64,000 nt of DNA from Emcibacter sp. SYSU 3D8 (GTDB lineage: Bacteria > Pseudomonadota > Alphaproteobacteria > SMXS01), in NCBI RefSeq assembly GCF_039655875.1, contig NZ_JBBYXK010000003.1, positions 186,001 to 250,000 of the forward strand, written 5' to 3'. The notes under the pieces were generated by a model. The model did no database searches and was not told the origin of the DNA. It worked only from the letters and a program-made list of their open reading frames with translations. How positions within the stretch are numbered: the stretch's first letter is position 1; every line of letters starts with the position of its first letter. Below, piece by piece: positions 1 through 64,000 of this stretch. The position numbers and the translations under genes are program-made.

Positions 1-564
1 GATCCGGTTGCCGAGGACGCCCAGCAGCTGGCGGTCGAGGAGCTTCCCCATGAAACGCTGGTTTATCTGCTGGGCAGCCGCTATTGCGAGACCGACCGTC
101 TCGCCGGCTTCGCCTGGGCCAAATTCGGTGATGTTGCAGGCGGCTGGCAAAGGGTCCAGGCGGTGGTCGATTTCGTCCACGACCATCTGCGCTTTTCCTA
201 TCCTGACGCACGCCCGACTCGCACGGCGCTCGATGCGTTCACCGAGGGCAAGGCGGTGTGCCGCGACTTCGCCCACCTGTCGATCACCCTGTGCCGCGCC
301 CTCAATATCCCGGCGCGCTACTGCACCGGCTATCTGGGCGACATCGGTGTACCGCGCGACCCGGCGCCCATGGATTTCTCGGCCTGGTTCGAGGTGTTTC
401 TCGGCGGCCGGTGGTACACCTTCGACGCCCGCCACAACACGCCGCGCATCGGCCGCATCGTCATTGCCCGCGGCCGTGACGCCTCGGACGTGGCGATCAC
501 CAGCACCTTCGGTCCCCACCAGCTGCGCCAGTTCAAGGTCTGGACGGACGAAGTTGTGGGCTGA
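1..564 (+). CDS. Transglutaminase-like protein, 5' end outside window
   Basis: The reading frame is open from base 1 to the TGA at 562-564, giving 187 visible residues of a protein whose start lies upstream. The core of a bacterial transglutaminase-like (papain-fold) domain is clear: the nucleophile segment GKAVCRDFAHLS, then ARYCTGYLGD, then WYTFDARHN carrying the expected Asp. The position that normally holds the catalytic His (DFHAWFE in relatives) reads DFSAWFE here, with Ser codon TCG at 379-381. The Cys and Asp of the triad are therefore present but the His is not. The family acts in amide hydrolysis or transfer on peptides or proteins. Loss of His suggests an inactive or altered enzyme, but the N-terminal part is not visible. 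Two transglutaminase proteins at 36-43 kb keep their His. Confidence 0.85.
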   Translation, partial: DPVAEDAQQLAVEELPHETLVYLLGSRYCETDRLAGFAWAKFGDVAGGWQRVQAVVDFVHDHLRFSYPDARPTRTALDAFTEGKAVCRDFAHLSITLCRALNIPARYCTGYLGDIGVPRDPAPMDFSAWFEVFLGGRWYTFDARHNTPRIGRIVIARGRDASDVAITSTFGPHQLRQFKVWTDEVVG

Positions 565-632
565 CATCGGGCCGGATGACAATTTTCCAACTTTGGCGCA
601 GAATTCCGGGGTAACTCTCGCGGGAGTGGCCC

Positions 633-1004
633 ATGACTCCTCGTATCTGGGTGTTCGCCGCCGCTGGCGTCTGGCTGGCTTTCTTCATTGCTTCCTTCGT
701 CGCCTTCAATGCCATGAGCCCGACGGGCGACGACTTTGCGCGCGGTATGAAGCGGGCCGGTACGCTGCTCACCTGGCAGGCGGGCGCCATGTCTGCGGCG
801 ATGGCGGCCTTCGTTCTCGCCCTGCGCCGAAGCGTACCCCGCACGATCGGCACCGCTCTCGCCGGTTTCGCGCCCATGGTGGTGATGGTGCTGGAATTAT
901 TGGTTGTCGTCGCCTTGGTGGTGTGGGTTGCGACCCGCGACCCCGCCGACCGGATCGAGCGATTCTATTACCCGGATGGCTCCCCGACCCAGCGCCTCAG
1001 GTAA
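633..1004 (+). CDS. Small hypothetical membrane protein
   Basis: This gene encodes 123 aa from an ATG preceded by GCGGGAG. Hydrophobicity suggests three or four membrane segments: residues about 5-27, 45-65, 74-92 and possibly 92-103. They are separated by short charged loops, and the tail ends RIERFYYPDGSPTQRLR. I do not recognise a family. The gene follows the truncated transglutaminase gene by 68 bases on the same strand. Its 3' end overlaps the end of the oppositely oriented amidohydrolase gene by 8 bases, which supports a real but compact gene. No function can be assigned. Confidence 0.6.
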   Translation: MTPRIWVFAAAGVWLAFFIASFVAFNAMSPTGDDFARGMKRAGTLLTWQAGAMSAAMAAFVLALRRSVPRTIGTALAGFAPMVVMVLELLVVVALVVWVATRDPADRIERFYYPDGSPTQRLR

Positions 1005-1776
1005 GCCGCAGCGCCGGGGCTTCGATCCGACGGTACGCCTGAGCCAGCTTGTCCGCCCAGGCCGCGGCCGTCTCCGGCGTGCGGATGCCGTCCTGCCGGG
1101 TTTCGACCAGCACATGCGGAATATCATGCCGCTCGCCGTGCACGGGAATGGAATAATCGCTGTCGGGCGTGACGGCATAGGGCTGATTGTCGCCGACAAC
1201 CGTTCCATCCTGGCGCAGCGCCGGGATCAGCAGCCGCGCCAGCCGGTCGTCCCTGCCATAGGCGATGGCGATAGGCCACGGGCGGGGACCATCGCCCATA
1301 TCCGGGGTGAAGCTGTGGATCGACAGCAGCAGGGTGGGACGCCCGCGGCGCTTCTCCAGCATGTCCTCGATAGCGGCGTGATAGGGCTGGTGCAGTTGGT
1401 CTATCCGCGCGGCGCGGTCTTCTGGTGCGATGGCGGCATTTCCGGGCACGGTAACGCCGCCACTCACAGGGGCGATGAGCTGGGTGTTCGCCAGCGGGCG
1501 GTTGCAGTCGATCACCAGCCGGGAATATCCGCTCAGCACAAGCGGCGCATCGAGCAGCACCGACAATCGCCGTGCCATATGCGCGGCGCCCGGGTCCCAG
1601 GCGATGTGGTCCGCGCGTTCTCCGTCGCTCAGGCCCAGCGTGCCGAGCCGCCGGGGAATCCGGTTCGATGCGTGGTCGCAAATCAGGAAGGCGGCACTTC
1701 TGCCACCGGCATTGACGATCTCGAATGCCGGCGGGTCATCCGGCTGCAGCAGCGTCTCGTCCACGATTCCGTCCAC
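997..1776 (-). CDS. N-formylglutamate amidohydrolase family protein
   Basis: This 259-aa protein matches the N-formylglutamate amidohydrolase (HutG-type) family. Visible signatures are FLICDHASNRIPRRLGTLGL near residue 30, HIAWDPGAA, the SIHSFTPDMGDGPRPW block in the middle and VLVETRQDGI near the end. Family members hydrolyse N-formyl-L-glutamate to glutamate and formate in histidine breakdown, using a Zn-dependent carboxypeptidase-like fold, but many homologues sit outside hut operons and have unknown substrates. No hut gene is adjacent, so the real substrate is uncertain. The start is GTG at 1776 with GGAAGG four bases upstream. The gene is divergent from map. Confidence 0.85.
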   Translation of the reverse strand: MDGIVDETLLQPDDPPAFEIVNAGGRSAAFLICDHASNRIPRRLGTLGLSDGERADHIAWDPGAAHMARRLSVLLDAPLVLSGYSRLVIDCNRPLANTQLIAPVSGGVTVPGNAAIAPEDRAARIDQLHQPYHAAIEDMLEKRRGRPTLLLSIHSFTPDMGDGPRPWPIAIAYGRDDRLARLLIPALRQDGTVVGDNQPYAVTPDSDYSIPVHGERHDIPHVLVETRQDGIRTPETAAAWADKLAQAYRRIEAPALRLT

Positions 1777-1862
1777 ACCTTCCGTCCTGTTCTTGTGCCG
1801 GGCCGCTTATATCAGATAAGCAGGTCGAAGGCGGTTTCTTGGCCGCAGGAAAGGATCTGACC

Positions 1863-2615
1863 ATGACCATCGGCAACGAGAATGACCTGGAGAAGCTCCG
1901 GGAGATCGGCGGCATCGTCGCCCGTGTGCTGCACGCCATGGGCGAGGCGCTGCGCCCCGGCATCAGCACTGGCGAGATCGACGCGCTGGGCCGCCGGATG
2001 CTCGACGAGGCGGGCGCCGTGTCCGCGCCGGAACTGGTCTATGGCTTTCCGGGCGCCACCTGCATCAGCGTCAACGAGGAAATCGCCCACGGCATTCCCG
2101 GCGACCGGGTGATTCGCGGCGGTGATCTGGTCAACATCGACGTGTCGGCCGAAAAGGACGGCTATTTCGCCGATACCGGCGCCTCGTTTCCCGTGGGCAA
2201 CGTTCAGCCTCGGGTGCACCGGCTGTGCCGCGACGGCAAACGGGCGCTGTGGACCGGTATCCGGCAGGTGAAGACCGGCAATTCGCTGGGCGCCATCGGC
2301 ACCGCCATCGGCGAATTCGCCCGCCGCAATCGCTATACGCTGGTGCGGAACCTGGCGAGCCACGGCGTCGGCCGGTCGCTGCACGAGGATCCCGAACATA
2401 TTCCCACCTGGCCCGACCTGTCCGAACGCCGCCGTATCCGCGACGGACTGGTGTTTACCATCGAGCCGTTCCTGTCGCTGGGCGCCCAGTGGGCGGCCGA
2501 TTCCGCCGGTGACGAATGGACCCTGCTCAGCCAGCCGACCGCGCCGACCGTGCAGTACGAGCACACCATGGTCGCGACGCCGCGCGGCGCGGTCGTGGTC
2601 ACCCAGCTGACCTGA
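1863..2615 (+). CDS. map: Methionine aminopeptidase, type I
   Basis: This 250-aa cytosolic metallopeptidase removes the initiator Met from new proteins. The type I fold is evident from LREIGGIVARVLHAMGEALRPGISTGEID, INEEIAHGIPGDR-like NEEIAHGIPGDRVI, the metal ligands in DLVNIDVSAEKDGYFADTGASFPVG, the His in LASHGVGRSLHEDP and the Glu in FTIEPFLSLG. The ATG at 1863 was chosen because AGGAAAGG lies just upstream and the family N-terminus begins here; the frame is open further 5' but without a comparable start. The gene is monocistronic and divergent from the amidohydrolase. Length is typical. Confidence 0.95.
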   Translation: MTIGNENDLEKLREIGGIVARVLHAMGEALRPGISTGEIDALGRRMLDEAGAVSAPELVYGFPGATCISVNEEIAHGIPGDRVIRGGDLVNIDVSAEKDGYFADTGASFPVGNVQPRVHRLCRDGKRALWTGIRQVKTGNSLGAIGTAIGEFARRNRYTLVRNLASHGVGRSLHEDPEHIPTWPDLSERRRIRDGLVFTIEPFLSLGAQWAADSAGDEWTLLSQPTAPTVQYEHTMVATPRGAVVVTQLT

Positions 2616-2710
2616 GCGGACGTGTGCAAACAAATCGCTTTATATTGCGCCGCAAACCCATAATTTGGCTCCGTGCAGGCGCGGTGTCCTGAGTTGCTTG
2701 GAAGATTGAT

Positions 2711-3232
2711 ATGAAAGCCGTTGAAGGGTTCATTGAACGATCGATGTTCGCCAGCCGATGGCTGATGGCGCCGTTCTACATTGGCCTCATCCTCTCGCTG
2801 ATCCTGCTGCTGATCAAGTTCATGCAAGAGCTGTGGCATGTCGCGCCCCATGTGCTCGAGCTTTCCGAATCCGCGACGATCCTGGCCATTCTGGGGCTCA
2901 TCGACCTGTCGCTTGCCGGCAACCTGCTGTTGATCGTGATCTTCTCGGGCTACGAGAATTTCGTGTCCAAGATTCATATCGGCGATCACGAGGACAAGCC
3001 GGACTGGATGGGCAAGGTGGACTTCAGCGGCCTGAAGCTGAAGCTGATTGCCTCCATCGTCGCCATCTCCGGCATCCAGCTGCTGAAGAGTTTCATGAAC
3101 ATCTCGGCGGTGCCGGAAAGCCAGTTGATGTGGATGGTGATCGTCCATCTGACATTCGTGCTGTCGGGCGTGATGCTGGCGGTCATGGACCTGATTACCG
3201 TCAAGGCGCACAAGATGGGCGGCAAGCACTAG
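2711..3232 (+). CDS. YqhA/UPF0114-like inner-membrane protein
   Basis: This 173-aa integral membrane protein resembles the UPF0114 (YqhA, TIGR00645) family: ERSMFASRWLMAPFYIGLILSLILL at the start, ILGLIDLSLAGNLLLIVIFSGYENFVSKI in the middle, and two more hydrophobic spans at about residues 110-125 and 137-160. This gives about four transmembrane helices. The biochemical role of the family is unknown. The ATG at 2711 has GGAAG eight bases upstream. It stands alone between map and the MFS transporter gene. Confidence 0.85.
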   Translation: MKAVEGFIERSMFASRWLMAPFYIGLILSLILLLIKFMQELWHVAPHVLELSESATILAILGLIDLSLAGNLLLIVIFSGYENFVSKIHIGDHEDKPDWMGKVDFSGLKLKLIASIVAISGIQLLKSFMNISAVPESQLMWMVIVHLTFVLSGVMLAVMDLITVKAHKMGGKH

Positions 3233-3409
3233 GCGCAGGCCTGATCCCAGCCTCTTGTGACGGAAGTATCATGCCTGTATGACGGTTGGACCGGGGCAGG
3301 GGAACCGCCGTGATCGGGTGCTGCGCGCCCTAGCGGGGGAAGAAGGCGCCAAAGGCGCCGCGCGGGGTTCTTGATCCGGCTGTATCGTCCACCATGGCAG
3401 GATCGCCCG

Positions 3410-4993
3410 ATGTCGTCTTCAGCGGAATCCCTCGGCAAGCGCAACCGGCTCGTAATCACCGCCTCGACTTTGGGCACCGTCTTCGAGTGGTACGACTTTT
3501 TCATCTACGGCACGCTGGCCGCGCTGCTGGCGCAGCACTTCTTTCCGGGTGAAAGCGGCACTGCCGCGTTCCTGAAATCGCTTGCGGTGTTCGGCGCGGG
3601 CTTTCTGGTGCGCCCGCTTGGCGGCATTGTTTTCGGCCATATCGGAGACCTGATCGGCCGCAAATACACCTTCCTCGTCACCATCACCATGATGGGGCTG
3701 GCGACGGCGGCCATCGCAGTTATCCCGTCCTATGAAACCATCGGCATCTGGGCGCCGATCCTGCTGGTTACGGCCCGCCTGCTGCAGGGCCTGGCGCTGG
3801 GCGGCGAATATGGCGGCGCGGCAATCTACGTGGCCGAGCACGCCCCGCCGGGCAAGCGCGGCTTCTATACCAGCTTCATCCAGATGTCGGCGGGCGCAGG
3901 TTTCCTGCTGTCGATTCTGGTCGTACTGGGGTCGAAGGCCCTTGTGTCCGAGGCAGTATTCGACGACTGGGGCTGGCGCATTCCGTTCGCCTTCTCGCTG
4001 GTGATCCTGTCGATCTCGCTCTACATCCGCCTCAAGCTGTCGGAGAGCCCCGTCTACGCCGCGATGAAGGCCGAGGGCAAGACCTCGAAGCACCCGCTGA
4101 AGGAAGCCTTTTCGACCTGGTCCCGCGCCCGTCTGGTGCTGGTCGCCCTGTTCGGCGTCGCCGCCGGCCACACCGTCATCTGGTACACCGCCCAGTTCTC
4201 GGTGCTCTATTTCCTGCGCGACACCATGCGGCTCGACGCCAGCCATTCCGAGATCATCATGGCGATCTCGGTCGCCCTTGGCATGCCGTTGATGATCCTG
4301 ATGGGCTGGGTGTCCGACAAGGTGGGCCGCAAGAAGGTGCTGCTGGCCGGCTACGGCCTCTCGGTGCTGCTGGTGTTTCCGCTGTTCCATGCGCTGGCTG
4401 GCGCCGCCAATCCGGCCATGGCCGAGGCCATGAAACTGGCGCCCGTCACCGTCGCCTCGACCGACTGCCCGTATGACGCCTTTGCCGAGAAGCAGACCAC
4501 CGAATGCGCCCGCGCCATGGCCTTCCTCGCCAAGCGCGGCATCAGTTACGAACGGGTGCCGGGCGAGCCGGGCAAGGACGTGGTGATCAGCTTCGGCGGC
4601 GTCAATATCGAGGGTCTCGACGAGGAAGCGCTGGTGGTCGCCATCACCGCCGCAGGTTACCCGCTTACCGCTGATACCGAGCGGACCAATTATCCGCTGG
4701 TGATCCTCATCGTGCTGGCGCTGATCTTCCTGTCGGCGATCGCCTATGGTCCCGTCGCGGCGATCCTGACCGAGTTGTTCCCGGCCAAGGTGCGTTATAC
4801 CTCGCTGTCGGTGCCATACCATTTCGGCACCGGCTGGTTTGGCGGCCTGCTGCCGTTCGTGTCGCAATACATCATCGTCTCGACCGGCGATGTCTATTCC
4901 GGCCTCTGGTATATGACCGGCGTGGTGGTGGTCGGCTTCCTGGTGGTGCTGTTCTTCCTGCCCGAGACCCGCGACCGCGACATCACGGCGTGA
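3410..4993 (+). CDS. MFS transporter, metabolite:H+ symporter type
   Basis: This 527-aa inner-membrane transporter is of the metabolite:H+ symporter branch of the major facilitator superfamily. The hallmark N-terminus TLGTVFEWYDFFIYGTLAALLAQHFFPG and the loop GHIGDLIGRKYTFL are present, with a second DKVGRKK loop near residue 305. Between the eighth and ninth membrane spans, at about residues 340-415, lies a long hydrophilic insert with two cysteines (near 353 and 366), absent from shorter family members. ATG at 3410 (MSSSAES) is preferred over an in-frame TTG at 3371. The substrate is probably a carboxylate or other small polar metabolite, not determinable here. The 3' end overlaps the convergent permease gene by 11 bases. 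Confidence 0.9.
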   Translation: MSSSAESLGKRNRLVITASTLGTVFEWYDFFIYGTLAALLAQHFFPGESGTAAFLKSLAVFGAGFLVRPLGGIVFGHIGDLIGRKYTFLVTITMMGLATAAIAVIPSYETIGIWAPILLVTARLLQGLALGGEYGGAAIYVAEHAPPGKRGFYTSFIQMSAGAGFLLSILVVLGSKALVSEAVFDDWGWRIPFAFSLVILSISLYIRLKLSESPVYAAMKAEGKTSKHPLKEAFSTWSRARLVLVALFGVAAGHTVIWYTAQFSVLYFLRDTMRLDASHSEIIMAISVALGMPLMILMGWVSDKVGRKKVLLAGYGLSVLLVFPLFHALAGAANPAMAEAMKLAPVTVASTDCPYDAFAEKQTTECARAMAFLAKRGISYERVPGEPGKDVVISFGGVNIEGLDEEALVVAITAAGYPLTADTERTNYPLVILIVLALIFLSAIAYGPVAAILTELFPAKVRYTSLSVPYHFGTGWFGGLLPFVSQYIIVSTGDVYSGLWYMTGVVVVGFLVVLFFLPETRDRDITA

Positions 4994-6389
4994 TGTTGGG
5001 CTCGGGCGGCTTGCGCAAGGGACTGCGCCGGCCGCTGTACAGGTAGTAGACGACCAGCCCGATCACGACCCAGACGCCAAAGCGGATGATCGTGCCGGAC
5101 ATCAGGCTGGTGAACAGCACCAGGCAGCCCAGAATCGCCAGCCCGCAGACCAGCAGCGGGGCCGGGCAGCGGAAGGGACGCGGCCGGTCGGGTTGGGTGC
5201 CGCGCAGGATGAGCACGGCCATCGACACCACGATGAAGGCGAGCAGGGTGCCGGCATTGGCCAGTTCGACGATGTCCTCGATGGGGAATACGCCCGCCAT
5301 GACCACGATCGCGGCGCCGGTCACCAGGGTTACCACGTGCGGCGTGCCGCGCTTGCCGTGAACCCGCGCGAACACCGGCGGCAGCAATCCGTCCCGCGCC
5401 ATGGCGAAGAAGATGCGGGTCTGGCCGTAGATCATCACCATGATCACGGTCGGCAGGGTGATGATGGCGCCGGCCGCGATGATGTCGCCGGCGGTGCCGT
5501 GGCCCAGCGTCCGCACCAGGAAGGCAAGCGGCTCGTCGCTGTGCATCACCCGCTCGAACGGCAGCGCGCCAACCGAGACGGCGGCCACGATCATGTAGAT
5601 GACCGTGCAGACCAGCAATGAGCCGATGATCCCCAGCGGCAGGTCCCGGTTGGGATTTCGCGTCTCCTCGCCGGCGGTCGAGATGGCGTCGAATCCCAGA
5701 TAGGCGAAGAAGATCAGGCTGGCGGCCGACAGCACGCCGCCATAGCCGTAAGGCAGGAACGGCTCGTAATTGCGCGCCTCCACGTAAGGCGCGGCGAATA
5801 CCACGAACAGGGTGAGCGCCGCCAGCTTGATGGCGACCAGAACGGCGTTGACGGTGGCGCTCTCACGCGTGCCGATCACCAGCAGCAGCGTGACCACGCA
5901 GGCGATGAACATGGCGGGCAGGTTGAGGATGCCGCCGTCGAACCAGCCATTGCTCAATACCAGCGGGATCTGCCAGCCGGCGTCGTTCATCCAGCCGGTC
6001 ACATAGGCCGACCAGCTTGCGGCCACGGCGCTGGCGGCGATGGCGTATTCCAGGATCAGGCACCAGCCGACGATCCAAGCCGCCATCTCTCCCAAGGTTG
6101 CGTAGGTATAGGTATAGGCGCTCCCGGCCACCGGGATCATCGACGCCAGCTCGGCGAAGGCCAATGCTGCCATGGCGCAGACGAAACCGGCGATGACGAA
6201 GGCCAGGATCAGCCCTGGACCGGCTCGCTCGGCGCCGATCCCGGTCAGCACGAAGATGCCGGTGCCGACGATGGAGCCCACGCCGATCAGGGTCAGGTGA
6301 ATGGGGCCGAGGCTACGCTTCAGGCGGCTTGTGCCGTCACGGTCGCCCAGATGTTCGATCGGCTTGACCCGCCACCTGCCCTCAGCCAT
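4983..6389 (-). CDS. APC-family amino acid permease
   Basis: This 468-aa inner-membrane transporter with about 12 hydrophobic spans belongs to the amino acid-polyamine-organocation superfamily, close to YfnA/cationic amino acid permeases. The first span carries the substrate-site motif [24 protein letters not shown]. Later segments such as [25 protein letters not shown] and [20 protein letters not shown] are characteristic. ATG at 6389 is preceded by GAGGGGAG six bases upstream, so the longer TTG start at 6422 is rejected. The substrate is likely an amino acid. The gene is divergent from katE. Confidence 0.9.
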
Positions 6390-6476
6390 GCGAACTCCCC
6401 TCTCATGGACCGTCGTCCACAAGACGGTACCCCAGGCTGCGTCAGGGAACGACCGGTTTTGATGGGGCGGAAATTA

Positions 6477-6503
6477 TTGGAACCGTTCCAAGGTGCCCGC
6501 GTT
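6477..6503 (+). promoter_or_regulatory. Sigma EcfG-type promoter of katE, with palindromic -35
   Basis: GGAAC at 6479-6483, a 16-base spacer and CGTT at 6500-6503 give an exact match to the alphaproteobacterial general stress promoter consensus. The -35 lies in a perfect palindrome TTGGAACCGTTCCAA (6477-6491). The predicted transcript would begin near 6510, leaving a leader of about 50 bases before the ATG at 6558. Confidence 0.7.
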
Positions 6504-6557
6504 GCTCCCATATCCCGGCGCGACGGCCGGACCCACCTGAAGCAACGGGGATCGAAC

Positions 6558-8615
<2,058 letters not shown>

Positions 8616-8692
8616 TCCGCTCCCTGAAAGCTTTGCCGTAGCGTACGATCCAGATACGATGCGGCAAACCAGATCTGAGGGGGGCGTGCTCG

Positions 8693-10426
8693 GTGAAGCC
8701 GCCTGGACGGTACATGACGCGGTTCGCGGCCAGCTTGCACGCGAGAGTCCTGCTGCTGACCGTCGCGATCTTTATCGCGACGGCCGGCGCGGCATTTCTG
8801 GCGTTCGACCACCTGGTGGACCGTGCCGTGGTACGGCTCGGGACCCTTTTTGCCGAAAAGCAGGTGCAGTTCGACCGCTACCGCGGTCTCGAGACCCTGT
8901 TCCGCGAGGCCTCGCTGGCGCAGACCCTGGCGCGGTCTCCCGCAATCATCGAATGGGCGCGGAACGAGGACGATCCTGGCGACAGACAGCGCGGCATGGC
9001 GGAACTCGAGCACTATCGGCTGGCGTTCAAGGACCGCAGCTACTTCATGGTGATCGGCAAGTCCGGCAACTACTATTTCAACGACCGCGACAATACCTAT
9101 GAGGGCAACCAGCTGCGTTACACGCTGGCGCCGGACAATGCCCGCGATGGCTGGTATTACAAGACCATCGCCTCGGGCCACGATTGCCAGCTCAACGTGG
9201 ATCACGACGACAATCTGCGGGTCACCAAGGTCTGGGTGAACTGTCCGGTGCGTGATGGCGACACGGCCGTTGGCATGATCGGTACCGGCATCGACCTGAC
9301 CGACTTCATCCGCGAGGTTGTGGATTTTCCCCAGAAGGGAATCGACAGCGTGTTCGTCGACCGGAGCGGCGCCATCCAGGCGCACCGCGATCCGCGCATG
9401 GTTGACTTCCACAGCCTGACCAAAGACGCCAAATCGAAGAAAACCATCTTCCGCCTGCTTGACCGTCAGGGGGACCGCGAGGCGCTTGCCGAGATGATGG
9501 AACGGGTCATCGCCGAGAAGAACCGTGTCGAATCCCGCTTCGTCGAGATCGATGGGCACCGGGTGCTGGCAGGCGTCGGCTATCTGGACCGGATCGGCTG
9601 GTTCAACGTCACGCTGATGGACGTGGACATGCTGATCGAGCGGCAAATGTTCAATCCCATCGGCGGCGCCCTGACCCTGGCTATCGCGGCGGCGACGCTG
9701 CTGATCACCTTGTTGTTCCGGCAGGCGGTGCTGAACCGCATCGGCCGGCTGGAGGATTCCGTGCGGCGTGTCGAGGGCGGCGATTTCGCCGTCGATCCTG
9801 TCGACTCCTCCCGTGACGAGTTAGGCCGGCTGTCGCGCGCTTTTGCCGATATGGCCCGGAGCGTGGGCGACAATACGAGGCTGCTCGAAGAGCGGGTGCA
9901 GGAGCGCACCGAAAAGCTGGAGCGGCTCGCGCATGTGGACCCGCTGACCGAGGTGTACAACCGTCGCGGATTTGTCCATGCCGCCGCGCAGGAGCGAAAC
10001 CGGGCGGCACGCAACCGGCAGTCCATGGGGCTCCTGCTCATCGACATCGACATGTTCAAGAACGTCAACGATGGCTATGGCCATCACGGCGGCGACCAGG
10101 TTCTGATCGAGATGGCGCGCCGGCTGGGCAGGAGCCTGCGCAGTTATGACGTGGCGGCGCGATGGGGCGGCGACGAGTTCGTGGTGCTGCTGTCCAATGT
10201 CGAACTGGATACGCTGGGCGCGGTGGCGCAAAAGATCGCGGACGCGCTCAGTTCGACGCCCGTGATGCTGGAGGACGGCCGCGAGGTCGAGGTCACCACC
10301 AGCATCGGCGCCTCCGTTGCCGATCCCGAAGAGCCGGTCGACCGCATTATCGCCCGTGTCGACGCGGCCCTCTATACGGCCAAGGGGACCGGCCGCAACC
10401 GGGTGATTGTTCTGGATACGCCATAG
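8693..10426 (+). CDS. Diguanylate cyclase with periplasmic sensor, HAMP and GGDEF
   Basis: This 577-aa membrane-bound enzyme probably makes cyclic di-GMP. It has a first membrane helix at about residues 18-38 and a periplasmic dCache/PAS-like sensor to about 315 (DRSYFMVIGKSGNYYFND, GMIGTGIDLTDF). A second helix follows at about 325-343, then a HAMP linker (RLEDSVRRVEGGDFAVDPVDSSRDELGRLSRAFADM), a short coil, and the GGDEF domain (LAHVDPLTEVYNRRGF). The active-site GGDEF is intact at 492-496. The inhibitory RxxD motif (RSYD, 483-486) lies five residues before it, so product feedback is expected. GTG at 8693 follows AGGGGGG; an ATG at 8714 is possible. It is downstream of katE and may share its transcript (77-base gap). 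Confidence 0.93.
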   Translation: MKPPGRYMTRFAASLHARVLLLTVAIFIATAGAAFLAFDHLVDRAVVRLGTLFAEKQVQFDRYRGLETLFREASLAQTLARSPAIIEWARNEDDPGDRQRGMAELEHYRLAFKDRSYFMVIGKSGNYYFNDRDNTYEGNQLRYTLAPDNARDGWYYKTIASGHDCQLNVDHDDNLRVTKVWVNCPVRDGDTAVGMIGTGIDLTDFIREVVDFPQKGIDSVFVDRSGAIQAHRDPRMVDFHSLTKDAKSKKTIFRLLDRQGDREALAEMMERVIAEKNRVESRFVEIDGHRVLAGVGYLDRIGWFNVTLMDVDMLIERQMFNPIGGALTLAIAAATLLITLLFRQAVLNRIGRLEDSVRRVEGGDFAVDPVDSSRDELGRLSRAFADMARSVGDNTRLLEERVQERTEKLERLAHVDPLTEVYNRRGFVHAAAQERNRAARNRQSMGLLLIDIDMFKNVNDGYGHHGGDQVLIEMARRLGRSLRSYDVAARWGGDEFVVLLSNVELDTLGAVAQKIADALSSTPVMLEDGREVEVTTSIGASVADPEEPVDRIIARVDAALYTAKGTGRNRVIVLDTP

Positions 10427-10496
10427 CGCTTCACGGGGACGGGACGGCTGGTCTATGATCCGCCCGTCAGACGAAGTCAGCCACGGGAGCCATGCC

Positions 10497-10742
10497 ATGG
10501 ACGAACCCGCGTCTCCTACGCCCGAGACAGTTGCGTGCCAGCCTCGCAAACACAGACCGCTCACGCCTCTGCAGAAGCGCCTTTACGCGATCCTGGCGGC
10601 ACTGGGACTTGTGCTCGTCAGCCTCGCGTTCTACCTGGCGAATTCCAGCCTGCCGGGATTTGTCATCGGTGGCATGGCCGGTGCCGGTGGCTCGCTGCTG
10701 GCGATCGGCGCCATGATGCTGTTCCACCGGCCCGAAGGATAA
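10497..10742 (+). CDS. Small hypothetical two-span membrane protein
   Basis: This encodes 81 aa. A polar head of about 25 residues with a basic patch (PRKHRPLTPLQKRL) precedes two predicted membrane helices at about residues 31-50 and 54-75, linked by SSLPGF; the tail ends FHRPEG. The ATG at 10497 has CGGGAG upstream. No family is recognised. It lies between the diguanylate cyclase and the MgtC-like gene and probably belongs to the same stress-related block, but nothing in the sequence shows what it does. Confidence 0.55.
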   Translation: MDEPASPTPETVACQPRKHRPLTPLQKRLYAILAALGLVLVSLAFYLANSSLPGFVIGGMAGAGGSLLAIGAMMLFHRPEG

Positions 10743-10763
10743 CGATCACGCCGCTTCCGGGCC

Positions 10764-10789
10764 GGAACACCGGCCTACCTGTGGGCGTT
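10764..10789 (+). promoter_or_regulatory. Sigma EcfG-type promoter of the MgtC-like gene
   Basis: GGAAC at 10764-10768 and CGTT at 10786-10789 are separated by 17 bases, an exact consensus match. It lies just 3' of the small membrane protein stop. The transcript should begin near 10796, which makes GTG 10821, not the TTG at 10788, the likely start of the gene below. Confidence 0.65.
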
Positions 10790-10820
10790 GCCCAAGACAG
10801 GCAGATACTCGGGAACCAAG

Positions 10821-11369
10821 GTGAGGATTACCGAAGGCGTTATCGAACTATTCGCCACACAGACCTCGATCGGCGAAATGGCGGCACGCATGGGACTTGC
10901 GGTGCTGCTCGGAGCCTTGCTGGGAATCGAGCGTGAATATCGCAACCGCCCCGCAGGGCTGCGCACCCACATGCTCGTGGCGCTCGCCGCCTGCACCTTC
11001 ATGATCATCGCGCTGGAAGTGTTCTCCAGGTCCCAACACCTGGACGGCCGCAATTCCATCGACCTGTTGAGGGTGATCGAGGCAGTGACCGCGGGCGTGG
11101 CGTTTCTTGCCGCCGGCACCATCATCACCTCGGGCACCCGTGTCGCCGGCCTGACCACCGGCGCGTCGCTGTGGCTGACCGGCGCTGTGGGCCTTGCCTG
11201 CGGCATCGGCTATTATGTGGTGGCGGGCCTGGCGACCATTCTGGCCCTGTTCATCCTGGTCATCATCCGCGTGCTCGAGCGGTTCATGCCGACCGACGAT
11301 ACCCATCCGGGCCGGCCGGCAAAGCACGTAGGGGACAGGAATGCTGGCAACAGCCCGGCCGACGTATGA
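10821..11369 (+). CDS. MgtC/SapB family membrane protein
   Basis: This 182-aa inner-membrane protein matches the MgtC/SapB domain: MAARMGLAVLLGALLGIEREYRNRPAGLRTHMLVALAACTFMI, then GVAFLAAGTIITSGTRVAGLTTGASLWLTGAVGLACGIGYY, and a final helix at about 147-165. The family has roles in virulence and low-magnesium adaptation in pathogens, but most members are uncharacterised. The soluble C-terminal ACT-like domain of long MgtC proteins is missing, as in SapB-type short forms. GTG 10821 is preferred because the sigma EcfG-type promoter places transcription start near 10796; the frame could also open at TTG 10788. Confidence 0.88.
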   Translation: MRITEGVIELFATQTSIGEMAARMGLAVLLGALLGIEREYRNRPAGLRTHMLVALAACTFMIIALEVFSRSQHLDGRNSIDLLRVIEAVTAGVAFLAAGTIITSGTRVAGLTTGASLWLTGAVGLACGIGYYVVAGLATILALFILVIIRVLERFMPTDDTHPGRPAKHVGDRNAGNSPADV

Positions 11370-11418
11370 AATTCATGGGCAGCGCCCGGCAATGACGGGC
11401 CGAGACAAGGAGAGATAC

Positions 11419-12009
11419 ATGTCGAACTGGAAAACGATCGCGGGCATGGCGGCATTGGCCTGCGCGATTGCCGCCCCGGCCTGGGCCGAGGAATCCACCA
11501 AGCCCGCCTCGGGCAGTGAAACCGGCAAGCCGGCGCCCGGCGGCGCCAGCGCGGTGCTCAAGGACCAGAAGGGCGCCGTCGTAGGCACCGTGACGCTGAC
11601 TCCGGGCGGATCAGGCATCGCCATGACCGGCAAGCTGACAGGCCTGACAGCTGGCAGCCACGGCTTCCACATCCACGAAAAGGGCGTCTGCGAGGGCGAC
11701 TTCGCCACTGCCGGCGGTCATTTCAATCCGGGACACGCCAAGCACGGCATCCTCAACGATGCGGGCCGCCATGCCGGCGATCTGCCGAACATCGAGGCAT
11801 CCGCGTCGGGCGAGGCGACGGTGGACATGTTCCTCACCGGTGTTTCGCTGAAGCCGGGCGCCGACAACTCGCTCGCGGACGAGGACGGCACCTCGTTCGT
11901 GGTTCATGCCGGCCCCGACGACTACAAGAGCGATCCGTCCGGCAATTCCGGCGGCCGCGTCGCCTGTGGCGTGCTCGAGTTGGCCACGCCTGCGGCGGCG
12001 TCCGAATAA
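11419..12009 (+). CDS. sodC: Cu/Zn superoxide dismutase, periplasmic
   Basis: This 196-aa enzyme dismutates superoxide outside the cytoplasm. A signal peptide (MSNWKTIAGMAALACAIAAPAWA) ends in a classical AWA site. The copper and zinc ligands are recognisable in GFHIHEKGVCEG, GGHFNPGHAKHG, HAGDLPN and FVVHAGPDDYKSDPSGNSGGRVACGVL, and the two cysteines in GVCEG and VACGV form the conserved disulfide. The ATG at 11419 has AAGGAGA upstream. A strong GC hairpin follows the stop. It follows the MgtC-like gene by 49 bases and may share its transcript. Confidence 0.95.
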   Translation: MSNWKTIAGMAALACAIAAPAWAEESTKPASGSETGKPAPGGASAVLKDQKGAVVGTVTLTPGGSGIAMTGKLTGLTAGSHGFHIHEKGVCEGDFATAGGHFNPGHAKHGILNDAGRHAGDLPNIEASASGEATVDMFLTGVSLKPGADNSLADEDGTSFVVHAGPDDYKSDPSGNSGGRVACGVLELATPAAASE

Positions 12010-12020
12010 GCCTGTGCAGA

Positions 12021-12055
12021 GGCGGCCCCGTCGGCGACCGGGGCCGCCTGTTGCG
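12021..12055 (+). terminator. Hairpin terminator after sodC
   Basis: GGCGGCCCCG (12021-12030) pairs with CGGGGCCGCC (12039-12048) around an eight-base loop, followed by the T-rich TGTTGCGTTG. It sits 12 bases after the sodC stop, between convergent genes, so it may also serve the KGG protein gene on the other strand. Confidence 0.7.
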
Positions 12056-12073
12056 TTGTCCGAATTCCGACCG

Positions 12074-12388
12074 CTAGTGAGCGTCCTTCTCGGCGTTGCG
12101 CTTGCGGGTCTCGGCGGCTTTCTTGGCCGATTCCGAGCGCTCGGCGGCCGATCGTGACGCCGAGGCGGCGCCGCCCTTGCGGCCGCCTTTTTTCGCCGCC
12201 TCGTGGGTATCCTTCTTGCCGCGGCCCGAGCCGCTCTTGTTGCCGCCGCCGCTCTCCTTGTTGACGGTGGCCCAGGCGCGGCGTTCTGCTTCTTCTTGGC
12301 CGACGCCGCGCTTCTCGTAACCTTCCTCGATATGCTCGGCCTTGCGCTTCTGCTTGTCCGTATAGGCGGATTTGTCTCCCTGGGGCAT
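12074..12388 (-). CDS. KGG-type stress protein (plasmid stabilization-like)
   Basis: This 104-aa, highly charged and probably disordered protein begins MPQGDKSAYTDKQKRKAEHIEEGYEKRGVGQEEAERRAWATVNKESGG. It continues into a Gly/Lys-rich stretch with KKGGRKGG and a Ser/Ala/Lys-rich tail ending TRKRNAEKDAH. Relatives are usually annotated as plasmid stabilization or KGG-repeat stress proteins; the molecular role is unknown and nothing here suggests a plasmid. The ATG at 12388 has AAGGAGA upstream. An exact sigma EcfG-type promoter lies 33 bases upstream, consistent with a general stress gene. Confidence 0.85.
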   Translation of the reverse strand: MPQGDKSAYTDKQKRKAEHIEEGYEKRGVGQEEAERRAWATVNKESGGGNKSGSGRGKKDTHEAAKKGGRKGGAASASRSAAERSESAKKAAETRKRNAEKDAH

Positions 12389-12420
12389 GGCGTGTCTCCT
12401 TGCTGTGGTGGTTTCTGGAG

Positions 12421-12445
12421 AACGTGCCAGTTCCGGTGACGTTCC
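12421..12445 (-). promoter_or_regulatory. Sigma EcfG-type promoter of the KGG stress gene
   Basis: On the minus strand GGAAC (12445-12441), a 16-base spacer and CGTT (12424-12421) match the consensus exactly. The transcript would begin near 12413, 25 bases before the ATG at 12388. Confidence 0.75.
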
Positions 12446-12545
12446 GGCGGGCACCGATTTTCGGCCCGGGCGATCAAGCTGGACGAGCTGACCCGCGCAA
12501 CAGAGGAAGCGCGCTGCTCGACCAGCCTTCAGATAGCCGAGCAGG

Positions 12546-13403
12546 CTAGCTCGCCATGAGATCGCCGCCGTTCGGATGCAGCACCTGGCCAGTCATGTAG
12601 CTGGAATCGTCGCAAGCCAGGAACAGGTGGCACGGCGCCACCTCGTTGGGCTCGCCGGGCCGCCCCAGGGGCGTGTCGCCGCCGAACTCGGCCACGTGGT
12701 CGGCGTCGAAACTGGCGGGTATCAGGGGTGTCCAGATCGGCCCCGGCGCGACACCGTTGACCCGAATGCGGCGGTCGGCCAGCGAACTGGCCAGCGAGCG
12801 GGTAAACGACACCACCGCGCCGCGCGTCGCCGCATAGTCCATCAGGTGGCTGCTTCCCCGGTACGCCGTCACCGAAGCGGTGTTGACGATGGCGGCGCCC
12901 GGCTTCAGGTAGTCGAGCGCTGCCTGGACCATGAAGAAATAGCCGTAAACGTTGGTGCGAAAGGTACGCTCGATCTGCCCGGGCGGGATATCGCGTACAT
13001 CCTTGCGGGGGTGCTGCTCGGCGGCGTTGTTCACCAGCACGTCCAACCGGCCAAAGCGGTCCATCACCTGCTTCACCGCGTGATCGCAGAAGGCGGGGTC
13101 GCCCACGTCGCCCTCGATGGAAAAGCACTCGCTGCCTTCGGCTTCGACGATATCCTGGGTTGCCTTGGCGTCTTCGGTTTCCTCCAAATAGACGATTGCG
13201 ACCCTGGCGCCTTCGCGGGCGAACAACGCCGCCACCGCGCGGCCGATACCGCTGTCGCCGCCGGTGATCAGCGCTACTTTGCCTTCGAGCCGCATGGACC
13301 CCGGAAAGCGCGGCTCGTAGTGCGGCCGCGGCCGCATCTGGCGTTCTTCTCCGGGCTGGTGGTCCTGATGCTGGGCGGGTTTCGTGCCTGAATGTTCGGC
13401 CAT
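12546..13403 (-). CDS. SDR family oxidoreductase with K-to-R change at the active site
   Basis: This 285-aa protein is a short-chain dehydrogenase of the YghA/YhdF-like branch with the usual N-terminal extension (about 38 residues, QPGEERQMRPRPHYEP). The nucleotide-binding TGGDSGIGR (47-55), NNAA (125-128) and Ser177 are present. The active-site Tyr190 is followed by Ala-Ala-Thr-Arg194, where the family has Lys (YxxxK); the Arg codon is CGC at 12824-12822. Arg can rarely stand in, but activity is uncertain. ATG 13403 has AAGGAG eight bases upstream. It lies 56 bases after egtD and has its own near-consensus stress promoter. The C-terminal GQVLHPNGGD is normal. Confidence 0.9.
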   Translation of the reverse strand: MAEHSGTKPAQHQDHQPGEERQMRPRPHYEPRFPGSMRLEGKVALITGGDSGIGRAVAALFAREGARVAIVYLEETEDAKATQDIVEAEGSECFSIEGDVGDPAFCDHAVKQVMDRFGRLDVLVNNAAEQHPRKDVRDIPPGQIERTFRTNVYGYFFMVQAALDYLKPGAAIVNTASVTAYRGSSHLMDYAATRGAVVSFTRSLASSLADRRIRVNGVAPGPIWTPLIPASFDADHVAEFGGDTPLGRPGEPNEVAPCHLFLACDDSSYMTGQVLHPNGGDLMAS

Positions 13404-13434
13404 GGCCAACTCCTTGCGATGATCTTGACCGATC

Positions 13435-13459
13435 AACCGGAAGGGGGCCGCTTTGTTCC
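13435..13459 (-). promoter_or_regulatory. Near-consensus sigma EcfG promoter of the SDR gene
   Basis: GGAAC (13459-13455), a 16-base spacer and GGTT (13438-13435) match eight of nine consensus positions. It occupies the short gap between egtD and the SDR gene. Confidence 0.45.
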
Positions 13460-14485
13460 TCAGGCTGCCGCCAGGTAGTGGATGCTGAACAGCGACCTGG
13501 GATCCTGCCATGTCCGCATCACACGAAAGCCGGCGCTCTCGGCCGCCAGGGCGAATTCGGCCACCGAGTATTTGTAGGAATTTTCGGTGTGGATCGTCTC
13601 GTCCCGCTCCATTGCAAATTGCCGGCCCGCCACCTCGAATTGCTGGTCGGTGGTCGAGCGCAGGTGCATCTCGATGCGCCCCTCGGTCTCGTTGTAGAAC
13701 GCCAGATGCCGGAAATTGCCGAGGTCGATGGAGCCGCCAAGTTCCCGGTTGATCCGCCGCAGCACATTCAGATTGAATTCGGCGGTCACGCCTGCGTCGT
13801 CATTGTAGGCCGGGTCCAGGATGTCGCGTCCCTTGCGCAGGTCGACGCCGACCAGGAAGCCGTCCTCCGGCGCCAGCATGGCGCGCACATCGGCCAGGAA
13901 CTGCCGGGCTCGGCTGCGCTCCATGTTGCCGATGGTGGAGCCGGGAAAGAAGGCGAGCTTCCGGCCGCCGGACAGGGCGTCGTGCGGCACGGCCACGGGG
14001 GCGCTGAAGTCGGCGACGATCCCGCCCACGGACATATCCGCATAGTCACGGGCCAGATCCTCGATGGCCGGCTCGAGTGCGGCGCGGCTGATGTCGATGG
14101 CCACATAGGCGCCCGGGCTGGGGAGCGCATCGAGCAGCCGCCGGATCTTGGCGTCCGAGCCGCTGCCGAACTCGATCACCGTGACGTCGCGGCCGGCGAT
14201 GCCGGCCACGTCGGGGCCGATATCCGACAGCAGCTTGAGTTCGGTACGGGTCACGTAATATTCCGGCGTCTGGCAGATGCGCTCGAACAGGTCCGAGCCG
14301 CGCGCGTCGTAGAAATATTTTGGCGGAATCTGCTTCTGGGGCTTGGCCAGGCCCTCCAGCACGTCGGCGGCGAAGTTGTCTTTCGGCGGGTGCCGGTCCA
14401 GCAGAAACGCCGGCACGGCGCCGGACGATGACGGCTGGGCCTGGTCGGAGACGCCGGAAGCGACAGCAGGCTTGTCCATTATCAT
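13460..14485 (-). CDS. egtD: L-histidine N-alpha-methyltransferase, ergothioneine biosynthesis
   Basis: This 341-aa SAM-dependent enzyme trimethylates histidine to hercynine, the first step of ergothioneine synthesis. Family signatures include LAKPQKQIPPKYFYDARGSDLFERICQTPEYYVTRTE, the SAM-binding VIEFGSGSDAKIRRLLDAL, FFPGSTIGNMERS and the histidine-site region FHLR-like MHLRSTTDQQF. The start ATG at 14485 overlaps the egtB stop as ATGA, with AAAGGA four bases upstream; a second ATG lies at 14479. Translational coupling with egtB is likely. Length fits the family. Confidence 0.95.
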   Translation of the reverse strand: MIMDKPAVASGVSDQAQPSSSGAVPAFLLDRHPPKDNFAADVLEGLAKPQKQIPPKYFYDARGSDLFERICQTPEYYVTRTELKLLSDIGPDVAGIAGRDVTVIEFGSGSDAKIRRLLDALPSPGAYVAIDISRAALEPAIEDLARDYADMSVGGIVADFSAPVAVPHDALSGGRKLAFFPGSTIGNMERSRARQFLADVRAMLAPEDGFLVGVDLRKGRDILDPAYNDDAGVTAEFNLNVLRRINRELGGSIDLGNFRHLAFYNETEGRIEMHLRSTTDQQFEVAGRQFAMERDETIHTENSYKYSVAEFALAAESAGFRVMRTWQDPRSLFSIHYLAAA

Positions 14486-15834
14486 TCGTCCTTTGCCAAC
14501 CGGATTCCCGAAAATTGCCAGCGGGCGTCGGGAGGAAAGAAATTGCGGTAGGTGGCGCGCACATGGCCTGAGGGTGTGGCGCAACTGCCGCCGCGCAGCA
14601 CCATCTGGTTGCTCATGAACTTGCCGTTGTATTCGCCGATGGCGCCTTCAGCCGCCCGGTAGCGCGGATAGGGCGCATAGGCGCTCATGGTCCATTCCCA
14701 GACATCGCCGAACATCTGGCGCAGGCCCGGTTCGCTGCAGGCGCGGGGTTCCATCTGGCCGAGGTCGAGGTAATGGCCTCCGGCCGCCTGGCTTCGGGCC
14801 GCAATTTCCCATTCCGCCTCGGTCGGCAGCCTGTGTCCGGCCCAGGCCGCATAGGCCGCCGCCTCGTAATAGCTCACATGGCATACCGGCTCGGCCGGAT
14901 CGACAGCCTCGCGGCCATGCAGGGTGTAGCGCGTCCACCCGCCGTCGCGCTGTTCCCAATAGAGGGGGGCGCTCCAGCCGTGCTCGCCGACGATGGTCCA
15001 GCCTTCCGCCAGCCACAGCGCCGGGTCGCGGTAGCCGCCCGCCTCCATGAAGGCAAGATAATCGCCGTTGGTCACGGGATGCGTGGCCAGCACGAAGGGT
15101 TCCAGGTGGTGGCGGTGGTGCGGGCCCTCGTTGTCGAAGGAGAAGCCGTCGCCCTCGTGGCCGATCCCGCGCAGGCCGCCCGCGAAGGGTTGCCACGACA
15201 TTTCTGGCGCGGCGGCTGCGCGGCGCTCGCGCGCGCCATAGGGCGCCGGGTCCAGCGGATTGAGCGACAGCACATGCTTGATGTCGGTGACGAGCAGTTC
15301 CTGGTGCTGCTGCTCGTGGTTCAGCCCCAACTCGACCAGCGGCGCCAGCGCCGGGTCCAGTCCGTCCAGCAGGGACGCCATGGCTTCGTCGACGTAGGCG
15401 CGGTAATCGAGCACTTCGTCGACCGTGGGCCGCGACAGCAGCCCGCGCTGGGGGCGGGGAAAAGGCGATCCGATCTGCTGGTAGTATGAATTGAACAGGT
15501 GGTCATAGACCTCGTTCAGCGGCCGGTAGCCGGACCGATGCGGCTTCAGCAGGAATGTCTCGAAGAACCAGGTCGTGTGCGCCAGGTGCCACTTGGTCGG
15601 GCTGGTGTCCGGCATGCTCTGGATCACCTGATCCTCGGCCGTCAGCGGCGCGGCAAGCGCCACGCTGGTGCCGCGCACACGCGCATAGGCCTCGGCGAGG
15701 CTGTCGCTTGATGGGTGCAGGGCCGGCTGAATGGCTGACGCCGGCGGCGGCTGGGCGGTCACGGCAGTTCCCCTACTGTCCGAAACCACCGCGGGCTCCG
15801 GCATTGGATCGATGAAACGCTGTCTGGCCTGCAC
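14482..15834 (-). CDS. egtB: Hercynine oxygenase / ergothioneine biosynthesis protein
   Basis: This protein of up to 450 aa is an iron-dependent sulfoxide synthase that joins a thiol donor to hercynine. The N-terminal DinB-like half carries the iron ligands in WHLAHTTWFFETF and the HX3HXE motif NHEQQHQEL (His173, His177, Glu179). The C-terminal half is the FGE-sulfatase fold (CHVSYYEAAAYAAWAGHRLPTEAEWE, FGDVWEWTMSAY, GGSCATPSGHVRATYRNFFPPDARWQFSGIRLA). The GTG at 15834 has AAGGA close upstream. However, an exact stress promoter would start transcripts near 15810, favouring ATG 15804 on a nearly leaderless mRNA. It is the first gene of egtB-egtD. No egtC or egtE is adjacent. Confidence 0.95.
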   Translation of the reverse strand: MQARQRFIDPMPEPAVVSDSRGTAVTAQPPPASAIQPALHPSSDSLAEAYARVRGTSVALAAPLTAEDQVIQSMPDTSPTKWHLAHTTWFFETFLLKPHRSGYRPLNEVYDHLFNSYYQQIGSPFPRPQRGLLSRPTVDEVLDYRAYVDEAMASLLDGLDPALAPLVELGLNHEQQHQELLVTDIKHVLSLNPLDPAPYGARERRAAAAPEMSWQPFAGGLRGIGHEGDGFSFDNEGPHHRHHLEPFVLATHPVTNGDYLAFMEAGGYRDPALWLAEGWTIVGEHGWSAPLYWEQRDGGWTRYTLHGREAVDPAEPVCHVSYYEAAAYAAWAGHRLPTEAEWEIAARSQAAGGHYLDLGQMEPRACSEPGLRQMFGDVWEWTMSAYAPYPRYRAAEGAIGEYNGKFMSNQMVLRGGSCATPSGHVRATYRNFFPPDARWQFSGIRLAKDE

Positions 15835-15841
15835 AGGTTCC
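15816..15841 (-). promoter_or_regulatory. Sigma EcfG-type promoter of egtB-egtD
   Basis: GGAAC (15841-15837), a 17-base spacer and CGTT (15819-15816) match the consensus exactly on the minus strand. The -35 overlaps the apparent ribosome site of the GTG start at 15834, so it competes with that start choice. Confidence 0.55.
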
Positions 15842-15896
15842 TTGGTTGCGGCCCATCTTCCCCTAATTGTTGCCCTATATGGAAGTCATGTCGACC

Positions 15897-15921
15897 GGAA
15901 CAAGGGTGAACTGACGTCGTT
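15897..15921 (+). promoter_or_regulatory. Sigma EcfG-type promoter of the fadE operon
   Basis: GGAAC (15897-15901), a 16-base spacer and CGTT (15918-15921) are an exact match. Transcription would start near 15928, 26 bases before the fadE ATG. It is back to back with the egtB promoter, 55 bases away. Confidence 0.65.
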
Positions 15922-15953
15922 GTCGTGGCTAACACTATCGACGGGAGTGGTTT

Positions 15954-18224
15954 ATGACGCTTGCATCACTACGCCGCAGGCTGGTGACGCGGCCGATCTT
16001 CGACTGGGCACGAGCGGTTCTGCCGGCCATGTCCGCGACCGAGCGCGAGGCGCTCGAAGCGGGTGATACCTGGTGGGACGCGGCCCTGTTCACGGGCGAT
16101 CCCGACTGGGATGCACTGCTCGCCACGCCTCCCGCGACCCTGTCGGATGAAGAGCGGGCGTTTCTCGACGGGCCGGTGCAGGAACTCTGCGCCATGGTCG
16201 ACGACTGGACGGTGAACCAGGAAACGCACGACCTGCCGCCCGAGGCCTGGGCCTTCATCAGGCGCCACGGCTTTTTCGGCATGATCATTCCCCGGGAGTA
16301 TGGCGGCCTGGGCTTTTCCGCCTTCGCGCATTCCGAAGTGGTGCGAACCCTGTCGACTCGCTCGGTCGCCCTCGCGGTGACGGTCATGGTGCCCAATTCC
16401 CTGGGGCCTGGCGAGCTGCTGATGCATTTCGGCACCGACAAGCAGCGGGAATACTGGTTGCCGCGGCTGGCGGTGGGCGAGGAAATACCCTGCTTCGGGC
16501 TGACCAGTCCGGAAGCGGGATCGGACGCCGCCTCCATGGTCGACACCGGCGTGGTCTGTCGGGGGGACGATGGCGAACTCGGCATCAGGCTGAACTGGCA
16601 CAAGCGCTACATCACACTTGGGCCGGTCGCGACAGTGCTGGGACTGGCCTTCAATCTGCGCGATCCGGACGGCTTGCTCGGCGGCGCGGCCGATCTGGGC
16701 ATCACCGTGGCCCTGATCCCGACGGATACGCCCGGCGTGGAAATCGGCCGCCGTCACATCGCGTCCGGGCAGATGTTCCAGAACGGTCCCAATTGGGGCC
16801 GCGATGTATTCGTGTCGCTCGACAACATCATCGGCGGCGCGGCGCAGGCTGGCAAGGGCTGGAAGATGCTGATGGCGGCGCTGGCGGCGGGGCGCGGGAT
16901 TTCGCTGCCCTCCCTTGCGGCGGCGGGCGCTGCGTTCTGCGCCCACACCACCGGCGCCTATGCCCGCGTCCGCCGGCAATTCGGCATCGCCATCGGCAAG
17001 TTCGAGGGCGTCCAGGAGCCACTGGCACGGATTGCGGCCAACGCCTATCTGGTCGATGCCGCCCGCCGGCTGACCTGCGCGGGGCTGGACCTGGGGCACA
17101 AGCCATCGGTGATCTCGGGCATCATGAAGCTGCACGCCACCGAGCGCATGCGCATCTGCACCAACGATGCCATGGATGTCCATGCCGGCAAGGCGGTGAT
17201 CGACGGCCCGCTGAATTACCTGGGCAATCTCTACAAGGCGGTGCCCGTGGGCATCACCGTCGAGGGCGCCAATATCCTGACACGCGGCCTGATCGTGTTC
17301 GGTCAGGGCGCGATCCGCTGCCACCCCTATCTGATCGACGAGATGGCGGCGCTCGAGATGGAAGACCGGGACGCCGGCCTTGCCGCCTTCGACGCCGTGT
17401 TCTGGAAGCATGCCGGCCACTCCATCGCCACGTTCTTCCGTGCGATGGCACGGGCCTGGACGAGCGCGGCGACGTCGCCGGCGCCCGATACAGGCGCGGT
17501 TCGCCATCATTACAGGCGGCTGGGCCGCTATGCCGCCGGCTTCGCGCTTAGCGCCGATCTGGCGCTCATGACACTGGGCGGCGCGCTCAAGCGGCGCGAG
17601 ATGCTGTCGGCGCGCCTCGGCGACATTCTCGCCGAACTCTATCTGCTGTCGGCGGTGCTGAAACGCTGGGAGGACGAGGGCCGCCAGGCCGAGGATCTGC
17701 CGCTGGTCGATTACTGCATGGCGGCGGGTTTTACCGCCATCGAATCGTCCTTCGAGGGTGTCTTTGCCAATCTGCCCAGCCGTTTTGCCGCCGGCCTGCT
17801 GAAATTCGCCGTGCAGCCTTTTGGCGCCCGCCGGTTCGGTCCGGATGACGCATTGGTCGGCAAATGCGCCGATCTGCTGCTGGCGCCTTCGGCCACGCGC
17901 GATCGTCTCACCGAAGGCCTCTACCACGGACATGGCGAGGAGGGGATCGCGCGGCTTGACCATGCTTTCGCCATGGTCTTCGCGCATGAGCCATTGGCCG
18001 ACCGCATGCGCAAGGCCGGCGTGGATGATCCGGATCAGGCGCAGGCGAAAGGCATCATCACCCAGCGCGAGGCCGACAAGGTCCACGCCATGAACGAGGC
18101 CGTGGCCGCGGTCATCGCCGTCGATGATTTCGCCGCCGAGTACCTGACACCGGAACAGACCGCACCACAAGGAGAGCAACCATCGCCGCCCTCGATCAGC
18201 ATGAAATCGCAAGCGGTCCGCTGA
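15954..18224 (+). CDS. fadE: Acyl-CoA dehydrogenase, FadE type
   Basis: This 756-aa flavoprotein should catalyse the first step of fatty-acid beta-oxidation. The acyl-CoA dehydrogenase core spans about residues 75-440 (GFFGMIIPREYGGLGFSAFAHSEVVRTLSTRS, FGLTSPEAGSDAASM, GKFEGVQEPLARIAANAYL, NYLGNLYKAVPVGITVEGANILTRGLIVFGQGAIRCHPY). It is followed by the long alpha-helical C-terminal part characteristic of FadE. It is about 60 residues shorter than E. coli FadE but complete. The ATG at 15954 follows GGGAG. It is the first gene of a four-gene beta-oxidation operon, with a stress-type promoter upstream. Confidence 0.93.
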   Translation: MTLASLRRRLVTRPIFDWARAVLPAMSATEREALEAGDTWWDAALFTGDPDWDALLATPPATLSDEERAFLDGPVQELCAMVDDWTVNQETHDLPPEAWAFIRRHGFFGMIIPREYGGLGFSAFAHSEVVRTLSTRSVALAVTVMVPNSLGPGELLMHFGTDKQREYWLPRLAVGEEIPCFGLTSPEAGSDAASMVDTGVVCRGDDGELGIRLNWHKRYITLGPVATVLGLAFNLRDPDGLLGGAADLGITVALIPTDTPGVEIGRRHIASGQMFQNGPNWGRDVFVSLDNIIGGAAQAGKGWKMLMAALAAGRGISLPSLAAAGAAFCAHTTGAYARVRRQFGIAIGKFEGVQEPLARIAANAYLVDAARRLTCAGLDLGHKPSVISGIMKLHATERMRICTNDAMDVHAGKAVIDGPLNYLGNLYKAVPVGITVEGANILTRGLIVFGQGAIRCHPYLIDEMAALEMEDRDAGLAAFDAVFWKHAGHSIATFFRAMARAWTSAATSPAPDTGAVRHHYRRLGRYAAGFALSADLALMTLGGALKRREMLSARLGDILAELYLLSAVLKRWEDEGRQAEDLPLVDYCMAAGFTAIESSFEGVFANLPSRFAAGLLKFAVQPFGARRFGPDDALVGKCADLLLAPSATRDRLTEGLYHGHGEEGIARLDHAFAMVFAHEPLADRMRKAGVDDPDQAQAKGIITQREADKVHAMNEAVAAVIAVDDFAAEYLTPEQTAPQGEQPSPPSISMKSQAVR

Positions 18225-19510
18225 GGGTCGGCCGTCCCGTCTATATTGTCGACGGCGCCCGCACGCCGTTCCTCAAGGCCCGTGGCAAACCCGGTCCATT
18301 CACGCCTGTCGATCTGGCCGTGCAGTGCGGCCGGCCGCTGCTCGACCGTCAGGACATGCCGCGCACCGCTTTCGACCGGGTGATCCTGGGCTGCGTCAAT
18401 GTCGTCGCCGACGAGATGAACCCGGCGCGTGTCGCGGCGCTGCGGCTGGGCATGGGCACCGAGACCGTCGCCTATACGGTCCAGATCAATTGTGGATCGG
18501 GCATGCAGTCGATCGACAATGCCTTTCGTTCCATCCAGGCCGGTGACGCGGAGCTCGTCCTTGCGGGCGGCGCGGAAGCGCTCAGCCATGCGCCGCTGGT
18601 CTTCCAGCAGGACGCCGCCGCCTGGTTTGGCGGCCTGATGTCGGCGCGAGGCCTCGCCGCCCGCGTCCGGGCATTGGCGGGCTTTCGGCCACGGTTCCTC
18701 AAGCCGGTCATCGGGCTGGAGCGCGGCCTCACCGATCCGGTGGTCGAGCTGAACATGGGACAGACCGCCGAAATCATCGCCCATCTGTTCCGCGTGTCGC
18801 GCGAGTCCTCCGATGCCTATGCCGCCGAAAGCCACCACCGTCTCGCGCATGCCCAGAACAGCGGTTGGCTGGAGGATGAAGTCGAGCCGGCCATGACGCG
18901 CGCCGGCGCGGTGTTCGAGGCCGATGACGGCGTCAGGCCTGACAGCACGCCTGAACAACTGGCGGCCTTGAGGCCGGTGTTCGAGCCGCCCTATGGCAAG
19001 ATCACCGCGGGCAACGCCTCACAGATCACCGACGGCGCGTCATGGGTGATCCTGGCCTCCGAGGAGGCGCTGGAGAAGCACCGGCTCAAGCCGCGCGCGG
19101 TGATCCTCGACAGCCAGTGGTCGGCGCTCGATCCGTCGATCATGGGGCTGGCGCCTACCCTATGCGCGACCGATCTGCTAAAGCGCCGGGGCATGAGCAT
19201 GGCCGACGTCGATCTGTGGGAGCTGAACGAGGCGTTCGCCGCCCAGGTTCTCTCGTGCCTCGCCGCCTGGAACGACGCGGATTATTGCCAGAATGTCCTG
19301 GGACTGGACGGCCCGTTGGGCCGGATCGAACGGGACCGGCTCAACCCGGACGGCGGCGCCATCAGCATGGGGCATCCGGTCGGCGCCAGCGGCAATCGCA
19401 TCGTGCTTCACCTCGTCAACGCGTTGCACCGCATGGACCTGCACCGAGGCATCGCCACCGAGTGCATCGGCGGCGGCCAGGGCGGCGCCATGCTCATCGA
19501 GAGGATCTAG
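18182..19510 (+). CDS. Acetyl-CoA C-acetyltransferase (FadI/FadA-like thiolase), apparent ATC start
   Basis: This thiolase cleaves 3-ketoacyl-CoA in the last beta-oxidation step. The conserved start RPVYIVDGARTPFLKARGKPGPFTPVDLA is encoded from 18236 on. The frame has no ATG, GTG or TTG between its upstream stop (18125) and GTG 18320, which would remove this segment. An ATC codon at 18182 stands seven bases after AAGGAG (18169-18174) and would give MAALDQHEIASG, a normal family N-terminus. I take ATC 18182 as the start (442 aa). The nucleophile Cys104 (INCGSGMQS), GHPVGASG and CIGGGQGG are intact. It overlaps the fadE end by 43 bases. Confidence 0.85.
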   Translation: MAALDQHEIASGPLRVGRPVYIVDGARTPFLKARGKPGPFTPVDLAVQCGRPLLDRQDMPRTAFDRVILGCVNVVADEMNPARVAALRLGMGTETVAYTVQINCGSGMQSIDNAFRSIQAGDAELVLAGGAEALSHAPLVFQQDAAAWFGGLMSARGLAARVRALAGFRPRFLKPVIGLERGLTDPVVELNMGQTAEIIAHLFRVSRESSDAYAAESHHRLAHAQNSGWLEDEVEPAMTRAGAVFEADDGVRPDSTPEQLAALRPVFEPPYGKITAGNASQITDGASWVILASEEALEKHRLKPRAVILDSQWSALDPSIMGLAPTLCATDLLKRRGMSMADVDLWELNEAFAAQVLSCLAAWNDADYCQNVLGLDGPLGRIERDRLNPDGGAISMGHPVGASGNRIVLHLVNALHRMDLHRGIATECIGGGQGGAMLIERI

Positions 19511-19511
19511 C

Positions 19512-21611
19512 ATGCGCCCGCTGACGAGAGACGTGCTGGCGGCGCTGGAGCCTCGCGAACTGGAACTGGGCCTCGCCATGGGCTCGAGCCAGATGCTGCG
19601 TCACTGGCGTCATGGCCGCGACGCGGATGGCGTCGCCTGGCTGCTGTTCGACAAGATGGGCGCTTCCGTCAACACCATCGATGAGGAAGTGCTCAACGAA
19701 CTGGCCGATGTATTGCGCCGGCTGCTGCCGGAGAGTCCCACCGGCATCGTGATCCGGTCAGCCAAATCCGCCGGTTTCTGCGCCGGCGCCGACGTCAGCC
19801 GGTTCAGTGGCCAGGTGGACCCCGCCGAGGCTGAGCGCCAGTTGCTGCAAGGTCACATGGTGCTCGACGCCATTTCCGAACTCGCCATACCGACGGTGGC
19901 GGTCGTGCATGGCCATTGTCTGGGCGGCGGTCTCGAACTGGCGCTTGCCTGCCGCACCCGCATCGCCATCGACGGCGCGTCCCTGGGATTTCCCGAGGTG
20001 CTGCTCGGTCTCCATCCGGGCCTTGGCGGCACCGTACGTTCGGTCAACCTGATCGCGCCGGTCGAGGCCATGACCATGATGCTGACCGGCAAGACGCTCG
20101 ATGCCGGCCGCGCAAAGGCGGTCGGCCTCGTTGATCTGGTGACGCAGGAGAGGCATGTTGCCGCCGCTGTCCGCGCCGCCGTCGAGGGCGGGCTCACGCC
20201 GCCGCGGCCGACACGGCGCGCCCGGATCGAGCGCATGCCGATATTGCGCCGGTTCCTCGCCAACCGGATGCGCGCCCAGGTGCGCAAGCGGGCGCGCGAG
20301 GAGCACTATCCCGCGCCCTTTGCGCTGGTCGATCTCTGGGAGAAATTCGCCGACCGGCCGGGCGCCATGCGCAACGAGGAGATCAAGAGCTTTGCGGGCC
20401 TGCTGGCAGGCCGCACGGCGCAGAACCTGATCCGGGTTTTCTCGTTGCGCGAGGCACTGCGCAAGATGGGTGAATCCGGCAAGCCGCTGCACCATGTCCA
20501 TGTCATCGGCGCCGGCTCCATGGGCGGGGACATCGCCGGATGGTGCGCCCTCAAAGGGTTGCGGGTCACGTTGTCGGACCAGAAGCCCGAGGCCATCGGC
20601 GACGCCATTCGCCGGGCCGGCGCGCTGTACCGCAAACGGCAGATGAAAGGCATCGACATCCGCGATGCGCTCGACCGGCTGATCCCCGATCCGCGCGGCC
20701 ATGGCGTGGCGCAGGCGGATCTGGTTATCGAGGCGGTGCCCGAGAACCTGGAGCTGAAGAAGTCGATCTATGACAGCATCGAGCCGCGCATGAAGCCGTC
20801 GGCGCTGCTTGCCACCAACACCTCCAGCATCTCGCTGGACGATCTGGGGGCGGACCTGCGCAATCCCGGCCGTCTCGTGGGGCTGCATTTCTTCAATCCG
20901 GTCGCACGCATGGACCTGGTCGAAGTCGTCGCCCACCAGGAGATATTCGACGTCACCTTCAGCCGGGCGCGGGCCTTCGTGCGGCAGATCGGCAAGCTGC
21001 CTGCGCCGGTGGCCAGCGAGCCCGGCTTCCTGGTAAACCGGGCACTGATGCCCTACATGGCCGAGGCTATGATCATGCTCGAGGACGGCCTCGGCGGCCC
21101 GACCATCGATGCGGCGGCGGAGAAGTTCGGCATGCCGGTCGGGCCGGTCGAGCTGGCCGACAGGGTCGGGCTGGATATCTGCCTTGCCGTGGCCGACATG
21201 CTCCAGGAGAAGCTGCGGACACCGGCGACACCGGGCATGGACCGGCTGCGCGACAAGGTGGCGCGCAACGAACTGGGTATGAAAACGGGCAAGGGATTCT
21301 ACTCCTGGACTGGCGGCAAACCGCGCAAGGGCCGCGCGGGCGATCCGCCCGCCGATACGGCCGACCGTCTGATACTGCCCATGCTCAACGCCTGCGTCGC
21401 CTGTCTGCGCGAGGGCGTCGTTGCCGAGGAAAATACTGTCGATGCCGCCATGATCTTCGGGGCAGGCTTCGCGCCGTTTACCGGTGGACCCCTGCACTAT
21501 GCGCGCAGCCAGGGTGTCGAGGACATTGTCCGCAAGCTGATGGACCTTGCCGGTCACCACGGTCCTCGGTTCGACCCGGATGAAGGCTGGATGAATCTTG
21601 CCGAGGAGTGA
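19512..21611 (+). CDS. fadJ: 3-hydroxyacyl-CoA dehydrogenase / enoyl-CoA hydratase, FadJ type
   Basis: This 699-aa bifunctional enzyme performs the two middle steps of beta-oxidation. The N-terminal crotonase domain (about 20-210) shows SAKSAGFCAGADVSRF and HGHCLGGGLELALACRTRIA followed by GFPEVLLGLHPGLGGTVR. The NAD-binding dehydrogenase domain starts with VHVIGAGSMGGDIAGWCALKGL (about residue 335) and includes NTSSISLDDLG, GLHFFNPVARMDLVEVV and GFLVNRALMPYMAEA. The ATG at 19512 is one base after the thiolase stop. The next gene begins inside its last codons, so the operon is tightly coupled. Confidence 0.93.
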   Translation: MRPLTRDVLAALEPRELELGLAMGSSQMLRHWRHGRDADGVAWLLFDKMGASVNTIDEEVLNELADVLRRLLPESPTGIVIRSAKSAGFCAGADVSRFSGQVDPAEAERQLLQGHMVLDAISELAIPTVAVVHGHCLGGGLELALACRTRIAIDGASLGFPEVLLGLHPGLGGTVRSVNLIAPVEAMTMMLTGKTLDAGRAKAVGLVDLVTQERHVAAAVRAAVEGGLTPPRPTRRARIERMPILRRFLANRMRAQVRKRAREEHYPAPFALVDLWEKFADRPGAMRNEEIKSFAGLLAGRTAQNLIRVFSLREALRKMGESGKPLHHVHVIGAGSMGGDIAGWCALKGLRVTLSDQKPEAIGDAIRRAGALYRKRQMKGIDIRDALDRLIPDPRGHGVAQADLVIEAVPENLELKKSIYDSIEPRMKPSALLATNTSSISLDDLGADLRNPGRLVGLHFFNPVARMDLVEVVAHQEIFDVTFSRARAFVRQIGKLPAPVASEPGFLVNRALMPYMAEAMIMLEDGLGGPTIDAAAEKFGMPVGPVELADRVGLDICLAVADMLQEKLRTPATPGMDRLRDKVARNELGMKTGKGFYSWTGGKPRKGRAGDPPADTADRLILPMLNACVACLREGVVAEENTVDAAMIFGAGFAPFTGGPLHYARSQGVEDIVRKLMDLAGHHGPRFDPDEGWMNLAEE

Positions 21612-23433
21612 TCCATCCTTCCACGAGGACGTGACGCGCCTCGTCGACGCCGTCATCGAAAGAGTCGGCAAGCGTATTGTCCTGGGCCTGCCGCTGGGAC
21701 TTGGCAAGGCCAGCCATGTGGCCAACGAGCTTGTCGGCCGGGCCGCCGCCGATCCAGGCATCTCGCTGACCATCGTCACGGCGTTGACCCTTGAGACGCC
21801 GCGGGGCGCGAGTGAACTGGAACGCCGGTTCATGGAACCCCTTGCGGACAGGCTGTTCGCCGGCTGGCCCGGATTGTCCTATGCCGCAATGCTCCGCGCC
21901 GGGACGCTGCCCGCGAACGTCGAGGTGCGCGAATTCTTCCTGCAAGCCGGTCAGTGGCTTGGAGTGCCCCGTGCCCAGCAAAACTATATCTCGGGCAACT
22001 ACACCCATGTGTGGCGGTACCTGCTCGATGCCGGTGTCAATGTGGTCGCCCAGCTGGTCGCGTCGGACGGTCAGGACTGCAGCTTGAGCTGCAACCCGGA
22101 TCTGACGCTCGACCTGCTGCGCGCCCGGCGCGAAGGCCGTGCGGACTTCGTCATGATCGGGCAGGTAAACGCCGAGCTGCCCTTCATGGGCGGCAGCGCT
22201 CGTGTCGAGAGGGCGGAATTCGATTATCTTCTGGACGATCCCGCCTGCGCCTTTCCGTTGTTCGGCCCACCCAACCAGCCGGTCAGCCTGTCGCATTATG
22301 CCATCGGCTTCCGGGTGGCGGCCCTGATACCAGATGGCGGTACGCTGCAGATCGGTATCGGCACCATGGGCGACGCAGTCTGCCATGCGCTGTCGTTGCG
22401 CCACCAGAACAATGCCGCCTTCCGCGCGGTGCTCGATGCGCTTGGCGAGACGCCGCTGCATGCGGCGCCATTCGAGCAGGGCTTGTACGGGTGTAGCGAG
22501 ATGATCGCCGACGGCTTCCTGGCGCTGCTGGAGAACGGCGTCATATCGCGGCGTGTCGGCGGCAAGGCGATCCATGCAGCGTTCTTCCTGGGCTCGCGAG
22601 AATTCTACCGGCGCCTGCGCGAGATGCCGGCGGCCCGGCGCGATCTCATCGATATGACGTCGGTGACCTTCGTCAACGAACTCTATGGCGGTGAAGACGA
22701 GAAGTGCCGCGCGCGTGTCGGCGGCCTGTTCTTCAACAGCGCCATGATGGCGACTCTCATGGGTGCGGCCGTCTCGGACGGGCTCGAGGACGGACGGGTG
22801 GTGAGCGGCATCGGCGGGCAATACAATTTTGTCGCCCAGGCCTTTGCATTGCAGGGCGCGCGGTCGATCATCGCGGTCGATGCGGTCCGCACCCGGGCAG
22901 GGGAAACGTCGTCCAACGTGGTGTGGTCCTATGGACACGTATCGATCCCGCGGCACCTTCGCGACATGGTCGTTACGGAATACGGCATTGCCGACCTGCG
23001 CGGGAAAACGGATGCGGCCGTCATCGCTGCCATGCTGTCCGTCACCGACAGCGCCTTCCAGCTGCCGTTGGTGAAGCGCGCCAAGGCTGCCGGGAAATTG
23101 CCGAAAAGCTTCCGGCTTGGCTCCAGCCTGGAACTTAACAATGCGGCCCATGTGACCGGCGTGCTCGAGCCTTTGCGGCGTCAGGGATTGCTGCCCGAAT
23201 ATCCGTTCGGGACTGATTTCACACCCGAGGAGCAGCGGCTTCTTCCCGCTTTGGACCGACTTCGGCGGGCGGGGCGGCGGGAATTGGCCTCGCATGCGAT
23301 CCGTGGTTTTCTTGCCGGGGATGGCGAGGATCTGCGGCCCTTGCTGGATCGCATGGGGCTTGGCCGGCGGTCAGGCATGAGGGAGCGGGTCTACGCGGCG
23401 CTGCTCGGTGGCGCGCTTGCTTCGGGAACATGA
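21598..23433 (+). CDS. Acetyl-CoA hydrolase/transferase family protein
   Basis: This 611-aa protein belongs to the acetyl-CoA hydrolase/transferase (4-hydroxybutyrate CoA-transferase, class I) family. Recognisable parts are GKRIVLGLPLGLGKASHVANELVGRA, IPDGGTLQIGIGTMGDAVCHAL (around 243) and the C-terminal AcetylCoA_hyd_C block VSGIGGQYNFVAQAFALQGARSIIAVDAVRT and VVTEYGIADLRGKT. It may move CoA between acyl groups or release acids from acyl-CoA at the end of beta-oxidation. The start is TTG 21598, overlapping the fadJ end by 14 bases with GGATGAATC upstream. Substrate is inferred only from context. Confidence 0.88.
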   Translation: MPRSDPSFHEDVTRLVDAVIERVGKRIVLGLPLGLGKASHVANELVGRAAADPGISLTIVTALTLETPRGASELERRFMEPLADRLFAGWPGLSYAAMLRAGTLPANVEVREFFLQAGQWLGVPRAQQNYISGNYTHVWRYLLDAGVNVVAQLVASDGQDCSLSCNPDLTLDLLRARREGRADFVMIGQVNAELPFMGGSARVERAEFDYLLDDPACAFPLFGPPNQPVSLSHYAIGFRVAALIPDGGTLQIGIGTMGDAVCHALSLRHQNNAAFRAVLDALGETPLHAAPFEQGLYGCSEMIADGFLALLENGVISRRVGGKAIHAAFFLGSREFYRRLREMPAARRDLIDMTSVTFVNELYGGEDEKCRARVGGLFFNSAMMATLMGAAVSDGLEDGRVVSGIGGQYNFVAQAFALQGARSIIAVDAVRTRAGETSSNVVWSYGHVSIPRHLRDMVVTEYGIADLRGKTDAAVIAAMLSVTDSAFQLPLVKRAKAAGKLPKSFRLGSSLELNNAAHVTGVLEPLRRQGLLPEYPFGTDFTPEEQRLLPALDRLRRAGRRELASHAIRGFLAGDGEDLRPLLDRMGLGRRSGMRERVYAALLGGALASGT

Positions 23434-23449
23434 ATGGGCTCACCGCGTT
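23425..23449 (+). promoter_or_regulatory. Sigma EcfG-type promoter of the 67-aa membrane protein
   Basis: GGAAC (23425-23429), a 16-base spacer and CGTT (23446-23449) match exactly. The -35 lies in the last codons of the acetyl-CoA hydrolase gene. The predicted start near 23456 is two bases before the ATG at 23458, so either the mRNA is leaderless or translation starts at the in-frame ATG 23509. Confidence 0.6.
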
Positions 23450-23457
23450 GACGGGGC

Positions 23458-23661
23458 ATGACCAAGGAACTCGACGATTCAAATCTCCATCCTGAGGATC
23501 CGCCGGTGATGACCGGGGAAGAGGCCCGTCAGGGCCGGCTCTACGAGCGGACCAGCGGCCGGCGCTGGATGGCGCTGTTCTTCCTCATCGCGCTGGTGTC
23601 GGCCCTCGCCCTCATCATCTATGTATTCGGCGGCAGCGCGGCGCCGCCTGTGAAGGGGTAG
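23458..23661 (+). CDS. Small single-span membrane protein, putative stress gene
   Basis: This 67-aa protein has an acidic/polar head (MTKELDDSNLHPEDPPVMTGEEARQGRLYERTSGRR) and one predicted membrane helix at about residues 38-58 (MALFFLIALVSALALIIYVFGG), so it is probably anchored with a cytoplasmic head. No family is recognised. ATG 23458 is preceded by GACGGGG, but the promoter upstream would make the transcript almost leaderless; ATG 23509 (50 aa) with GAGGA upstream is the alternative. The exact stress-type promoter argues that it is a real gene. Confidence 0.6.
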   Translation: MTKELDDSNLHPEDPPVMTGEEARQGRLYERTSGRRWMALFFLIALVSALALIIYVFGGSAAPPVKG

Positions 23662-23731
23662 CGGGCACTTTTCCGTATCGGCCTGCGGCCGGATGGATTA
23701 GCTATCGCCCCAGCACAGGGGGTGATGGCCG

Positions 23732-24886
23732 ATGGGCCGACAGGGCGCGAATTGGCTGCTGCTGATTGCCATGGTGGCGGTGTCCGCCAATCTTCGGCCG
23801 GCCATCAGTTCCGTTCCACCGCTGCTCGACACCATCCGCACCGCGTTGGGTCTCAGCCACGCTGCGGCAGGTCTCGTCACCACCATTCCCGTGCTGCTCA
23901 TGGGCATCGTGCCCGCCTTCGCCGCCCTGCTGGCGGGGCGCCAGGGCAGCGAGCGCGTGGTCCTTGCCTCTGTCCTGTTGGTGGGTGCCGGGGCGCTGGC
24001 GCGGTTGGCCGAATTCTCGGTTGTCCTCTATCTGTCGGCGGCGCTGTGCGGCGTGGGGATCGCCGCGGCGCAGACCTTGCTGCCCGAGATCGCCAAGCGG
24101 CGCTTCGGCGATTCCGCGGCACTGGTAATGGCTGTCCAGGCCACGGCGATGACCGCGGGCGCGGGTCTAGCCGCCGTATTGACGCCGGGCCTGTCGGCCT
24201 CGTGGTCCGCCGCACTTGCCTGGTGGACGGCACCGGCGCTTGCCGGCGCCCTGCTCTGGCTGGTGGTGGCGGGCGTGCGCAAGCAGGCCGCCAGCGACGC
24301 CGGGCCCCGCTTCGGCTTTCCCATGCGCAGCCGCATGGCCTGGCGCATCACCCTGTTCGCGGCCATGTCGTCGGCCATGTTCTACACCACCCTGACCTGG
24401 ATTCCGCCGACCTATGCCGAGGCGGGCTGGTCGAGCGGCCAGACCGGCACCCTGCTGCTGGTGTTGTCGCTTGCCCAGATGGCGGCGTCGCTGGGCGTGA
24501 CATGGTTCGCGCGCCACGCGGGCGACCGGCGCTGGCAGCTGATCGGCTCGGTGGCGCTGGGCGCCGCCGGCTGCGCGGGTCTGGCGTTCGCGCCCATGGC
24601 CGCGCCCTGGACGTGGATGATCTGCGTCGGCGTGTCCACGGGCGCCATGTTTCCCCTCTCGCTGATGCTGCCGGTCGACTACGAGGACAGGCCCGATGCA
24701 TTGCGCCGGCTGTCGGCCATGAGCCTCACGGGCGGCTATGTGCTGGCGGCGGCCGGACCGGTCCTGTTCGGCTGGCTGCGCGAAGGCTCGGGCGGTTACG
24801 CGCCGTCCTATCTGGCGCTCGCCGCCTCGGCGGTGGCGGCCAGCGTGATGTGCCTGGGCTTCCGGCCCAGGGGACGCGATAGGTGA
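23732..24886 (+). CDS. MFS transporter, CynX/NimT type
   Basis: This 384-aa inner-membrane protein with about 12 hydrophobic spans resembles the CynX/NimT branch (cyanate, nitroimidazole) of the major facilitator superfamily. The first helix ends in ANLRPAISSVPPLLDTIRTALGLSHAAAGLVTTIPVLLMG, and residues about 250-330 include MICVGVSTGAMFPLSLMLPVDYEDRPDALRRLSAMSLTGGYVLAAAGP. ATG 23732 has AGGGGGTG upstream. An open frame shifted by one base runs in parallel from 23722 but codes no recognisable protein. The substrate is unknown. It ends 19 bases before a bidirectional hairpin shared with copA. Confidence 0.88.
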   Translation: MGRQGANWLLLIAMVAVSANLRPAISSVPPLLDTIRTALGLSHAAAGLVTTIPVLLMGIVPAFAALLAGRQGSERVVLASVLLVGAGALARLAEFSVVLYLSAALCGVGIAAAQTLLPEIAKRRFGDSAALVMAVQATAMTAGAGLAAVLTPGLSASWSAALAWWTAPALAGALLWLVVAGVRKQAASDAGPRFGFPMRSRMAWRITLFAAMSSAMFYTTLTWIPPTYAEAGWSSGQTGTLLLVLSLAQMAASLGVTWFARHAGDRRWQLIGSVALGAAGCAGLAFAPMAAPWTWMICVGVSTGAMFPLSLMLPVDYEDRPDALRRLSAMSLTGGYVLAAAGPVLFGWLREGSGGYAPSYLALAASAVAASVMCLGFRPRGRDR

Positions 24887-24904
24887 CGGACGCCCGACGC
24901 TCGT

Positions 24905-24942
24905 CTGTTTGCCGTTCCCGCGATGGCCGGGACGACAAACAG
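24905..24942. terminator. Bidirectional hairpin between cynX-like gene and copA
   Basis: Arms CTGTTTGCCGTTCCCG (24905-24920) and CGGGACGACAAACAG (24928-24942) pair over about 14 bases around a short loop. It fills the 58-base gap between two convergent genes, where a terminator for both strands is expected. Confidence 0.7.
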
Positions 24943-24944
24943 AA

Positions 24945-27287
24945 TCAGAGCGTTGCCCGCCGCAGCCGCAGCGCGTTGCCGATCACGCTGACCGACGAGA
25001 GCGACATGGCCGCGGCGGCGAAGATCGGCGTCAGCAGGATGCCGAAATGCGGGTACAGCACGCCCGCCGCCAGCGGCACGCCCAGGGCGTTGTAGACGAA
25101 GGCCAGGAACAGGTTCTGGCGGATATTGCGCATGGTTGCCCGGCTGAGGCGGCGCGCGCGCAGGATGCCGGACAGGTCGCCTTGCAGCAGGGTGATGCCG
25201 GCACTCTCCATGGCCACGTCGGTGCCCGATCCCATGGCAATGCCCACGTCGGCGGCGGCGAGCGCCGGCGCGTCGTTGACGCCGTCACCAGCCATGGCAA
25301 CCACGCGGCCTTCCGCTCTCAGCGTGTCGACCAGCGCCTGCTTGTCGCCGGGCAGCACCTCGGCGTGGACCTCGTCGATGCCCAGGCTGTCCGCCACGGC
25401 TCTTGCCGTCGTCAGGTTGTCGCCTGTCAGCATGACGATGCGGATGTTCTGCCGGTGCAGGCCCTCGACCACGGACCTGGCATTGTGCTTGATCCGGTCC
25501 GCGATGGCGATGACGCCGCCGACGCGGCCGTCAAGCGCCACGAATACGGCGGTCGCGCCATGATCGCGCAGCCGGTCGGCCTGTTCGGCCAGGTGCGACG
25601 TCTCGACGCCCTGCTCGGCGAGGAAACCGGCGTTGCCGATGGCGACCTTCCGCCCCTCCACCGTGCCCAGCACGCCCTTGCCCGGCGGGCTGTCGAAGCC
25701 GGTGACCGGTGGAATCGAGAGGCCGCGATCCTCGGCAGCGCGAATGATGGCGCGGGCAAGCGGATGCTCGCTGGGCCGCTCCAGCCCGGCCGCGAGCCGT
25801 AGCAGGTCGTCCTCGTCGACGCCGGCCGCGGTGACCACGCTGCTGACGCCCGGCCGGCCTTCGGTGAGCGTGCCGGTCTTGTCGACCACCACGGTGTCCA
25901 CCTTCTCCATGCGCTCGAGCGCCTCGGCGTCGCGGACCAGCACGCCCGCCTGCGCGCCTCGGCCCACGCCGATCATGATCGCCATGGGCGTCGCGAGTCC
26001 GAGCGCGCATGGGCAGGCGATGATCAGCACGGTGACGGCGGCGACGAGGCCGTGCGGCACCCGCGGATCAGGTCCCCAGATCGACCAGGCGACGAAGGCC
26101 GCGAAGGCCACGCCGATCACGGCGGGAACGAACCAGGCGGCCACGGAATCCGCAAGCCGCTGCATCGGTGCGCGGCTGCGCTGGGCGGTCGCCACCATGT
26201 CGACGATGCGGGCCAGCACGGTGTCCGAACCCACGCCCTCGGCGGTAACGGTGATCGCGCCGCTCTGGTTGACCGTGCCGCCGATCACCTTGTCGCCAGG
26301 CTCCTTGGTGACAGGCTGGGATTCGCCGGTCACCATGGATTCGTCGACCGCCGAGCGGCCTTCGGTGACGACGCCGTCGACCGCCACCTTCTCGCCGGGC
26401 CGCACGCGAATGCTGTCGCCCCGGGCGATCTCGGCGATGTCGACCTCATCCTCGCTGCCATCGGGCTTCAGCAGCCGTGCGGTGCGCGGCGACAGTCCCA
26501 GCAGGGCGCGGATGGCGCCCGAGGTACGTTCGCGGGCGCGCAGCTCCAGCACCTGCCCGACCAGCACCAGTACCGTGATCACGGCGGCGGCCTCGAAATA
26601 GAGCGCGACCGATCCGTTGTGGTCGCGGAAGGTGGCCGGGAAGATGTCCGGGAAAACCAGCGCGATGGTGCTGTAGACCCACGCGACCAGCGTGCCCAGC
26701 GCAACCAGCGTGAACATGTTGAGGTGCCGTCCCACCACCGAGCGCCAGCCGCGCAGGATGAACGGCCAGCCCGACCAGAACACGACCGGCGTCGCCAGTC
26801 CGAACTGGATCCAGCCCGAAGTGGGCATGTCGATCAGTCCGTGCCAGCCCAGCAGGTGGCCGCCCATCTCCAGGGCGAACAGCGGCAGGGTCAGCACCAG
26901 GCCCAGCCAGAAGCGGCGGGCCATATAGGACATTTCCGCGCTGCGCGGTGTGTGCCCGGTCGGCACCATGGGCTCGAGCGCCATGCCGCAGATCGGGCAG
27001 TCGCCTGGACCTTCCTGATGGATCTCGGGATGCATCGGACAGGTGTAGACGGCGTGCTCGTCGCCCGGCGCTGGCGGCGGCGCGGGGGACAGATATTTCT
27101 CCGGGTCGCCCTCGAACCTGGTCTTGCAACCAGCCGAGCAGAAGTGGAAGGCCTCGCCCTTGTGGATGGCCGAATGCTTCGCCGTGGCAGGATCGACATT
27201 CATGCCGCATACCGGATCCTTCACGACACGACTCTCGGCCGCAGCGCCGTGCGCGCCGTGATCGCTATGGGTATGAGCTTTTTTCAT
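24945..27287 (-). CDS. copA: Copper-exporting P1B-type ATPase with YHS and CPMHPE metal-binding modules
   Basis: This 780-aa inner-membrane pump is likely to export Cu(I). The N-terminus is His-rich and holds a YHS domain ([12 protein letters not shown] to [12 protein letters not shown], residues 22-57), then a heavy-metal-binding YTCPMHPEI...[10 protein letters not shown] module (81-105); the usual GMxCxxC domain is absent. Eight membrane spans include the ion-path motif CPC (425-427). Phosphorylation DKTGT starts at Asp469; TGES is at 320-323 and [12 protein letters not shown] near the end. The start ATG 27287 has AGGTTA upstream. A G-tract palindrome 35 bases upstream looks like a copper-responsive operator. 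Confidence 0.95.
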
Positions 27288-27321
27288 GGCGGTAACCTGC
27301 TCCTGGCTTTCCTGCCTTCAT

Positions 27322-27342
27322 ATATACCCCTGGGGGGTATAT
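27322..27342 (-). promoter_or_regulatory. CsoR-like operator in front of copA
   Basis: A perfect inverted repeat, ATATACCCC (27322-27330), TGG, GGGGTATAT (27334-27342), lies 35 bases upstream of the copA ATG. C/G-tract palindromes flanked by AT are typical binding sites of CsoR/RcnR-family metal sensors. No csoR gene is in the window. Confidence 0.6.
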
Positions 27343-27440
27343 GGCAAGGTCTGCGGCAGCGGGTCCGGCCGATGCCGGACACGCATGATATAGGCGCTGA
27401 GGCAGGCGTTGTCGCGGCGGCGAGCCGATCCGGGCTGGGG

Positions 27441-28538
27441 TTACATCCTCAGGATCGGCTTGATCACCTCGCCGGTCACGGCGCTGTCGTGCACCGCCTG
27501 GTTGATGTCGGCGAAGTCGTAATATTTCACGAACTTGTCGTAGGGCAGCTGCCCGTTGCGCCACAACTCGGCCAGATAGGGCACGAAGGTCTGGGTGACG
27601 CTGTCGCCCATCACCACGCCCTTGATGCCGCGGCCCAGGCCGATATTGTCCATGCTGAACGGAATCTCGATGCCGCCTGGTGTGGCGCCGACCTGGGCGC
27701 ACCAGCCGGGGCGGGCGAGGCAGTCGACCGCCTGGCGCACGGCGACGGGCACGCCCGAGCATTCCGCCGAGAAATCCGCGCCGCGCCGGGTGATCTTGCG
27801 GATCTCGGAAACGGGATTCTGGCTGCTGGCGTCGATGCAGTGGGTCGCGCCCAGCTCGGCGGCCATGTCGAGGCGCGAGCGGCGCACATCGACGGCGATG
27901 ATGGTCGCGCAGCCAGCCAGCTTCGCCCCCATGATCGCTGACAGACCGACTGTCCCGACGCCGAACACGGCGACGGACGAGCCGGAAGGTGGCCGCAGCG
28001 CGTTCAGTACCGTACCCGCGCCGGTGGTCAGGCCGCAGCCGAGCGGCCCCATCAGCTCCAGCGGCAAATCGGACGGGATCTTGTTGACGCTGCGCGCCGG
28101 TGTCAGCGACCAGGTCGCGAACGACGACTGGCCCACGAACCGGCCGCGCAAGGGCTGGCCGTGCTGGTTCAGCGGCGAGCTGCCGTCACCGCGCAGGCCC
28201 ATCAGGTTTCGGTCCACGAACTCGTCGCAATAGGCGGTCTTGGCCTCGAGGCAGCTGTGGCAATGGCCGCAGCTGTCGCCGCTCAGCACCACGTGATCGC
28301 CCACCTTCAGATGGGTGACCGCGCTGCCGACCTTCTCGATCACGCCCGACCCTTCGTGGCCCAGCACCATGGGCAACGGAATGGCGATGTCCTGGTTCTT
28401 CACCGCGATGTCGGTGTGGCAGATGCCGCTGGCGACAATGCGCACCAGCACCTCGTCGGGACGCGGATCGTCCACGTCCACTTCCTCGATGACGAAATCG
28501 CCCTTCGCTTCCCGCACGACCGCTGCCAGCGCCTTCAT
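27441..28538 (-). CDS. Zinc-dependent alcohol dehydrogenase
   Basis: This 365-aa cytosolic enzyme belongs to the medium-chain dehydrogenase superfamily, closest in pattern to AdhC/aryl-alcohol dehydrogenases. It shows catalytic zinc ligands in ASGICHTD and GHEGSGVIEKVG, the structural zinc site CGHCHSCLEAKTAYC (C-x2-C-x2-C-x7-C), and the NAD-binding VAVFGVGTVGLSAIMGAKLAG followed by an acidic DVRRSRL. ATG 28538 with GGGAGA upstream was chosen over a much longer 5' frame. It probably oxidises a primary or aromatic alcohol with NAD. It is divergent from the epoxide hydrolase-like gene. Confidence 0.92.
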   Translation of the reverse strand: MKALAAVVREAKGDFVIEEVDVDDPRPDEVLVRIVASGICHTDIAVKNQDIAIPLPMVLGHEGSGVIEKVGSAVTHLKVGDHVVLSGDSCGHCHSCLEAKTAYCDEFVDRNLMGLRGDGSSPLNQHGQPLRGRFVGQSSFATWSLTPARSVNKIPSDLPLELMGPLGCGLTTGAGTVLNALRPPSGSSVAVFGVGTVGLSAIMGAKLAGCATIIAVDVRRSRLDMAAELGATHCIDASSQNPVSEIRKITRRGADFSAECSGVPVAVRQAVDCLARPGWCAQVGATPGGIEIPFSMDNIGLGRGIKGVVMGDSVTQTFVPYLAELWRNGQLPYDKFVKYYDFADINQAVHDSAVTGEVIKPILRM

Positions 28539-28600
28539 CTCGTTCTCCCTGTCTGATCCGGATCGAGAGTAACCCGGCGCCGCTGCCAATTGCACGCGCG

Positions 28601-28632
28601 CCAAAATGCGCCCGTGCCAAAATGCGCCCGTG
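28601..28632. repeat. Tandem duplication of a 16-base unit
   Basis: CCAAAATGCGCCCGTG occurs twice back to back (28601-28616 and 28617-28632) in the gap between the divergent dehydrogenase and epoxide hydrolase genes. It may be a slippage duplication or a doubled regulator site. Confidence 0.9.
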
Positions 28633-28686
28633 ACTGCCGGCATCCTGGCCGCATACCATGGCGCATCCTGGGGAGAGGAGCGCACC

Positions 28687-29655
28687 ATGCCGGTAGTCTT
28701 TCCGGAACCGACTTTCATCACTATCAATGGCATCCGCATGGCGGTCTACGAGGCTGGCCCGAAGGACGGCCCGCCTGTCGTGCTGGCCCATGGCTGGCCT
28801 GAACTCGCCTACGCCTGGCGCCACCAGCTGAAGGCGCTGGGCGAGGCGGGCTATCACGCCATGGCGCCGGACCAGCGCGGCTATGGCCTGACCGAAAAGC
28901 CCTGCGTGATCCGCGAATACGACATCCACCACCTCACCGCCGACATGGCCGGCCTGCTCGACGCCTTCGGCCATGACAGGGCGGTGTTCGCCGGCCACGA
29001 CTGGGGCGGCATCATGGTCTGGCAGATGGCGCTGCTGCATCCGGGCCGCGTTGCCGGGGTGATCGGCGCCGGCGCGCCGTTCTTCCCGCGCAGCCGCCGC
29101 GACCCCGAACAGGTGATGCGCGAGGCGTGGGGGCCGGACTGGTATATCTGCGACTTCCAGGATTCGAGGCGCGCCGACGAGGCCATGCTGACCAACGTCG
29201 AGGCCATCTTCACCAACCAGTTCCGCAAGCTGACGCGCAGCTACGCCGAATACCAGGCGCTGCCCAAGGAAGACCGTAACCGCACCATCCAGAAGCGCAT
29301 CGACCCGCGCCCCGGCCGCGTCTTCCTCAGCGACGCGGAACGTCAGGTCTATATCGACACCTACCGGCGGACCGGCTTCACCTCGACCATCGACTGGTAC
29401 CGCAACTGGAGCTGGAACTGGGAGAGCACCGCCGATGTGGAACAGAAAATCCGCGTCCCCTGCCTCTACATCCAGGCCGCCGACGATCCGGCCGTGCCGC
29501 CGGGCTTCGGCGACGACATGGAGCAGTATATCGACGATGTGGAACGCTACCGGGTCGAGGATTGCGGCCACTGCATCCAGCAGGAACATCCCGAGGAAGT
29601 GACCCGGGCGATGCTGGACTGGCTGGGGCGGAAATATCCGGGGCAGGCAGGGTGA
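28687..29655 (+). CDS. Alpha/beta hydrolase, epoxide hydrolase-like
   Basis: This 322-aa protein has the soluble epoxide hydrolase pattern: oxyanion motif HGWPE, DQRGYGLTEKP, nucleophile elbow GHDWGG with Asp as nucleophile, and the late His in VEDCGHCIQQEHPEEV. These fit hydrolysis of an epoxide (or haloalkane) to a diol. A cap domain lies between about residues 130 and 230. ATG 28687 follows GGGAGAGGAG. It is divergent from the alcohol dehydrogenase, from which it is separated by a tandem repeat. The natural substrate is unknown. Confidence 0.88.
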   Translation: MPVVFPEPTFITINGIRMAVYEAGPKDGPPVVLAHGWPELAYAWRHQLKALGEAGYHAMAPDQRGYGLTEKPCVIREYDIHHLTADMAGLLDAFGHDRAVFAGHDWGGIMVWQMALLHPGRVAGVIGAGAPFFPRSRRDPEQVMREAWGPDWYICDFQDSRRADEAMLTNVEAIFTNQFRKLTRSYAEYQALPKEDRNRTIQKRIDPRPGRVFLSDAERQVYIDTYRRTGFTSTIDWYRNWSWNWESTADVEQKIRVPCLYIQAADDPAVPPGFGDDMEQYIDDVERYRVEDCGHCIQQEHPEEVTRAMLDWLGRKYPGQAG

Positions 29656-29778
29656 CGGTGAAGCGCGCACCGGGCCTGCCATATGAGCCGATGGCGCGCT
29701 GATCTGAATGCCCCGAATACGCGCTGTCAGCCGAACGCGCCCGCTTGCAGGCGCGGCCAATGCCGTTATCGTTGTGAC

Positions 29779-31134
29779 ATGAAGACGCTCAAGAGCCTTG
29801 CCCTTGCCGCCGTCCTGCTGATCGTGCTCCCCGCGCCGGGGTGGACACAGGAGGACGTTGCCGCGCCGGCGCCGCAACCCTCGCCGATCGCCACCACGAC
29901 CGCCGCGTCGGAAAACGCCGACATCGCCGGCCGGATCCGCAGCATCTTTGCCGAGATCGACGCCCTTGGCGCGGTCGAGGTGCGGGTGTCGTCCGGCGTC
30001 GTCACGCTATCCGGCATGGTGCCGAGTCAGGCGGATGTGGCGCGCGCCGAGGCGATCGCCGCGCGCGTCTCCGGCGTGGTCACGGTGCAGAACGACCTGC
30101 GGCGCGACCTCGACCTCGATACCAATCTGGCCCCGACGCTGGACCAGATCAGCCAGGATGTCCGCAGCCTGTTCCGTGCCTTGCCGCTGATCGGCGTCGC
30201 CATCGCCCTGGGGCTGCTGATCGGGGCCGCGGGCTATCTTCTCGCCTCGGTCGGCCGGTTCTGGCGATGGATCACGCCCAATCCGTTCCTCGCCGAGCTG
30301 GCCGCCACCTTCGTCCGTTTCGTGTCCATCGTTGTCGGGCTGATCGCCGCGCTGGAGGTGCTGGGCGCCACCGCCCTGCTGGGCGCGGTGCTGGGCGGCG
30401 CCGGGGTGATCGGCATCGCCATCGGTTTCGCGGTGCGCGACACCGTCGACAATTACGTGTCGAGCCTGATGCTCAGCCTGCGCCAGCCGTTCCGTGCCAA
30501 CGACCATGTGGTGATCGAAGGACATGAAGGCCGCGTGGTGCGGCTGACCTCGCGCGCCAGCATCCTGATGACCCTCGACGGCAACCATCTGCGCATTCCC
30601 AACTCGGTCGTGTTCAAGGCGGTGATCCTGAACTACACGCGCAATCCCGAACGCCGCTTCGAGTTCGAACTGGGCATCGACGCCGAGGACGATCCGATCC
30701 AGGGCATGGCGGTCGGGCTGGAGGCGGTCAAGGCATTGCCCTTCGTGCTCGGCAATCCGCCGGCCACGGCGATCATCCAGAAGGTGGGTGACTCCAATAT
30801 CGTACTGCGGTTCTACGGATGGATCGACCAGACGCAAACCGACTTCCTGAAGGGGCGCAGCCTCGCCATCCAGGCCGCCAAGTCGGTGCTCGAGGGTGCC
30901 GGGTTCGCCCTTCCCGAACCGATCTACCGCCTGCGGTTCGACAAGGGCGTGGAATTGCCGGCGGCCGCGACGACGGCGCCCGAGAAGACCTTACGGCCTG
31001 CAGCGACGCCGCCGGTGACATCCGCCGCGCCGGGCGACACCGCCCCCGACTCCCACGTGGCCCAGATGGTGTCCGAGGAGCGCGCGGAGGCCGGCACGGA
31101 CGACCTTCTCGACGACCGCCGGCCCATCGAATAG
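29779..31134 (+). CDS. MscS-type mechanosensitive channel with BON domain
   Basis: This 451-aa protein begins with a signal peptide (MKTLKSLALAAVLLIVLPAPGWTQ). A periplasmic BON domain follows at about residues 52-112 (GAVEVRVSSGVVTLSGMVPSQADVARAEAIAARVSGVVTVQNDL). Three membrane spans come next, the last being the Gly/Ala-rich pore helix (ALLGAVLGGAGVIGIAIGFAVRDTVDNYVSSLMLSLRQPF). The cytoplasmic MscS beta domain (ANDHVVIEGHEGRVVRLTSRASILMTLDGNHLRIPN) precedes a disordered C-tail. It should release solutes on hypo-osmotic shock; BON domains suggest contact with membrane or wall. ATG 29779 begins the signal peptide. Confidence 0.92.
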   Translation: MKTLKSLALAAVLLIVLPAPGWTQEDVAAPAPQPSPIATTTAASENADIAGRIRSIFAEIDALGAVEVRVSSGVVTLSGMVPSQADVARAEAIAARVSGVVTVQNDLRRDLDLDTNLAPTLDQISQDVRSLFRALPLIGVAIALGLLIGAAGYLLASVGRFWRWITPNPFLAELAATFVRFVSIVVGLIAALEVLGATALLGAVLGGAGVIGIAIGFAVRDTVDNYVSSLMLSLRQPFRANDHVVIEGHEGRVVRLTSRASILMTLDGNHLRIPNSVVFKAVILNYTRNPERRFEFELGIDAEDDPIQGMAVGLEAVKALPFVLGNPPATAIIQKVGDSNIVLRFYGWIDQTQTDFLKGRSLAIQAAKSVLEGAGFALPEPIYRLRFDKGVELPAAATTAPEKTLRPAATPPVTSAAPGDTAPDSHVAQMVSEERAEAGTDDLLDDRRPIE

Positions 31135-31176
31135 GCGGCGCGCCGGCGGGGCGGACTATGGTGGCAGGAGGACCAG

Positions 31177-32430
31177 GTGACTATCGACTCGATCGACCTC
31201 TACGACCCGAAGACCCAGGCGGACTGGTTTCCCGCTTACCGGGCGCTGCACGAGCAGGCGCCGGTCTACCGCATCCCCGGCAGCGACACCTATGTGATCT
31301 GCAAGTACGAGGACGTCCTCGCCGTCATCCGCGACCCGGAGACCTTCTCCAACCAGCCGGAAATCCACGGCGGCGAACAGCTCATCGAGCATCCCGAGGC
31401 GCGCCAGTACTACATCGATCACGGCCTCGGCAAGGACACCGGCCGCGCCCGCTGGCCGCTGCTGGGCATGGACCCGCCCGACCACAAGAAATACCGGGTG
31501 CTGATCGACAAGGACCTGCTGAGCAAGACCACCCTGCGCCGCGCCCAGCCGATGATCGAGCAAACGGTTGACGAACTGATCGACGGCTTCGCCGCGTCCG
31601 GGGAGATCGAGTTCATCCGGGACTTCGCCGTGCCGCTGCCGGTGCGGATCATCACCCTGATGATCGGCTTCCCGCTGGAGGACATCCCCCAGCTGAAGGA
31701 ATGGTCGACCGCCTGGACCTTGCCCTTCATGCGCGGCCTGACCCTGGAGCAGGAGCTGGAGGTCGCCCGCCAGGGCGTCGCCTTCCAGGACTACATCAGG
31801 CGCACCGCCGACGCGCGCCGCAAGGAGCCGAGGGACGACGTCATCACCCATCTGGTGCAGGCGCGCTACGAGGGCGAGCGCCCGCTGACCGACCACGAGA
31901 TCGCGTCGATCGTCGACAACATGTATGTGGGCGGCAACGAGACCACGACGTTCACTCTGGCGTCGGGCCTGTGGCTGATGCTGCGCGACCCGGCGGTGTA
32001 TGGCGCGCTGCGGGCCGACCCGTCGAAGATCCCGAACTTCGCCGAGGAGGTGCTGCGTTTCGAATCGCCGACCCAGGGCCTGTACCGCATCGCCACCCGC
32101 GACACCGAAATCCGCGGCGTGCCGATCCCGAAGGGCTCGACCGTCCACATCCGCTTCGGCGCCGCCAACCGCGACGGCGACGTCTTCAAATGCCCCGACC
32201 AGCTGGACATCGACCGCGAGAACGCCGGCAAGCACCTGGCCTTCAGCCAGGGCGAGCACCACTGCCCCGGCGGCCCGCTCGCCCGCATGGAACTGGTGAT
32301 CGCGTTCGAGCGGCTGATCGCTCGCCTGCCGAACTTACGGCTGACGCCGGGCAGGAACGATTTCACGCACTATCCGGGGTTTGTATTGAGGGGGCTGAAG
32401 GAATTGCACGTGTCATTCGACCGAGGATAA
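31177..32430 (+). CDS. Cytochrome P450
   Basis: This 417-aa soluble bacterial P450 monooxygenase has all core motifs: I-helix GGNETTT (near residue 250), K-helix EEVLRFESP, and heme-binding FSQGEHHCPGG with ligand Cys363 (FxxGxHxCxG with Glu at the usual basic position). GTG 31177 follows GGAGGACCAG. Such proteins usually need a separate ferredoxin and reductase, none of which is in the window. The substrate may be a hydrophobic terpenoid, steroid or fatty acid, but this is a guess from the family only. Confidence 0.93.
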   Translation: MTIDSIDLYDPKTQADWFPAYRALHEQAPVYRIPGSDTYVICKYEDVLAVIRDPETFSNQPEIHGGEQLIEHPEARQYYIDHGLGKDTGRARWPLLGMDPPDHKKYRVLIDKDLLSKTTLRRAQPMIEQTVDELIDGFAASGEIEFIRDFAVPLPVRIITLMIGFPLEDIPQLKEWSTAWTLPFMRGLTLEQELEVARQGVAFQDYIRRTADARRKEPRDDVITHLVQARYEGERPLTDHEIASIVDNMYVGGNETTTFTLASGLWLMLRDPAVYGALRADPSKIPNFAEEVLRFESPTQGLYRIATRDTEIRGVPIPKGSTVHIRFGAANRDGDVFKCPDQLDIDRENAGKHLAFSQGEHHCPGGPLARMELVIAFERLIARLPNLRLTPGRNDFTHYPGFVLRGLKELHVSFDRG

Positions 32431-32506
32431 GGGACCTGCCCATCCATTCTGCGGATCAGGTCCCGGCGAGGGATCAAATGACCACCGCAGTCGTTGATGT
32501 CGCACG

Positions 32507-33145
32507 ATGGATATTTCGACCTACCCCGAATGGCAGCGGCTCGCACTCTATGCGGCAGGCGGTGCCGTGCTGCTCATCATCTTGTTCAAAATCCCCTTTC
32601 TGGGCCGAGTCCTGCGCGCGCTGTTTTCGGTCGCGCTGCTGGCTTTCGGGCTGTTTGTGCTGCTGCAGCAGGCGCCGTTCGATCCCACTCTGGCCCGCCT
32701 GACGAAGTCGATCGGACTCGATAGCCAGCAGGTGGTTGGCGAGGAGGTCCGCATCCGCATGGCGCGGGACGGACACTTCTGGGCGCAGGCGCGGATCAAC
32801 GGCGTCGAGCGGCGCATGCTGATCGACAGCGGGGCCACGGTCACCGTGCTGTCGCGGCAAACGTCAGCAATCGCCTCGATCGATCAGGATGCAGGGATCG
32901 TCCCGGTGCTTCTGAAGACCGCCAACGGCACCGTGCAGGCCGAGACCGGTACAATCGGGACGCTGGTGATCGGCGGCATCGAGGCGCGGGACCTGAAAGT
33001 CGTCATCTCGCCCGCCATCGGGAATGTCGATGTCCTGGGCATGAACTTCCTGTCCCAGCTTGCGTCCTGGCGCGTCGAGGGCCGCACGCTGATCCTGATC
33101 CCGCCCGGCGGAGGGGAAACAACGGTGCCCAATCAGGCCGGATGA
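32507..33145 (+). CDS. Membrane-anchored retropepsin-like aspartic protease
   Basis: This 212-aa protein has two N-terminal hydrophobic helices (about 12-28 and 33-49). A single retropepsin-type domain follows, with the active-site motif LIDSGATVTVLSRQT (Asp near 103) and the later VDVLGMNFLSQL flap/psi-loop segment. It resembles the TIGR02281 clan AA proteases of alphaproteobacteria. Such domains dimerise to form one active site. Location is the inner membrane with the protease probably periplasmic. ATG 32507 is the first good start, with weak ribosome-site support. It is convergent with the thiolase gene. Confidence 0.9.
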   Translation: MDISTYPEWQRLALYAAGGAVLLIILFKIPFLGRVLRALFSVALLAFGLFVLLQQAPFDPTLARLTKSIGLDSQQVVGEEVRIRMARDGHFWAQARINGVERRMLIDSGATVTVLSRQTSAIASIDQDAGIVPVLLKTANGTVQAETGTIGTLVIGGIEARDLKVVISPAIGNVDVLGMNFLSQLASWRVEGRTLILIPPGGGETTVPNQAG

Positions 33146-33165
33146 GCCGGTCCGTGTGCGCCGTT

Positions 33166-33187
33166 CCGGCCGGGCGCCCGGGGCCGG
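33166..33187. terminator. Possible GC hairpin between convergent genes
   Basis: CCGGCC (33166-33171) pairs with GGCCGG (33182-33187) in the 48-base gap between the protease and thiolase genes. There is no T-run, so support is weak. Confidence 0.35.
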
Positions 33188-33193
33188 CGAAGG

Positions 33194-34405
33194 CTATACC
33201 CGCTCGAAAATCGCCGCCAGGCCCTGGCCGCCACCGATGCACATGGTCTCGAGGCCGTAGCGGGCGCCGCGGCGGTCCATTTCCATCAGCATGGTGGTGA
33301 GGATGCGGCCGCCGGTGGCGCCGACCGGGTGGCCCATGGAGATGCCCGAGCCGTTGACGTTGATGCGCTGCTCGTGGTCCGTGTCGGTCAGGCCCAGCGC
33401 CTTGGTACAGGCCAGAACCTGGGCGGCAAAGGCCTCGTTGAGCTCGATCAGGTCGAGGTCGCTCAAGGTCAGGCCGGCGCGCTCCAGCGCCTTCTGCGTC
33501 GCCGGGACCGGGCCGATGCCCATCACTTCGGGGCCGACGCCGGCCAGCGACCACGACTTCAACCGCGCCATGGGCTTCAGGCCCTCGCGCTCGGCGATCT
33601 CGCGGGTGGTGACGATGCAGGCCGAGGCGCCGTCGTTCTGGCCCGATGCATTGCCGGCGGTGACGGTCGAGGCCGGATCCTGCTTCAGCCGGATCGGCTT
33701 GAGGGTCGCCAGCTTCTCCACCGTGGTGCCGGGGCGCACATGCTCGTCCTTGTCGACGACGATGTCGCCCTTGCGGGTTTTCAGCGTGACCGGGACGATC
33801 TCCTGGGCAAAGCGGCCGTCTTCCATGGCGGCCGTGGCGCGCGCATGCGAGCGGGCGGCCAGCTCGTCCTGTTCCTCGCGGGTGACCTGGTATTCGCGGC
33901 GCAGATTCTCGGCGGTCTCGATCATGCCGCCCGCCACCGGATGGTTCTTGCCGCCTGCGGTGATGCGGCCGCGCGCCAGCGCGTCCTCGAGCATGATGCC
34001 CTGGCCGGTCACGCCCCAGCGTGTCTCGGTGGTGTAGAACGGCGCCCGGCTCATGGATTCGGCGCCGCCAGCGATCACCAGATCGCTGCCGCCGGTGCCC
34101 ACCTGCATGATGGCGTAGATGATGCCCTGCAGGCCCGAGCCGCAGCGGCGGTCGATCTGAAGCCCGCCCGCCGTGATCGGCAGGCCCGCATCCAGCGCGA
34201 CGACGCGGCCCAGCGCCGGCGCGTCCATGGTCGGGTAGCAGTTGGCGAAGATCACGTCCTCGACCAGTTCGGGATTGAGCCCGGTGCGCGCCATGATGTC
34301 GCGGACGACGGCGGTGCCGAGTTCATGAACAGGCGTGGCCTTGAACGAGCCGCCGAAACCGCCGACGGCGGTGCGCCTCGGTTCGCAAATCACAACATCG
34401 CGCAT
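33194..34405 (-). CDS. Acetyl-CoA C-acyltransferase (thiolase)
   Basis: This 403-aa enzyme has the full thiolase set: nucleophile Cys in QIDRRCGSGLQGI (about 88), NVNGSGISMGHPVGATGGRI, and the second Cys in MCIGGGQGLAAIF at the C-terminus. The start VICEPRRTAVGGFGGSFKATP is typical. It could degrade 3-ketoacyl-CoA or make acetoacetyl-CoA. It is a different protein from the thiolase in the fadE operon, with its own promoter region, so it may serve another acyl chain or pathway. ATG 34405 is used. Confidence 0.93.
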   Translation of the reverse strand: MRDVVICEPRRTAVGGFGGSFKATPVHELGTAVVRDIMARTGLNPELVEDVIFANCYPTMDAPALGRVVALDAGLPITAGGLQIDRRCGSGLQGIIYAIMQVGTGGSDLVIAGGAESMSRAPFYTTETRWGVTGQGIMLEDALARGRITAGGKNHPVAGGMIETAENLRREYQVTREEQDELAARSHARATAAMEDGRFAQEIVPVTLKTRKGDIVVDKDEHVRPGTTVEKLATLKPIRLKQDPASTVTAGNASGQNDGASACIVTTREIAEREGLKPMARLKSWSLAGVGPEVMGIGPVPATQKALERAGLTLSDLDLIELNEAFAAQVLACTKALGLTDTDHEQRINVNGSGISMGHPVGATGGRILTTMLMEMDRRGARYGLETMCIGGGQGLAAIFERV

Positions 34406-34467
34406 AATTGTTCCCCTGATCTGATCGCTGGCGATGCTATAGGACGGCCATCAGCGCCTGCCAACCC

Positions 34468-34704
34468 TCATTCTGGACGCGGGCCGTAGCCGGGTTGCTT
34501 CGACAGGCTGTCCCACTTGCCGAGGATGTCGGGCTCGAACACCGTCGCCATCCAGTCGTCCGACGGTACCTCTTCGAACGCGACCGACACCGATGTGTCC
34601 TTCGAGCCCAGGAGGCGGACGAAATCGTCGGCGATGGCCTGCGCCAGCTCGGCCTTCTGCTCCCGCGTCTTGCCGGGCCACAATTTGACGATGACGTGAG
34701 GCAT
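34468..34704 (-). CDS. Tautomerase family protein (4-oxalocrotonate tautomerase-like)
   Basis: This 78-aa protein starts MPHVIVKLWPGKTREQKAELAQAIADDFVRLLG, where Pro2 becomes the N-terminal catalytic base after Met removal. The remainder (SVSVAFEEVPSDDWMATVFEPDIL) fits PptA/YdcE-like tautomerases. ATG 34704, with AAAGGAG six bases upstream, is required to expose the Pro; a longer frame beginning MPLIFTGKER is rejected. Members isomerise keto-enol compounds; the substrate is unknown. Confidence 0.88.
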   Translation of the reverse strand: MPHVIVKLWPGKTREQKAELAQAIADDFVRLLGSKDTSVSVAFEEVPSDDWMATVFEPDILGKWDSLSKQPGYGPRPE

Positions 34705-34859
34705 TGTCCGCTCCTTTCCGGTGAAAATTAGCGGCAAGTCTAATGCAAAACTCCCTCCGTCCTACATCCATCGCGTCTTCAATCTCGGTGATTCTGCTTC
34801 GCTACGCTCGCAGAGTCACGTCATGGGAGAGTGCAGAAAACACCGGCTGCGGCCTCGCA

Positions 34860-35666
34860 CTACCGGAACGCCCACCTGAGAACTTCGGCGATGCCCCGGG
34901 TGCCGCCATGGACGAGGGGGCGCGTCAGCGTCGACGGGCGCAGGCCGTGCATGTGCCGCGCCCATGCCGGCAGCAGGTCGACCGAAGCCTGGAACGTCAG
35001 CTGCTGGATCGGCAGCGCCGCCCAGTGCTGCGGCGCGTTGTTGAGCAGAATCCGGGCCACTTCCCGCGTTCTGCTGTCGGCCCGCAGCCGGGGCCGCATG
35101 CTTTCCATATAGGCAAGGGCCGCCGCCCGGCTCGCCGGCACCTCGTCCGCGCCCAGGCCGTGCGCCACCACCGCGACCTCGGCGAAGTAGCGGTCCTGGT
35201 CGGCCTGCGTCATGTCCGGCTCGGCATAGCGGCGCCAGGCGTCGAGGAAGCAGACCGCCTCGGTGACGTGCACCCAGGCCAGCAGCGCCGGATCGCCGGC
35301 CGAATAGGGCGTGCCGTCGGGCAGCGTCCCGTGGACGCAGCCATGCACCGCGCGCACCCGGGCGATGGCGGATTCGGCGTCCTCGGGGCCGCCATAGGTG
35401 GTGAGGGCGATGAAACGGGCGGTGCGGCGCAGCCTGCCCAGCATGTCTTGGCGGAAGTTGGAGTGGTCCCACACGCCGGCGAGCACGGCGGGATGCAGCA
35501 TCTGCAGCAGCAGGGCGGCGACGCCGCCGACCATCATCGAGGTCACGTCGCCGTGCACCCGCCAGGCGACGGCGGCGGGGCCGAACAGGCCGTCGTCACG
35601 CCGCTGCACCGGCGTCTCGCCGCGGGCGCGGTCGTTGAAGACGGCGCGGACCCGGTCGATGACCAT
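34860..35666 (-). CDS. MpaB-like oxygenase family protein (DUF2236)
   Basis: This 268-aa protein belongs to the DUF2236/MpaB family, which includes heme oxygenases such as latex-clearing protein and fungal MpaB. Visible signatures are GPAAVAWRVHGDVTSMMVGGVAALLLQMLHPAVLAGVWDHSNFRQDMLGRLRRTARFIALTTYG, VRAVHGCVHG and DPALLAWVHVTEAVCFLDA. ATG 35666 has AGGTGG eight bases upstream and is preferred to ATG 35687, which lacks a ribosome site. The substrate is unknown. Confidence 0.85.
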   Translation of the reverse strand: MVIDRVRAVFNDRARGETPVQRRDDGLFGPAAVAWRVHGDVTSMMVGGVAALLLQMLHPAVLAGVWDHSNFRQDMLGRLRRTARFIALTTYGGPEDAESAIARVRAVHGCVHGTLPDGTPYSAGDPALLAWVHVTEAVCFLDAWRRYAEPDMTQADQDRYFAEVAVVAHGLGADEVPASRAAALAYMESMRPRLRADSRTREVARILLNNAPQHWAALPIQQLTFQASVDLLPAWARHMHGLRPSTLTRPLVHGGTRGIAEVLRWAFR

Positions 35667-35732
35667 ACCCTTTACCACCTGTCGCATGGAGAAGGAGAGT
35701 GGGACGCCGGATGGGAAAAGTCGAGATGGCGG

Positions 35733-36350
35733 TCAGGATTTCAGCCTGATCTTCTCCTCGATCGTCACTGACGCCTTCTCTTCCTTCTTCCGCCGGTCGA
35801 ACACGCCCTTCATGTGGCGAATGTCGGCGGCGGAAAGGTGCTTTTCGGCGGCGACGAACTGCTCCTGCTCCTCCTCGCGGATGTGGTGGAGATATTTCTC
35901 CTTGAGCGCCTCGAAGCGCTCGGTCCAGGCGCGGGTCGCCATGTCGCGGGCGGCGAGATCGGCGACCATCTCGTCGATCTGCTTGTGCTCGTGCACTGCG
36001 TGCCGTCCATCATCGGTGGTGTCCGGATTGCGCAGGACCGTGGACCACAGCGCCTGCTCCTCGGCGGCGGCGTGGGCTTTGACCTCATGGACCAGTTCCC
36101 GGAAGAGACGCTCGCGCTCGGGCGACTTGCCGTCGGTCTCCTGGACCATGGCGAACAGGGCCCGGTGCCGGTCATGATCCTCGACCAGCCGGCCGAAAAT
36201 GTCCGGGTTGCCGCGAAAGGTGGTCGCCGGGGTGCTGCCAATTCTCGCGGCAAGTCCGGGGGCGGCGGCGCGGGCCATTTCGATCGCCGTGTGCTTGGCG
36301 CGGGCTTCAGTCTCGGCCGTCTTCGCAGGGGCGTCGGCTCTTGCGGTCAT
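35733..36350 (-). CDS. Hemerythrin HHE domain protein
   Basis: This 205-aa protein carries a hemerythrin-type cation-binding four-helix domain at about residues 55-165. Candidate iron ligands are in LVEDHDRHRALF, KAHAAAEEQALWSTVL, AVHEHKQIDEMV and YLHHIREEEQEQF, the usual H/HxxxE spacing. The N-terminal 40 residues are Ala-rich and basic, and the C-tail is highly charged. It may sense or buffer oxygen, nitric oxide or iron. An exact stress-type promoter lies 34 bases upstream of the ATG at 36350. Confidence 0.9.
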   Translation of the reverse strand: MTARADAPAKTAETEARAKHTAIEMARAAAPGLAARIGSTPATTFRGNPDIFGRLVEDHDRHRALFAMVQETDGKSPERERLFRELVHEVKAHAAAEEQALWSTVLRNPDTTDDGRHAVHEHKQIDEMVADLAARDMATRAWTERFEALKEKYLHHIREEEQEQFVAAEKHLSAADIRHMKGVFDRRKKEEKASVTIEEKIRLKS

Positions 36351-36383
36351 GTGGGGCTACCGGTGGTTTGCGGATACCGGGTA

Positions 36384-36409
36384 AACGGACACGCGGCCTG
36401 CGCGGTTCC
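36384..36409 (-). promoter_or_regulatory. Sigma EcfG-type promoter of the hemerythrin gene
   Basis: GGAAC (36409-36405), a 17-base spacer and CGTT (36387-36384) match exactly on the minus strand. The transcript would start near 36377, about 26 bases before the ATG. Confidence 0.7.
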
Positions 36410-36430
36410 GCGCGGCGGTGCTTTCAGGGT

Positions 36431-37336
36431 CTAGGCGGGCATGACCATGGGCGGCTCGGGTTCCATCTCGACCACATCCACCGTGGCCTTCAGCGTATGG
36501 GCGCCGGAGACGCGGATGACGCCCTTCACCGGCGCCACGTCCACATAGTCGCGCCCCCAGGCCAGCGGGATGTGGTCGTTGCCGGCGTGGCGGGCATTGG
36601 TCGGGTCGATCTCGATCCAGCCGTGCTCGTCGCCGCACCACACGGCGACCCAGGCATGCATGGCGTCGGCGCCCTGCAGCCGCTTCTTGCCGGGCGGCGG
36701 GCGGGTGCGCAGATAGCCGCTGATATAGGCAGCGGCAAGGCCGAGGCCGCGCAGGCCGGCGATCATCACATGGGCAAAGTCCTGGCAAACGCCCTTGCGC
36801 AGCTCGAACGCCTCGCGCGGATCGGACGCCACGTCGGTCACGCCGGGCGCATAGTCGAAGCCGGTATAGATGCGGTTGGACAGCTCGGTCACCGCCTCGA
36901 GGATCGGCCGTCCCGGCTTCATCGAGCGGGCGGCATAGGCAGTGATCTTGGGGTCCAGCGACACGCGCCGGCTGTGGAACAGGAAATGCACCGGCGAGTC
37001 CGGGCCGGGATTGAGGTTCGCCGCACAGGCCGCGCGCACATCCTCCCAGGCCGGCGTCTGCTTGGGATCGGGCAGCGGCGGCGCGTCGCGCTCGACCAAT
37101 GCGCGGGTTTCGATGATCAGCGCGCCGTGCGGCTCGAGGAACGACAGCCACAGATTCTCGTTGCCGAAGAAGTCCAGATAGGCGCGCTGGGTCGTCGGCA
37201 CCGGGTCAACATCGACCCGCTGGCTGATCACCTTCAGGCCGGGCCGGTTGACCAGGGTCAGCCGGACCAGCTGCGACGACAGCGCCACGTTGTTGGCATA
37301 TTCGTAATGCGTCGTCTGGCTGATGTCGTAACGCAT
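36431..37336 (-). CDS. Transglutaminase family protein (third gene of ATP-grasp/alpha-E operon)
   Basis: This 301-aa protein has the bacterial transglutaminase N-terminal beta domain (MRYDISQTTHYEYANNVALSSQLVRLTLVNRPG) and a papain-like core. The triad is intact: Cys184 in RKGVCQDFAHV, His227 in AMHAWVAVW and Asp244 in WIEIDPTNA. ATG 37336 is preferred to a TTG at 37351 that overlaps the upstream stop. It is the last gene of a tight three-gene minus-strand operon with the ATP-grasp/alpha-E and DUF2126 proteins. It is likely a peptidase or amide-transfer enzyme acting on the product of that operon. Confidence 0.92.
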   Translation of the reverse strand: MRYDISQTTHYEYANNVALSSQLVRLTLVNRPGLKVISQRVDVDPVPTTQRAYLDFFGNENLWLSFLEPHGALIIETRALVERDAPPLPDPKQTPAWEDVRAACAANLNPGPDSPVHFLFHSRRVSLDPKITAYAARSMKPGRPILEAVTELSNRIYTGFDYAPGVTDVASDPREAFELRKGVCQDFAHVMIAGLRGLGLAAAYISGYLRTRPPPGKKRLQGADAMHAWVAVWCGDEHGWIEIDPTNARHAGNDHIPLAWGRDYVDVAPVKGVIRVSGAHTLKATVDVVEMEPEPPMVMPA

Positions 37337-37347
37337 GGCGGCCACGC

Positions 37348-39831
37348 TCAACCCCGCACCGACACGTTGCCATGCACGAAAAACCGGGAGGTGAGCAGGT
37401 CGGACAGCTTCATCACCTGCATGCGCACCCAGCCGATGGTGGCCGCGTCCACGTCGACGGCGGCGGTGGTGGCCAGTTCGGCGACCAGCAGCGCGGCGAT
37501 CTTTTCCTCCTGCGTGGGCAGGCCGTCGGCCTGCTGGATCGGCAGCGCGGCAAGGGTGCGCGCGATGACGCCGATCTGGAATGCGATCGAGCGCGGATTG
37601 CTGGGATCCAGCGTCACCATGTCGAGCACCGCGGGCCGGCCGGCCGACGTGGCATAGCGCACCCGGTAGGAAATCTGGCTGTCGGCGAATTCCAGCAGCA
37701 CGTCCAGGCCGCCGCGGATGATCTCGCCGCGGATGAAGCGCTCGACCACCGAGCAGGTGACACTGGCACGCTCGATGCGCCGTCCCATTTCCAGGAAGCG
37801 CCAGCCCAGCAGCCGGTTCATGTTCTCCTGGCTGAGACCCGAAAAGCCCGCCACCAGGTCCAGCGCCTCCTCGGCGGCGTCGATGATGTCGCCGTCGGTG
37901 GCGGTGGGCGGCAGGCGGCGCTCCAGATGCGCGCCCAGCTTGGTCAGCTCGCGCCAGGCCTGCGGCGACAGGCGCTCGCGAATGCCCGAGGCGGCGTTGC
38001 GTGCCGACCGGACCAGCGAGGCGGCCGTGCCGAATTGCTTGGCCTCGTAGAGCGCCGCGACCAGATCGGCGCTGGTCAGCGTCTGGCGCTCCTCCAGCTT
38101 GATCGCGCCAAGGCCGACCAGCGCGCCGCGCAGCCGGGCGATCAGCCTCTTGTCCAGATCGTCCCGGTCAGACAGGCGCTGCGCCACCGCGCGGATCAGC
38201 CGCAGGCTGGCCTCGGCCCGCTCCATGTAACGGCCCAGCCAGAACAGATTGTCGGCGGCGCGGCTGGGCAGGGTGCCGGCACGGCGGGTGATCTGCACCT
38301 CGTCCGGCTCGGTCAGCAGGGTGGTCTGGGGCGTCTCTTCCTCGGCCGGGATCCACACATCGACGGCGCGGCCGCCCTGCTGCATGGTGACAGCGCGTTC
38401 GTCGAGCCGCTCGGACACCCGCGAAAAGGCGCCGGGCATGACCGACCAGCCATCGGGCGTGCGCACCGCATAGGCGCGCACCACGCAGGGGCGCGGCTCC
38501 AGCCCCGTACCGGTCCAGACCGGCGTGGTCGACAGCCGCACCACTTCCTGGCCGACGAAGTCGACACTGCGGCGCTTCAGCGCGTCGAGCACGGCCTTGC
38601 GGTCGGCGCGGTCCAGGTCGCTGGCAATGATCGGGCTGCCGTTGAAAATGCCAAGGCTCGAGGTGTTGAACGCCGGGGCGATGGCCAGGTCGTTGAAATT
38701 CTCCAGCACGTGGCTGCGCTCGCGTTCCTGGCCGCACCACCATGTGGCCACATTGGGCAGTGCCAGTTCCTCGCCCAGGACCTGGCGGCACAGCGCAGGC
38801 AGGAACCCCATCAGCGCGCGGGATTCCAGGACACCGGCGCCGATGGAATTCACCACCGTCGCGTGCCCCGCCCGCACGGCCTCGACCAGTCCGGGCACGC
38901 CCAGCTGGGAGCCGGGATTGAGTTCCAGCGGATCGATGAAGTCGCTGTCCACGCGGCGCCAGATCACGTCGGCGGGCTGGGCGCCCTCGACGGTGCGCAC
39001 GGCCAGCCGGCTGTCGCGCACGACCAGGTCGGCGCCCTCCACCAGCAGGAATCCGAGGTAGCGGGACAGATAGGCATGTTCGAAATAGGTCTCGTTCAGG
39101 GGACCGGGGGTCAGCAGACAGACCCGGGCATTCTCGCGCTCGTGCAGTTCGTTCAGCGTGTCGCGCAGGGTCTGGAAGAAGCCGGCGACCCGGCACACAT
39201 TCATCGAGCGGTAGATGTCCGGCAGCGACCGCGACAGGGCGATCCGGTTCTCCAGCGCATAACCCATGCCTGACGGCGCCTGGGTCCGGTCGGACAGGAC
39301 CCACCAATTGCCGTCGGGGCCGCGCCCCAGATCGACCGCGTAGACCCGCAGATGATGGCCGCCCTTGGGCTCGAGGCCGACCATCGGCCGCAGGAAGTCG
39401 TCGCTGCCGGCGACCACCGCGGCCGGCAGATGACCGTCGCGCACCAGATTGGCCTCGCCGTAGATGTCGGCGACCACCGCTTCCAGCAATTCGGCGCGCT
39501 GGGCGATGCCGGCTTCCAGCTTCTTCCATTCGGCCGGATCGATGACCAGCGGCACATGGTTGAGCGGCCAGGTGCGTTCGTCCCCGTCCGAGCCGTAGAC
39601 CCGGTGGAACACGCCCGCATCGCGCAGATGGCGGTCGGCGGCCGCGAACCGGCGCTCCAGTTCCGGGACGCCCAGCGAGGCGAATGAATCGACCAGATCC
39701 TGCCAATGCGGACGGACGTTGCCGCCCGAATCCATCATCTCGTCGTGGACGTTTGCCAGCGGGACGTAGCCGTCCAGCAGCAGGGCCCGTCTTCGGACTT
39801 CTCCGCTGAGATTATGTTCCAGGGCGCTCAT
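37348..39831 (-). CDS. Fused circularly permuted ATP-grasp (type 2) and alpha-E protein
   Basis: This 827-aa protein joins two domains often encoded separately. Residues about 30-490 are the circularly permuted ATP-grasp type 2 domain (HVPLVIDPAEWKKLEAGIAQRAELLEAVVADIYGE, GYALENRIALSRSLPD, LLVEGADLVVRDSRLAVRTVEG, VVNSIGAGVLESRALMGFLPALCRQVLGEELALPNVATWWCG). Residues about 516-820 are the alpha-E helical domain, starting GTLPSRAADNLFWLGRYMERAEASLRLIRA. ATP-grasp folds of this type are predicted peptide or amide ligases. It is flanked by transglutaminase genes (9-base gap upstream, 11 bases to the next start), a known genomic association. The product is unknown. Confidence 0.92.
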   Translation of the reverse strand: MSALEHNLSGEVRRRALLLDGYVPLANVHDEMMDSGGNVRPHWQDLVDSFASLGVPELERRFAAADRHLRDAGVFHRVYGSDGDERTWPLNHVPLVIDPAEWKKLEAGIAQRAELLEAVVADIYGEANLVRDGHLPAAVVAGSDDFLRPMVGLEPKGGHHLRVYAVDLGRGPDGNWWVLSDRTQAPSGMGYALENRIALSRSLPDIYRSMNVCRVAGFFQTLRDTLNELHERENARVCLLTPGPLNETYFEHAYLSRYLGFLLVEGADLVVRDSRLAVRTVEGAQPADVIWRRVDSDFIDPLELNPGSQLGVPGLVEAVRAGHATVVNSIGAGVLESRALMGFLPALCRQVLGEELALPNVATWWCGQERERSHVLENFNDLAIAPAFNTSSLGIFNGSPIIASDLDRADRKAVLDALKRRSVDFVGQEVVRLSTTPVWTGTGLEPRPCVVRAYAVRTPDGWSVMPGAFSRVSERLDERAVTMQQGGRAVDVWIPAEEETPQTTLLTEPDEVQITRRAGTLPSRAADNLFWLGRYMERAEASLRLIRAVAQRLSDRDDLDKRLIARLRGALVGLGAIKLEERQTLTSADLVAALYEAKQFGTAASLVRSARNAASGIRERLSPQAWRELTKLGAHLERRLPPTATDGDIIDAAEEALDLVAGFSGLSQENMNRLLGWRFLEMGRRIERASVTCSVVERFIRGEIIRGGLDVLLEFADSQISYRVRYATSAGRPAVLDMVTLDPSNPRSIAFQIGVIARTLAALPIQQADGLPTQEEKIAALLVAELATTAAVDVDAATIGWVRMQVMKLSDLLTSRFFVHGNVSVRG

Positions 39832-39840
39832 GCCTCTTCA

Positions 39841-42800
39841 CTATTCCGGCGGCCGGCGCAGGTCCAGCGTCATCGGAAATTCCTCGGTGCGGTTCTCGGG
39901 CGCCGGGAAGTACCAGCCCGGCGTGTGACCATACGCCTGGAAGCGGGCCAGGCGGCGCGCTTCGGCCTCATAGGCATTGACCGGGAATGTCTCGTAGTTG
40001 CGGCCGCCCGGATGGGCAGCATGGTAGACACAACCGCCCAGCGACCGTCCATTCCAAAGATCGTAGAGGTCGAAAGTCAGCGGCACGTGCACCGGGATCG
40101 TCGGGTGCAGGCTCGATGACGGCTGCCAGGCCTTGAAGCGCACGCCCGCGACATACTCGCCGTGCCGGCCGGTCGCGGTCATCGGCATGCGGCGGCCGTT
40201 GCAGGCCAGTACGTGGCGCTTGGGATTGAAGCCCTCGGCCCGCATTTCCAGCCGCTCGATCGAGGCGTCGACGAATCTGACGGTGCCGCCGGGCGCGCCT
40301 TCCTCGCCCATCACATGCCACGGCTCGAGTGCCTGGCGCAGTTCCAGATGCACGCCGCCATAGTCGACGGCGCCGAAATACGGAAAGCGGAACTCGCGCT
40401 GGGCTTCGTACCAGGTGCTGTCCATGGGATAGCCGGCCTGGTTGAGGTCGTCGAGGACGTCGAGGAAATCGGCCCACTGGAAGTGAGGCAACAGGAACTT
40501 GTCGTGCAGCTGGGTGCCCCAGCGCACCAGATTGCCGGTCTGCGGCTGATGCCAGAACCACGACACCAGCGCCCGTAGCAGCAGCTGCTGGGCCAGGCTC
40601 ATGCGCGCGTCGGGCGGCATCTCGAACGAGCGGAACTCGATCAGGCCAAGGCGTCCGGTCGCGGAATCCGGCGAATACAGCTTGTCGATGCAGATCTCCG
40701 ACCGGTGGGTGTTGCCGGTCACGTCGATCAGCAGGTTGCGGTACAGCCGGTCCACCAGCCAGGGCGGGATGGACTCCGCGTCGTTCGGTCCGGGCGTCAT
40801 CGCCATGGCGATTTCCATCTCGTAGAGGCCGTCGTGGCGCGCCTCGTCGATGCGCGGCGCCTGGCTGGTAGGGCCGATGAACAGGCCGGAGAACAGATAG
40901 GACAGCGACGGATGGCGCTGCCAGTAGAGGATCAGGCTCTTCAGCAGGTCGGGCCGGCGCAGGAACGGGCTGTCGCCCGGGGTTGCGCCGCCGATCACCA
41001 CATGGTTGCCGCCGCCGGTGCCGGTGTGGCGGCCGTCGATCATGAACTTGTCGGTGCCCAGCCGGGTCTGGCGGGCTTCCTCGTAGACCGTCTTGGTGAT
41101 CTCGACGCATTCCGTCCAGGACGCGGCCGGATGGATGTTGACCTCGAGCACGCCGGGGTCCGGCGCCACCTTGATGACATTGAGGCGCGGATCGTTCGGC
41201 GGCAGGTAGCCCTCGATGTGCACGGCGATCTGCTGTTCCTCGGCAGACGCCTCCACCGCGGTGAGCAATTCCAGATAATCCTCCAGTTCCTCGACCGGCG
41301 GCATGAACACGCAAAGCACGCCGTCGCGCACTTCCATGGTCATGGCGGTGCGTACGGTCGAGCCGCCGGGCACTTGCTCGACCTGCCGTTCGCGCTCGCG
41401 CGCACGCAAGCCGGCGCGCTGATAGGCCTGCTGGATGACTTCCGGGTCGGGCAGTGGCGGCCGTTCGATGGTCGGATCGGCGGGATGGATATACGGGTAC
41501 GAGCCGGCCGAGACATGGGGCAGCGACCCCAGCGGCAACCGGTAGCCCATGGGGCTGTCGCCGGGGGCCAGGAACAGCTTGCCGCGCCGAAAGCTCCAGC
41601 GCTCGCTGATCCAGCCGCCGCTGGCGCGGGCATTCCAGCGCTGCACCGGCAGCACGTAGCCTGTCGGCTTGGTCAGGCCGCGCTCGAACACGCGGGCGAT
41701 GCGCGCCCGCTCCTCGGCGTCCTCCAGCTTGGAATTGGACGGGTCCACGTTTTCCGGCAACGCGGCTTCCTTCAGCATCCAGTGGCCCGGATCCTCGTAG
41801 GCGGGCGTGATGCAATCGAGCGGCAGGCCCAGCCGTGAGGCGAAGTCCTCGATGAAGCGTGCCGCGTCCTCGGTGGCCGCGTGCTCGCGCCGGCTCTCGC
41901 GGGCGATCAGGTCCGGATTGCGCCACACCGGCTTGCCGTCCTTGCGCCAGAACAGCGAGAACGTCCAGCGTGGCAGGGATTCGCCCGGATACCATTTGCC
42001 CTGGCCATAATGCAGCATGCCGCCGGGTGCGAACCGCTCGCGCAGCCTGCGAATCAGCACATCGGCGCGGTCGCGCTTGGTGGGGCCGACGGCGGCGGTG
42101 TTCCATTCTTCGGACTGGTAGTCGTCGATCGACACGAAAGTGGGCTCGCCGCCCATGGTCAGCCGCACGTCCTGGGCCTCCAGGTCGCGGTCGACCATCT
42201 CGCCCACCTGGTCGAGCCGCTCCCACGCCTCGTCGGAGAACGGCAGGGTGATGCGCGGCCGCTCGTCGATGCGGGTGACGCTCATCTCGAAATGGAAATC
42301 CACCTCGGCCGGCTCGACGCCGCCGACGATCGGCGCCGCAGAGCGGTAGTGCGGCGTGGCGGCCAGCGGAATGTGGCCCTCGCCGGTCAGCAGGCCAGAT
42401 GTCGGATCGAAGCCGATCCAGCCCGCGCCCGGCAGGTAGACTTCGGCCCAGGCGTGCAGGTCGGTGAAGTCCACATCGGTCCCCGAGGGGCCGTCCAGGG
42501 CTTTCAGGTCGTGCTTGAGCTGGATCAGGTAGCCCGAGACGAAGCGCGCCGCCAGGCCCAGATTGCGCAGGATCTGCACCAGCAGCCAGCTGGTGTCCCG
42601 GCACGAGCCGGATTTCAGCGCCAGCGTCTCCTCTGGTTCCTGTACACCGGGCTCGAGCCGGATCAGGTAGCGGGTTTCGCGCTGCAGCCGGGCATTGAGC
42701 TCGACCAGGAAGTCGACCGTCTTCACCTTGTGCTTCGGCAGGGTCTGGAGGAACCTGGTCAGTTCAGGCCCGGCGGGCTCCGGCTCGAGATAGGCAGCCA

Positions 42801-43140
42801 GATCCACTTTCAGGTCGTCGGGCAGGACGAAGGGCAGCTGCTCGGCATATTCCTCGACGAAGAAGTCGAACGGATTGACCACCGACAGGTCGGCCACCAG
42901 GTCGACCTCGATGGAGAATTCGGTGACCTTCTCCGGGAAGACGTAGCGCGCCATCCAGTTGGAATGGGCGTCCTGCTGCCAGTTGACGAAGTGGTTCTCG
43001 GGCTTGACCTTCAGCGAGTAGCTCAGCACCGGCGTGTGCGAATGCGGCGCCGGCCGCAGGCGGATGATCTGAGGCCCCAGCGAAACGGGCCGCACGTAGC
43101 GATAGCGCGTCAGATGGTGAATCGCCGCCTTGATACCCAT
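39841..43140 (-). CDS. Transglutaminase / DUF2126 fusion protein
   Basis: This 1099-aa protein is the first gene of the operon. Residues 1-85 form the transglutaminase N-domain. The core has an intact triad: Cys180 ([10 protein letters not shown]), His229 (DLHAWAEVY) and Asp245 (WIGFDPTSG). From about residue 300 onward lies the long DUF2126 region ([99 protein letters not shown]), which resembles a glutamine-synthetase/GCS2-like ligase module. ATG 43140 is used; a TTG at 43149 is possible. The combination suggests synthesis and trimming of an isopeptide product. Confidence 0.93.
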
Positions 43141-43298
43141 GGTCTGCAACGCTCCGGTCTGCCGTAATTCCCGCTACGGCGATTGTAATGACCGAAAGCA
43201 ACCGGCAGGTACGGGAATCTTGGCAGGCCAGTGCAGTTTATTGTGCATGCGCGAAGGGAGGCGGCCTCCGCCCGCGTCTTTGGACGGAAACGCCCTGC

Positions 43299-43679
43299 CT
43301 ACTTCTGCACCCAGGCGCCATCGGCGCCCTGGAACCACCAGCCCGCGGGCGCTGCGCTCATGATCTGGCTGGCATAGACCTTGCCGACTTCCGTAGCCGG
43401 CGCGCCCGTGGAGGCGGCCTGTTGCTCGTAAACCTTGCGGCGTTCGGCGTTGGTGTCCTCGACCAGCTTGCGGATGCTCGCCGGCGCGTTCGCGTCGCGC
43501 ACCGCCGCATAGCCGTCATAGCGTTCACCGACGATGCCGCTGGTGCGCGGCGCATCGAGCGGTTTGGACTGCGCATAGGCGGGCGCGGTATGAACGAAGG
43601 TTGCGGCAGTGCCGGTGGCCACGAGGCACAGGGCGGCAACTTTCAGCATGGTGGACAAGGTTTTCATCATCGCGTTCAT
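43299..43679 (-). CDS. ydbL: YdbL family periplasmic protein (DUF1318)
   Basis: This 126-aa secreted protein has a signal peptide ending PAYAQS. The DUF1318 segment follows: GIVGERYDGYAAVRDANAPASIRKLVEDTNAERRKVYEQQAASTGAPATEVGKVYASQIMSAAPAGWWFQGADGAWVQK. ATG 43679 is one base from the ynbE stop; internal ATGs at 43670 and 43667 are alternatives. It is the last gene of ydbH-ynbE-ydbL, the same order as in E. coli, where this group supports lipid transport between the membranes. Confidence 0.9.
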   Translation of the reverse strand: MNAMMKTLSTMLKVAALCLVATGTAATFVHTAPAYAQSKPLDAPRTSGIVGERYDGYAAVRDANAPASIRKLVEDTNAERRKVYEQQAASTGAPATEVGKVYASQIMSAAPAGWWFQGADGAWVQK

Positions 43680-43680
43680 C

Positions 43681-43902
43681 CTAGAAAATCGGCTTGCTGG
43701 CGATGTCTTCCTTCGCCTGCTGCTCCAGCTTGACGCGCACGTCGGCATCCAGCTTGATGTTGAGGTTGATGGTGATCGGCTCCTTCGGGGCCTGCACCTT
43801 GACTGTCGGCGAACAGGCGGCGAGCGACATGCCCACAGCCATGATCACCGCCAGCAATCCACCCGTCCGCGTAAGCGTTTGATCCATCAATCTTGTTCTC
43901 AT
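43681..43902 (-). CDS. ynbE: YnbE-like lipoprotein
   Basis: This 73-aa lipoprotein has a short signal peptide with lipobox MSLAAC and then a beta-forming body (PTVKVQAPKEPITINLNIKLDADVRVKLEQQAKEDIASKPIF). ATG 43902 is chosen to give a normal-length signal sequence; ATG 43887 is possible. In E. coli YnbE is an outer-membrane partner that extends the beta-groove of YdbH. Its position between ydbH and ydbL supports the same role. Confidence 0.9.
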   Translation of the reverse strand: MRTRLMDQTLTRTGGLLAVIMAVGMSLAACSPTVKVQAPKEPITINLNIKLDADVRVKLEQQAKEDIASKPIF

Positions 43903-43962
43903 TTCGCTGGAGCCCTTCACTAGAACATAGGACAGTTCGGTACGCTTAGCCACATTGGCGGG

Positions 43963-46941
43963 TTATTTCCTGCCAAGCTCCCGTGCACCCCAGCCCAATG
44001 CGGTGTTTGCCGCACCCGAAAGTTCCAGCATCAAACTGGTCAGGTAGTCGAAGTCGGTTTCGAGGCTGATGTTGAAAATGAAGGGGTGACCGTCCATCAC
44101 CGCCGGGTTGTGGCCTTCCAGCCGGAACATCGCCTTGCCTGAACCCGCGAACGGCTTGTCGGTGTCGATGACCATGCGGTCGTAATGGAAGTCGGTGAGG
44201 GCGCGGAATGCCATGTCGACATTCTCGCCATAGTCCAGCAATTGATCGGCCAGCTTGTCGACGCCCACTTGCAGCGTACCGGCGATCGAGGATTCCAGGT
44301 GTCCGTTCTCGATGGCGACCCGGCCGCTCTCGATCCGCAGCGGCAGTCTGCCGCCGATCCGTCCGGTGCCCTTGAGCTGGTCGAGATCGAGGACGGCGAA
44401 GGCCGTTTTCAGATCAATGTCGCTGACCTTCAGGTTCATGCGGCCATCGCCGGTCGCGGCGTCGATCTCCGCGTCCTCGGTCTCGAACTTGCCGTCGAAC
44501 ACCTGGGCGGAAGCGTGCTCCAGCACCAGCTTGCCCGGTTCCAGCCGGAACCTGACATCGAACGGCACCGCGTTCACCGTCGGCAATTGCAGGATACCGG
44601 ACAGGGTCTGGCCGCCCGCTGAACGCATGGGTGTCAGACTTTCCAGCCGGAAGCCGCCATTGAGCGCGCTGACGTTGAGGCTGTCGTTGACAAAGGTGAT
44701 GTCCTTGAGCGCCAGCGTCAGTGTGCCGGGCGGAGCATCGGGGCCCCAAGACAGGCTACCCTCGCCGCTGACCGTGCCGCTCGATTTGGTGACGCTGGAT
44801 GCGAGCTTGGGGGACAGGGCCTTCAGGGTGCCGACGCCCGACAGGTCGATGGGTTTAAGGGCGAAGTTGGCATTCCCCTTGCCGCTGTCCAGGTCGTGCC
44901 GGCCCTTGGCGCTCAGGTCGAGCAGGCTACCCGCACCGGCAAGGCCCGCGGAAAAGGTGGCTTTCGAGCCGGCCAGGCGCGCGCTCAACGAAACCCTGCT
45001 CGACGGGAACAGGGCAGGATCTTGCGTGCTCCGCACATCGGCGATGGCGGCGCTGATGCGGGTAGTCCCGCCTGCCTGGGTGATCGTCGCCTGTATTCCG
45101 CGCGCCGCCACGCCGCTATCGGACATTTCCGCCCGGCCGCCGCCCAGCACGGCGTTCAGCCCGTCATCGTCCATGGTCAGCGCCACCCGCTTGGCGCCCA
45201 GCGTCATCTTGGCCGGTTCTGCGCCCTCGCGTTTGATCTGCGCGGTCCAGGCGAGGGGCGCTGCCACGGCGGTTGCCGAGACCGCGCCGGATGCGCGGTC
45301 CATGGCGTAGGCCGCGCCCGGCTGCAGCACGAGGCGTGACGTGCCGGGCAACGAGACGGTCTCGCCCCATTGGGCGTTGCGCAGCGTCAGGGCGCCGCTG
45401 TCGGCAACCAGCCTGATTGTCTGGGGGCCCACATCGTAATTGCCGGCCATCGAGAGTTCGGCCGACGGCAGGTGGCGGTTTTCCGGCAGCTTCAGCACCA
45501 GCCGCGTCTTCAGCTCGATGTCGCCTTTCGCCGGCACATCGCGGGCCGACGCCAGCCACTGCGACGGATCCAGCGACGCGGCGCCAGCAATGTCGCCGCG
45601 GACGAACAGGGAAGGGGTTTCGTAGCTGACATTGCCGCTGAAGGTCAGCCGGTCATCCACCTCCTGCGGCGTGATCGCGAGGAACGGCGCACCCGGCGCG
45701 GGCGCGATCGACAGGTTGGATCTGCCGGCAAACAGGCTGCCCTTCGCGGCAAGGGCGGGGGCCAGCTTCATGCCGTTCACCGTGATGCCCCTGGGCGTGG
45801 TGACCGTCAGCCCGCCATCCGCCAGATTGATCTCCAGCGATACCACCGCGTCGTTCACGGATACCATGTCGGGGATGCCCAGCCCGCTTGCCGTGCCGTC
45901 GAGCGTCGCCTGCGCCTTGCCCAGCCGCAGCCAGTCCCCCAGCCCCGATGCGAACGCGGCCTGCATGGTCGGCCCGGGCGGTGCCATGCCCGACGCCTTG
46001 AGATGCACGCCGCCTTCCGCCGGCTTGTCGGCGCCCGCCAGTCCGCTGACGAAGGCCGCGTCGGCGGTGCCTTCCATGGTGAACGGCACGCCCGCACCGG
46101 GCGCGGCGCCGTCCGCTTGCAGCGAGAACGAGACGGGCCTCGACTGCAACGCGACGTTCAGCACGTTCTGCGGCTGGCGCAGCGAGGCCGACAACCGGCC
46201 CGGTCCGAGCGGGCCGGTGCCGCCGGAAATCCGGGCGAAGCCGAACGCTCCGTCGATAAGCTCGATGCCCTGCGCGCTGGCAGCCAGCTGCAGCGTGCCG
46301 GTCAGCATCTCGGCCTTTACCGAACCCGCGGCGAGGTCACCGCCACTGATGGTGAAGGTGCCGGCGAGCGCGCCGTCCGGCTGCATGGCGCCGGTCAATC
46401 GGCCTGTCACCTGCCCTTGCGGCATGCGCAACGCCATCGCCAGGTTCACGCCGATAGTGCCCTTGCCCGTCACCGCGCCCGAGACGTCGGCGATCATCCT
46501 GTCGCCATTCACGTCGAGGGTCAGGCTCGAATTCCGGATGTCGAGCCGATCCAGCGGCAGGATGATCGGCCCTTCGCTGGATGTGATGGCCGGCGCCAGC
46601 TTGCCGTCTTTCCACTCGAAGCGGAGGCGGGCGCCGTCGATGATCATGTGCCGCACCGCGCCGCCCAGCAGATCGCCGATCCGGTAGTCTACATGGATGC
46701 GGTCGATGGTACCGGCGGCAGACGAAACCAGGCGCATGTCGGCCTGCGCAAGGCCCAGATCGGTAACGCGCACGTCGGACGGGCCAAGGCCCATGCCGTC
46801 GATGCTGCTCTCGATCGCCCATTCCGTCAGCGACGCCCGGAATATCCACAGCGCCAGCACAGCCGAGGCCAGCACAGCGACGATGCCGGTGAGGATTCGA
46901 AAGGCGCGGGACCGCCGGCGCCAGGAAGAACGAAGCGTCAT
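43963..46941 (-). CDS. ydbH: YdbH-like AsmA-family intermembrane lipid transport protein
   Basis: This 992-aa protein has one N-terminal membrane helix (about 14-33) followed by a long, Gly/Ser/Leu-rich repetitive beta region typical of AsmA-like bridge proteins. The C-terminal part matches the YdbH domain (GRIGGRLPLRIESGRVAIENGHLESSIAGTLQVG, ALTDFHYDRMVIDTD). It spans the periplasm to carry phospholipids to the outer membrane in E. coli. The start is ATG 46941. It is followed by ynbE and ydbL. The length, about 110 residues longer than the E. coli protein by memory, is unremarkable for alphaproteobacteria. Confidence 0.9.
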   Translation of the reverse strand: MTLRSSWRRRSRAFRILTGIVAVLASAVLALWIFRASLTEWAIESSIDGMGLGPSDVRVTDLGLAQADMRLVSSAAGTIDRIHVDYRIGDLLGGAVRHMIIDGARLRFEWKDGKLAPAITSSEGPIILPLDRLDIRNSSLTLDVNGDRMIADVSGAVTGKGTIGVNLAMALRMPQGQVTGRLTGAMQPDGALAGTFTISGGDLAAGSVKAEMLTGTLQLAASAQGIELIDGAFGFARISGGTGPLGPGRLSASLRQPQNVLNVALQSRPVSFSLQADGAAPGAGVPFTMEGTADAAFVSGLAGADKPAEGGVHLKASGMAPPGPTMQAAFASGLGDWLRLGKAQATLDGTASGLGIPDMVSVNDAVVSLEINLADGGLTVTTPRGITVNGMKLAPALAAKGSLFAGRSNLSIAPAPGAPFLAITPQEVDDRLTFSGNVSYETPSLFVRGDIAGAASLDPSQWLASARDVPAKGDIELKTRLVLKLPENRHLPSAELSMAGNYDVGPQTIRLVADSGALTLRNAQWGETVSLPGTSRLVLQPGAAYAMDRASGAVSATAVAAPLAWTAQIKREGAEPAKMTLGAKRVALTMDDDGLNAVLGGGRAEMSDSGVAARGIQATITQAGGTTRISAAIADVRSTQDPALFPSSRVSLSARLAGSKATFSAGLAGAGSLLDLSAKGRHDLDSGKGNANFALKPIDLSGVGTLKALSPKLASSVTKSSGTVSGEGSLSWGPDAPPGTLTLALKDITFVNDSLNVSALNGGFRLESLTPMRSAGGQTLSGILQLPTVNAVPFDVRFRLEPGKLVLEHASAQVFDGKFETEDAEIDAATGDGRMNLKVSDIDLKTAFAVLDLDQLKGTGRIGGRLPLRIESGRVAIENGHLESSIAGTLQVGVDKLADQLLDYGENVDMAFRALTDFHYDRMVIDTDKPFAGSGKAMFRLEGHNPAVMDGHPFIFNISLETDFDYLTSLMLELSGAANTALGWGARELGRK

Positions 46942-47075
46942 GGCCGTGAGGATATCCGGGTTCGGGCGTGCCCGACAGGTGAATGCGCCACACCAACGCC
47001 GCAGGCGTCATCAAGTTCGCGGGACCTTGGCGGTGGAATTTCAACCATGTTACACTTTTAGCGGGGAGAACGAGC

Positions 47076-47789
47076 GTGAACCACCTGCTCGACCAGCTGC
47101 TGGAAGAATTGTCGGTTGTGGGCGACGACGACGTCATGCGCGAGGCCGTCGGCCGCTACCTGACCGGAATCGGGTTCGCCGGGTTCCTGTTCACGGCCTA
47201 TGGCGATAATCAGGCCCATGTCATGTGCAGCTGCGGCCAGGACCTGATGCTGCGATACCGCCGCGACGAGTTTCATGTCATCGATCCGATCTCGCGCCAG
47301 GCGCGGTCGAGCTGGCTGCCGGTGATCTGGGATGTCCGCGACTATCTGGTGCGGTGTACGGGCAAGCAGGCGAAGCTGTTCGAGATTACCCTGGAACATG
47401 GATACGAGCGCGGCATCTCGGTGCCCGTCCGTGGGCCGTTCGCCGGTTTCGACAGTTTTGTCGGCCTGTCGCGGCATACCGAGCGCGAATTCGAGCAGGG
47501 CAAGAGCCTGTGGCGGAACGAACTGATGCTGATCGGCGCGCACATGTCGTCGGTCTATCACGGCGTGCTGCACCGGGAAGACGTGCAGACGGCGGACCTG
47601 ACCACGCGCGAACTGGAATGCCTCCACTGGACGGCGCAGGGAAAGACAGCGTGGGAAGTGGCGCGTCTGATCGACATTTCCGAGCGAACCGTGCAGTTTC
47701 ACATCCGCAATGCCTGCGCCAAGATGAACGCGGTCTCCAAGCACCAGGCGGCCCTCAAGGCCGCCAATATGGGACTGATCCAAGTCTAG
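47076..47789 (+). CDS. LuxR-type transcriptional regulator with autoinducer-binding domain
   Basis: This 237-aa regulator has an N-terminal autoinducer domain and a C-terminal LuxR helix-turn-helix (DLTTRELECLHWTAQGKTAWEVARLIDISERTVQFHIRNACAKM). Of the six pocket residues named WYDPWG in TraR numbering, Tyr61, Asp70, Pro71, Trp85 and Gly113 are present at exactly those positions, but residue 57 is Leu in place of Trp. DNA-binding consensus residues Glu179, Leu183 and Gly189 are kept. GTG 47076 is preferred over ATG 46983 because GGGGAG lies eight bases upstream. No LuxI is in the window, so it is a candidate solo regulator with a non-standard ligand. Confidence 0.9.
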   Translation: MNHLLDQLLEELSVVGDDDVMREAVGRYLTGIGFAGFLFTAYGDNQAHVMCSCGQDLMLRYRRDEFHVIDPISRQARSSWLPVIWDVRDYLVRCTGKQAKLFEITLEHGYERGISVPVRGPFAGFDSFVGLSRHTEREFEQGKSLWRNELMLIGAHMSSVYHGVLHREDVQTADLTTRELECLHWTAQGKTAWEVARLIDISERTVQFHIRNACAKMNAVSKHQAALKAANMGLIQV

Positions 47790-48523
47790 AGGAATTTGGC
47801 GAAGGACGCTTCCACCGCGAAATGGTCGCGGGCGAAGTCGGCGCCTACCTGCGCCGAGCGGGGATCGGGATAGAGGGTCGTCCGGCGCGCCTCGATGCCG
47901 TCGAGCGTGGCGTTCGCAATCATTGAGCCGGGATAACGCCCCTCGCGCTCGTGCTCGCGCGCCATATCCGTCTGGATCGGCCCGGCGATCACGCCCATCA
48001 CCAGCGTACCCTTGTCCGCCAGCTCGGCCCTGATTCCCTGGGTCAGCGACCAGGTGGCGGCCTTCGAGGCGCAATAGCTGCCCACGAACGGCATGTTGGC
48101 CAGCGCGCCCATGGACAGGATGTTGACGATGGCGCCGCCGCCGTTTCCGGCCAGGACCGGGGCGAATGCCCGGCACATATGCAGGACTCCCCAGTAATTG
48201 GTTTCCATCTCCAGCCGGGCGTTGTCGAGAGCATCCGCCTCCATCAGCTTTGAATGGGTCAGCGCACCGGCATTGTTGACCAGGACAGTGGCGTCGCGGC
48301 ATATCCGCGAGGCTGCGACGGCGCTCCTGTCGGAAGTCACGTCCAGGGCAACGGGAATGACGCGCTTCTGGTCGCCGAAGGCCTCTTTCAACGCATCCCG
48401 GTTGCGCCCCGCAGCATAGACGCAGGCGGCGCCGCGCTCGAGGAACGCCTCGACCAGCGCCTTGCCAAGCCCCCGGTTGGCGCCCGTCACCACGGCGCGC
48501 GCACCCTCTATCCTCATCCGCAC
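47786..48523 (-). CDS. SDR family oxidoreductase
   Basis: This 245-aa short-chain dehydrogenase has VVTGANRGLG for NAD(P), VLVNNAGALTHS, Ser in NILSMGALA and the intact YCASK catalytic motif (SYCASKAATWSLTQGIRAELADKG). It overlaps the luxR 3' end by four bases in convergent orientation and is divergent from the phosphotransferase-like gene, with a lux-box-like palindrome in the shared 155-base gap. The substrate is unknown; the neighbours suggest catabolism of an imported compound. ATG 48523 (or 48517) is the start. Confidence 0.9.
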   Translation of the reverse strand: MRMRIEGARAVVTGANRGLGKALVEAFLERGAACVYAAGRNRDALKEAFGDQKRVIPVALDVTSDRSAVAASRICRDATVLVNNAGALTHSKLMEADALDNARLEMETNYWGVLHMCRAFAPVLAGNGGGAIVNILSMGALANMPFVGSYCASKAATWSLTQGIRAELADKGTLVMGVIAGPIQTDMAREHEREGRYPGSMIANATLDGIEARRTTLYPDPRSAQVGADFARDHFAVEASFAKFL

Positions 48524-48589
48524 ACTCCCCTGTCGTTATGTGCAATAATCCTGTGGATCGGCAGGATGTCCAGACCCTGTTGGACCGGA

Positions 48590-48609
48590 CCCTGCTAGGA
48601 ATGACAGGT
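48590..48609. promoter_or_regulatory. Lux-box-like element between SDR and phosphotransferase genes
   Basis: CCCTGCTAGGAATGACAGGT is 20 bases long, has the right arm ACAGGT of the classical lux box and an imperfect left arm CCCTGC. It shares 15 of 20 positions with the palindrome at 50944. It lies nearly midway (66 and 69 bases) between the two divergent starts. Confidence 0.45.
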
Positions 48610-48678
48610 ATCGCGGGCGTTTCGGCCCGGCCGATACTCCGGCCGGGCACGGGGAACGTGCTTTGGGAGGACTTCGGT

Positions 48679-49911
48679 TTGAGCGACGACCGCGCCATTC
48701 TTGCGCAGCTTCTGAGTGCCATCCGCCGGGATCTGGGCACGGCGATCATGCCCGATTTGCGCCTCGGCGAAGCCCGCCTGAAGGCCGGCATGATGCATGA
48801 CATGCTGGGTCACATGGTGGCCTGGATGCGCGAGGATTTCGATCCCGCGGCCGGGGAACGGGCGCGGTTCCAGGGCCACTTCGATGACGCCGAGCGCGAT
48901 GCCGCCGATGCGGCAGAGCGGCTGGCGGCGCTGGAGGTGGAGGTTACCGCCGACCGGCTGCAACGATTTCTCCGCGAGCGGATGACCGGCTGGGCCGATG
49001 CAGTGGTCGAGAGCGTCGTGCCCGCGAATGGCGGCTATTCCAAGGATACGATCCTGTTCCGCGCCGTCCGGCCTGACGGCCTGTGCCTCGACGGGGTGAT
49101 CCGCCGCGACCTGCCGTTCGGGCCCGGCGAGAACAGCGCCGTCGATGAGTTTCCCCTGCTCGGCGCCCTGTTCCGGTGCGGGCTGCCCATCGCCGAACCC
49201 TTGTGGTGCGAAGCCGACAAGGATTGGCTGGGGCAGCCCTTTATCGTCACGCGGCGCGTCGCGGGAGAGGCCAACACCGCTGTCTGGGACCGGGACGAAA
49301 CCCTGCGCCGATCCGTCTGTCTGCAGCTTGCGGCGCTGCTCGCGGCGCTCCACAGCACCGATCCCGCCGATATCGGTCTGGCCGGCGAACGGATTCCGGC
49401 CGATGAGATCGCCGACTATGTGGCGCTTTGGCATGACCGGTGGCAGCGACACAGGGTGCATGATTCCCCGGTCCTCGATGCGGCGTTTCGCTGGCTGGCG
49501 GACAATGTGCCGCAGGACCTTACGCGTCTTTCGCTGATCCATGCCGACGTGGGATTCCACAATATCCTGACCGATGATGGCCGGATCACCGCGCTGCTCG
49601 ACTGGGAGTTTTCCCACCTCGGCGATCCGGCGGAAGACCTGGGTTATTGCCGCCAGCGGGTCGAGCCGCTGATGCCGTGGGACGAGTTCCTGGCTGCCTA
49701 TTATGCCGCCGGCGGCGCGCCCTACCGCGAAAGCGGTGCGCGCTTCTACGAGGTCTGGCGCGGTGTGCGCAATGCGGTGTGCTGCGCCGTGGCCTGGAAC
49801 GGCTTTCTCAACGACTGGTACCCGGCGCTGAAGATGGGCTACCAGGGCGTGCCGCTGTACCGGATGTTCATTCTCGATGTGGCCGATCGGCTGGAAAGGG
49901 CAACCTCATGA
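48679..49911 (+). CDS. Phosphotransferase (APH) family protein with N-terminal helical domain
   Basis: This 410-aa protein has an N-terminal helical region (about 1-85: DRAILAQLLSAIRRDLGTAIMPDLRLGEARLKAGMMHDMLGHMVAWM). An aminoglycoside-phosphotransferase-like kinase domain follows, with the Brenner-type loop SLIHADVGFHNIL and ALLDWEFSHLGDPAEDLGY. In catabolic clusters such proteins may phosphorylate an alcohol or acid before CoA activation. TTG 48679 is chosen: GGGAGG (48665-48670) stands eight bases upstream, whereas ATG 48538 has no ribosome site and leaves only 14 bases to the divergent SDR gene. It overlaps the next gene by ATGA. Confidence 0.85.
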   Translation: MSDDRAILAQLLSAIRRDLGTAIMPDLRLGEARLKAGMMHDMLGHMVAWMREDFDPAAGERARFQGHFDDAERDAADAAERLAALEVEVTADRLQRFLRERMTGWADAVVESVVPANGGYSKDTILFRAVRPDGLCLDGVIRRDLPFGPGENSAVDEFPLLGALFRCGLPIAEPLWCEADKDWLGQPFIVTRRVAGEANTAVWDRDETLRRSVCLQLAALLAALHSTDPADIGLAGERIPADEIADYVALWHDRWQRHRVHDSPVLDAAFRWLADNVPQDLTRLSLIHADVGFHNILTDDGRITALLDWEFSHLGDPAEDLGYCRQRVEPLMPWDEFLAAYYAAGGAPYRESGARFYEVWRGVRNAVCCAVAWNGFLNDWYPALKMGYQGVPLYRMFILDVADRLERATS

Positions 49912-50936
49912 GCAACGGGAATCGTGGGCAGGTGATCTCCGCCGCCGGTCATTCGGCGCCCATGGCGGGCGCGCCGCTCAGCACCATCGTGCCGCAGGAC
50001 GAATTCCTGCATCCGGTCGCCGACGGTGCCCATTACGCCAGCACGGAAACGTCGTATTTCGGCTTCAACATTCCGGACAAACAGCTCAACGGCGAGATCT
50101 ATGTGTGGTTCCACCCGGCACTGCGGGTGATGAGTGCCAGCGTCTACATCTGGCGCGGCATCAAGCGGTCGACGCTTGCCTGCGAGTATGTGAACCATTT
50201 TCACTTCCTGCCGTTTCCCGAGAATGGCATCGCCGACTACACGATCGCGCCGCTCGGTCTGCATATCCGCGTCATCGAGCCCCTCAGGCAGATCGAGTTG
50301 ACCTGCAAGGATCCGGAACGGGACGTGTCGTTCAGGCTGCTGCAGACCGCGATCATGCCGCCCGCCGGCCGCCCGGGCGGCAACCATTTCACCCAGGCCA
50401 TGAAGGTCGAGGGCGAGGTCACCCTGCATGGCGAGACATTCGCGGTCGATGGCTATTTCAGCCGCGACCGGTCATGGAGCAACGAGCGTCACGAGGTGTC
50501 GCGCAATGTGCCGCCGATCTCCTGGATGGTGGGCATCTTCGGCGACGACCTGGCGTTCCATGTGCTGGCCTATGACGATCCGGCGCTGGGGCCGGAATGG
50601 GCCGGCATGTTCCCGTCGCCGCCGCCGGGCGGCAACCTGATCTGGGGCTATGTGTGGCGCGATGGCGCGACCCTTCCGGTCCGGCGCGCTGCCGTGCTCA
50701 CCCGCCGCGAGGCCGACGGGCTGGCGCCCCGGCTCAAGGAGATGGAGATCGAGGATGCCGGCGGGAAGATCCACCGCATCCGCGGCACCATCGATGCGCG
50801 CATGCCCTGGCAGACCTGGCAGAACATGAACGTCTATTTCTGTCAGACCCGCTGGGAACTGGACGGCCGCATTGGCTGGGGCGACACCCAGGACATCCAG
50901 TACAACGAATTCGTCCGCCGCTTCGCCAGGTTCTAG
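49908..50936 (+). CDS. DUF7064/DUF7065-like protein, conserved hypothetical
   Basis: This 342-aa protein has a lipocalin/AttH-like two-part beta architecture: HYASTETSYFGFNIPDKQLNGEIYVWFHPALRVMSASVYIWRG in the first half and FAVDGYFSRDRSWSNERHEVSRNVPPISWMVGIFGDDLAFHVLAYDDP in the second, where DRSW is a common family motif. Its function is not known. It starts with ATGA overlap to the phosphotransferase gene, so the two are co-translated; this pairing recurs in steroid/terpenoid-type catabolic regions of related bacteria, by my recollection. No signal peptide is seen. Confidence 0.8.
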   Translation: MSNGNRGQVISAAGHSAPMAGAPLSTIVPQDEFLHPVADGAHYASTETSYFGFNIPDKQLNGEIYVWFHPALRVMSASVYIWRGIKRSTLACEYVNHFHFLPFPENGIADYTIAPLGLHIRVIEPLRQIELTCKDPERDVSFRLLQTAIMPPAGRPGGNHFTQAMKVEGEVTLHGETFAVDGYFSRDRSWSNERHEVSRNVPPISWMVGIFGDDLAFHVLAYDDPALGPEWAGMFPSPPPGGNLIWGYVWRDGATLPVRRAAVLTRREADGLAPRLKEMEIEDAGGKIHRIRGTIDARMPWQTWQNMNVYFCQTRWELDGRIGWGDTQDIQYNEFVRRFARF

Positions 50937-50943
50937 CCGCCGG

Positions 50944-50963
50944 ACCTGTCAGGCCTGACAGGT
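50944..50963. promoter_or_regulatory. Perfect 20-base lux-box-like palindrome upstream of TonB receptor gene
   Basis: ACCTGTCAGGCCTGACAGGT is a perfect palindrome whose outer arms ACCTGT and ACAGGT equal those of the Vibrio fischeri lux box. It lies eight bases after the DUF7064-like stop and 211 bases before the receptor start. It could also fold as an 8-bp hairpin with loop GGCC, but no T-run follows. Confidence 0.55.
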
Positions 50964-51174
50964 ACCCAGCCCGCTTTCATTGGGCCTAGGATCGTCTCCA
51001 GATGCAGATAATCCGTTGATACGGAAGGGTGGGCTGGCTGCGCAACCAAGCCCATTCGGCGCTCGACGGGCTGGTCTCGGGTCGCCGCGCGATGGCGCCG
51101 GGCACAATCGACGTTCTTGCCGAAGCCATCCGACAGAAGGGGCTCGGAACGACGTCACAACTGGGGAGAAAACC

Positions 51175-53550
51175 GTGAAGTTCTTGTCATCCAAAAACAA
51201 GCGTCTAGGAAGCTTAATATTGGCATCCGTCATCGCGATGCCGGCCTATGCGCAAACTGGCGGCCTTGAGTCCGTTACCACCACGGCAAGACGGCAGGAG
51301 GAGACTCTCCTCGACGTTCCCGTAGCGGTCAGCGTCGTCAGCAGCGAGGCGCTGGGCCGTTATGGCGCCAACAACCTGTCGCAGATCGGTGACATGATCC
51401 CACAGGTGCAGATCACGCGCGCGACCTCGGGCAATGGCGGCATTATTTCCATTCGCGGCATTACGTCCGCTTCCGGCGACCCTGGCATCGATACGGCGGT
51501 CAGCATCAACGTCGATGGTGTCCAGGTCAGCCGCGGCTACATCGCCACGGCGGCGTTCTTTGATCTGGCGCAGGTCGAAGTGCTGAAAGGCCCGCAGGCC
51601 TTGTTTTTCGGCAAAAACAGCCCGGCCGGCGTGATTTCGCTGCGCAGCAAGGGACCGGGAAACGAATGGGAAGGGTTCGTGAAGGCGGGGTATGAGTTCC
51701 GCGCCAAGGAACGCTTTGTCGAGGCGGCCATCGGTGGCCCGGTCACAGACAAATTCGGCATCCGGGTCGCGATGCGTTACAGCGATATGGACGGCTGGCT
51801 GCACAATACGGCCGGACCGCTGGCCAATCCGTTCGAGCCGAACAGCCCGCTGCCCGGCGCCACCAACAACAAGCTTACGCCGGCATCGGAAGCCCTCGTT
51901 GGCCGTGTAACCATGGAATTCCGACCGAACGATAGATTTACGGCGGTTTTCAAGGTGCTTGGCAGCCGCTATCAGGACAACGAGCTGACGGGCATCACCC
52001 AGGTCGTCAGTTGTGCGGACGGCCAGGTTCATTCGCAGACCCGCGGATTCTTCGACCCCAACAGCGATTGTATTCCCGACAAATATCGCTCGGTCGGCGC
52101 GCAAGGACCGGTCGCCGCCACGAACTATCCATTGTCGAAGAAGGGTAACGGCGAATATTTTACCGACAGCAAGTCCATCCTGGCGTCGCTCGACCTGAGC
52201 TATGATTTTGGCGCGGTTAGCCTGGATGCCGTCACCGGGTTCTACCGGCTGGATTCAAACGGTCTCGGCGCCTACGACTATACGGGTCTTGCCTACTTCC
52301 CCGGCATCAACGGTGAAAAGACCACCATCTGGAGCGAGGAAGTTCGGTTGACCAGCCAGTATGATGGGCCGGTCAACTTCGTGCTGGGCGGCTATTACGA
52401 ATCCGCCAAGCGCAACAGCTTCACCGTCGGCAGGGGCGGATTTTCGAATGCGGTGCCGGTCGATCCGGCGGTCGATTTCGTTATCGGCTACTGGCCGGAA
52501 GATACGTCCGACCGTGAAACCATGTCCGGCTTCGGTCAATTGCTCTGGGACATTACGGATACGCTGCAACTGACCGGCGGCGTCCGGTACACCAAAGAGA
52601 CTGCGGATATCGTCAACCAGAACGTGTACGCGAATCCTGCCTATCAGGGAGCGCTGCTGCCGCCTGGCATGTCTGTCGCGGGCCGCATCCAGGAGAACAA
52701 CTGGTCGCCGGAAGCGACCTTGACCTGGCATCCCACCGCCGACCAGACCATCTATGCGGCCTACCGGACAGGCTACAAGTCGGGCGGCGTGTCGCAGACG
52801 GCCATCCTGCTGCGCTCCAATACCTTCGAGGGCTTGTCATTCGGCCCGGAAACCGCCAAGGGCGGCGAAATCGGCTACAAGGCCCAGCTGGCCGGCAATC
52901 GCCTGCGGCTCGACGCGAACCTGTATTATTATGAGTTCAGCGGTCTTCAGCGCTCTTCGCTCGATATCGCCACGACATCATTCCGGACACTGAATGCAGC
53001 GACCGCCGTCACCAAGGGTTTCGAACTGGAAGCGTTCTTTCTGGTAACAGACGAGCTGATGCTTCGCGGTGCGTTTACCTACAACAACGCCAAGTACACA
53101 GACTGGGGCAACGCGCCGTGCTTCAACGGCCAGCGGGCCGACGAAGGGTGTGACGTCAGCGTAGGCACCACGGCCCGGACCCAGAATCTTACCGGCCAGC
53201 CGCTGGGTCTGGCGCCAAAGGTGTCGACCTCGGCCGGGTTCACCTACGACATTCCCGTCGCCAACTGGTTGAATGTCGGCATCACGGGCGACGTGAAATA
53301 CGTAAGCGCCTACTGGGGCAACGACCTGCAACAGCCGGGCAGCCGCCAGAAAGGCTACGCCAAGTTCAACGCCAGCATCCGTCTCCACGAACCTGACGAT
53401 ACCTGGGAGCTGTCGCTGATCGGGCGCAATCTCACCAACGAACTGGCCATCCTGACCGCAGGCGACAAGCCAGGCGGTGCGCGGAATGACGTGACGGGTG
53501 TGCTCGAGCGCGGCCGCGAGGTCATTCTCCAGGCACAGTACAGATTTTAG
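51175..53550 (+). CDS. TonB-dependent outer-membrane receptor
   Basis: This 791-aa receptor begins with a signal peptide (VKFLSSKNKRLGSLILASVIAMPAYAQ). A plug domain follows (VTTTARRQEETLLDVPVAVSVVSSEALGRYGANNLSQIGDMIPQVQITRA, VEVLKGPQALFFGKNSPAGVISLRSKGPG) and then a 22-strand barrel ending in FSLRAxY-like VILQAQYRF with C-terminal Phe. It imports a bound ligand using TonB energy; the sphingomonad-like sequence suggests an organic compound more than an iron chelate, but this is uncertain. GTG 51175 has GGGGAG upstream. A lux-box-like palindrome precedes it and a strong terminator follows. Confidence 0.93.
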   Translation: MKFLSSKNKRLGSLILASVIAMPAYAQTGGLESVTTTARRQEETLLDVPVAVSVVSSEALGRYGANNLSQIGDMIPQVQITRATSGNGGIISIRGITSASGDPGIDTAVSINVDGVQVSRGYIATAAFFDLAQVEVLKGPQALFFGKNSPAGVISLRSKGPGNEWEGFVKAGYEFRAKERFVEAAIGGPVTDKFGIRVAMRYSDMDGWLHNTAGPLANPFEPNSPLPGATNNKLTPASEALVGRVTMEFRPNDRFTAVFKVLGSRYQDNELTGITQVVSCADGQVHSQTRGFFDPNSDCIPDKYRSVGAQGPVAATNYPLSKKGNGEYFTDSKSILASLDLSYDFGAVSLDAVTGFYRLDSNGLGAYDYTGLAYFPGINGEKTTIWSEEVRLTSQYDGPVNFVLGGYYESAKRNSFTVGRGGFSNAVPVDPAVDFVIGYWPEDTSDRETMSGFGQLLWDITDTLQLTGGVRYTKETADIVNQNVYANPAYQGALLPPGMSVAGRIQENNWSPEATLTWHPTADQTIYAAYRTGYKSGGVSQTAILLRSNTFEGLSFGPETAKGGEIGYKAQLAGNRLRLDANLYYYEFSGLQRSSLDIATTSFRTLNAATAVTKGFELEAFFLVTDELMLRGAFTYNNAKYTDWGNAPCFNGQRADEGCDVSVGTTARTQNLTGQPLGLAPKVSTSAGFTYDIPVANWLNVGITGDVKYVSAYWGNDLQQPGSRQKGYAKFNASIRLHEPDDTWELSLIGRNLTNELAILTAGDKPGGARNDVTGVLERGREVILQAQYRF

Positions 53551-53582
53551 CCCCACACCTTGCTGATAACCTGATCGACAAC

Positions 53583-53613
53583 GACCCGCGGGCCATTCGC
53601 TCGCGGGTCTTTT
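53583..53613 (+). terminator. Rho-independent terminator after TonB receptor gene
   Basis: GACCCGCG (53583-53590) pairs with CGCGGGTC (53602-53609) around an 11-base loop and is followed at once by TTTT and a further T-rich stretch. It lies 32 bases after the receptor stop. Confidence 0.85.
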
Positions 53614-53701
53614 GCTGTTTCGCACGGGGTATCTCTTGGGAACTGCGCAAGCGGTACCATATTGTTGGGCAGTTGATGATTGCCCCGAGAGGTACCGCCC
53701 T

Positions 53702-54616
53702 TTGAGTGAAGACCCCTATAAGGTCCTCGGCGTCGCCCGGGACGCCAGCCAGGACGCCATCCGCAAGGCCTACCGCAAGCTCGCCAAGGAGGCCCATCCC
53801 GACCTGCATCCGGGAGACAAGAAGGCCGAGGATCGTTTCAAGACCATCTCCGCCGCCTACGACATCATCGGCGACGCGGACAAGCGCGCCCGCTTCGACC
53901 GCGGCGAAATCGACGCCTCGGGCACCGAGCGGCCGCCGCAGCAGGAGTTCTACCGGCAATATGCCGACGCGGACGGCGGTGCGCGCTACCAGACGTCGGC
54001 CGGCTTCGACGATTTCGCCGACCTGTCCGATCTGTTCTCGAACATGTTCCAGCGCGAGGGCGGCGCACCCCGCAGGATGCGAGGCCAGGACCTGCGCTAC
54101 CAGTTGCCGGTGGATTTCCTGGAGGCGGTGAACGGCGCCAAGCGCCGGGTCACTATGCCTGACGGCAAGACCCTCGACATCGCCATTCCCGCGGGCACCC
54201 GGTCGGGCCAGACCCTCCGGCTGAAAGGCAAGGGTATGCCTGGCATGAACGGCGGCCCGGCGGGCGATGCGCTGGTCGACGTGCAGGTGGGCGCCCATCC
54301 GGTGTTCGAGCGCGACGGCGACGACATTGTCGTCGACCTGCCGATCGCCATCGACGAGGCGGTGCTGGGCGGCAAGGTTGCGGTCCCAACCATCACCGGC
54401 AAGGTCAACCTCACCATCCCCAGGGGCGCCAGTTCTGGCCAGACCCTGAGGCTGCGCGGCAAGGGTGTGCCCGCCGGCAAGAACCGCGCGGCGGGCGATC
54501 AGCTTGTAAAGCTGAAGATCGTCATGCCTGCCGGGATCGACGACGACCTGGAGACGTTCATGAAGTCGTGGCGCGAAAGCCATGCCTACAACCCGCGCGC
54601 CGGGATGAAGGAGTAA
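53702..54616 (+). CDS. cbpA: Curved-DNA-binding protein / DnaJ-like co-chaperone
   Basis: This 304-aa type II Hsp40 has an N-terminal J-domain with the HPD motif (AYRKLAKEAHPDLHPG, about residues 21-36), a Gly/Phe-poor linker (FDDFADLSDLFSNMF), and two C-terminal peptide-binding domains (RGQDLRYQLPVDFLEAVNGAKRRVTMPDGKTLDIAIPAGTRSGQTLRLKGKGMPG). The zinc finger of DnaJ is absent, as in CbpA. TTG 53702 starts LSEDPYKVLGV; AGAGG lies upstream and no in-frame ATG precedes it. A possible heat-shock promoter start CTTG at 53635 with CATATT at 53658 is only weakly supported. cbpM follows two bases after its stop. Confidence 0.92.
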   Translation: MSEDPYKVLGVARDASQDAIRKAYRKLAKEAHPDLHPGDKKAEDRFKTISAAYDIIGDADKRARFDRGEIDASGTERPPQQEFYRQYADADGGARYQTSAGFDDFADLSDLFSNMFQREGGAPRRMRGQDLRYQLPVDFLEAVNGAKRRVTMPDGKTLDIAIPAGTRSGQTLRLKGKGMPGMNGGPAGDALVDVQVGAHPVFERDGDDIVVDLPIAIDEAVLGGKVAVPTITGKVNLTIPRGASSGQTLRLRGKGVPAGKNRAAGDQLVKLKIVMPAGIDDDLETFMKSWRESHAYNPRAGMKE

Positions 54617-54618
54617 TC

Positions 54619-54954
54619 ATGAGACTGAGCGAACAGGATGTGGTGGCGGCCGTGGCGGGAATCTCTACCCGGCGGCTGCGCATGCTGGTGCGCAACGGAT
54701 GGATCCGCCCTGAGCGGATGGAGGGAGCGCCTGCATTCAGCGAGGTCGACGTGGCGCGGGTCCGCCTGGTATGCCATCTGACCGACCAGCTCGAGATCCA
54801 GGAAGACGACATGCCGGTGATCCTGTCGCTGGTCGACCAGGTCTACGGCCTGCGCCGTGCGCTCCGCAATCTCAGCCGCGCGGTCGAGAGCCAGCCTGAC
54901 GAGGTCCGCACCGAGATTGTCCGTGCGTTCCGGGACCTCGACCGCCTGGCCTGA
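54619..54954 (+). CDS. cbpM: Chaperone modulator CbpM / MerR-like
   Basis: This 111-aa protein has a MerR-type winged-helix start (MRLSEQDVVAAVAGISTRRLRMLVRNGWIRPERMEGAPAFSEVDVARVRLVCHLTDQLEIQEDDMPVILSLVDQVYGLRRAL). It then has a C-terminal helix of the CbpM type. CbpM binds the J-domain of CbpA and inhibits it. AAGGAG lies close upstream of ATG 54619, inside the end of cbpA, and the two genes form a coupled pair. It could instead act as a DNA-binding MerR relative, but its position favours CbpM. Confidence 0.9.
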   Translation: MRLSEQDVVAAVAGISTRRLRMLVRNGWIRPERMEGAPAFSEVDVARVRLVCHLTDQLEIQEDDMPVILSLVDQVYGLRRALRNLSRAVESQPDEVRTEIVRAFRDLDRLA

Positions 54955-55025
54955 CGGCCGCCATTCTCATTCGGATCGGCGCGTCGTACCATGCCAGCCG
55001 TCACGAAGGCTGATGGAGATGTGCC

Positions 55026-55520
55026 ATGGGGGATCATGAGCCTGCCCGCCTGCCGGGGCGCTGCGCCTGCGGTGCCGCACGCTACCAGCTGACCGGCCCG
55101 CCTCTCATCGTCCACTGCTGTCATTGCACCTGGTGCCAGCGGGAGAACGGATCGGCCTTCGCCGTCAACGCGCTGATCGAGGCCGACCGGCTCCAGTTGA
55201 CCGCCGGCAAGGTTGTCACCACTGTCCTGCCCTCGGCCAGCGGCAACGGACAGGTTTTCGCCCGGTGCCCGGCATGTGGCGTGACGCTCTGGAGCCATTA
55301 CGCGGCGGCTGGCGATCGGGTCCATTTCGTCCGCGTCGGAACGCTCGATGACCCGTCCGCCTGCCGGCCCGACGTCCACATCTACACGTCGACCCGGCAG
55401 CCATGGGTGCGGCTTCCCGAGGACGTGCCCGCCTTTCCCGGGTTCTACCGGCCCCGCGACGTCTGGCCCGAGGAGAGCCTCGCCCGTCTCGCCGCGGCCC
55501 AGCAGTCTTCGGCTACCTGA
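55026..55520 (+). CDS. GFA family zinc-binding protein
   Basis: This 164-aa protein matches the glutathione-dependent formaldehyde-activating (GFA/CENP-V) family. It has the paired cysteine sites GRCACGAARY (13-15), HCCHCTWCQRENGSAF (31-37) and RCPACGVTLWSHY (about 83-87), then PDVHIYTSTRQPWVRLP. These cysteines bind two zinc ions. The catalytic role of most members is uncertain. ATG 55026 has ATGGAGATG upstream. Its 3' end overlaps the hss 3' end by eight bases. Confidence 0.9.
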   Translation: MGDHEPARLPGRCACGAARYQLTGPPLIVHCCHCTWCQRENGSAFAVNALIEADRLQLTAGKVVTTVLPSASGNGQVFARCPACGVTLWSHYAAAGDRVHFVRVGTLDDPSACRPDVHIYTSTRQPWVRLPEDVPAFPGFYRPRDVWPEESLARLAAAQQSSAT

Positions 55521-56946
55521 CGATGACGTTCGAGAACTGCCACGGATCCTCGGCGTCGTAATCGTCGGGGAACAGGCCGCCTTCACGGTGGGCCAGCGGC
55601 GTCCAGTCGGTATAGACCCCGACCACGGGGCCCAGATAAGGCCGCTGCACCTCCAGGCACCGCTCGAAGTCGGTCTCGTCCGCCTCGACCACGCCGCGAT
55701 CCGGATTCTCCAGCGCCCAGACCATGCCGGCCAGCACCGCCGAGGTCACCTGCAGGCCGGTGGCGTTCTGATAGGGCGCGATCTCGCGGGTTTCCTCGAT
55801 GGACAGTTGCGAGCCGTACCAGTAGGCGTTCTTGCCGTGGCCGTAGAGCAGCACGCCCAGTTCGTCGATGCCGTCGACGATTTCGTGCTCGTCCAGAATG
55901 GTCCAGTTGTCCTGGCGCTGCCATTCGGACCCGGCCATCTCGTGCAGCGACAGCACCGCATCGTCGCAGGGATGATAGGCGTAGTGGCAGGTCGGCCGGT
56001 AGACGGCGTTGCCGTCCTCGCGGACGGTGAAATAGTCGGCGATGGAAATCGACTCGTTGTGGGTCACCAGGAAGCCATGCTGGGCCTGTGCCGTCGGCGT
56101 CCACGAGCGGACGCGGGTGCCGGCGCCGGGACGCATGAGGTAGATCGCCGCGCCGCAGCCGCCTTCATGGGTGCGGCCTTCCGGCGGCAGCGCCTTCTCA
56201 TGGGTGCCCCAGCCCAGCTCGGCCGGCTGCAGGCCCTCCGAGATGAAGCCTTCCACCGACCAGGTGTTGACGAAGACGCCCTGCGGCTTGGGATCACGGG
56301 CGCGCTGGGTGTCGCGCTCGGCGATGTGGATGCCCTTGACGCCGACCTGCTGCATCAACTGCGCCCAGGCCTCGCGGGTGGCCGGCCGCTCGACCTTCAT
56401 GCCCATGTCGGACGCCAGATTGAGCAGCGCCTGCTTGACGAACCAGGACACCATGCCCGGATTGGCGCCGCAGCAATTGACCGCGGTCGGGCCGCCGGGG
56501 CGGCGCTCGCGCAGATCGAGGACTCTCTGGCGCAGGGTGTAGTTGGACCGCTCGGAAACGCTCTTGGTGGTATCCGTGTAGAAGCCAAGCCACGGCTCGG
56601 CGACCGTGTCGACATAGAGGGCGTCGACATCCTTGCACAATTCCATCATCGCGACGGACGAGACATCCACCGACAGATTGACCAGAAAGGCCCGGCTCGG
56701 TCCGGCGGTCAGCAGCGGGGTCAACAGCTCCCGGTAGGAATCCTCCAGCACGGCGGCGTGTACGAAATTCGCGCCTTCCGCTTCCACCATGCGCCGGTGA
56801 GCGTCATCCGGATCGATCACCGTGATCCGCGAGGGTTCGCCCGCGATATGTCGCAGGATCAACGGCAGCGTGCCGCGGCCGATCGAACCGAATCCGATCA
56901 TGATGATCGGACCGGTGAAATGGGCGTGAATGGGCCATGCTGTCAT
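55513..56946 (-). CDS. hss: Homospermidine synthase
   Basis: This 477-aa NAD-dependent enzyme makes sym-homospermidine from two putrescines. Family features are the Rossmann start IIMIGFGSIGRGTLPLILRH, the GGPTAVNCCGANPGMVSWFVKQAL block, GWGTHEKALPPEGRTHEGGCGAAIYLMRPGAGTRVRSWTPT and SCHYAYHPCDD-like PTCHYAYHPCDDAVLSLHEM. ATG 56946 has AAGGAG ten bases upstream. It is the third gene after odc and the GNAT gene, so ornithine to putrescine to homospermidine is encoded as one unit. A hairpin with 11-base arms stands just upstream. Confidence 0.95.
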   Translation of the reverse strand: MTAWPIHAHFTGPIIMIGFGSIGRGTLPLILRHIAGEPSRITVIDPDDAHRRMVEAEGANFVHAAVLEDSYRELLTPLLTAGPSRAFLVNLSVDVSSVAMMELCKDVDALYVDTVAEPWLGFYTDTTKSVSERSNYTLRQRVLDLRERRPGGPTAVNCCGANPGMVSWFVKQALLNLASDMGMKVERPATREAWAQLMQQVGVKGIHIAERDTQRARDPKPQGVFVNTWSVEGFISEGLQPAELGWGTHEKALPPEGRTHEGGCGAAIYLMRPGAGTRVRSWTPTAQAQHGFLVTHNESISIADYFTVREDGNAVYRPTCHYAYHPCDDAVLSLHEMAGSEWQRQDNWTILDEHEIVDGIDELGVLLYGHGKNAYWYGSQLSIEETREIAPYQNATGLQVTSAVLAGMVWALENPDRGVVEADETDFERCLEVQRPYLGPVVGVYTDWTPLAHREGGLFPDDYDAEDPWQFSNVIVR

Positions 56947-56971
56947 GGTGAAGGACTCCTTGCATATTATT

Positions 56972-57011
56972 GGAACGGCTCTGCGGTCCTGGCGGACTGT
57001 AGAGCCGTTCC
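56972..57011 (-). promoter_or_regulatory. Long inverted repeat in the leader of hss
   Basis: GGAACGGCTCT (56972-56982) is exactly complementary to AGAGCCGTTCC (57001-57011), with an 18-base spacer. It lies 25 bases upstream of the hss ATG, in the gap after the GNAT gene. It may be an attenuator, an mRNA processing site or a regulator site; no T-run follows. Confidence 0.5.
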
Positions 57012-57073
57012 ATTTCGGATCATGTGTCGCGATCCCGGCCAGTGCAATCCCGCGTCGGCCTGGCCGGACGGGT

Positions 57074-57646
57074 CTAGAGCGCCGCGGTCAGCAGCGTTTC
57101 TTCGGTCTGGTTCTCGTTGGCGGCAATGAGCGAGCCGCGTCGGTCGTCGTCCAGCGCTTCGCCTAGGGCCGCAACCATGCCCGAGGCACCGCGCAGGGCG
57201 GCGGGGGTCAGTTCGAGACCCAGGAAGCGGTCCCGCTCCACCGGTCCGGGCAGCGTCAGGTGGCCGGTAAGCTCGGCCGTGAAGCCGAAGCGCCCGTAAT
57301 AGGACGCATCGCCAACCAGGATCACGGCGCCATGGGCTCGGGCAGAGGCCTCGGCCAGTGCATGGTCCATCAGCAGGGTGCCGATGCCCAGGCCGTGGTA
57401 TTCGGGCAGCACGCCGATCGGTCCAAGCAGCAGGGCCGCCCCGGCGGTTCCCGCGGTGACGTGCCAGAGCCGCACGGTGCCGACAAGCTGTTGCCCTGTC
57501 AGGGCGCTGAACGCGAGCCCTTCGGCGGGGACGCGACCCCGCCGAAGCTTCTCGCAGGTTTTCAGGTGCCGTCCGGGCAGGGCCCGGTCCAGCAGGATTT
57601 CCCGCGCTGGAATGTCCAGCGCCGTTTCGTTGCGAACCACGATCAT
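57074..57646 (-). CDS. GNAT family N-acetyltransferase
   Basis: This 190-aa protein has the acetyl-CoA-binding GNAT core LLLGPIGVLPEYHGLGIGTLLMDHALAEASARAHGAVILVGDASYYGRFGF, where PEYHGLGIG is the pyrophosphate loop and the YYGRFGF segment is typical of the YhbS-like group. It lies nine bases after odc and before hss, so a polyamine or ornithine-related substrate is attractive but not proven. ATG 57646 is used. Length is normal. Confidence 0.88.
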   Translation of the reverse strand: MIVVRNETALDIPAREILLDRALPGRHLKTCEKLRRGRVPAEGLAFSALTGQQLVGTVRLWHVTAGTAGAALLLGPIGVLPEYHGLGIGTLLMDHALAEASARAHGAVILVGDASYYGRFGFTAELTGHLTLPGPVERDRFLGLELTPAALRGASGMVAALGEALDDDRRGSLIAANENQTEETLLTAAL

Positions 57647-57655
57647 GGCCGTGCC

Positions 57656-58789
57656 TTAGATGACGATCGCCTGCAGAGGCGAAAACCCGTTGAAGGCGAC
57701 CGATGCGTAGGTGGTGGTATAGGCACCTGTCGCCTCGATCAGGACCTCGTCGCCGATCTCCAGGGAAATGGGGAGCGGATACGGTGTCCGTTCATAGAGC
57801 ACGTCAGCCGAATCGCATGTCGGGCCGGCCAGGACACAGGGGGCGACCGCATCACCATCGCGCGGCGTGCGGATGGGATAACGGATGGACTCGTCCATGG
57901 TTTCCGCCAGGCCGCCGAATTTGCCGATGTCCAGATACACCCAGCGGACGCTGTCGTTGTCCGATTTGCGGGAGATCAGCACGACTTCGGCCTTGATCAC
58001 GCCGGCATCGCCAACCATGCCCCGGCCCGGTTCGATAATGGTTTCGGGCAGACGGTTGCCGAAGTGTCGTCGGAGGGCGCCGAAGATGGCCTGCGCATAG
58101 GCGTCGACCCGTGGCACGTCCTTCAGGTACTTGGTGGGAAAGCCGCCGCCCATGTTGACCATGGACAGCTGAATGCCCCGTTCGGTCAGGGTGCGGAATA
58201 CGGCGGACGCGTCGGACAGCGCACGGTCCCATGCTTCCACGTTGCCCTGCTGCGAGCCCACATGGAACGAGATGCCATAGGGCGACAGGCCCAGGTCACG
58301 CGCCTTCTCCAGCACGCCGACCGCCATGGCCGGCACGCAGCCGAACTTGCGGCTCAGCGGCCATTCAGCGCCATCGCCGTCGGTCAGCACCCGGCAGAAC
58401 ACGCGGGCGCCGGGCGCCTGGCGCGCGATCTTCTCCACCTCTTCGACGCAGTCGACCGCATAGAGATCGATGCCGAGCTGGAAGGCGCGCGCGATATCGC
58501 GCTCCTTCTTGATGGTATTGCCGAACGAAATCCGGTCCGGGGTCGCGCCGGCGGCCAGGGCCATTTCGACTTCCGCCACCGAGGCGGTGTCGAAGCTCGA
58601 GCCCAGATCGGCCAGCAGGCGCAGGACGGCCGGCTCGGGGTTCGCCTTGACGGCATAGAAGATGCGCGTCTCCGGCAGCGCCCGGGCGAACGCCAGATAA
58701 TTCTCACGAACGACGTCGAGATCGACGACGAGACACGGGCCCTCGGGGCGCGTGGAAGCCAGATAGTCAAGAACGCGTTGGGTCGCCAT
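57656..58789 (-). CDS. odc: Ornithine decarboxylase, eukaryote-like type III fold
   Basis: This 377-aa PLP enzyme belongs to the alanine-racemase-fold decarboxylases and should convert L-ornithine to putrescine (lysine is possible). PLP-binding Lys48 is in FYAVKANPEPAV; HVGSQ and GGGFP bind the phosphate (EPGRGMVG); catalytic Cys325 is in GPTCDSADVLYE at the dimer interface. The C-terminus EATGAYTTTYASVAFNGFSP is typical. ATG 58789 has GGTAGGGG upstream. It is the first gene of odc-GNAT-hss and is preceded by a long structured leader. Confidence 0.93.
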   Translation of the reverse strand: MATQRVLDYLASTRPEGPCLVVDLDVVRENYLAFARALPETRIFYAVKANPEPAVLRLLADLGSSFDTASVAEVEMALAAGATPDRISFGNTIKKERDIARAFQLGIDLYAVDCVEEVEKIARQAPGARVFCRVLTDGDGAEWPLSRKFGCVPAMAVGVLEKARDLGLSPYGISFHVGSQQGNVEAWDRALSDASAVFRTLTERGIQLSMVNMGGGFPTKYLKDVPRVDAYAQAIFGALRRHFGNRLPETIIEPGRGMVGDAGVIKAEVVLISRKSDNDSVRWVYLDIGKFGGLAETMDESIRYPIRTPRDGDAVAPCVLAGPTCDSADVLYERTPYPLPISLEIGDEVLIEATGAYTTTYASVAFNGFSPLQAIVI

Positions 58790-58800
58790 AAGACTGATCC

Positions 58801-59040
58801 CCTACCTTCATTGCTGCCCGCGAAGGACGCCGCTCAGGAGACGCGATGGAGGCGCCGTACCCTGGGGGGATTCCTGCAGACCGGAATGGAACAACGCCAA
58901 TCGCGGCGAAACTCCGGTGGGTGCCTTAGGTTGGAACGGGAGGACCGATCCGCACATGGGGCAAAGATGGTGTGCCTCTTCAGTGTCGCCGGCTTTTGGA
59001 CAGCCGACTGAGACCAAAAAAGCCCTCACCGTCGTTGCTA
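58801..59040 (-). ncRNA. Structured odc leader, candidate speF RNA motif
   Basis: The 552-base gap 58790-59341 has no convincing gene. Its odc-proximal half, read on the minus strand, looks like conserved non-coding RNA. It has a stem GTCGGCT/AGCC..GAC near 59000, GCACA/TGTGC arms (58971-58975 with 58952-58956) and unusual strings such as CCGTTCCAACCTAAGGCACC and TCTGCAGGAATCCCCCCAGG. An RNA motif named speF lies upstream of ornithine decarboxylase genes in alphaproteobacteria, and this sequence and position fit my memory of it. The other half (59041-59341) is AT-richer near 59135-59160 and should hold the divergent promoters; nothing else is seen there. Confidence 0.6.
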
Positions 59041-59341
59041 TATGACGCCTCATCCCTGGGGGACGTTGTGCCGGCGCCTATGGGCACGTGCGACTATTGG
59101 GCAGACAGTGAAATATGAGTTTCACCCTTCGGAATCAAGTTAAATTTTTTTCGCAGTTTCGCGTTGCCCTTCAACGCGTTGCCAGCGGTTTTCCAGCGGC
59201 CGGAAATGGCTGTTTTCCGCTCTTGGCGTGCTGTTCGGTCACCTTGTTTCCGGCGTCCCCTGCCGCTACACTCCGCCGCCAAATCACGGCAACGGCGCCT
59301 CCTGGCGCTACCCGCCACCTCGAATTGTGAGTAGAGCCACC

Positions 59342-59995
59342 ATGAAACGCTTCCTCCGCACGACGGCTGCCGCACGGGTATCCGCAGTTTTGGCTTTGGC
59401 CGCCATGGCGTTCACCGGCACGGTGTCGCTGGATGCCCATGCCGCCGATTCCAAGGGGAACTACATCGTCCGGGGCATCGGCGCGCGGCCGTGTTCGGAC
59501 TACATGGCCGCTGTCGGCAAGAGCGCGACGGACGTGATGCCTTACATGTCCTGGATGGAGGGCTATCTCACCGGCATCAACCGGTTGCAGGCCCAGACCT
59601 TCGATGTGTCGCCGGTCACCGAAGCCGCGATCGTTGGCCAGATGGTCCGCAATTATTGCACCACCCAGCCGACTCTCCGTTTCGAGACCGCGGTGGCCCA
59701 GCTGATGAACTTCTTCGCGCCCTACAAGGTGACCGCGCAATCGCAGCTCGTCGAGGTGACGGTGGGCGACGCGCGTGCCGCGCTTCGGCAATCGACCCTG
59801 AAATGGATGCAGGAGAAGCTGAAGGCCCAGGGCCAGTTCACCGGTACGCCGGACGGCCTCTACGGCAACACCACCAAGACCGCGTTGATCGCCTTCCAGA
59901 AGGCGGCCAAGATTCCCGAAACCGGTGTGCCCGATGCACGCACGCTGGTGCAGTTCATCCAGAACGAAGCGCAGGCCCAGGGCGCCAAGCCCTGA
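59342..59995 (+). CDS. Secreted HdeA-like and peptidoglycan-binding protein
   Basis: This 217-aa protein has a signal peptide ending DAHA|AD. An HdeA-like helical region follows with two cysteines (ARPCSDYMAAVGKSATDVMPYMSWMEGYLTGINRLQAQTFDVSP ... RNYCTTQPTLRFETAVAQLM). A peptidoglycan-binding type 1 domain ends the protein (ALRQSTLKWMQEKLKAQGQFTGTPDGLYGNTTKTALIAFQKAAKIPETGVPDARTLVQFI). It is probably periplasmic and wall-associated. ATG 59342 starts the signal peptide. No enzyme domain is present. Its exact role is unknown; HdeA relatives are acid-stress chaperones. Confidence 0.82.
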   Translation: MKRFLRTTAAARVSAVLALAAMAFTGTVSLDAHAADSKGNYIVRGIGARPCSDYMAAVGKSATDVMPYMSWMEGYLTGINRLQAQTFDVSPVTEAAIVGQMVRNYCTTQPTLRFETAVAQLMNFFAPYKVTAQSQLVEVTVGDARAALRQSTLKWMQEKLKAQGQFTGTPDGLYGNTTKTALIAFQKAAKIPETGVPDARTLVQFIQNEAQAQGAKP

Positions 59996-60068
59996 TTGTT
60001 GCGCCGGGTGGCTGTCTGAAGGCAGCCGGGATCGTCGCCGGGATCGCCGTTTTCGCAGGAGAATCGTC

Positions 60069-60527
60069 ATGACCATCGAAGAGCTGCTCGAGATCGAAGA
60101 GATCAAGCAACTGCGGATCATGTACTCGCACTATTTTGACGGCAGCCAGATCGACGACCTGGCCGCGTTGTTCACCGAGGACGCGGTCTGCGAGTTCACC
60201 GAGGACTATGGCGGGAACTGGGTCGGCCGCGACACCATCCGCGCCAATTATGCCAAGTTCGCCAATGCCGAGCGGCCGTTCTCGTTCATGCATGCCAACA
60301 CCAATCCGTGGATTCGGATCCTGAGCCCGACCGAGGCCAATGGCCGCTGGTACCTGCTCGACCTGGCGCTGGGCGAGGGGCAGGAAAACCCGCTCGGCCT
60401 GTTCGGTGTCTATGACGACGTCTACCGGAAGGTGGACGGCAAGTGGCTGATCGCCCGCACCCGGATCGATTTCCTGTGGCCCAAGCGCAGCTTCGTCGGC
60501 TTCCGCAGCCCCGGCGTGAACGGATAG
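60069..60527 (+). CDS. NTF2-like (SnoaL) family protein
   Basis: This 152-aa protein has the nuclear transport factor 2-like cone fold of the SnoaL_4 type (LLEIEEIKQLRIMYSHYFDGSQIDDLAALFTEDAVCEF, GGNWVGRDTIRANYAKF, GVYDDVYRKVDGKWLIARTRIDFLW). Many members are small isomerases or dehydratases in aromatic, terpenoid or polyketide pathways; others only bind ligands. ATG 60069 has GCAGGAG upstream. The upstream gap of 73 bases suggests it could be co-transcribed with the preceding gene. Confidence 0.88.
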   Translation: MTIEELLEIEEIKQLRIMYSHYFDGSQIDDLAALFTEDAVCEFTEDYGGNWVGRDTIRANYAKFANAERPFSFMHANTNPWIRILSPTEANGRWYLLDLALGEGQENPLGLFGVYDDVYRKVDGKWLIARTRIDFLWPKRSFVGFRSPGVNG

Positions 60528-60696
60528 CCAGTCGGCGACGGCTTGGACCCAACAGAATTTGTCATTGCCGCGTCGCCGGACAGGGCCGATATTCCAGTGC
60601 ATGTTCACAGGAGCCTGGGCGGCTCCTCCAGGAGGCCAAGATGATCCAGTTGGGCACGGATCGTCCGTTGTCGGCGGATTTCGGCCGGAAGGCCGC

Positions 60697-61212
60697 ATGG
60701 CGGGGCCCATGCGCATGAAGACGACGACCAGGACGCTTATCGACGACCTTGCCAGTACCTTGCGCCAGCGCGTGCTGCCGTTGGCCGGAGACGCGGCGGC
60801 CCATGTGCGTGATGTTATCGCCGGGCTCGATCTTCTGGCGGTGCGCATCGAACTGGAAGGGGACATCGTCTGGAGCGATATCGCCGATCAGCGTCTGATG
60901 CTCGCGGCCATCGAGCAGGAAACCCGGCAGGTCGCGGACGAGCCCTGGAAGGGGCTCTCCGCAGCCATCGCCCGGGAATTGGACCGGGTCTGGCATGCGC
61001 CCGCGCATTATCCCGAAATGGCAGTGCTGGAGGCCGAGAACCGCCGGCTGCGCGGGCTGATCGACAAGACGCTGGCCGCGGTCGAGGCGGCGCCCGGACC
61101 GCTCGGCGAAAAGCGCGCCCAGCGCCTTGTCCGGGCACTCGGCGGCTACCTGAAACGGCAGGCCGAGCGCGAGGCGCCGCTGCACCAGCAGGCGCAGGCC
61201 GCCGAGTCCTGA
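60697..61212 (+). CDS. Helical hypothetical protein, like the N-domain of the APH protein
   Basis: This 171-aa, almost wholly alpha-helical protein starts MAGPMRMKTTTRTLIDDLASTLRQRVLPLAGDAAAHVRDVIAGLDLLAVRIELEGD. Its first 50 residues resemble in pattern the N-terminal helices of the APH-like protein at 48.7 kb (LLSAIRRDLGTAIMPDLRLGEARLKAGMMHDMLGHMVAWM). A Leu-rich coil (MAVLEAENRRLRGLIDKTL) follows. ATG 60697 has GGAAGG upstream; ATG 60709 and 60715 are alternatives. A terminator follows. Its function is unknown; the similarity suggests a link to the same type of pathway. Confidence 0.65.
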   Translation: MAGPMRMKTTTRTLIDDLASTLRQRVLPLAGDAAAHVRDVIAGLDLLAVRIELEGDIVWSDIADQRLMLAAIEQETRQVADEPWKGLSAAIARELDRVWHAPAHYPEMAVLEAENRRLRGLIDKTLAAVEAAPGPLGEKRAQRLVRALGGYLKRQAEREAPLHQQAQAAES

Positions 61213-61287
61213 GCGGGCGCGCCGGGTCTGTTGCCGTAGTCGCACTTGATCCTGCAATGAAAAGGCACTCATAATCTTCAGCACCGG

Positions 61288-61315
61288 AAGCGGCCGGTCA
61301 GGGCCGGTCGCTTTT
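61288..61315 (+). terminator. Rho-independent terminator before the molybdenum hydroxylase operon
   Basis: AAGCGGCCGG (61288-61297) pairs with CCGGTCGCTT (61304-61313), with one G-T pair and a six-base loop, followed by TTTT. It separates the helical protein gene from the next operon. Confidence 0.75.
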
Positions 61316-61372
61316 GCCATAAAGAATCGCCGCGCCGGGGATGACGCGGTTCGACAGCTCAGGGAAGGTTTC

Positions 61373-62230
61373 ATGCAGTATCAGTCACCAGCCTCCATTG
61401 ACGAGGCCGTGGCGGCATTGGCATCGATCGGCGGCGCCCGCATTCTCGCGGGCGGCACCGATCTGCTGGTGCAGCTGCGATCGGGCGCCGCGTCGCCCGC
61501 CGCCGTCATCGACATCAAGAACATCGACGCTATGCGTGCCATCACCGAAACCGGGGAAGGCTTCCGCATCGGCGCGGCGGCGTGCGGTGCCGAGATCACC
61601 GACCACGCGGCGCTGGTCAGGGCCTGGCCGGGTGTGGCTGAGGCCGCGGGCCTGATCGGCTCGACCCAGGTGCAGGGACGCGCCAGCCTGGGCGGCAATG
61701 TGTGCAACGCCTCGCCGGCCGCCGACACCACGCCGGCGCTGATCGCCGCACGCGCCGTGGCCGAGATCGTCGGCCCGAACGGCCGCCGCGCCATTCCGGT
61801 CGAGCAGATCGCTACCGGTCCGGGAAAGACCTCGCTGGCGCCGGGCGAGATCGTCGTCTCGTTCCTGCTGCCGAAACCTGCGGGCCGTGCGGCCGATGCC
61901 TATCTGCGGCTGATCCCGCGCACCGAAATGGACATCGCCGTGGCGGGCGCCGCGGTCAACCTGACGCTGAACACCGATGGCACCATCGCCGACGCACGGG
62001 TCGCTATCGGCGCCGTCGCGCCGACGGCGCTGGTGCTGGACGCCGCGCCGGGCATCCTCGCGGGCAACCGTCCCGACGAGGCGATTCTGGCGAAGCTGGC
62101 AGACGCGGCCAGCGCCTTGGCCATGCCGATCGACGACAAGCGCGGCACCACGGACTACCGCCGGAAAGTGGTCGGCGTGCTGGCGAAACGGGCGGCGCTG
62201 ATCGCCTATGAACGGGCGGGAGCGCGCTGA
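61373..62230 (+). CDS. FAD-binding subunit of a molybdenum hydroxylase (CoxM-like)
   Basis: This 285-aa protein is the medium, FAD-binding subunit of a xanthine dehydrogenase-family enzyme. FAD-binding motifs are ARILAGGTDLLVQLRSG (24-40) and the TQVQGRASLGGNVCNASPAADTTPALIA segment; the C-terminal CO-dehydrogenase flavoprotein domain begins near residue 178 (LRLIPRTEMDIAVAGAAVNL). The start is ATG 61373 with AAGG upstream. It overlaps the next gene by one base. It should pass electrons from the iron-sulfur subunit to an acceptor. Confidence 0.93.
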   Translation: MQYQSPASIDEAVAALASIGGARILAGGTDLLVQLRSGAASPAAVIDIKNIDAMRAITETGEGFRIGAAACGAEITDHAALVRAWPGVAEAAGLIGSTQVQGRASLGGNVCNASPAADTTPALIAARAVAEIVGPNGRRAIPVEQIATGPGKTSLAPGEIVVSFLLPKPAGRAADAYLRLIPRTEMDIAVAGAAVNLTLNTDGTIADARVAIGAVAPTALVLDAAPGILAGNRPDEAILAKLADAASALAMPIDDKRGTTDYRRKVVGVLAKRAALIAYERAGAR

Positions 62231-62712
62231 TGGCCAAATCTCATGTATCCACCACGGTGAACGGCGATCCCGTCGAGTTCCTCTGCGACGCGCCCGAGAC
62301 CATGCTCGACGTGCTGCGCAACACCATGGGCCTGACCGGCACCAAGGAAGGCTGCGGCACCGGTGATTGCGGGGCCTGCTCGATCATCGTCGACGGGCGG
62401 CTGGTTTGCGGCTGCCTGATGCTGGCGGTCGAGGCGACCGGCAAGCAGATCACCACCATCGAGGGCATCGGCGCGCCCGACCGGCTGCATCCGGTGCAGC
62501 AGGCTTTCCTCGAGGATGCCGCGCTTCAGTGCGGGTTCTGCACGCCGGGCTTCATCGTTGCCGCCAAGGCGCTGCTCGACCGCAATCCCGATCCGACCGA
62601 AACCGAGATCCGCTACTGGCTGGCCGGAAACCTTTGCCGCTGCACCGGCTATGACAAGATCGTGCGCGCCGTGCAGCACGCGGCCGCCGAGATGAAAGGG
62701 CAACCCGCATGA
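62230..62712 (+). CDS. [2Fe-2S] subunit of a molybdenum hydroxylase (CoxS-like)
   Basis: This 160-aa small subunit has the plant-ferredoxin-type cluster site GCGTGDCGACSIIVDGRLVCGC and the second cluster site QCGFCTPGF ... GNLCRCTGYDKI. It carries electrons between the molybdenum cofactor and FAD. It starts one base before the end of the FAD subunit gene and overlaps the large subunit gene by ATGA, giving the medium-small-large order of CO dehydrogenase-type operons. Confidence 0.95.
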   Translation: MAKSHVSTTVNGDPVEFLCDAPETMLDVLRNTMGLTGTKEGCGTGDCGACSIIVDGRLVCGCLMLAVEATGKQITTIEGIGAPDRLHPVQQAFLEDAALQCGFCTPGFIVAAKALLDRNPDPTETEIRYWLAGNLCRCTGYDKIVRAVQHAAAEMKGQPA

Positions 62713-64000
62713 CCTACGAACCGAAGAACCTGCGCGTCGTCGGCACCCGTCCCATCCGCCACGACGGCGCCGACAAGGTGACCGGCCGCGCCAATTACGC
62801 ATCCGACTTCACCCTGCCGGGCATGCTGTGGGGCCGTGTCCTGCGCAGTCCGCACGCCCATGCAAAGGTGAAGTCGATCGATACCGCGAAGGCGCTGGCG
62901 CTTCCCGGCGTGAAGGCGATCGTCACCAGCGCCGACCTCGTGCTGCCCGACGCCGGTGTCACCCAGGCCGGCGAATCGGCGATCAGCAACCAGCACCTGG
63001 CGAAGAACCTGCTGGCGCGCGACAAGGTGTTCTACGACGGCCACCCGGTCGCCGCCGTCGCCGCCATCTCGGACGCCGTCGCCCAGCAGGCGCTCGGGCT
63101 GATCGAGGTCGATTACGAGGTGCTGCCCCACGTCATCGACGTGAACGAGGCCATGAAGGACGGCGCCCCGCTGCTGCATGACGACCTGTTCACCGACGGC
63201 GTCGAGCCCAGGCCCGAAAAGCCCTCCAACATCGCCAAGCGCATCGTCGTCGCCAAGGGCGACATCGAGAAGGGTTTCGCCGAGGCCGACATCGTCATCG
63301 AGCGCACCTACACCAGCAAGCCGGTGCACCAGGGCTATATCGAGCCGCAGGGCGTCGTCGCCAACTGGGCCGAGGACGGCCAGGCCATGGTCTGGTGCTC
63401 CAGCCAGGGCCAGTTCATGATCCGCGACCTGTGCTGCACCATGCTGGGCCTGGAAACCTCGTCGCTGAAGGTGATCCCGGCCGAGATCGGCGGCGGCTTC
63501 GGCGGCAAGACCACGGTCTATCTGGAGCCGCTGGCGCTGATGCTGTCGCGGGCGTCCGGCCGGCCGGTGAAGATGGCCATGACCCGCGGCGAGGTGATGC
63601 GCGCCACCGGCCCGACCTCGGGCGGCTCGTATACCGCCAAGATCGGCGCCATGAAGGACGGCACGATCACCACGGCGGAAGTGGTGCTGAAGTTCCAGGC
63701 CGGCGCCTTTCCCGGCTCGCCGGTCGGCGCGGCGGTGATGTTCTGCTCGGCGCCCTACGACATCCCCAACCTGTCGATCACCGGCTACGATGTGGTCGTC
63801 AACGTGCCGAAGATCCACGCCTACCGGGCGCCCGGCGCGCCCAACGGCGCCTTCGCGTTCGAGACCGTGCTCGACGAGCTGGCCCGCGAGCTGAACATGG
63901 ATCCCATCGACTTCCGGGCGAAGAATTCGGCGGTCGAGGGCTCCAAGTCGCCCTACGGCCCGACCCACGGCCCGATCGGCGGCCTCGAGTGCCTGTCGTC
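62709..64000 (+). CDS. Molybdopterin-binding large subunit of a xanthine dehydrogenase-family enzyme, 3' end outside window
   Basis: The first 430 residues of the large subunit are visible. They include the N-terminal domain (RHDGADKVTGRANYASDFTLPGMLWGRVLRSPHAHAKVKSIDT), VHQGYIEPQGVVANW, the GGGFGGK cofactor loop (AEIGGGFGGKTTVYLEP) and AYRAPGAPNGAFAFE. The loop lacks the CSFR of Mo-Cu carbon monoxide dehydrogenase and the GAGR of form II proteins. The enzyme therefore most likely hydroxylates an organic substrate such as an N-heterocycle or aromatic acyl-CoA, as in the 4-hydroxybenzoyl-CoA reductase-like group. The start ATG 62709 overlaps the small subunit stop. Confidence 0.93.
   Translation, partial: MTYEPKNLRVVGTRPIRHDGADKVTGRANYASDFTLPGMLWGRVLRSPHAHAKVKSIDTAKALALPGVKAIVTSADLVLPDAGVTQAGESAISNQHLAKNLLARDKVFYDGHPVAAVAAISDAVAQQALGLIEVDYEVLPHVIDVNEAMKDGAPLLHDDLFTDGVEPRPEKPSNIAKRIVVAKGDIEKGFAEADIVIERTYTSKPVHQGYIEPQGVVANWAEDGQAMVWCSSQGQFMIRDLCCTMLGLETSSLKVIPAEIGGGFGGKTTVYLEPLALMLSRASGRPVKMAMTRGEVMRATGPTSGGSYTAKIGAMKDGTITTAEVVLKFQAGAFPGSPVGAAVMFCSAPYDIPNLSITGYDVVVNVPKIHAYRAPGAPNGAFAFETVLDELARELNMDPIDFRAKNSAVEGSKSPYGPTHGPIGGLECLS

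Follow-up and report, generated by a model that had tools for sequence, protein, structure and literature searches.

A LuxR-type regulator with leucine at pocket position 57 may control neighbouring uptake and catabolic genes through lux-type boxes

In a 64-kb stretch of DNA from Emcibacter sp. SYSU 3D8 (64,000 nucleotides, referred to here as the window), a gene for a LuxR-type regulator (47076-47789, plus strand; 237 amino acids, GTG start) lies beside genes for an uptake receptor and catabolic-type enzymes. Judging from the sequence, we lean towards the view that this regulator is a LuxR solo which, on meeting a compound of the adjacent pathway, switches on the uptake and catabolic genes of its own locus, and that this compound is probably not an acyl-homoserine lactone (AHL). 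What we observe are the regulator's domains and pocket residues, the order of the neighbouring genes, the lux-type boxes and their spacing from -10-like hexamers, the conservation of these features in three species and, across ten genomes of the order, an association between loss of Trp57 and genes of oxidative catabolism.

The protein consists of an autoinducer-binding domain (Autoind_bind, PF03472; 51.5 bits against a Pfam cut-off of 23) and a LuxR-type helix-turn-helix (GerE, PF00196; 64.9 bits against 23.5), and no luxI gene is found within 6 kb, a combination that marks it as a LuxR solo. Its pocket residues are L57, Y61, D70, P71, W85 and G113, in what we take to be TraR numbering, which matches the regulator's own. 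In phmmer alignments, Y61, D70, P71 and W85 are aligned with the QscR, LasR and SdiA chains, and Leu57, within GQDLMLRYRRDEFHVIDPI, stands opposite the Trp in the QscR stretch PGEWKSRYISEDYTSIDPI (written gap-free); G113 is likewise retained. The pocket, LYDPWG, thus agrees with the AHL-receptor set WYDPWG at five of six positions, and only position 57 differs. The first-pass annotation had noted leucine at position 57 of the TraR numbering, with the remaining five residues at their TraR positions; the alignments confirm both statements, and all three orthologues have the same residue at position 57. All six positions are in fact identical between the regulator and its orthologues in two relatives (G004 and G002). 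As five of the six pocket residues, including D70, are identical in three species whose regulators share 62-66% overall identity, selection seems to be maintaining the pocket. The helix-turn-helix residues E178, L182 and G188 of AHL receptors correspond to E179, L183 and G189 of the regulator, and are invariant in the three orthologues. An AlphaFold2 model of the regulator from a two-row alignment was unusable (mean pLDDT 37.3). Upstream of luxR is a promoter-like, box-free element (TTGGCG-N18-TACACT, 47027-47056, plus strand), and by eye the same layout precedes luxR in G004 and G002, although a stricter promoter scan did not return the element.

The order of the surrounding genes is common to the three species. 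A short-chain dehydrogenase (SDR) family oxidoreductase (47786-48523, minus strand; adh_short 125.5 bits, NCBIfam NF006118 281.1 bits with a cut-off of 279) has orthologues of 71% and 61% identity. Divergent from it is a kinase of the APH fold (48679-49911, plus strand; Pfam APH 109.1 bits), which by orthologue comparison probably starts at TTG 48679, behind ggagg, rather than at ATG 48538. Its best phmmer match in the PDB is 3dxp, a 'putative acyl-CoA dehydrogenase' (1.7e-17), followed by 9o56, an 'aminoglycoside phosphotransferase' (2.6e-15), and then ACAD11 (1.3e-14). We rejected the idea that the kinase is an antibiotic resistance gene, since it scores 22 to 29 bits with models of drug kinases, whose cut-offs are 205 to 725. 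From its likeness to ACAD11 we would guess that the pathway compound is hydrophobic and degraded through a hydroxyacyl-CoA. Next comes a DUF7064 protein (49908-50936, plus strand; Pfam DUF7064 57.5 bits), with orthologues of 82% and 81% identity; among the genomes sampled from the taxonomic class it has a single distant relative, in G213, at 33% identity. It has no credible relative among solved structures (best E 0.15), and its AlphaFold2 model, also from a two-row alignment, was unusable (mean pLDDT 39.7). The last gene encodes a TonB-dependent receptor (51175-53550, plus strand; TonB_dep_Rec_b-barrel 120.4 bits, Plug 64.5 bits), whose orthologues are 69% and 61% identical. These Pfam matches and the shared gene order bear out the earlier description of the locus as one with an uptake receptor and catabolic-type enzymes.

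Palindromes of 20 bp are present in two putative target promoters, as would be expected if the regulator acts through lux boxes. The first-pass annotation had noted two lux-box-like palindromes. One of them, ACCTGTCAGGCCTGACAGGT, upstream of the TonB-receptor gene (50944-50963), is the sole perfect 20-bp palindrome in the window and its only exact match to ACCTGT-N8-ACAGGT, but it has no counterpart at the same place in G004 or G002 and is confined to the window's species. The other, CCCTGCTAGGAATGACAGGT, in the divergent SDR/kinase promoter (48590-48609), is lux-type but imperfect, with 2 of 12 flank bases mismatched, and is intergenic given the probable kinase start at TTG 48679. Yet this imperfect site is the conserved one: we retain it as a box because the same divergent promoter has a box with no mismatch in G004 (L032, 9775-9794) and one with a single mismatch in G002 (L033, 9080-9099). 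The number of boxes alone is weak evidence, since the window has three sites within two mismatches of ACCTGT-N8-ACAGGT against 0.74 expected, and 4 of 100 shuffles also reach three. In both promoters, a -10-like hexamer on the plus strand follows the box after 23 nt: GATACT (48633-48638) in the direction of the kinase, and TAGGAT (50987-50992) in that of the receptor. The corresponding hexamers of G004 and G002 lie 21-23 nt from the box on both sides of the divergent promoter, whereas on the SDR side in the window only three of six positions match.

We envisage the following mechanism. The luxR gene would be expressed steadily from its own box-free promoter, and the pocket that lacks Trp57 would be filled by a compound, probably other than an AHL, from the adjacent pathway. 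The ligand-filled dimer would then bind a lux-type box some 44 bp upstream of where transcription of the divergent SDR and kinase/DUF7064 units is presumed to start; in the window's species the TonB-receptor gene would be controlled from a box at a like distance. The regulator would thus be a local, ligand-responsive activator of transcription, and with the dimer bound at the boxes of uptake and catabolic units, the compound would induce its own uptake and turnover.

The earlier statement that there is no LuxI is correct for the locus, but not for the genome, and we dropped the idea of a genome without luxI: a profile search finds one luxI gene (C1:112513; PF00765, E=7.3e-25), on a contig other than the window's (C3). 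Under a stricter definition, by which a LuxR solo belongs to a genome without any luxI, the regulator would not count as one. The genome encodes seven regulators with the Autoind_bind domain, and luxI is present in nine of ten genomes of the order. At seven orthologous luxRI loci, the luxI promoters have a different palindrome, CCTACGG-N4-CCGTAGG, which at the ten solo loci tested is absent or has three mismatches.

The locus had been presented as a single case, but it proves to be one of several in which a LuxR regulator without Trp57 lies beside catabolic genes. We checked every match to the autoinducer-binding domain in ten genomes of the order, 53 in total, of which 30 lack Trp57 and 23 have it; in every count, orthologues are separate rows, the rows are related by descent and the tree requires only three changes. 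A P450 or Rieske gene occurs within 6 kb of 22 of the 30 regulators without Trp57, as against 2 of the 23 with it, and the former number rises to 25 if TonB receptors are included; the P450, Rieske and receptor queries were taken from solo loci, which biases these counts towards solos and may miss distant members, and several regions end at contig ends. The gene for luxI has the opposite distribution (0 of 30 versus 16 of 23). Boxes with at most one mismatch number 11 at the 30 loci without Trp57 (0.2 expected), and none is found at 20 Trp57 loci or in 20 control regions, where one control (L154) overlaps the G004 luxI locus and, for eleven loci (six luxI-linked and five others), boxes were counted over all of the sequence retrieved. 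Genome-wide, only 11 of the 46 such sites in the ten genomes are near a LuxR gene. The box sequence is constant inside each class of regulator and differs between classes. In the window's class and two other classes, 10 of 15 boxes are followed 21-23 nt downstream by a -10-like hexamer, an enrichment that is overstated because the background covers all positions, including coding ones. The window's class (class A) comprises three loci with LYDPWG; within 6 kb of these there is only the TonB receptor, and neither a P450 nor a Rieske gene. Outside the 53 matches, a regulator of the same order (L194, in G001), met in the search for relatives of two other classes (C and D), has the pocket MWHPVS and a P450 gene within 6 kb.

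Beyond the order, a search of 385 genomes of the taxonomic class (E<=1e-30) found no relative of class A without Trp57 outside the genus; the four matches there all have Trp57. In a search of 398 genomes of the phylum (E<=1e-28), 14 of 15 foreign matches were checked, of which 11 have Trp57, three lack it (Y, Y and G), and none has LYDPWG. Relatives of regulator classes C and D were found beyond the order in five genomes, too few to extend any claim: one, without Trp57, lies within 6 kb of a Rieske gene (L189), one is FWDPWG with none of the genes sought (L190), two have Trp57 and luxI (L192, L193), and one keeps Trp57 and is accompanied by a TonB receptor and a box (L191).

As the other altered receptors in relatives tend to adjoin breakdown genes, a receptor once used for communication may here have given rise to several sensors of food. 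We tentatively suggest that the order's quorum-sensing receptors were turned into catabolic effector sensors in three separate clades, each of which lost Trp57. Each class would serve an oxygenase or uptake cluster next to it, and several would act through lux-type boxes whose distance from the -10 element is fixed. If so, the 'food sensors' of a genome would be told from its 'quorum sensors' by residue 57. For the whole set of altered receptors described here, the gene neighbourhood gives a testable answer as to the compound sensed: the ligand is expected to be a substrate of the uptake, SDR, P450 or Rieske genes nearby, or an intermediate of their pathway. The operators and promoters predicted here could be used directly in reporters, and the LYDPWG clade, one of six key residues away from AHL receptors, offers a clean case for how a receptor leaves AHLs.

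Other explanations have to be weighed. The regulator could still sense an AHL, made either by the cell itself through the luxI on C1 or by a neighbour, and so tie uptake and catabolism to cell density. We regard this as rather unlikely, although Y61, D70, P71, W85 and G113 are retained and luxI is present both in this genome and in most others of the order. Loss of Trp57 does not in itself exclude AHLs, since the LuxR402 promoter answered 3-OH-C8-HSL despite a degenerate pocket with three of seven residues kept, according to the portion of that report used here (PMC10413115), and a similar excerpt lists CarR with W57C as its sole change (PMC4338825). However, Trp57 is the donor of a hydrogen bond to the lactone carbonyl, as stated in an excerpt of PMC8546723, and Leu57 is unable to give it. 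Moreover, none of the 30 regulators without Trp57 has luxI within 6 kb, the luxI promoters have their different palindrome, and the neighbours here are uptake and catabolic genes.

The boxes could instead serve a different regulator, for instance a TetR or the LuxR linked to luxI, with the neighbouring solo acting elsewhere. LuxR-family regulators are able to share boxes, and class D clusters also carry a TetR gene; but the luxI-promoter palindrome is absent or three mismatches off at the ten solo loci tested, the box sequence is kept per class and differs between classes, and boxes are enriched only at luxR loci without Trp57, so we consider this explanation very unlikely. It is more improbable still that the regulator no longer depends on a ligand, whether it activates or represses: one pocket residue is changed and luxR's own promoter has no box, but five of six pocket residues, D70 among them, are the same in three species. 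Lastly, the palindromes could be chance or structural features, since two-mismatch sites do arise randomly at the rate given above. With a site at the same position in three species, and with the enrichment at loci without Trp57, this seems scarcely credible. Terminators were dropped as an explanation, as the terminator scan lists neither the 48590 nor the 50944 site.

The reading that we prefer, a solo responding to a pathway compound, has partial parallels, which we draw from portions of the reports concerned. PluR and PauR of Photorhabdus are also LuxR solos in which the six-residue motif has changed while its Y and D are kept, and they sense pyrones or dialkylresorcinols rather than AHLs; their motifs, however, are TYDQCS and TYDQYI rather than LYDPWG, and their targets are pcfABCDEF rather than uptake and catabolic genes (PMC4414361). 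The plant-associated (PAB) solos OryR, XccR, PsoR and NesR likewise have Trp57 replaced and are described as not answering AHLs, but they combine W57M with Y61W and adjoin a proline iminopeptidase gene, whereas the window's regulator has L57 and keeps Y61, and a Pfam scan of seven window proteins found no proline iminopeptidase. LuxR402 of Novosphingobium sp. HR1a, from another alphaproteobacterium, is likewise a LuxR solo whose pocket is degenerate. It retains three of seven AHL-binding residues, the promoter response to 3-OH-C8-HSL depends on luxR402, and it affects flocculation and sugar use; neither a lux box nor a P450 appears in the text on it (PMC10413115). A Rhodococcus LuxR solo of dibenzofuran catabolism is, by the title of its report, both a repressor and an activator of catabolic genes, but in an actinobacterium (Fu et al. 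2025). Finally, PheR of Sphingobium also ties aromatic catabolism to TonB-type uptake through one regulator, but is an IclR-family repressor, in contrast to the LuxR-type regulator of the window (excerpt of PMC13273656).

The regulator under study (47076-47789, + strand; 237 aa, both family domains) is encoded in a genome of 4.07 Mb on 17 contigs, in which the window is C3:186001-250000. Aligned to QscR, it has Leu at residue 57 (TraR numbering), where QscR has Trp, and retains Y61, D70, P71 and W85, as well as G113. The same residues at the six pocket positions, LYDPWG (WYDPWG in acyl-homoserine lactone (AHL) receptors), are found in both orthologues, which bears out the first-pass annotation of Leu57 in an otherwise intact pocket. 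An SDR gene (47786-48523, - strand) adjoins luxR, and the + strand then encodes an APH-fold kinase (48679-49911), a DUF7064 protein (49908-50936), located between the kinase and receptor genes, and a TonB-dependent receptor (51175-53550), the last of the cluster genes named. The listed kinase start, 48538, is probably wrong, because the orthologues align only from residue 47-50 onward and ggagg precedes the TTG at 48679 that we adopt instead. Among solved structures, the kinase best matches 3dxp (putative acyl-CoA dehydrogenase), then 9o56 (named aminoglycoside phosphotransferase) and ACAD11; hygromycin and macrolide kinase structures are far weaker matches, and drug-kinase models score well below their cut-offs. 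The DUF7064 protein weakly matches the NCBIfam 'Rv3169 family' (33.2 bits, cut-off 150). In mycobacteria, an APH-type kinase is paired with an Rv3169-like protein (Rv3168-Rv3169).

The sole perfect 20-bp palindrome of the 64-kb window lies at 50944-50963, with half-sites ACCTGT and ACAGGT, which we take to resemble the Vibrio fischeri lux box. The second palindrome originally proposed, at 48590-48609, is imperfect, with mismatches at 2 of the 12 flank bases of ACCTGT-N8-ACAGGT, yet it is the conserved one. A further palindrome with nine of ten pairs, AGCTGACAGGCCTGACAGCT at 11633-11652, has its core in common with the 50944 box. Scanning the whole source genome for CTGTCA-N4-TGACAG with at most one mismatch gave 7 sites, versus 2 for a reversed control pattern; three of the 7 are exact, including the window box and a site 4.5 kb from another LuxR gene. 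An exact CTGTCAAATATGACAG site also occurs on a contig without a known LuxR gene (C9:57105; 1501-1516 of fetched stretch L011). The window boxes are followed, at a spacing of 22-23 nt, by -10-like hexamers (GATACT after the 48590 box, TAGGAT after the 50944 box), so the box centre would lie near -44, close to the usual place of lux boxes at activated promoters (about -42.5).

The orthologous regulator is present in three of the seven genomes of the genus. In the two related species (genomes G004 and G002), cluster genes and order are as in the window, with luxR and the SDR gene set ~730 bp apart in G002. The conserved box, which reads ACCTGTCAGGGTTGACAGGT in G004 and CCCTGTTAGGGTTGACAGGT in G002, sits in the promoter region shared by the divergent SDR and kinase genes and has a -10-like hexamer 22-23 nt past it (AATAAT and GATAAT, respectively); on the SDR side, a second such hexamer lies at 21 nt and 23 nt in G004 and G002, while the window has only a 3/6 match. 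The receptor-gene box occurs, of the three species compared, only in the window's, where 238 bp separate the receptor gene from the gene before it, versus about 80 and 95 bp in the relatives. The promoter of luxR itself is box-free, and TTGGCG-N18-TACANT was seen by eye upstream in all three species. Judged from sequence, the locus is a LuxR solo with one pocket residue changed, which lux-type boxes appear to tie to genes for uptake and breakdown.

The absence of LuxI initially reported is true of the locus, but not of the genome, which encodes a single LuxI on contig C1, with an adjacent luxR whose product keeps all six AHL residues; luxI is present in nine of the ten genomes of the order. 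Upstream of luxI, the palindrome CCTACGG-N4-CCGTAGG is exact at six of seven orthologous luxRI loci and has one mismatch at the other (these sites include 4382-4399 of stretch L016), and this conserved element is likely the operator of the quorum LuxR. It was not found with up to two mismatches at the remaining luxI loci tested, and at ten solo loci tested it was absent or had three mismatches; three-mismatch sites numbered 20 in 20 control regions. The putative quorum operator of that luxRI pair is therefore unlike the putative solo operator. Elsewhere in the order, four tandem luxR-type genes that keep Trp57 adjoin a luxI (5417-8691 of stretch L123, G001:C26).

Each of the 53 Autoind_bind matches from the ten genomes of the order was examined, and Trp57 is absent in 30. 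The pocket strings of these are LYDPWG (five: class A, the window regulator and its two orthologues, and class B, at loci L035 and L036), AWSPWA (seven, class C), FWSPWG (seven, class D and two more), IWDPRA or VWDPRA (seven, class E) and four single types. P450 or Rieske genes lie within 6 kb of 22 of the 30 genes without Trp57, versus 2 of the 23 with it (Rieske at L112, P450 at L139); when TonB receptors are included, the counts are 25/30 versus 2/23 (Fisher, 4e-6 and 4e-8, with rows related by descent). Class A shares in this association through TonB receptors, and has no P450 or Rieske genes within that distance. A luxI within 6 kb accompanies none of the 30, versus 16 of the 23. Among 20 spaced 13-kb control regions of G004, four hold a P450 or Rieske gene and two a TonB receptor. 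In a tree that took in four foreign proteins and left out five of the 53 rows, the Trp57-less proteins form three sets, LYDPWG (99/99), an xWSPW group (100/100) and IWDPR (100/100), with three label changes, so only three events may underlie the association of Trp57 loss with catabolic neighbours. The window locus is one case of an order-wide pattern, which is testable at the bench. One LuxR from outside the order (8111-9016 of stretch L191, G209:C140) retains the full set of AHL residues; a TonB receptor is encoded no more than 6 kb away, and a box, ACCTGTCGAAAACGACAGGG, adjoins its gene.

Boxes were counted within 6 kb of luxR except at eleven loci, where the full retrieved sequence was used. 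With at most one mismatch, there are 11 across the 30 loci without Trp57 (Markov resampling predicts 0.2), none at 20 Trp57 loci, among which the four tandem L123 copies were entered once, and none in 20 control regions; with at most two, the counts are 29 (5.0 expected), 7 (3.3 expected) and 4. Across the ten genomes, the one-mismatch pattern has 46 sites, versus 22 for the reversed control, and 11 of the 46 are near a Trp57-less luxR: 4/4 in G004 (a two-contig genome), 3/7 in the source genome (G000), 1/5 in G002, 1/3 in G003, 1/4 in G006, 1/3 in G007 and none in G001, G005, G008 and G009. Exact ACCTGT-N8-ACAGGT sites with a nearly identical core also occur in two species on contigs without an Autoind_bind match (G005:C82:9001-9020 and G006:C61:630-649).

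The boxes precede SDR and kinase genes in class A, P450 genes in class B and a P450 gene divergent from luxR in class C; in class D they precede Rieske, P450 or VOC genes. Class E loci have no convincing box, with one two-mismatch site each at L119 and L128. A -10-like hexamer with at least four matches lies at 20-24 nt from 12 of 30 scored sites (background 2.8% per direction) and from 10 of the 15 boxes in classes A, B and D; none was found in that range at L035 5980, L106 5435 or window 57725, and L035 10311 (3/6) and L106 14688 (2/6) are below threshold. The class C hexamer is weak (CAAACT, 3/6), yet its 22 nt spacing is constant in seven genomes. At L034 (G000:C3:318000-337000) and L106 (G004:C1:1885000-1904000), a class D solo with several boxes lies in a large oxidative cluster encoding P450s, Rieske oxygenases, a flavin oxidoreductase, a luciferase-like monooxygenase, a glyoxalase-fold protein, an acyl-CoA dehydrogenase and TetR. 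Beside the class B locus of the source genome, a gene judged by eye may encode a squalene-hopene-cyclase-like protein (L036 13800-15848).

The favoured reading is that the regulator responds to a ligand by activating its own cluster. The cluster neighbours suggest that the compound would enter via the TonB receptor and be oxidised by the SDR, followed by a hydroxyacyl-CoA kinase step, which we propose from the likeness of the kinase to ACAD11 and from what is known of ACAD11 and LvaA. In AHL receptors, the ligand is held by two hydrogen bonds, one from W57 and one from D70 (PMC8546723). The regulator lacks W57 and retains D70, so its ligand may still present a polar group to D70, with no lactone carbonyl required. 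The chief rival explanation is that the regulator still senses AHLs, and LuxR402 shows that a degenerate pocket can accompany an AHL response.

In the open-access literature searched, we found no report that connects LuxR solos lacking Trp57 to TonB receptors and oxygenase clusters preceded by lux boxes. A precedent comes from Fu et al. 2025, in which, going by the title, a Rhodococcus LuxR solo reportedly controls dibenzofuran catabolism. The covered part of a 2015 survey of solos does not include an LYDPWG group, and 'TonB' has no occurrence in its text (PMC4338825), nor in that of a sphingomonad survey (PMC4288048). The same part of the 2015 survey does describe other altered pockets: Methylacidiphilum species with W57L and W85R, a rhizobial group with W57F/L, D70S, P71T and more, and CarR with W57C (PMC4338825). 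TeiR of Comamonas is called LuxR-type in a steroid review (PMC6678751).
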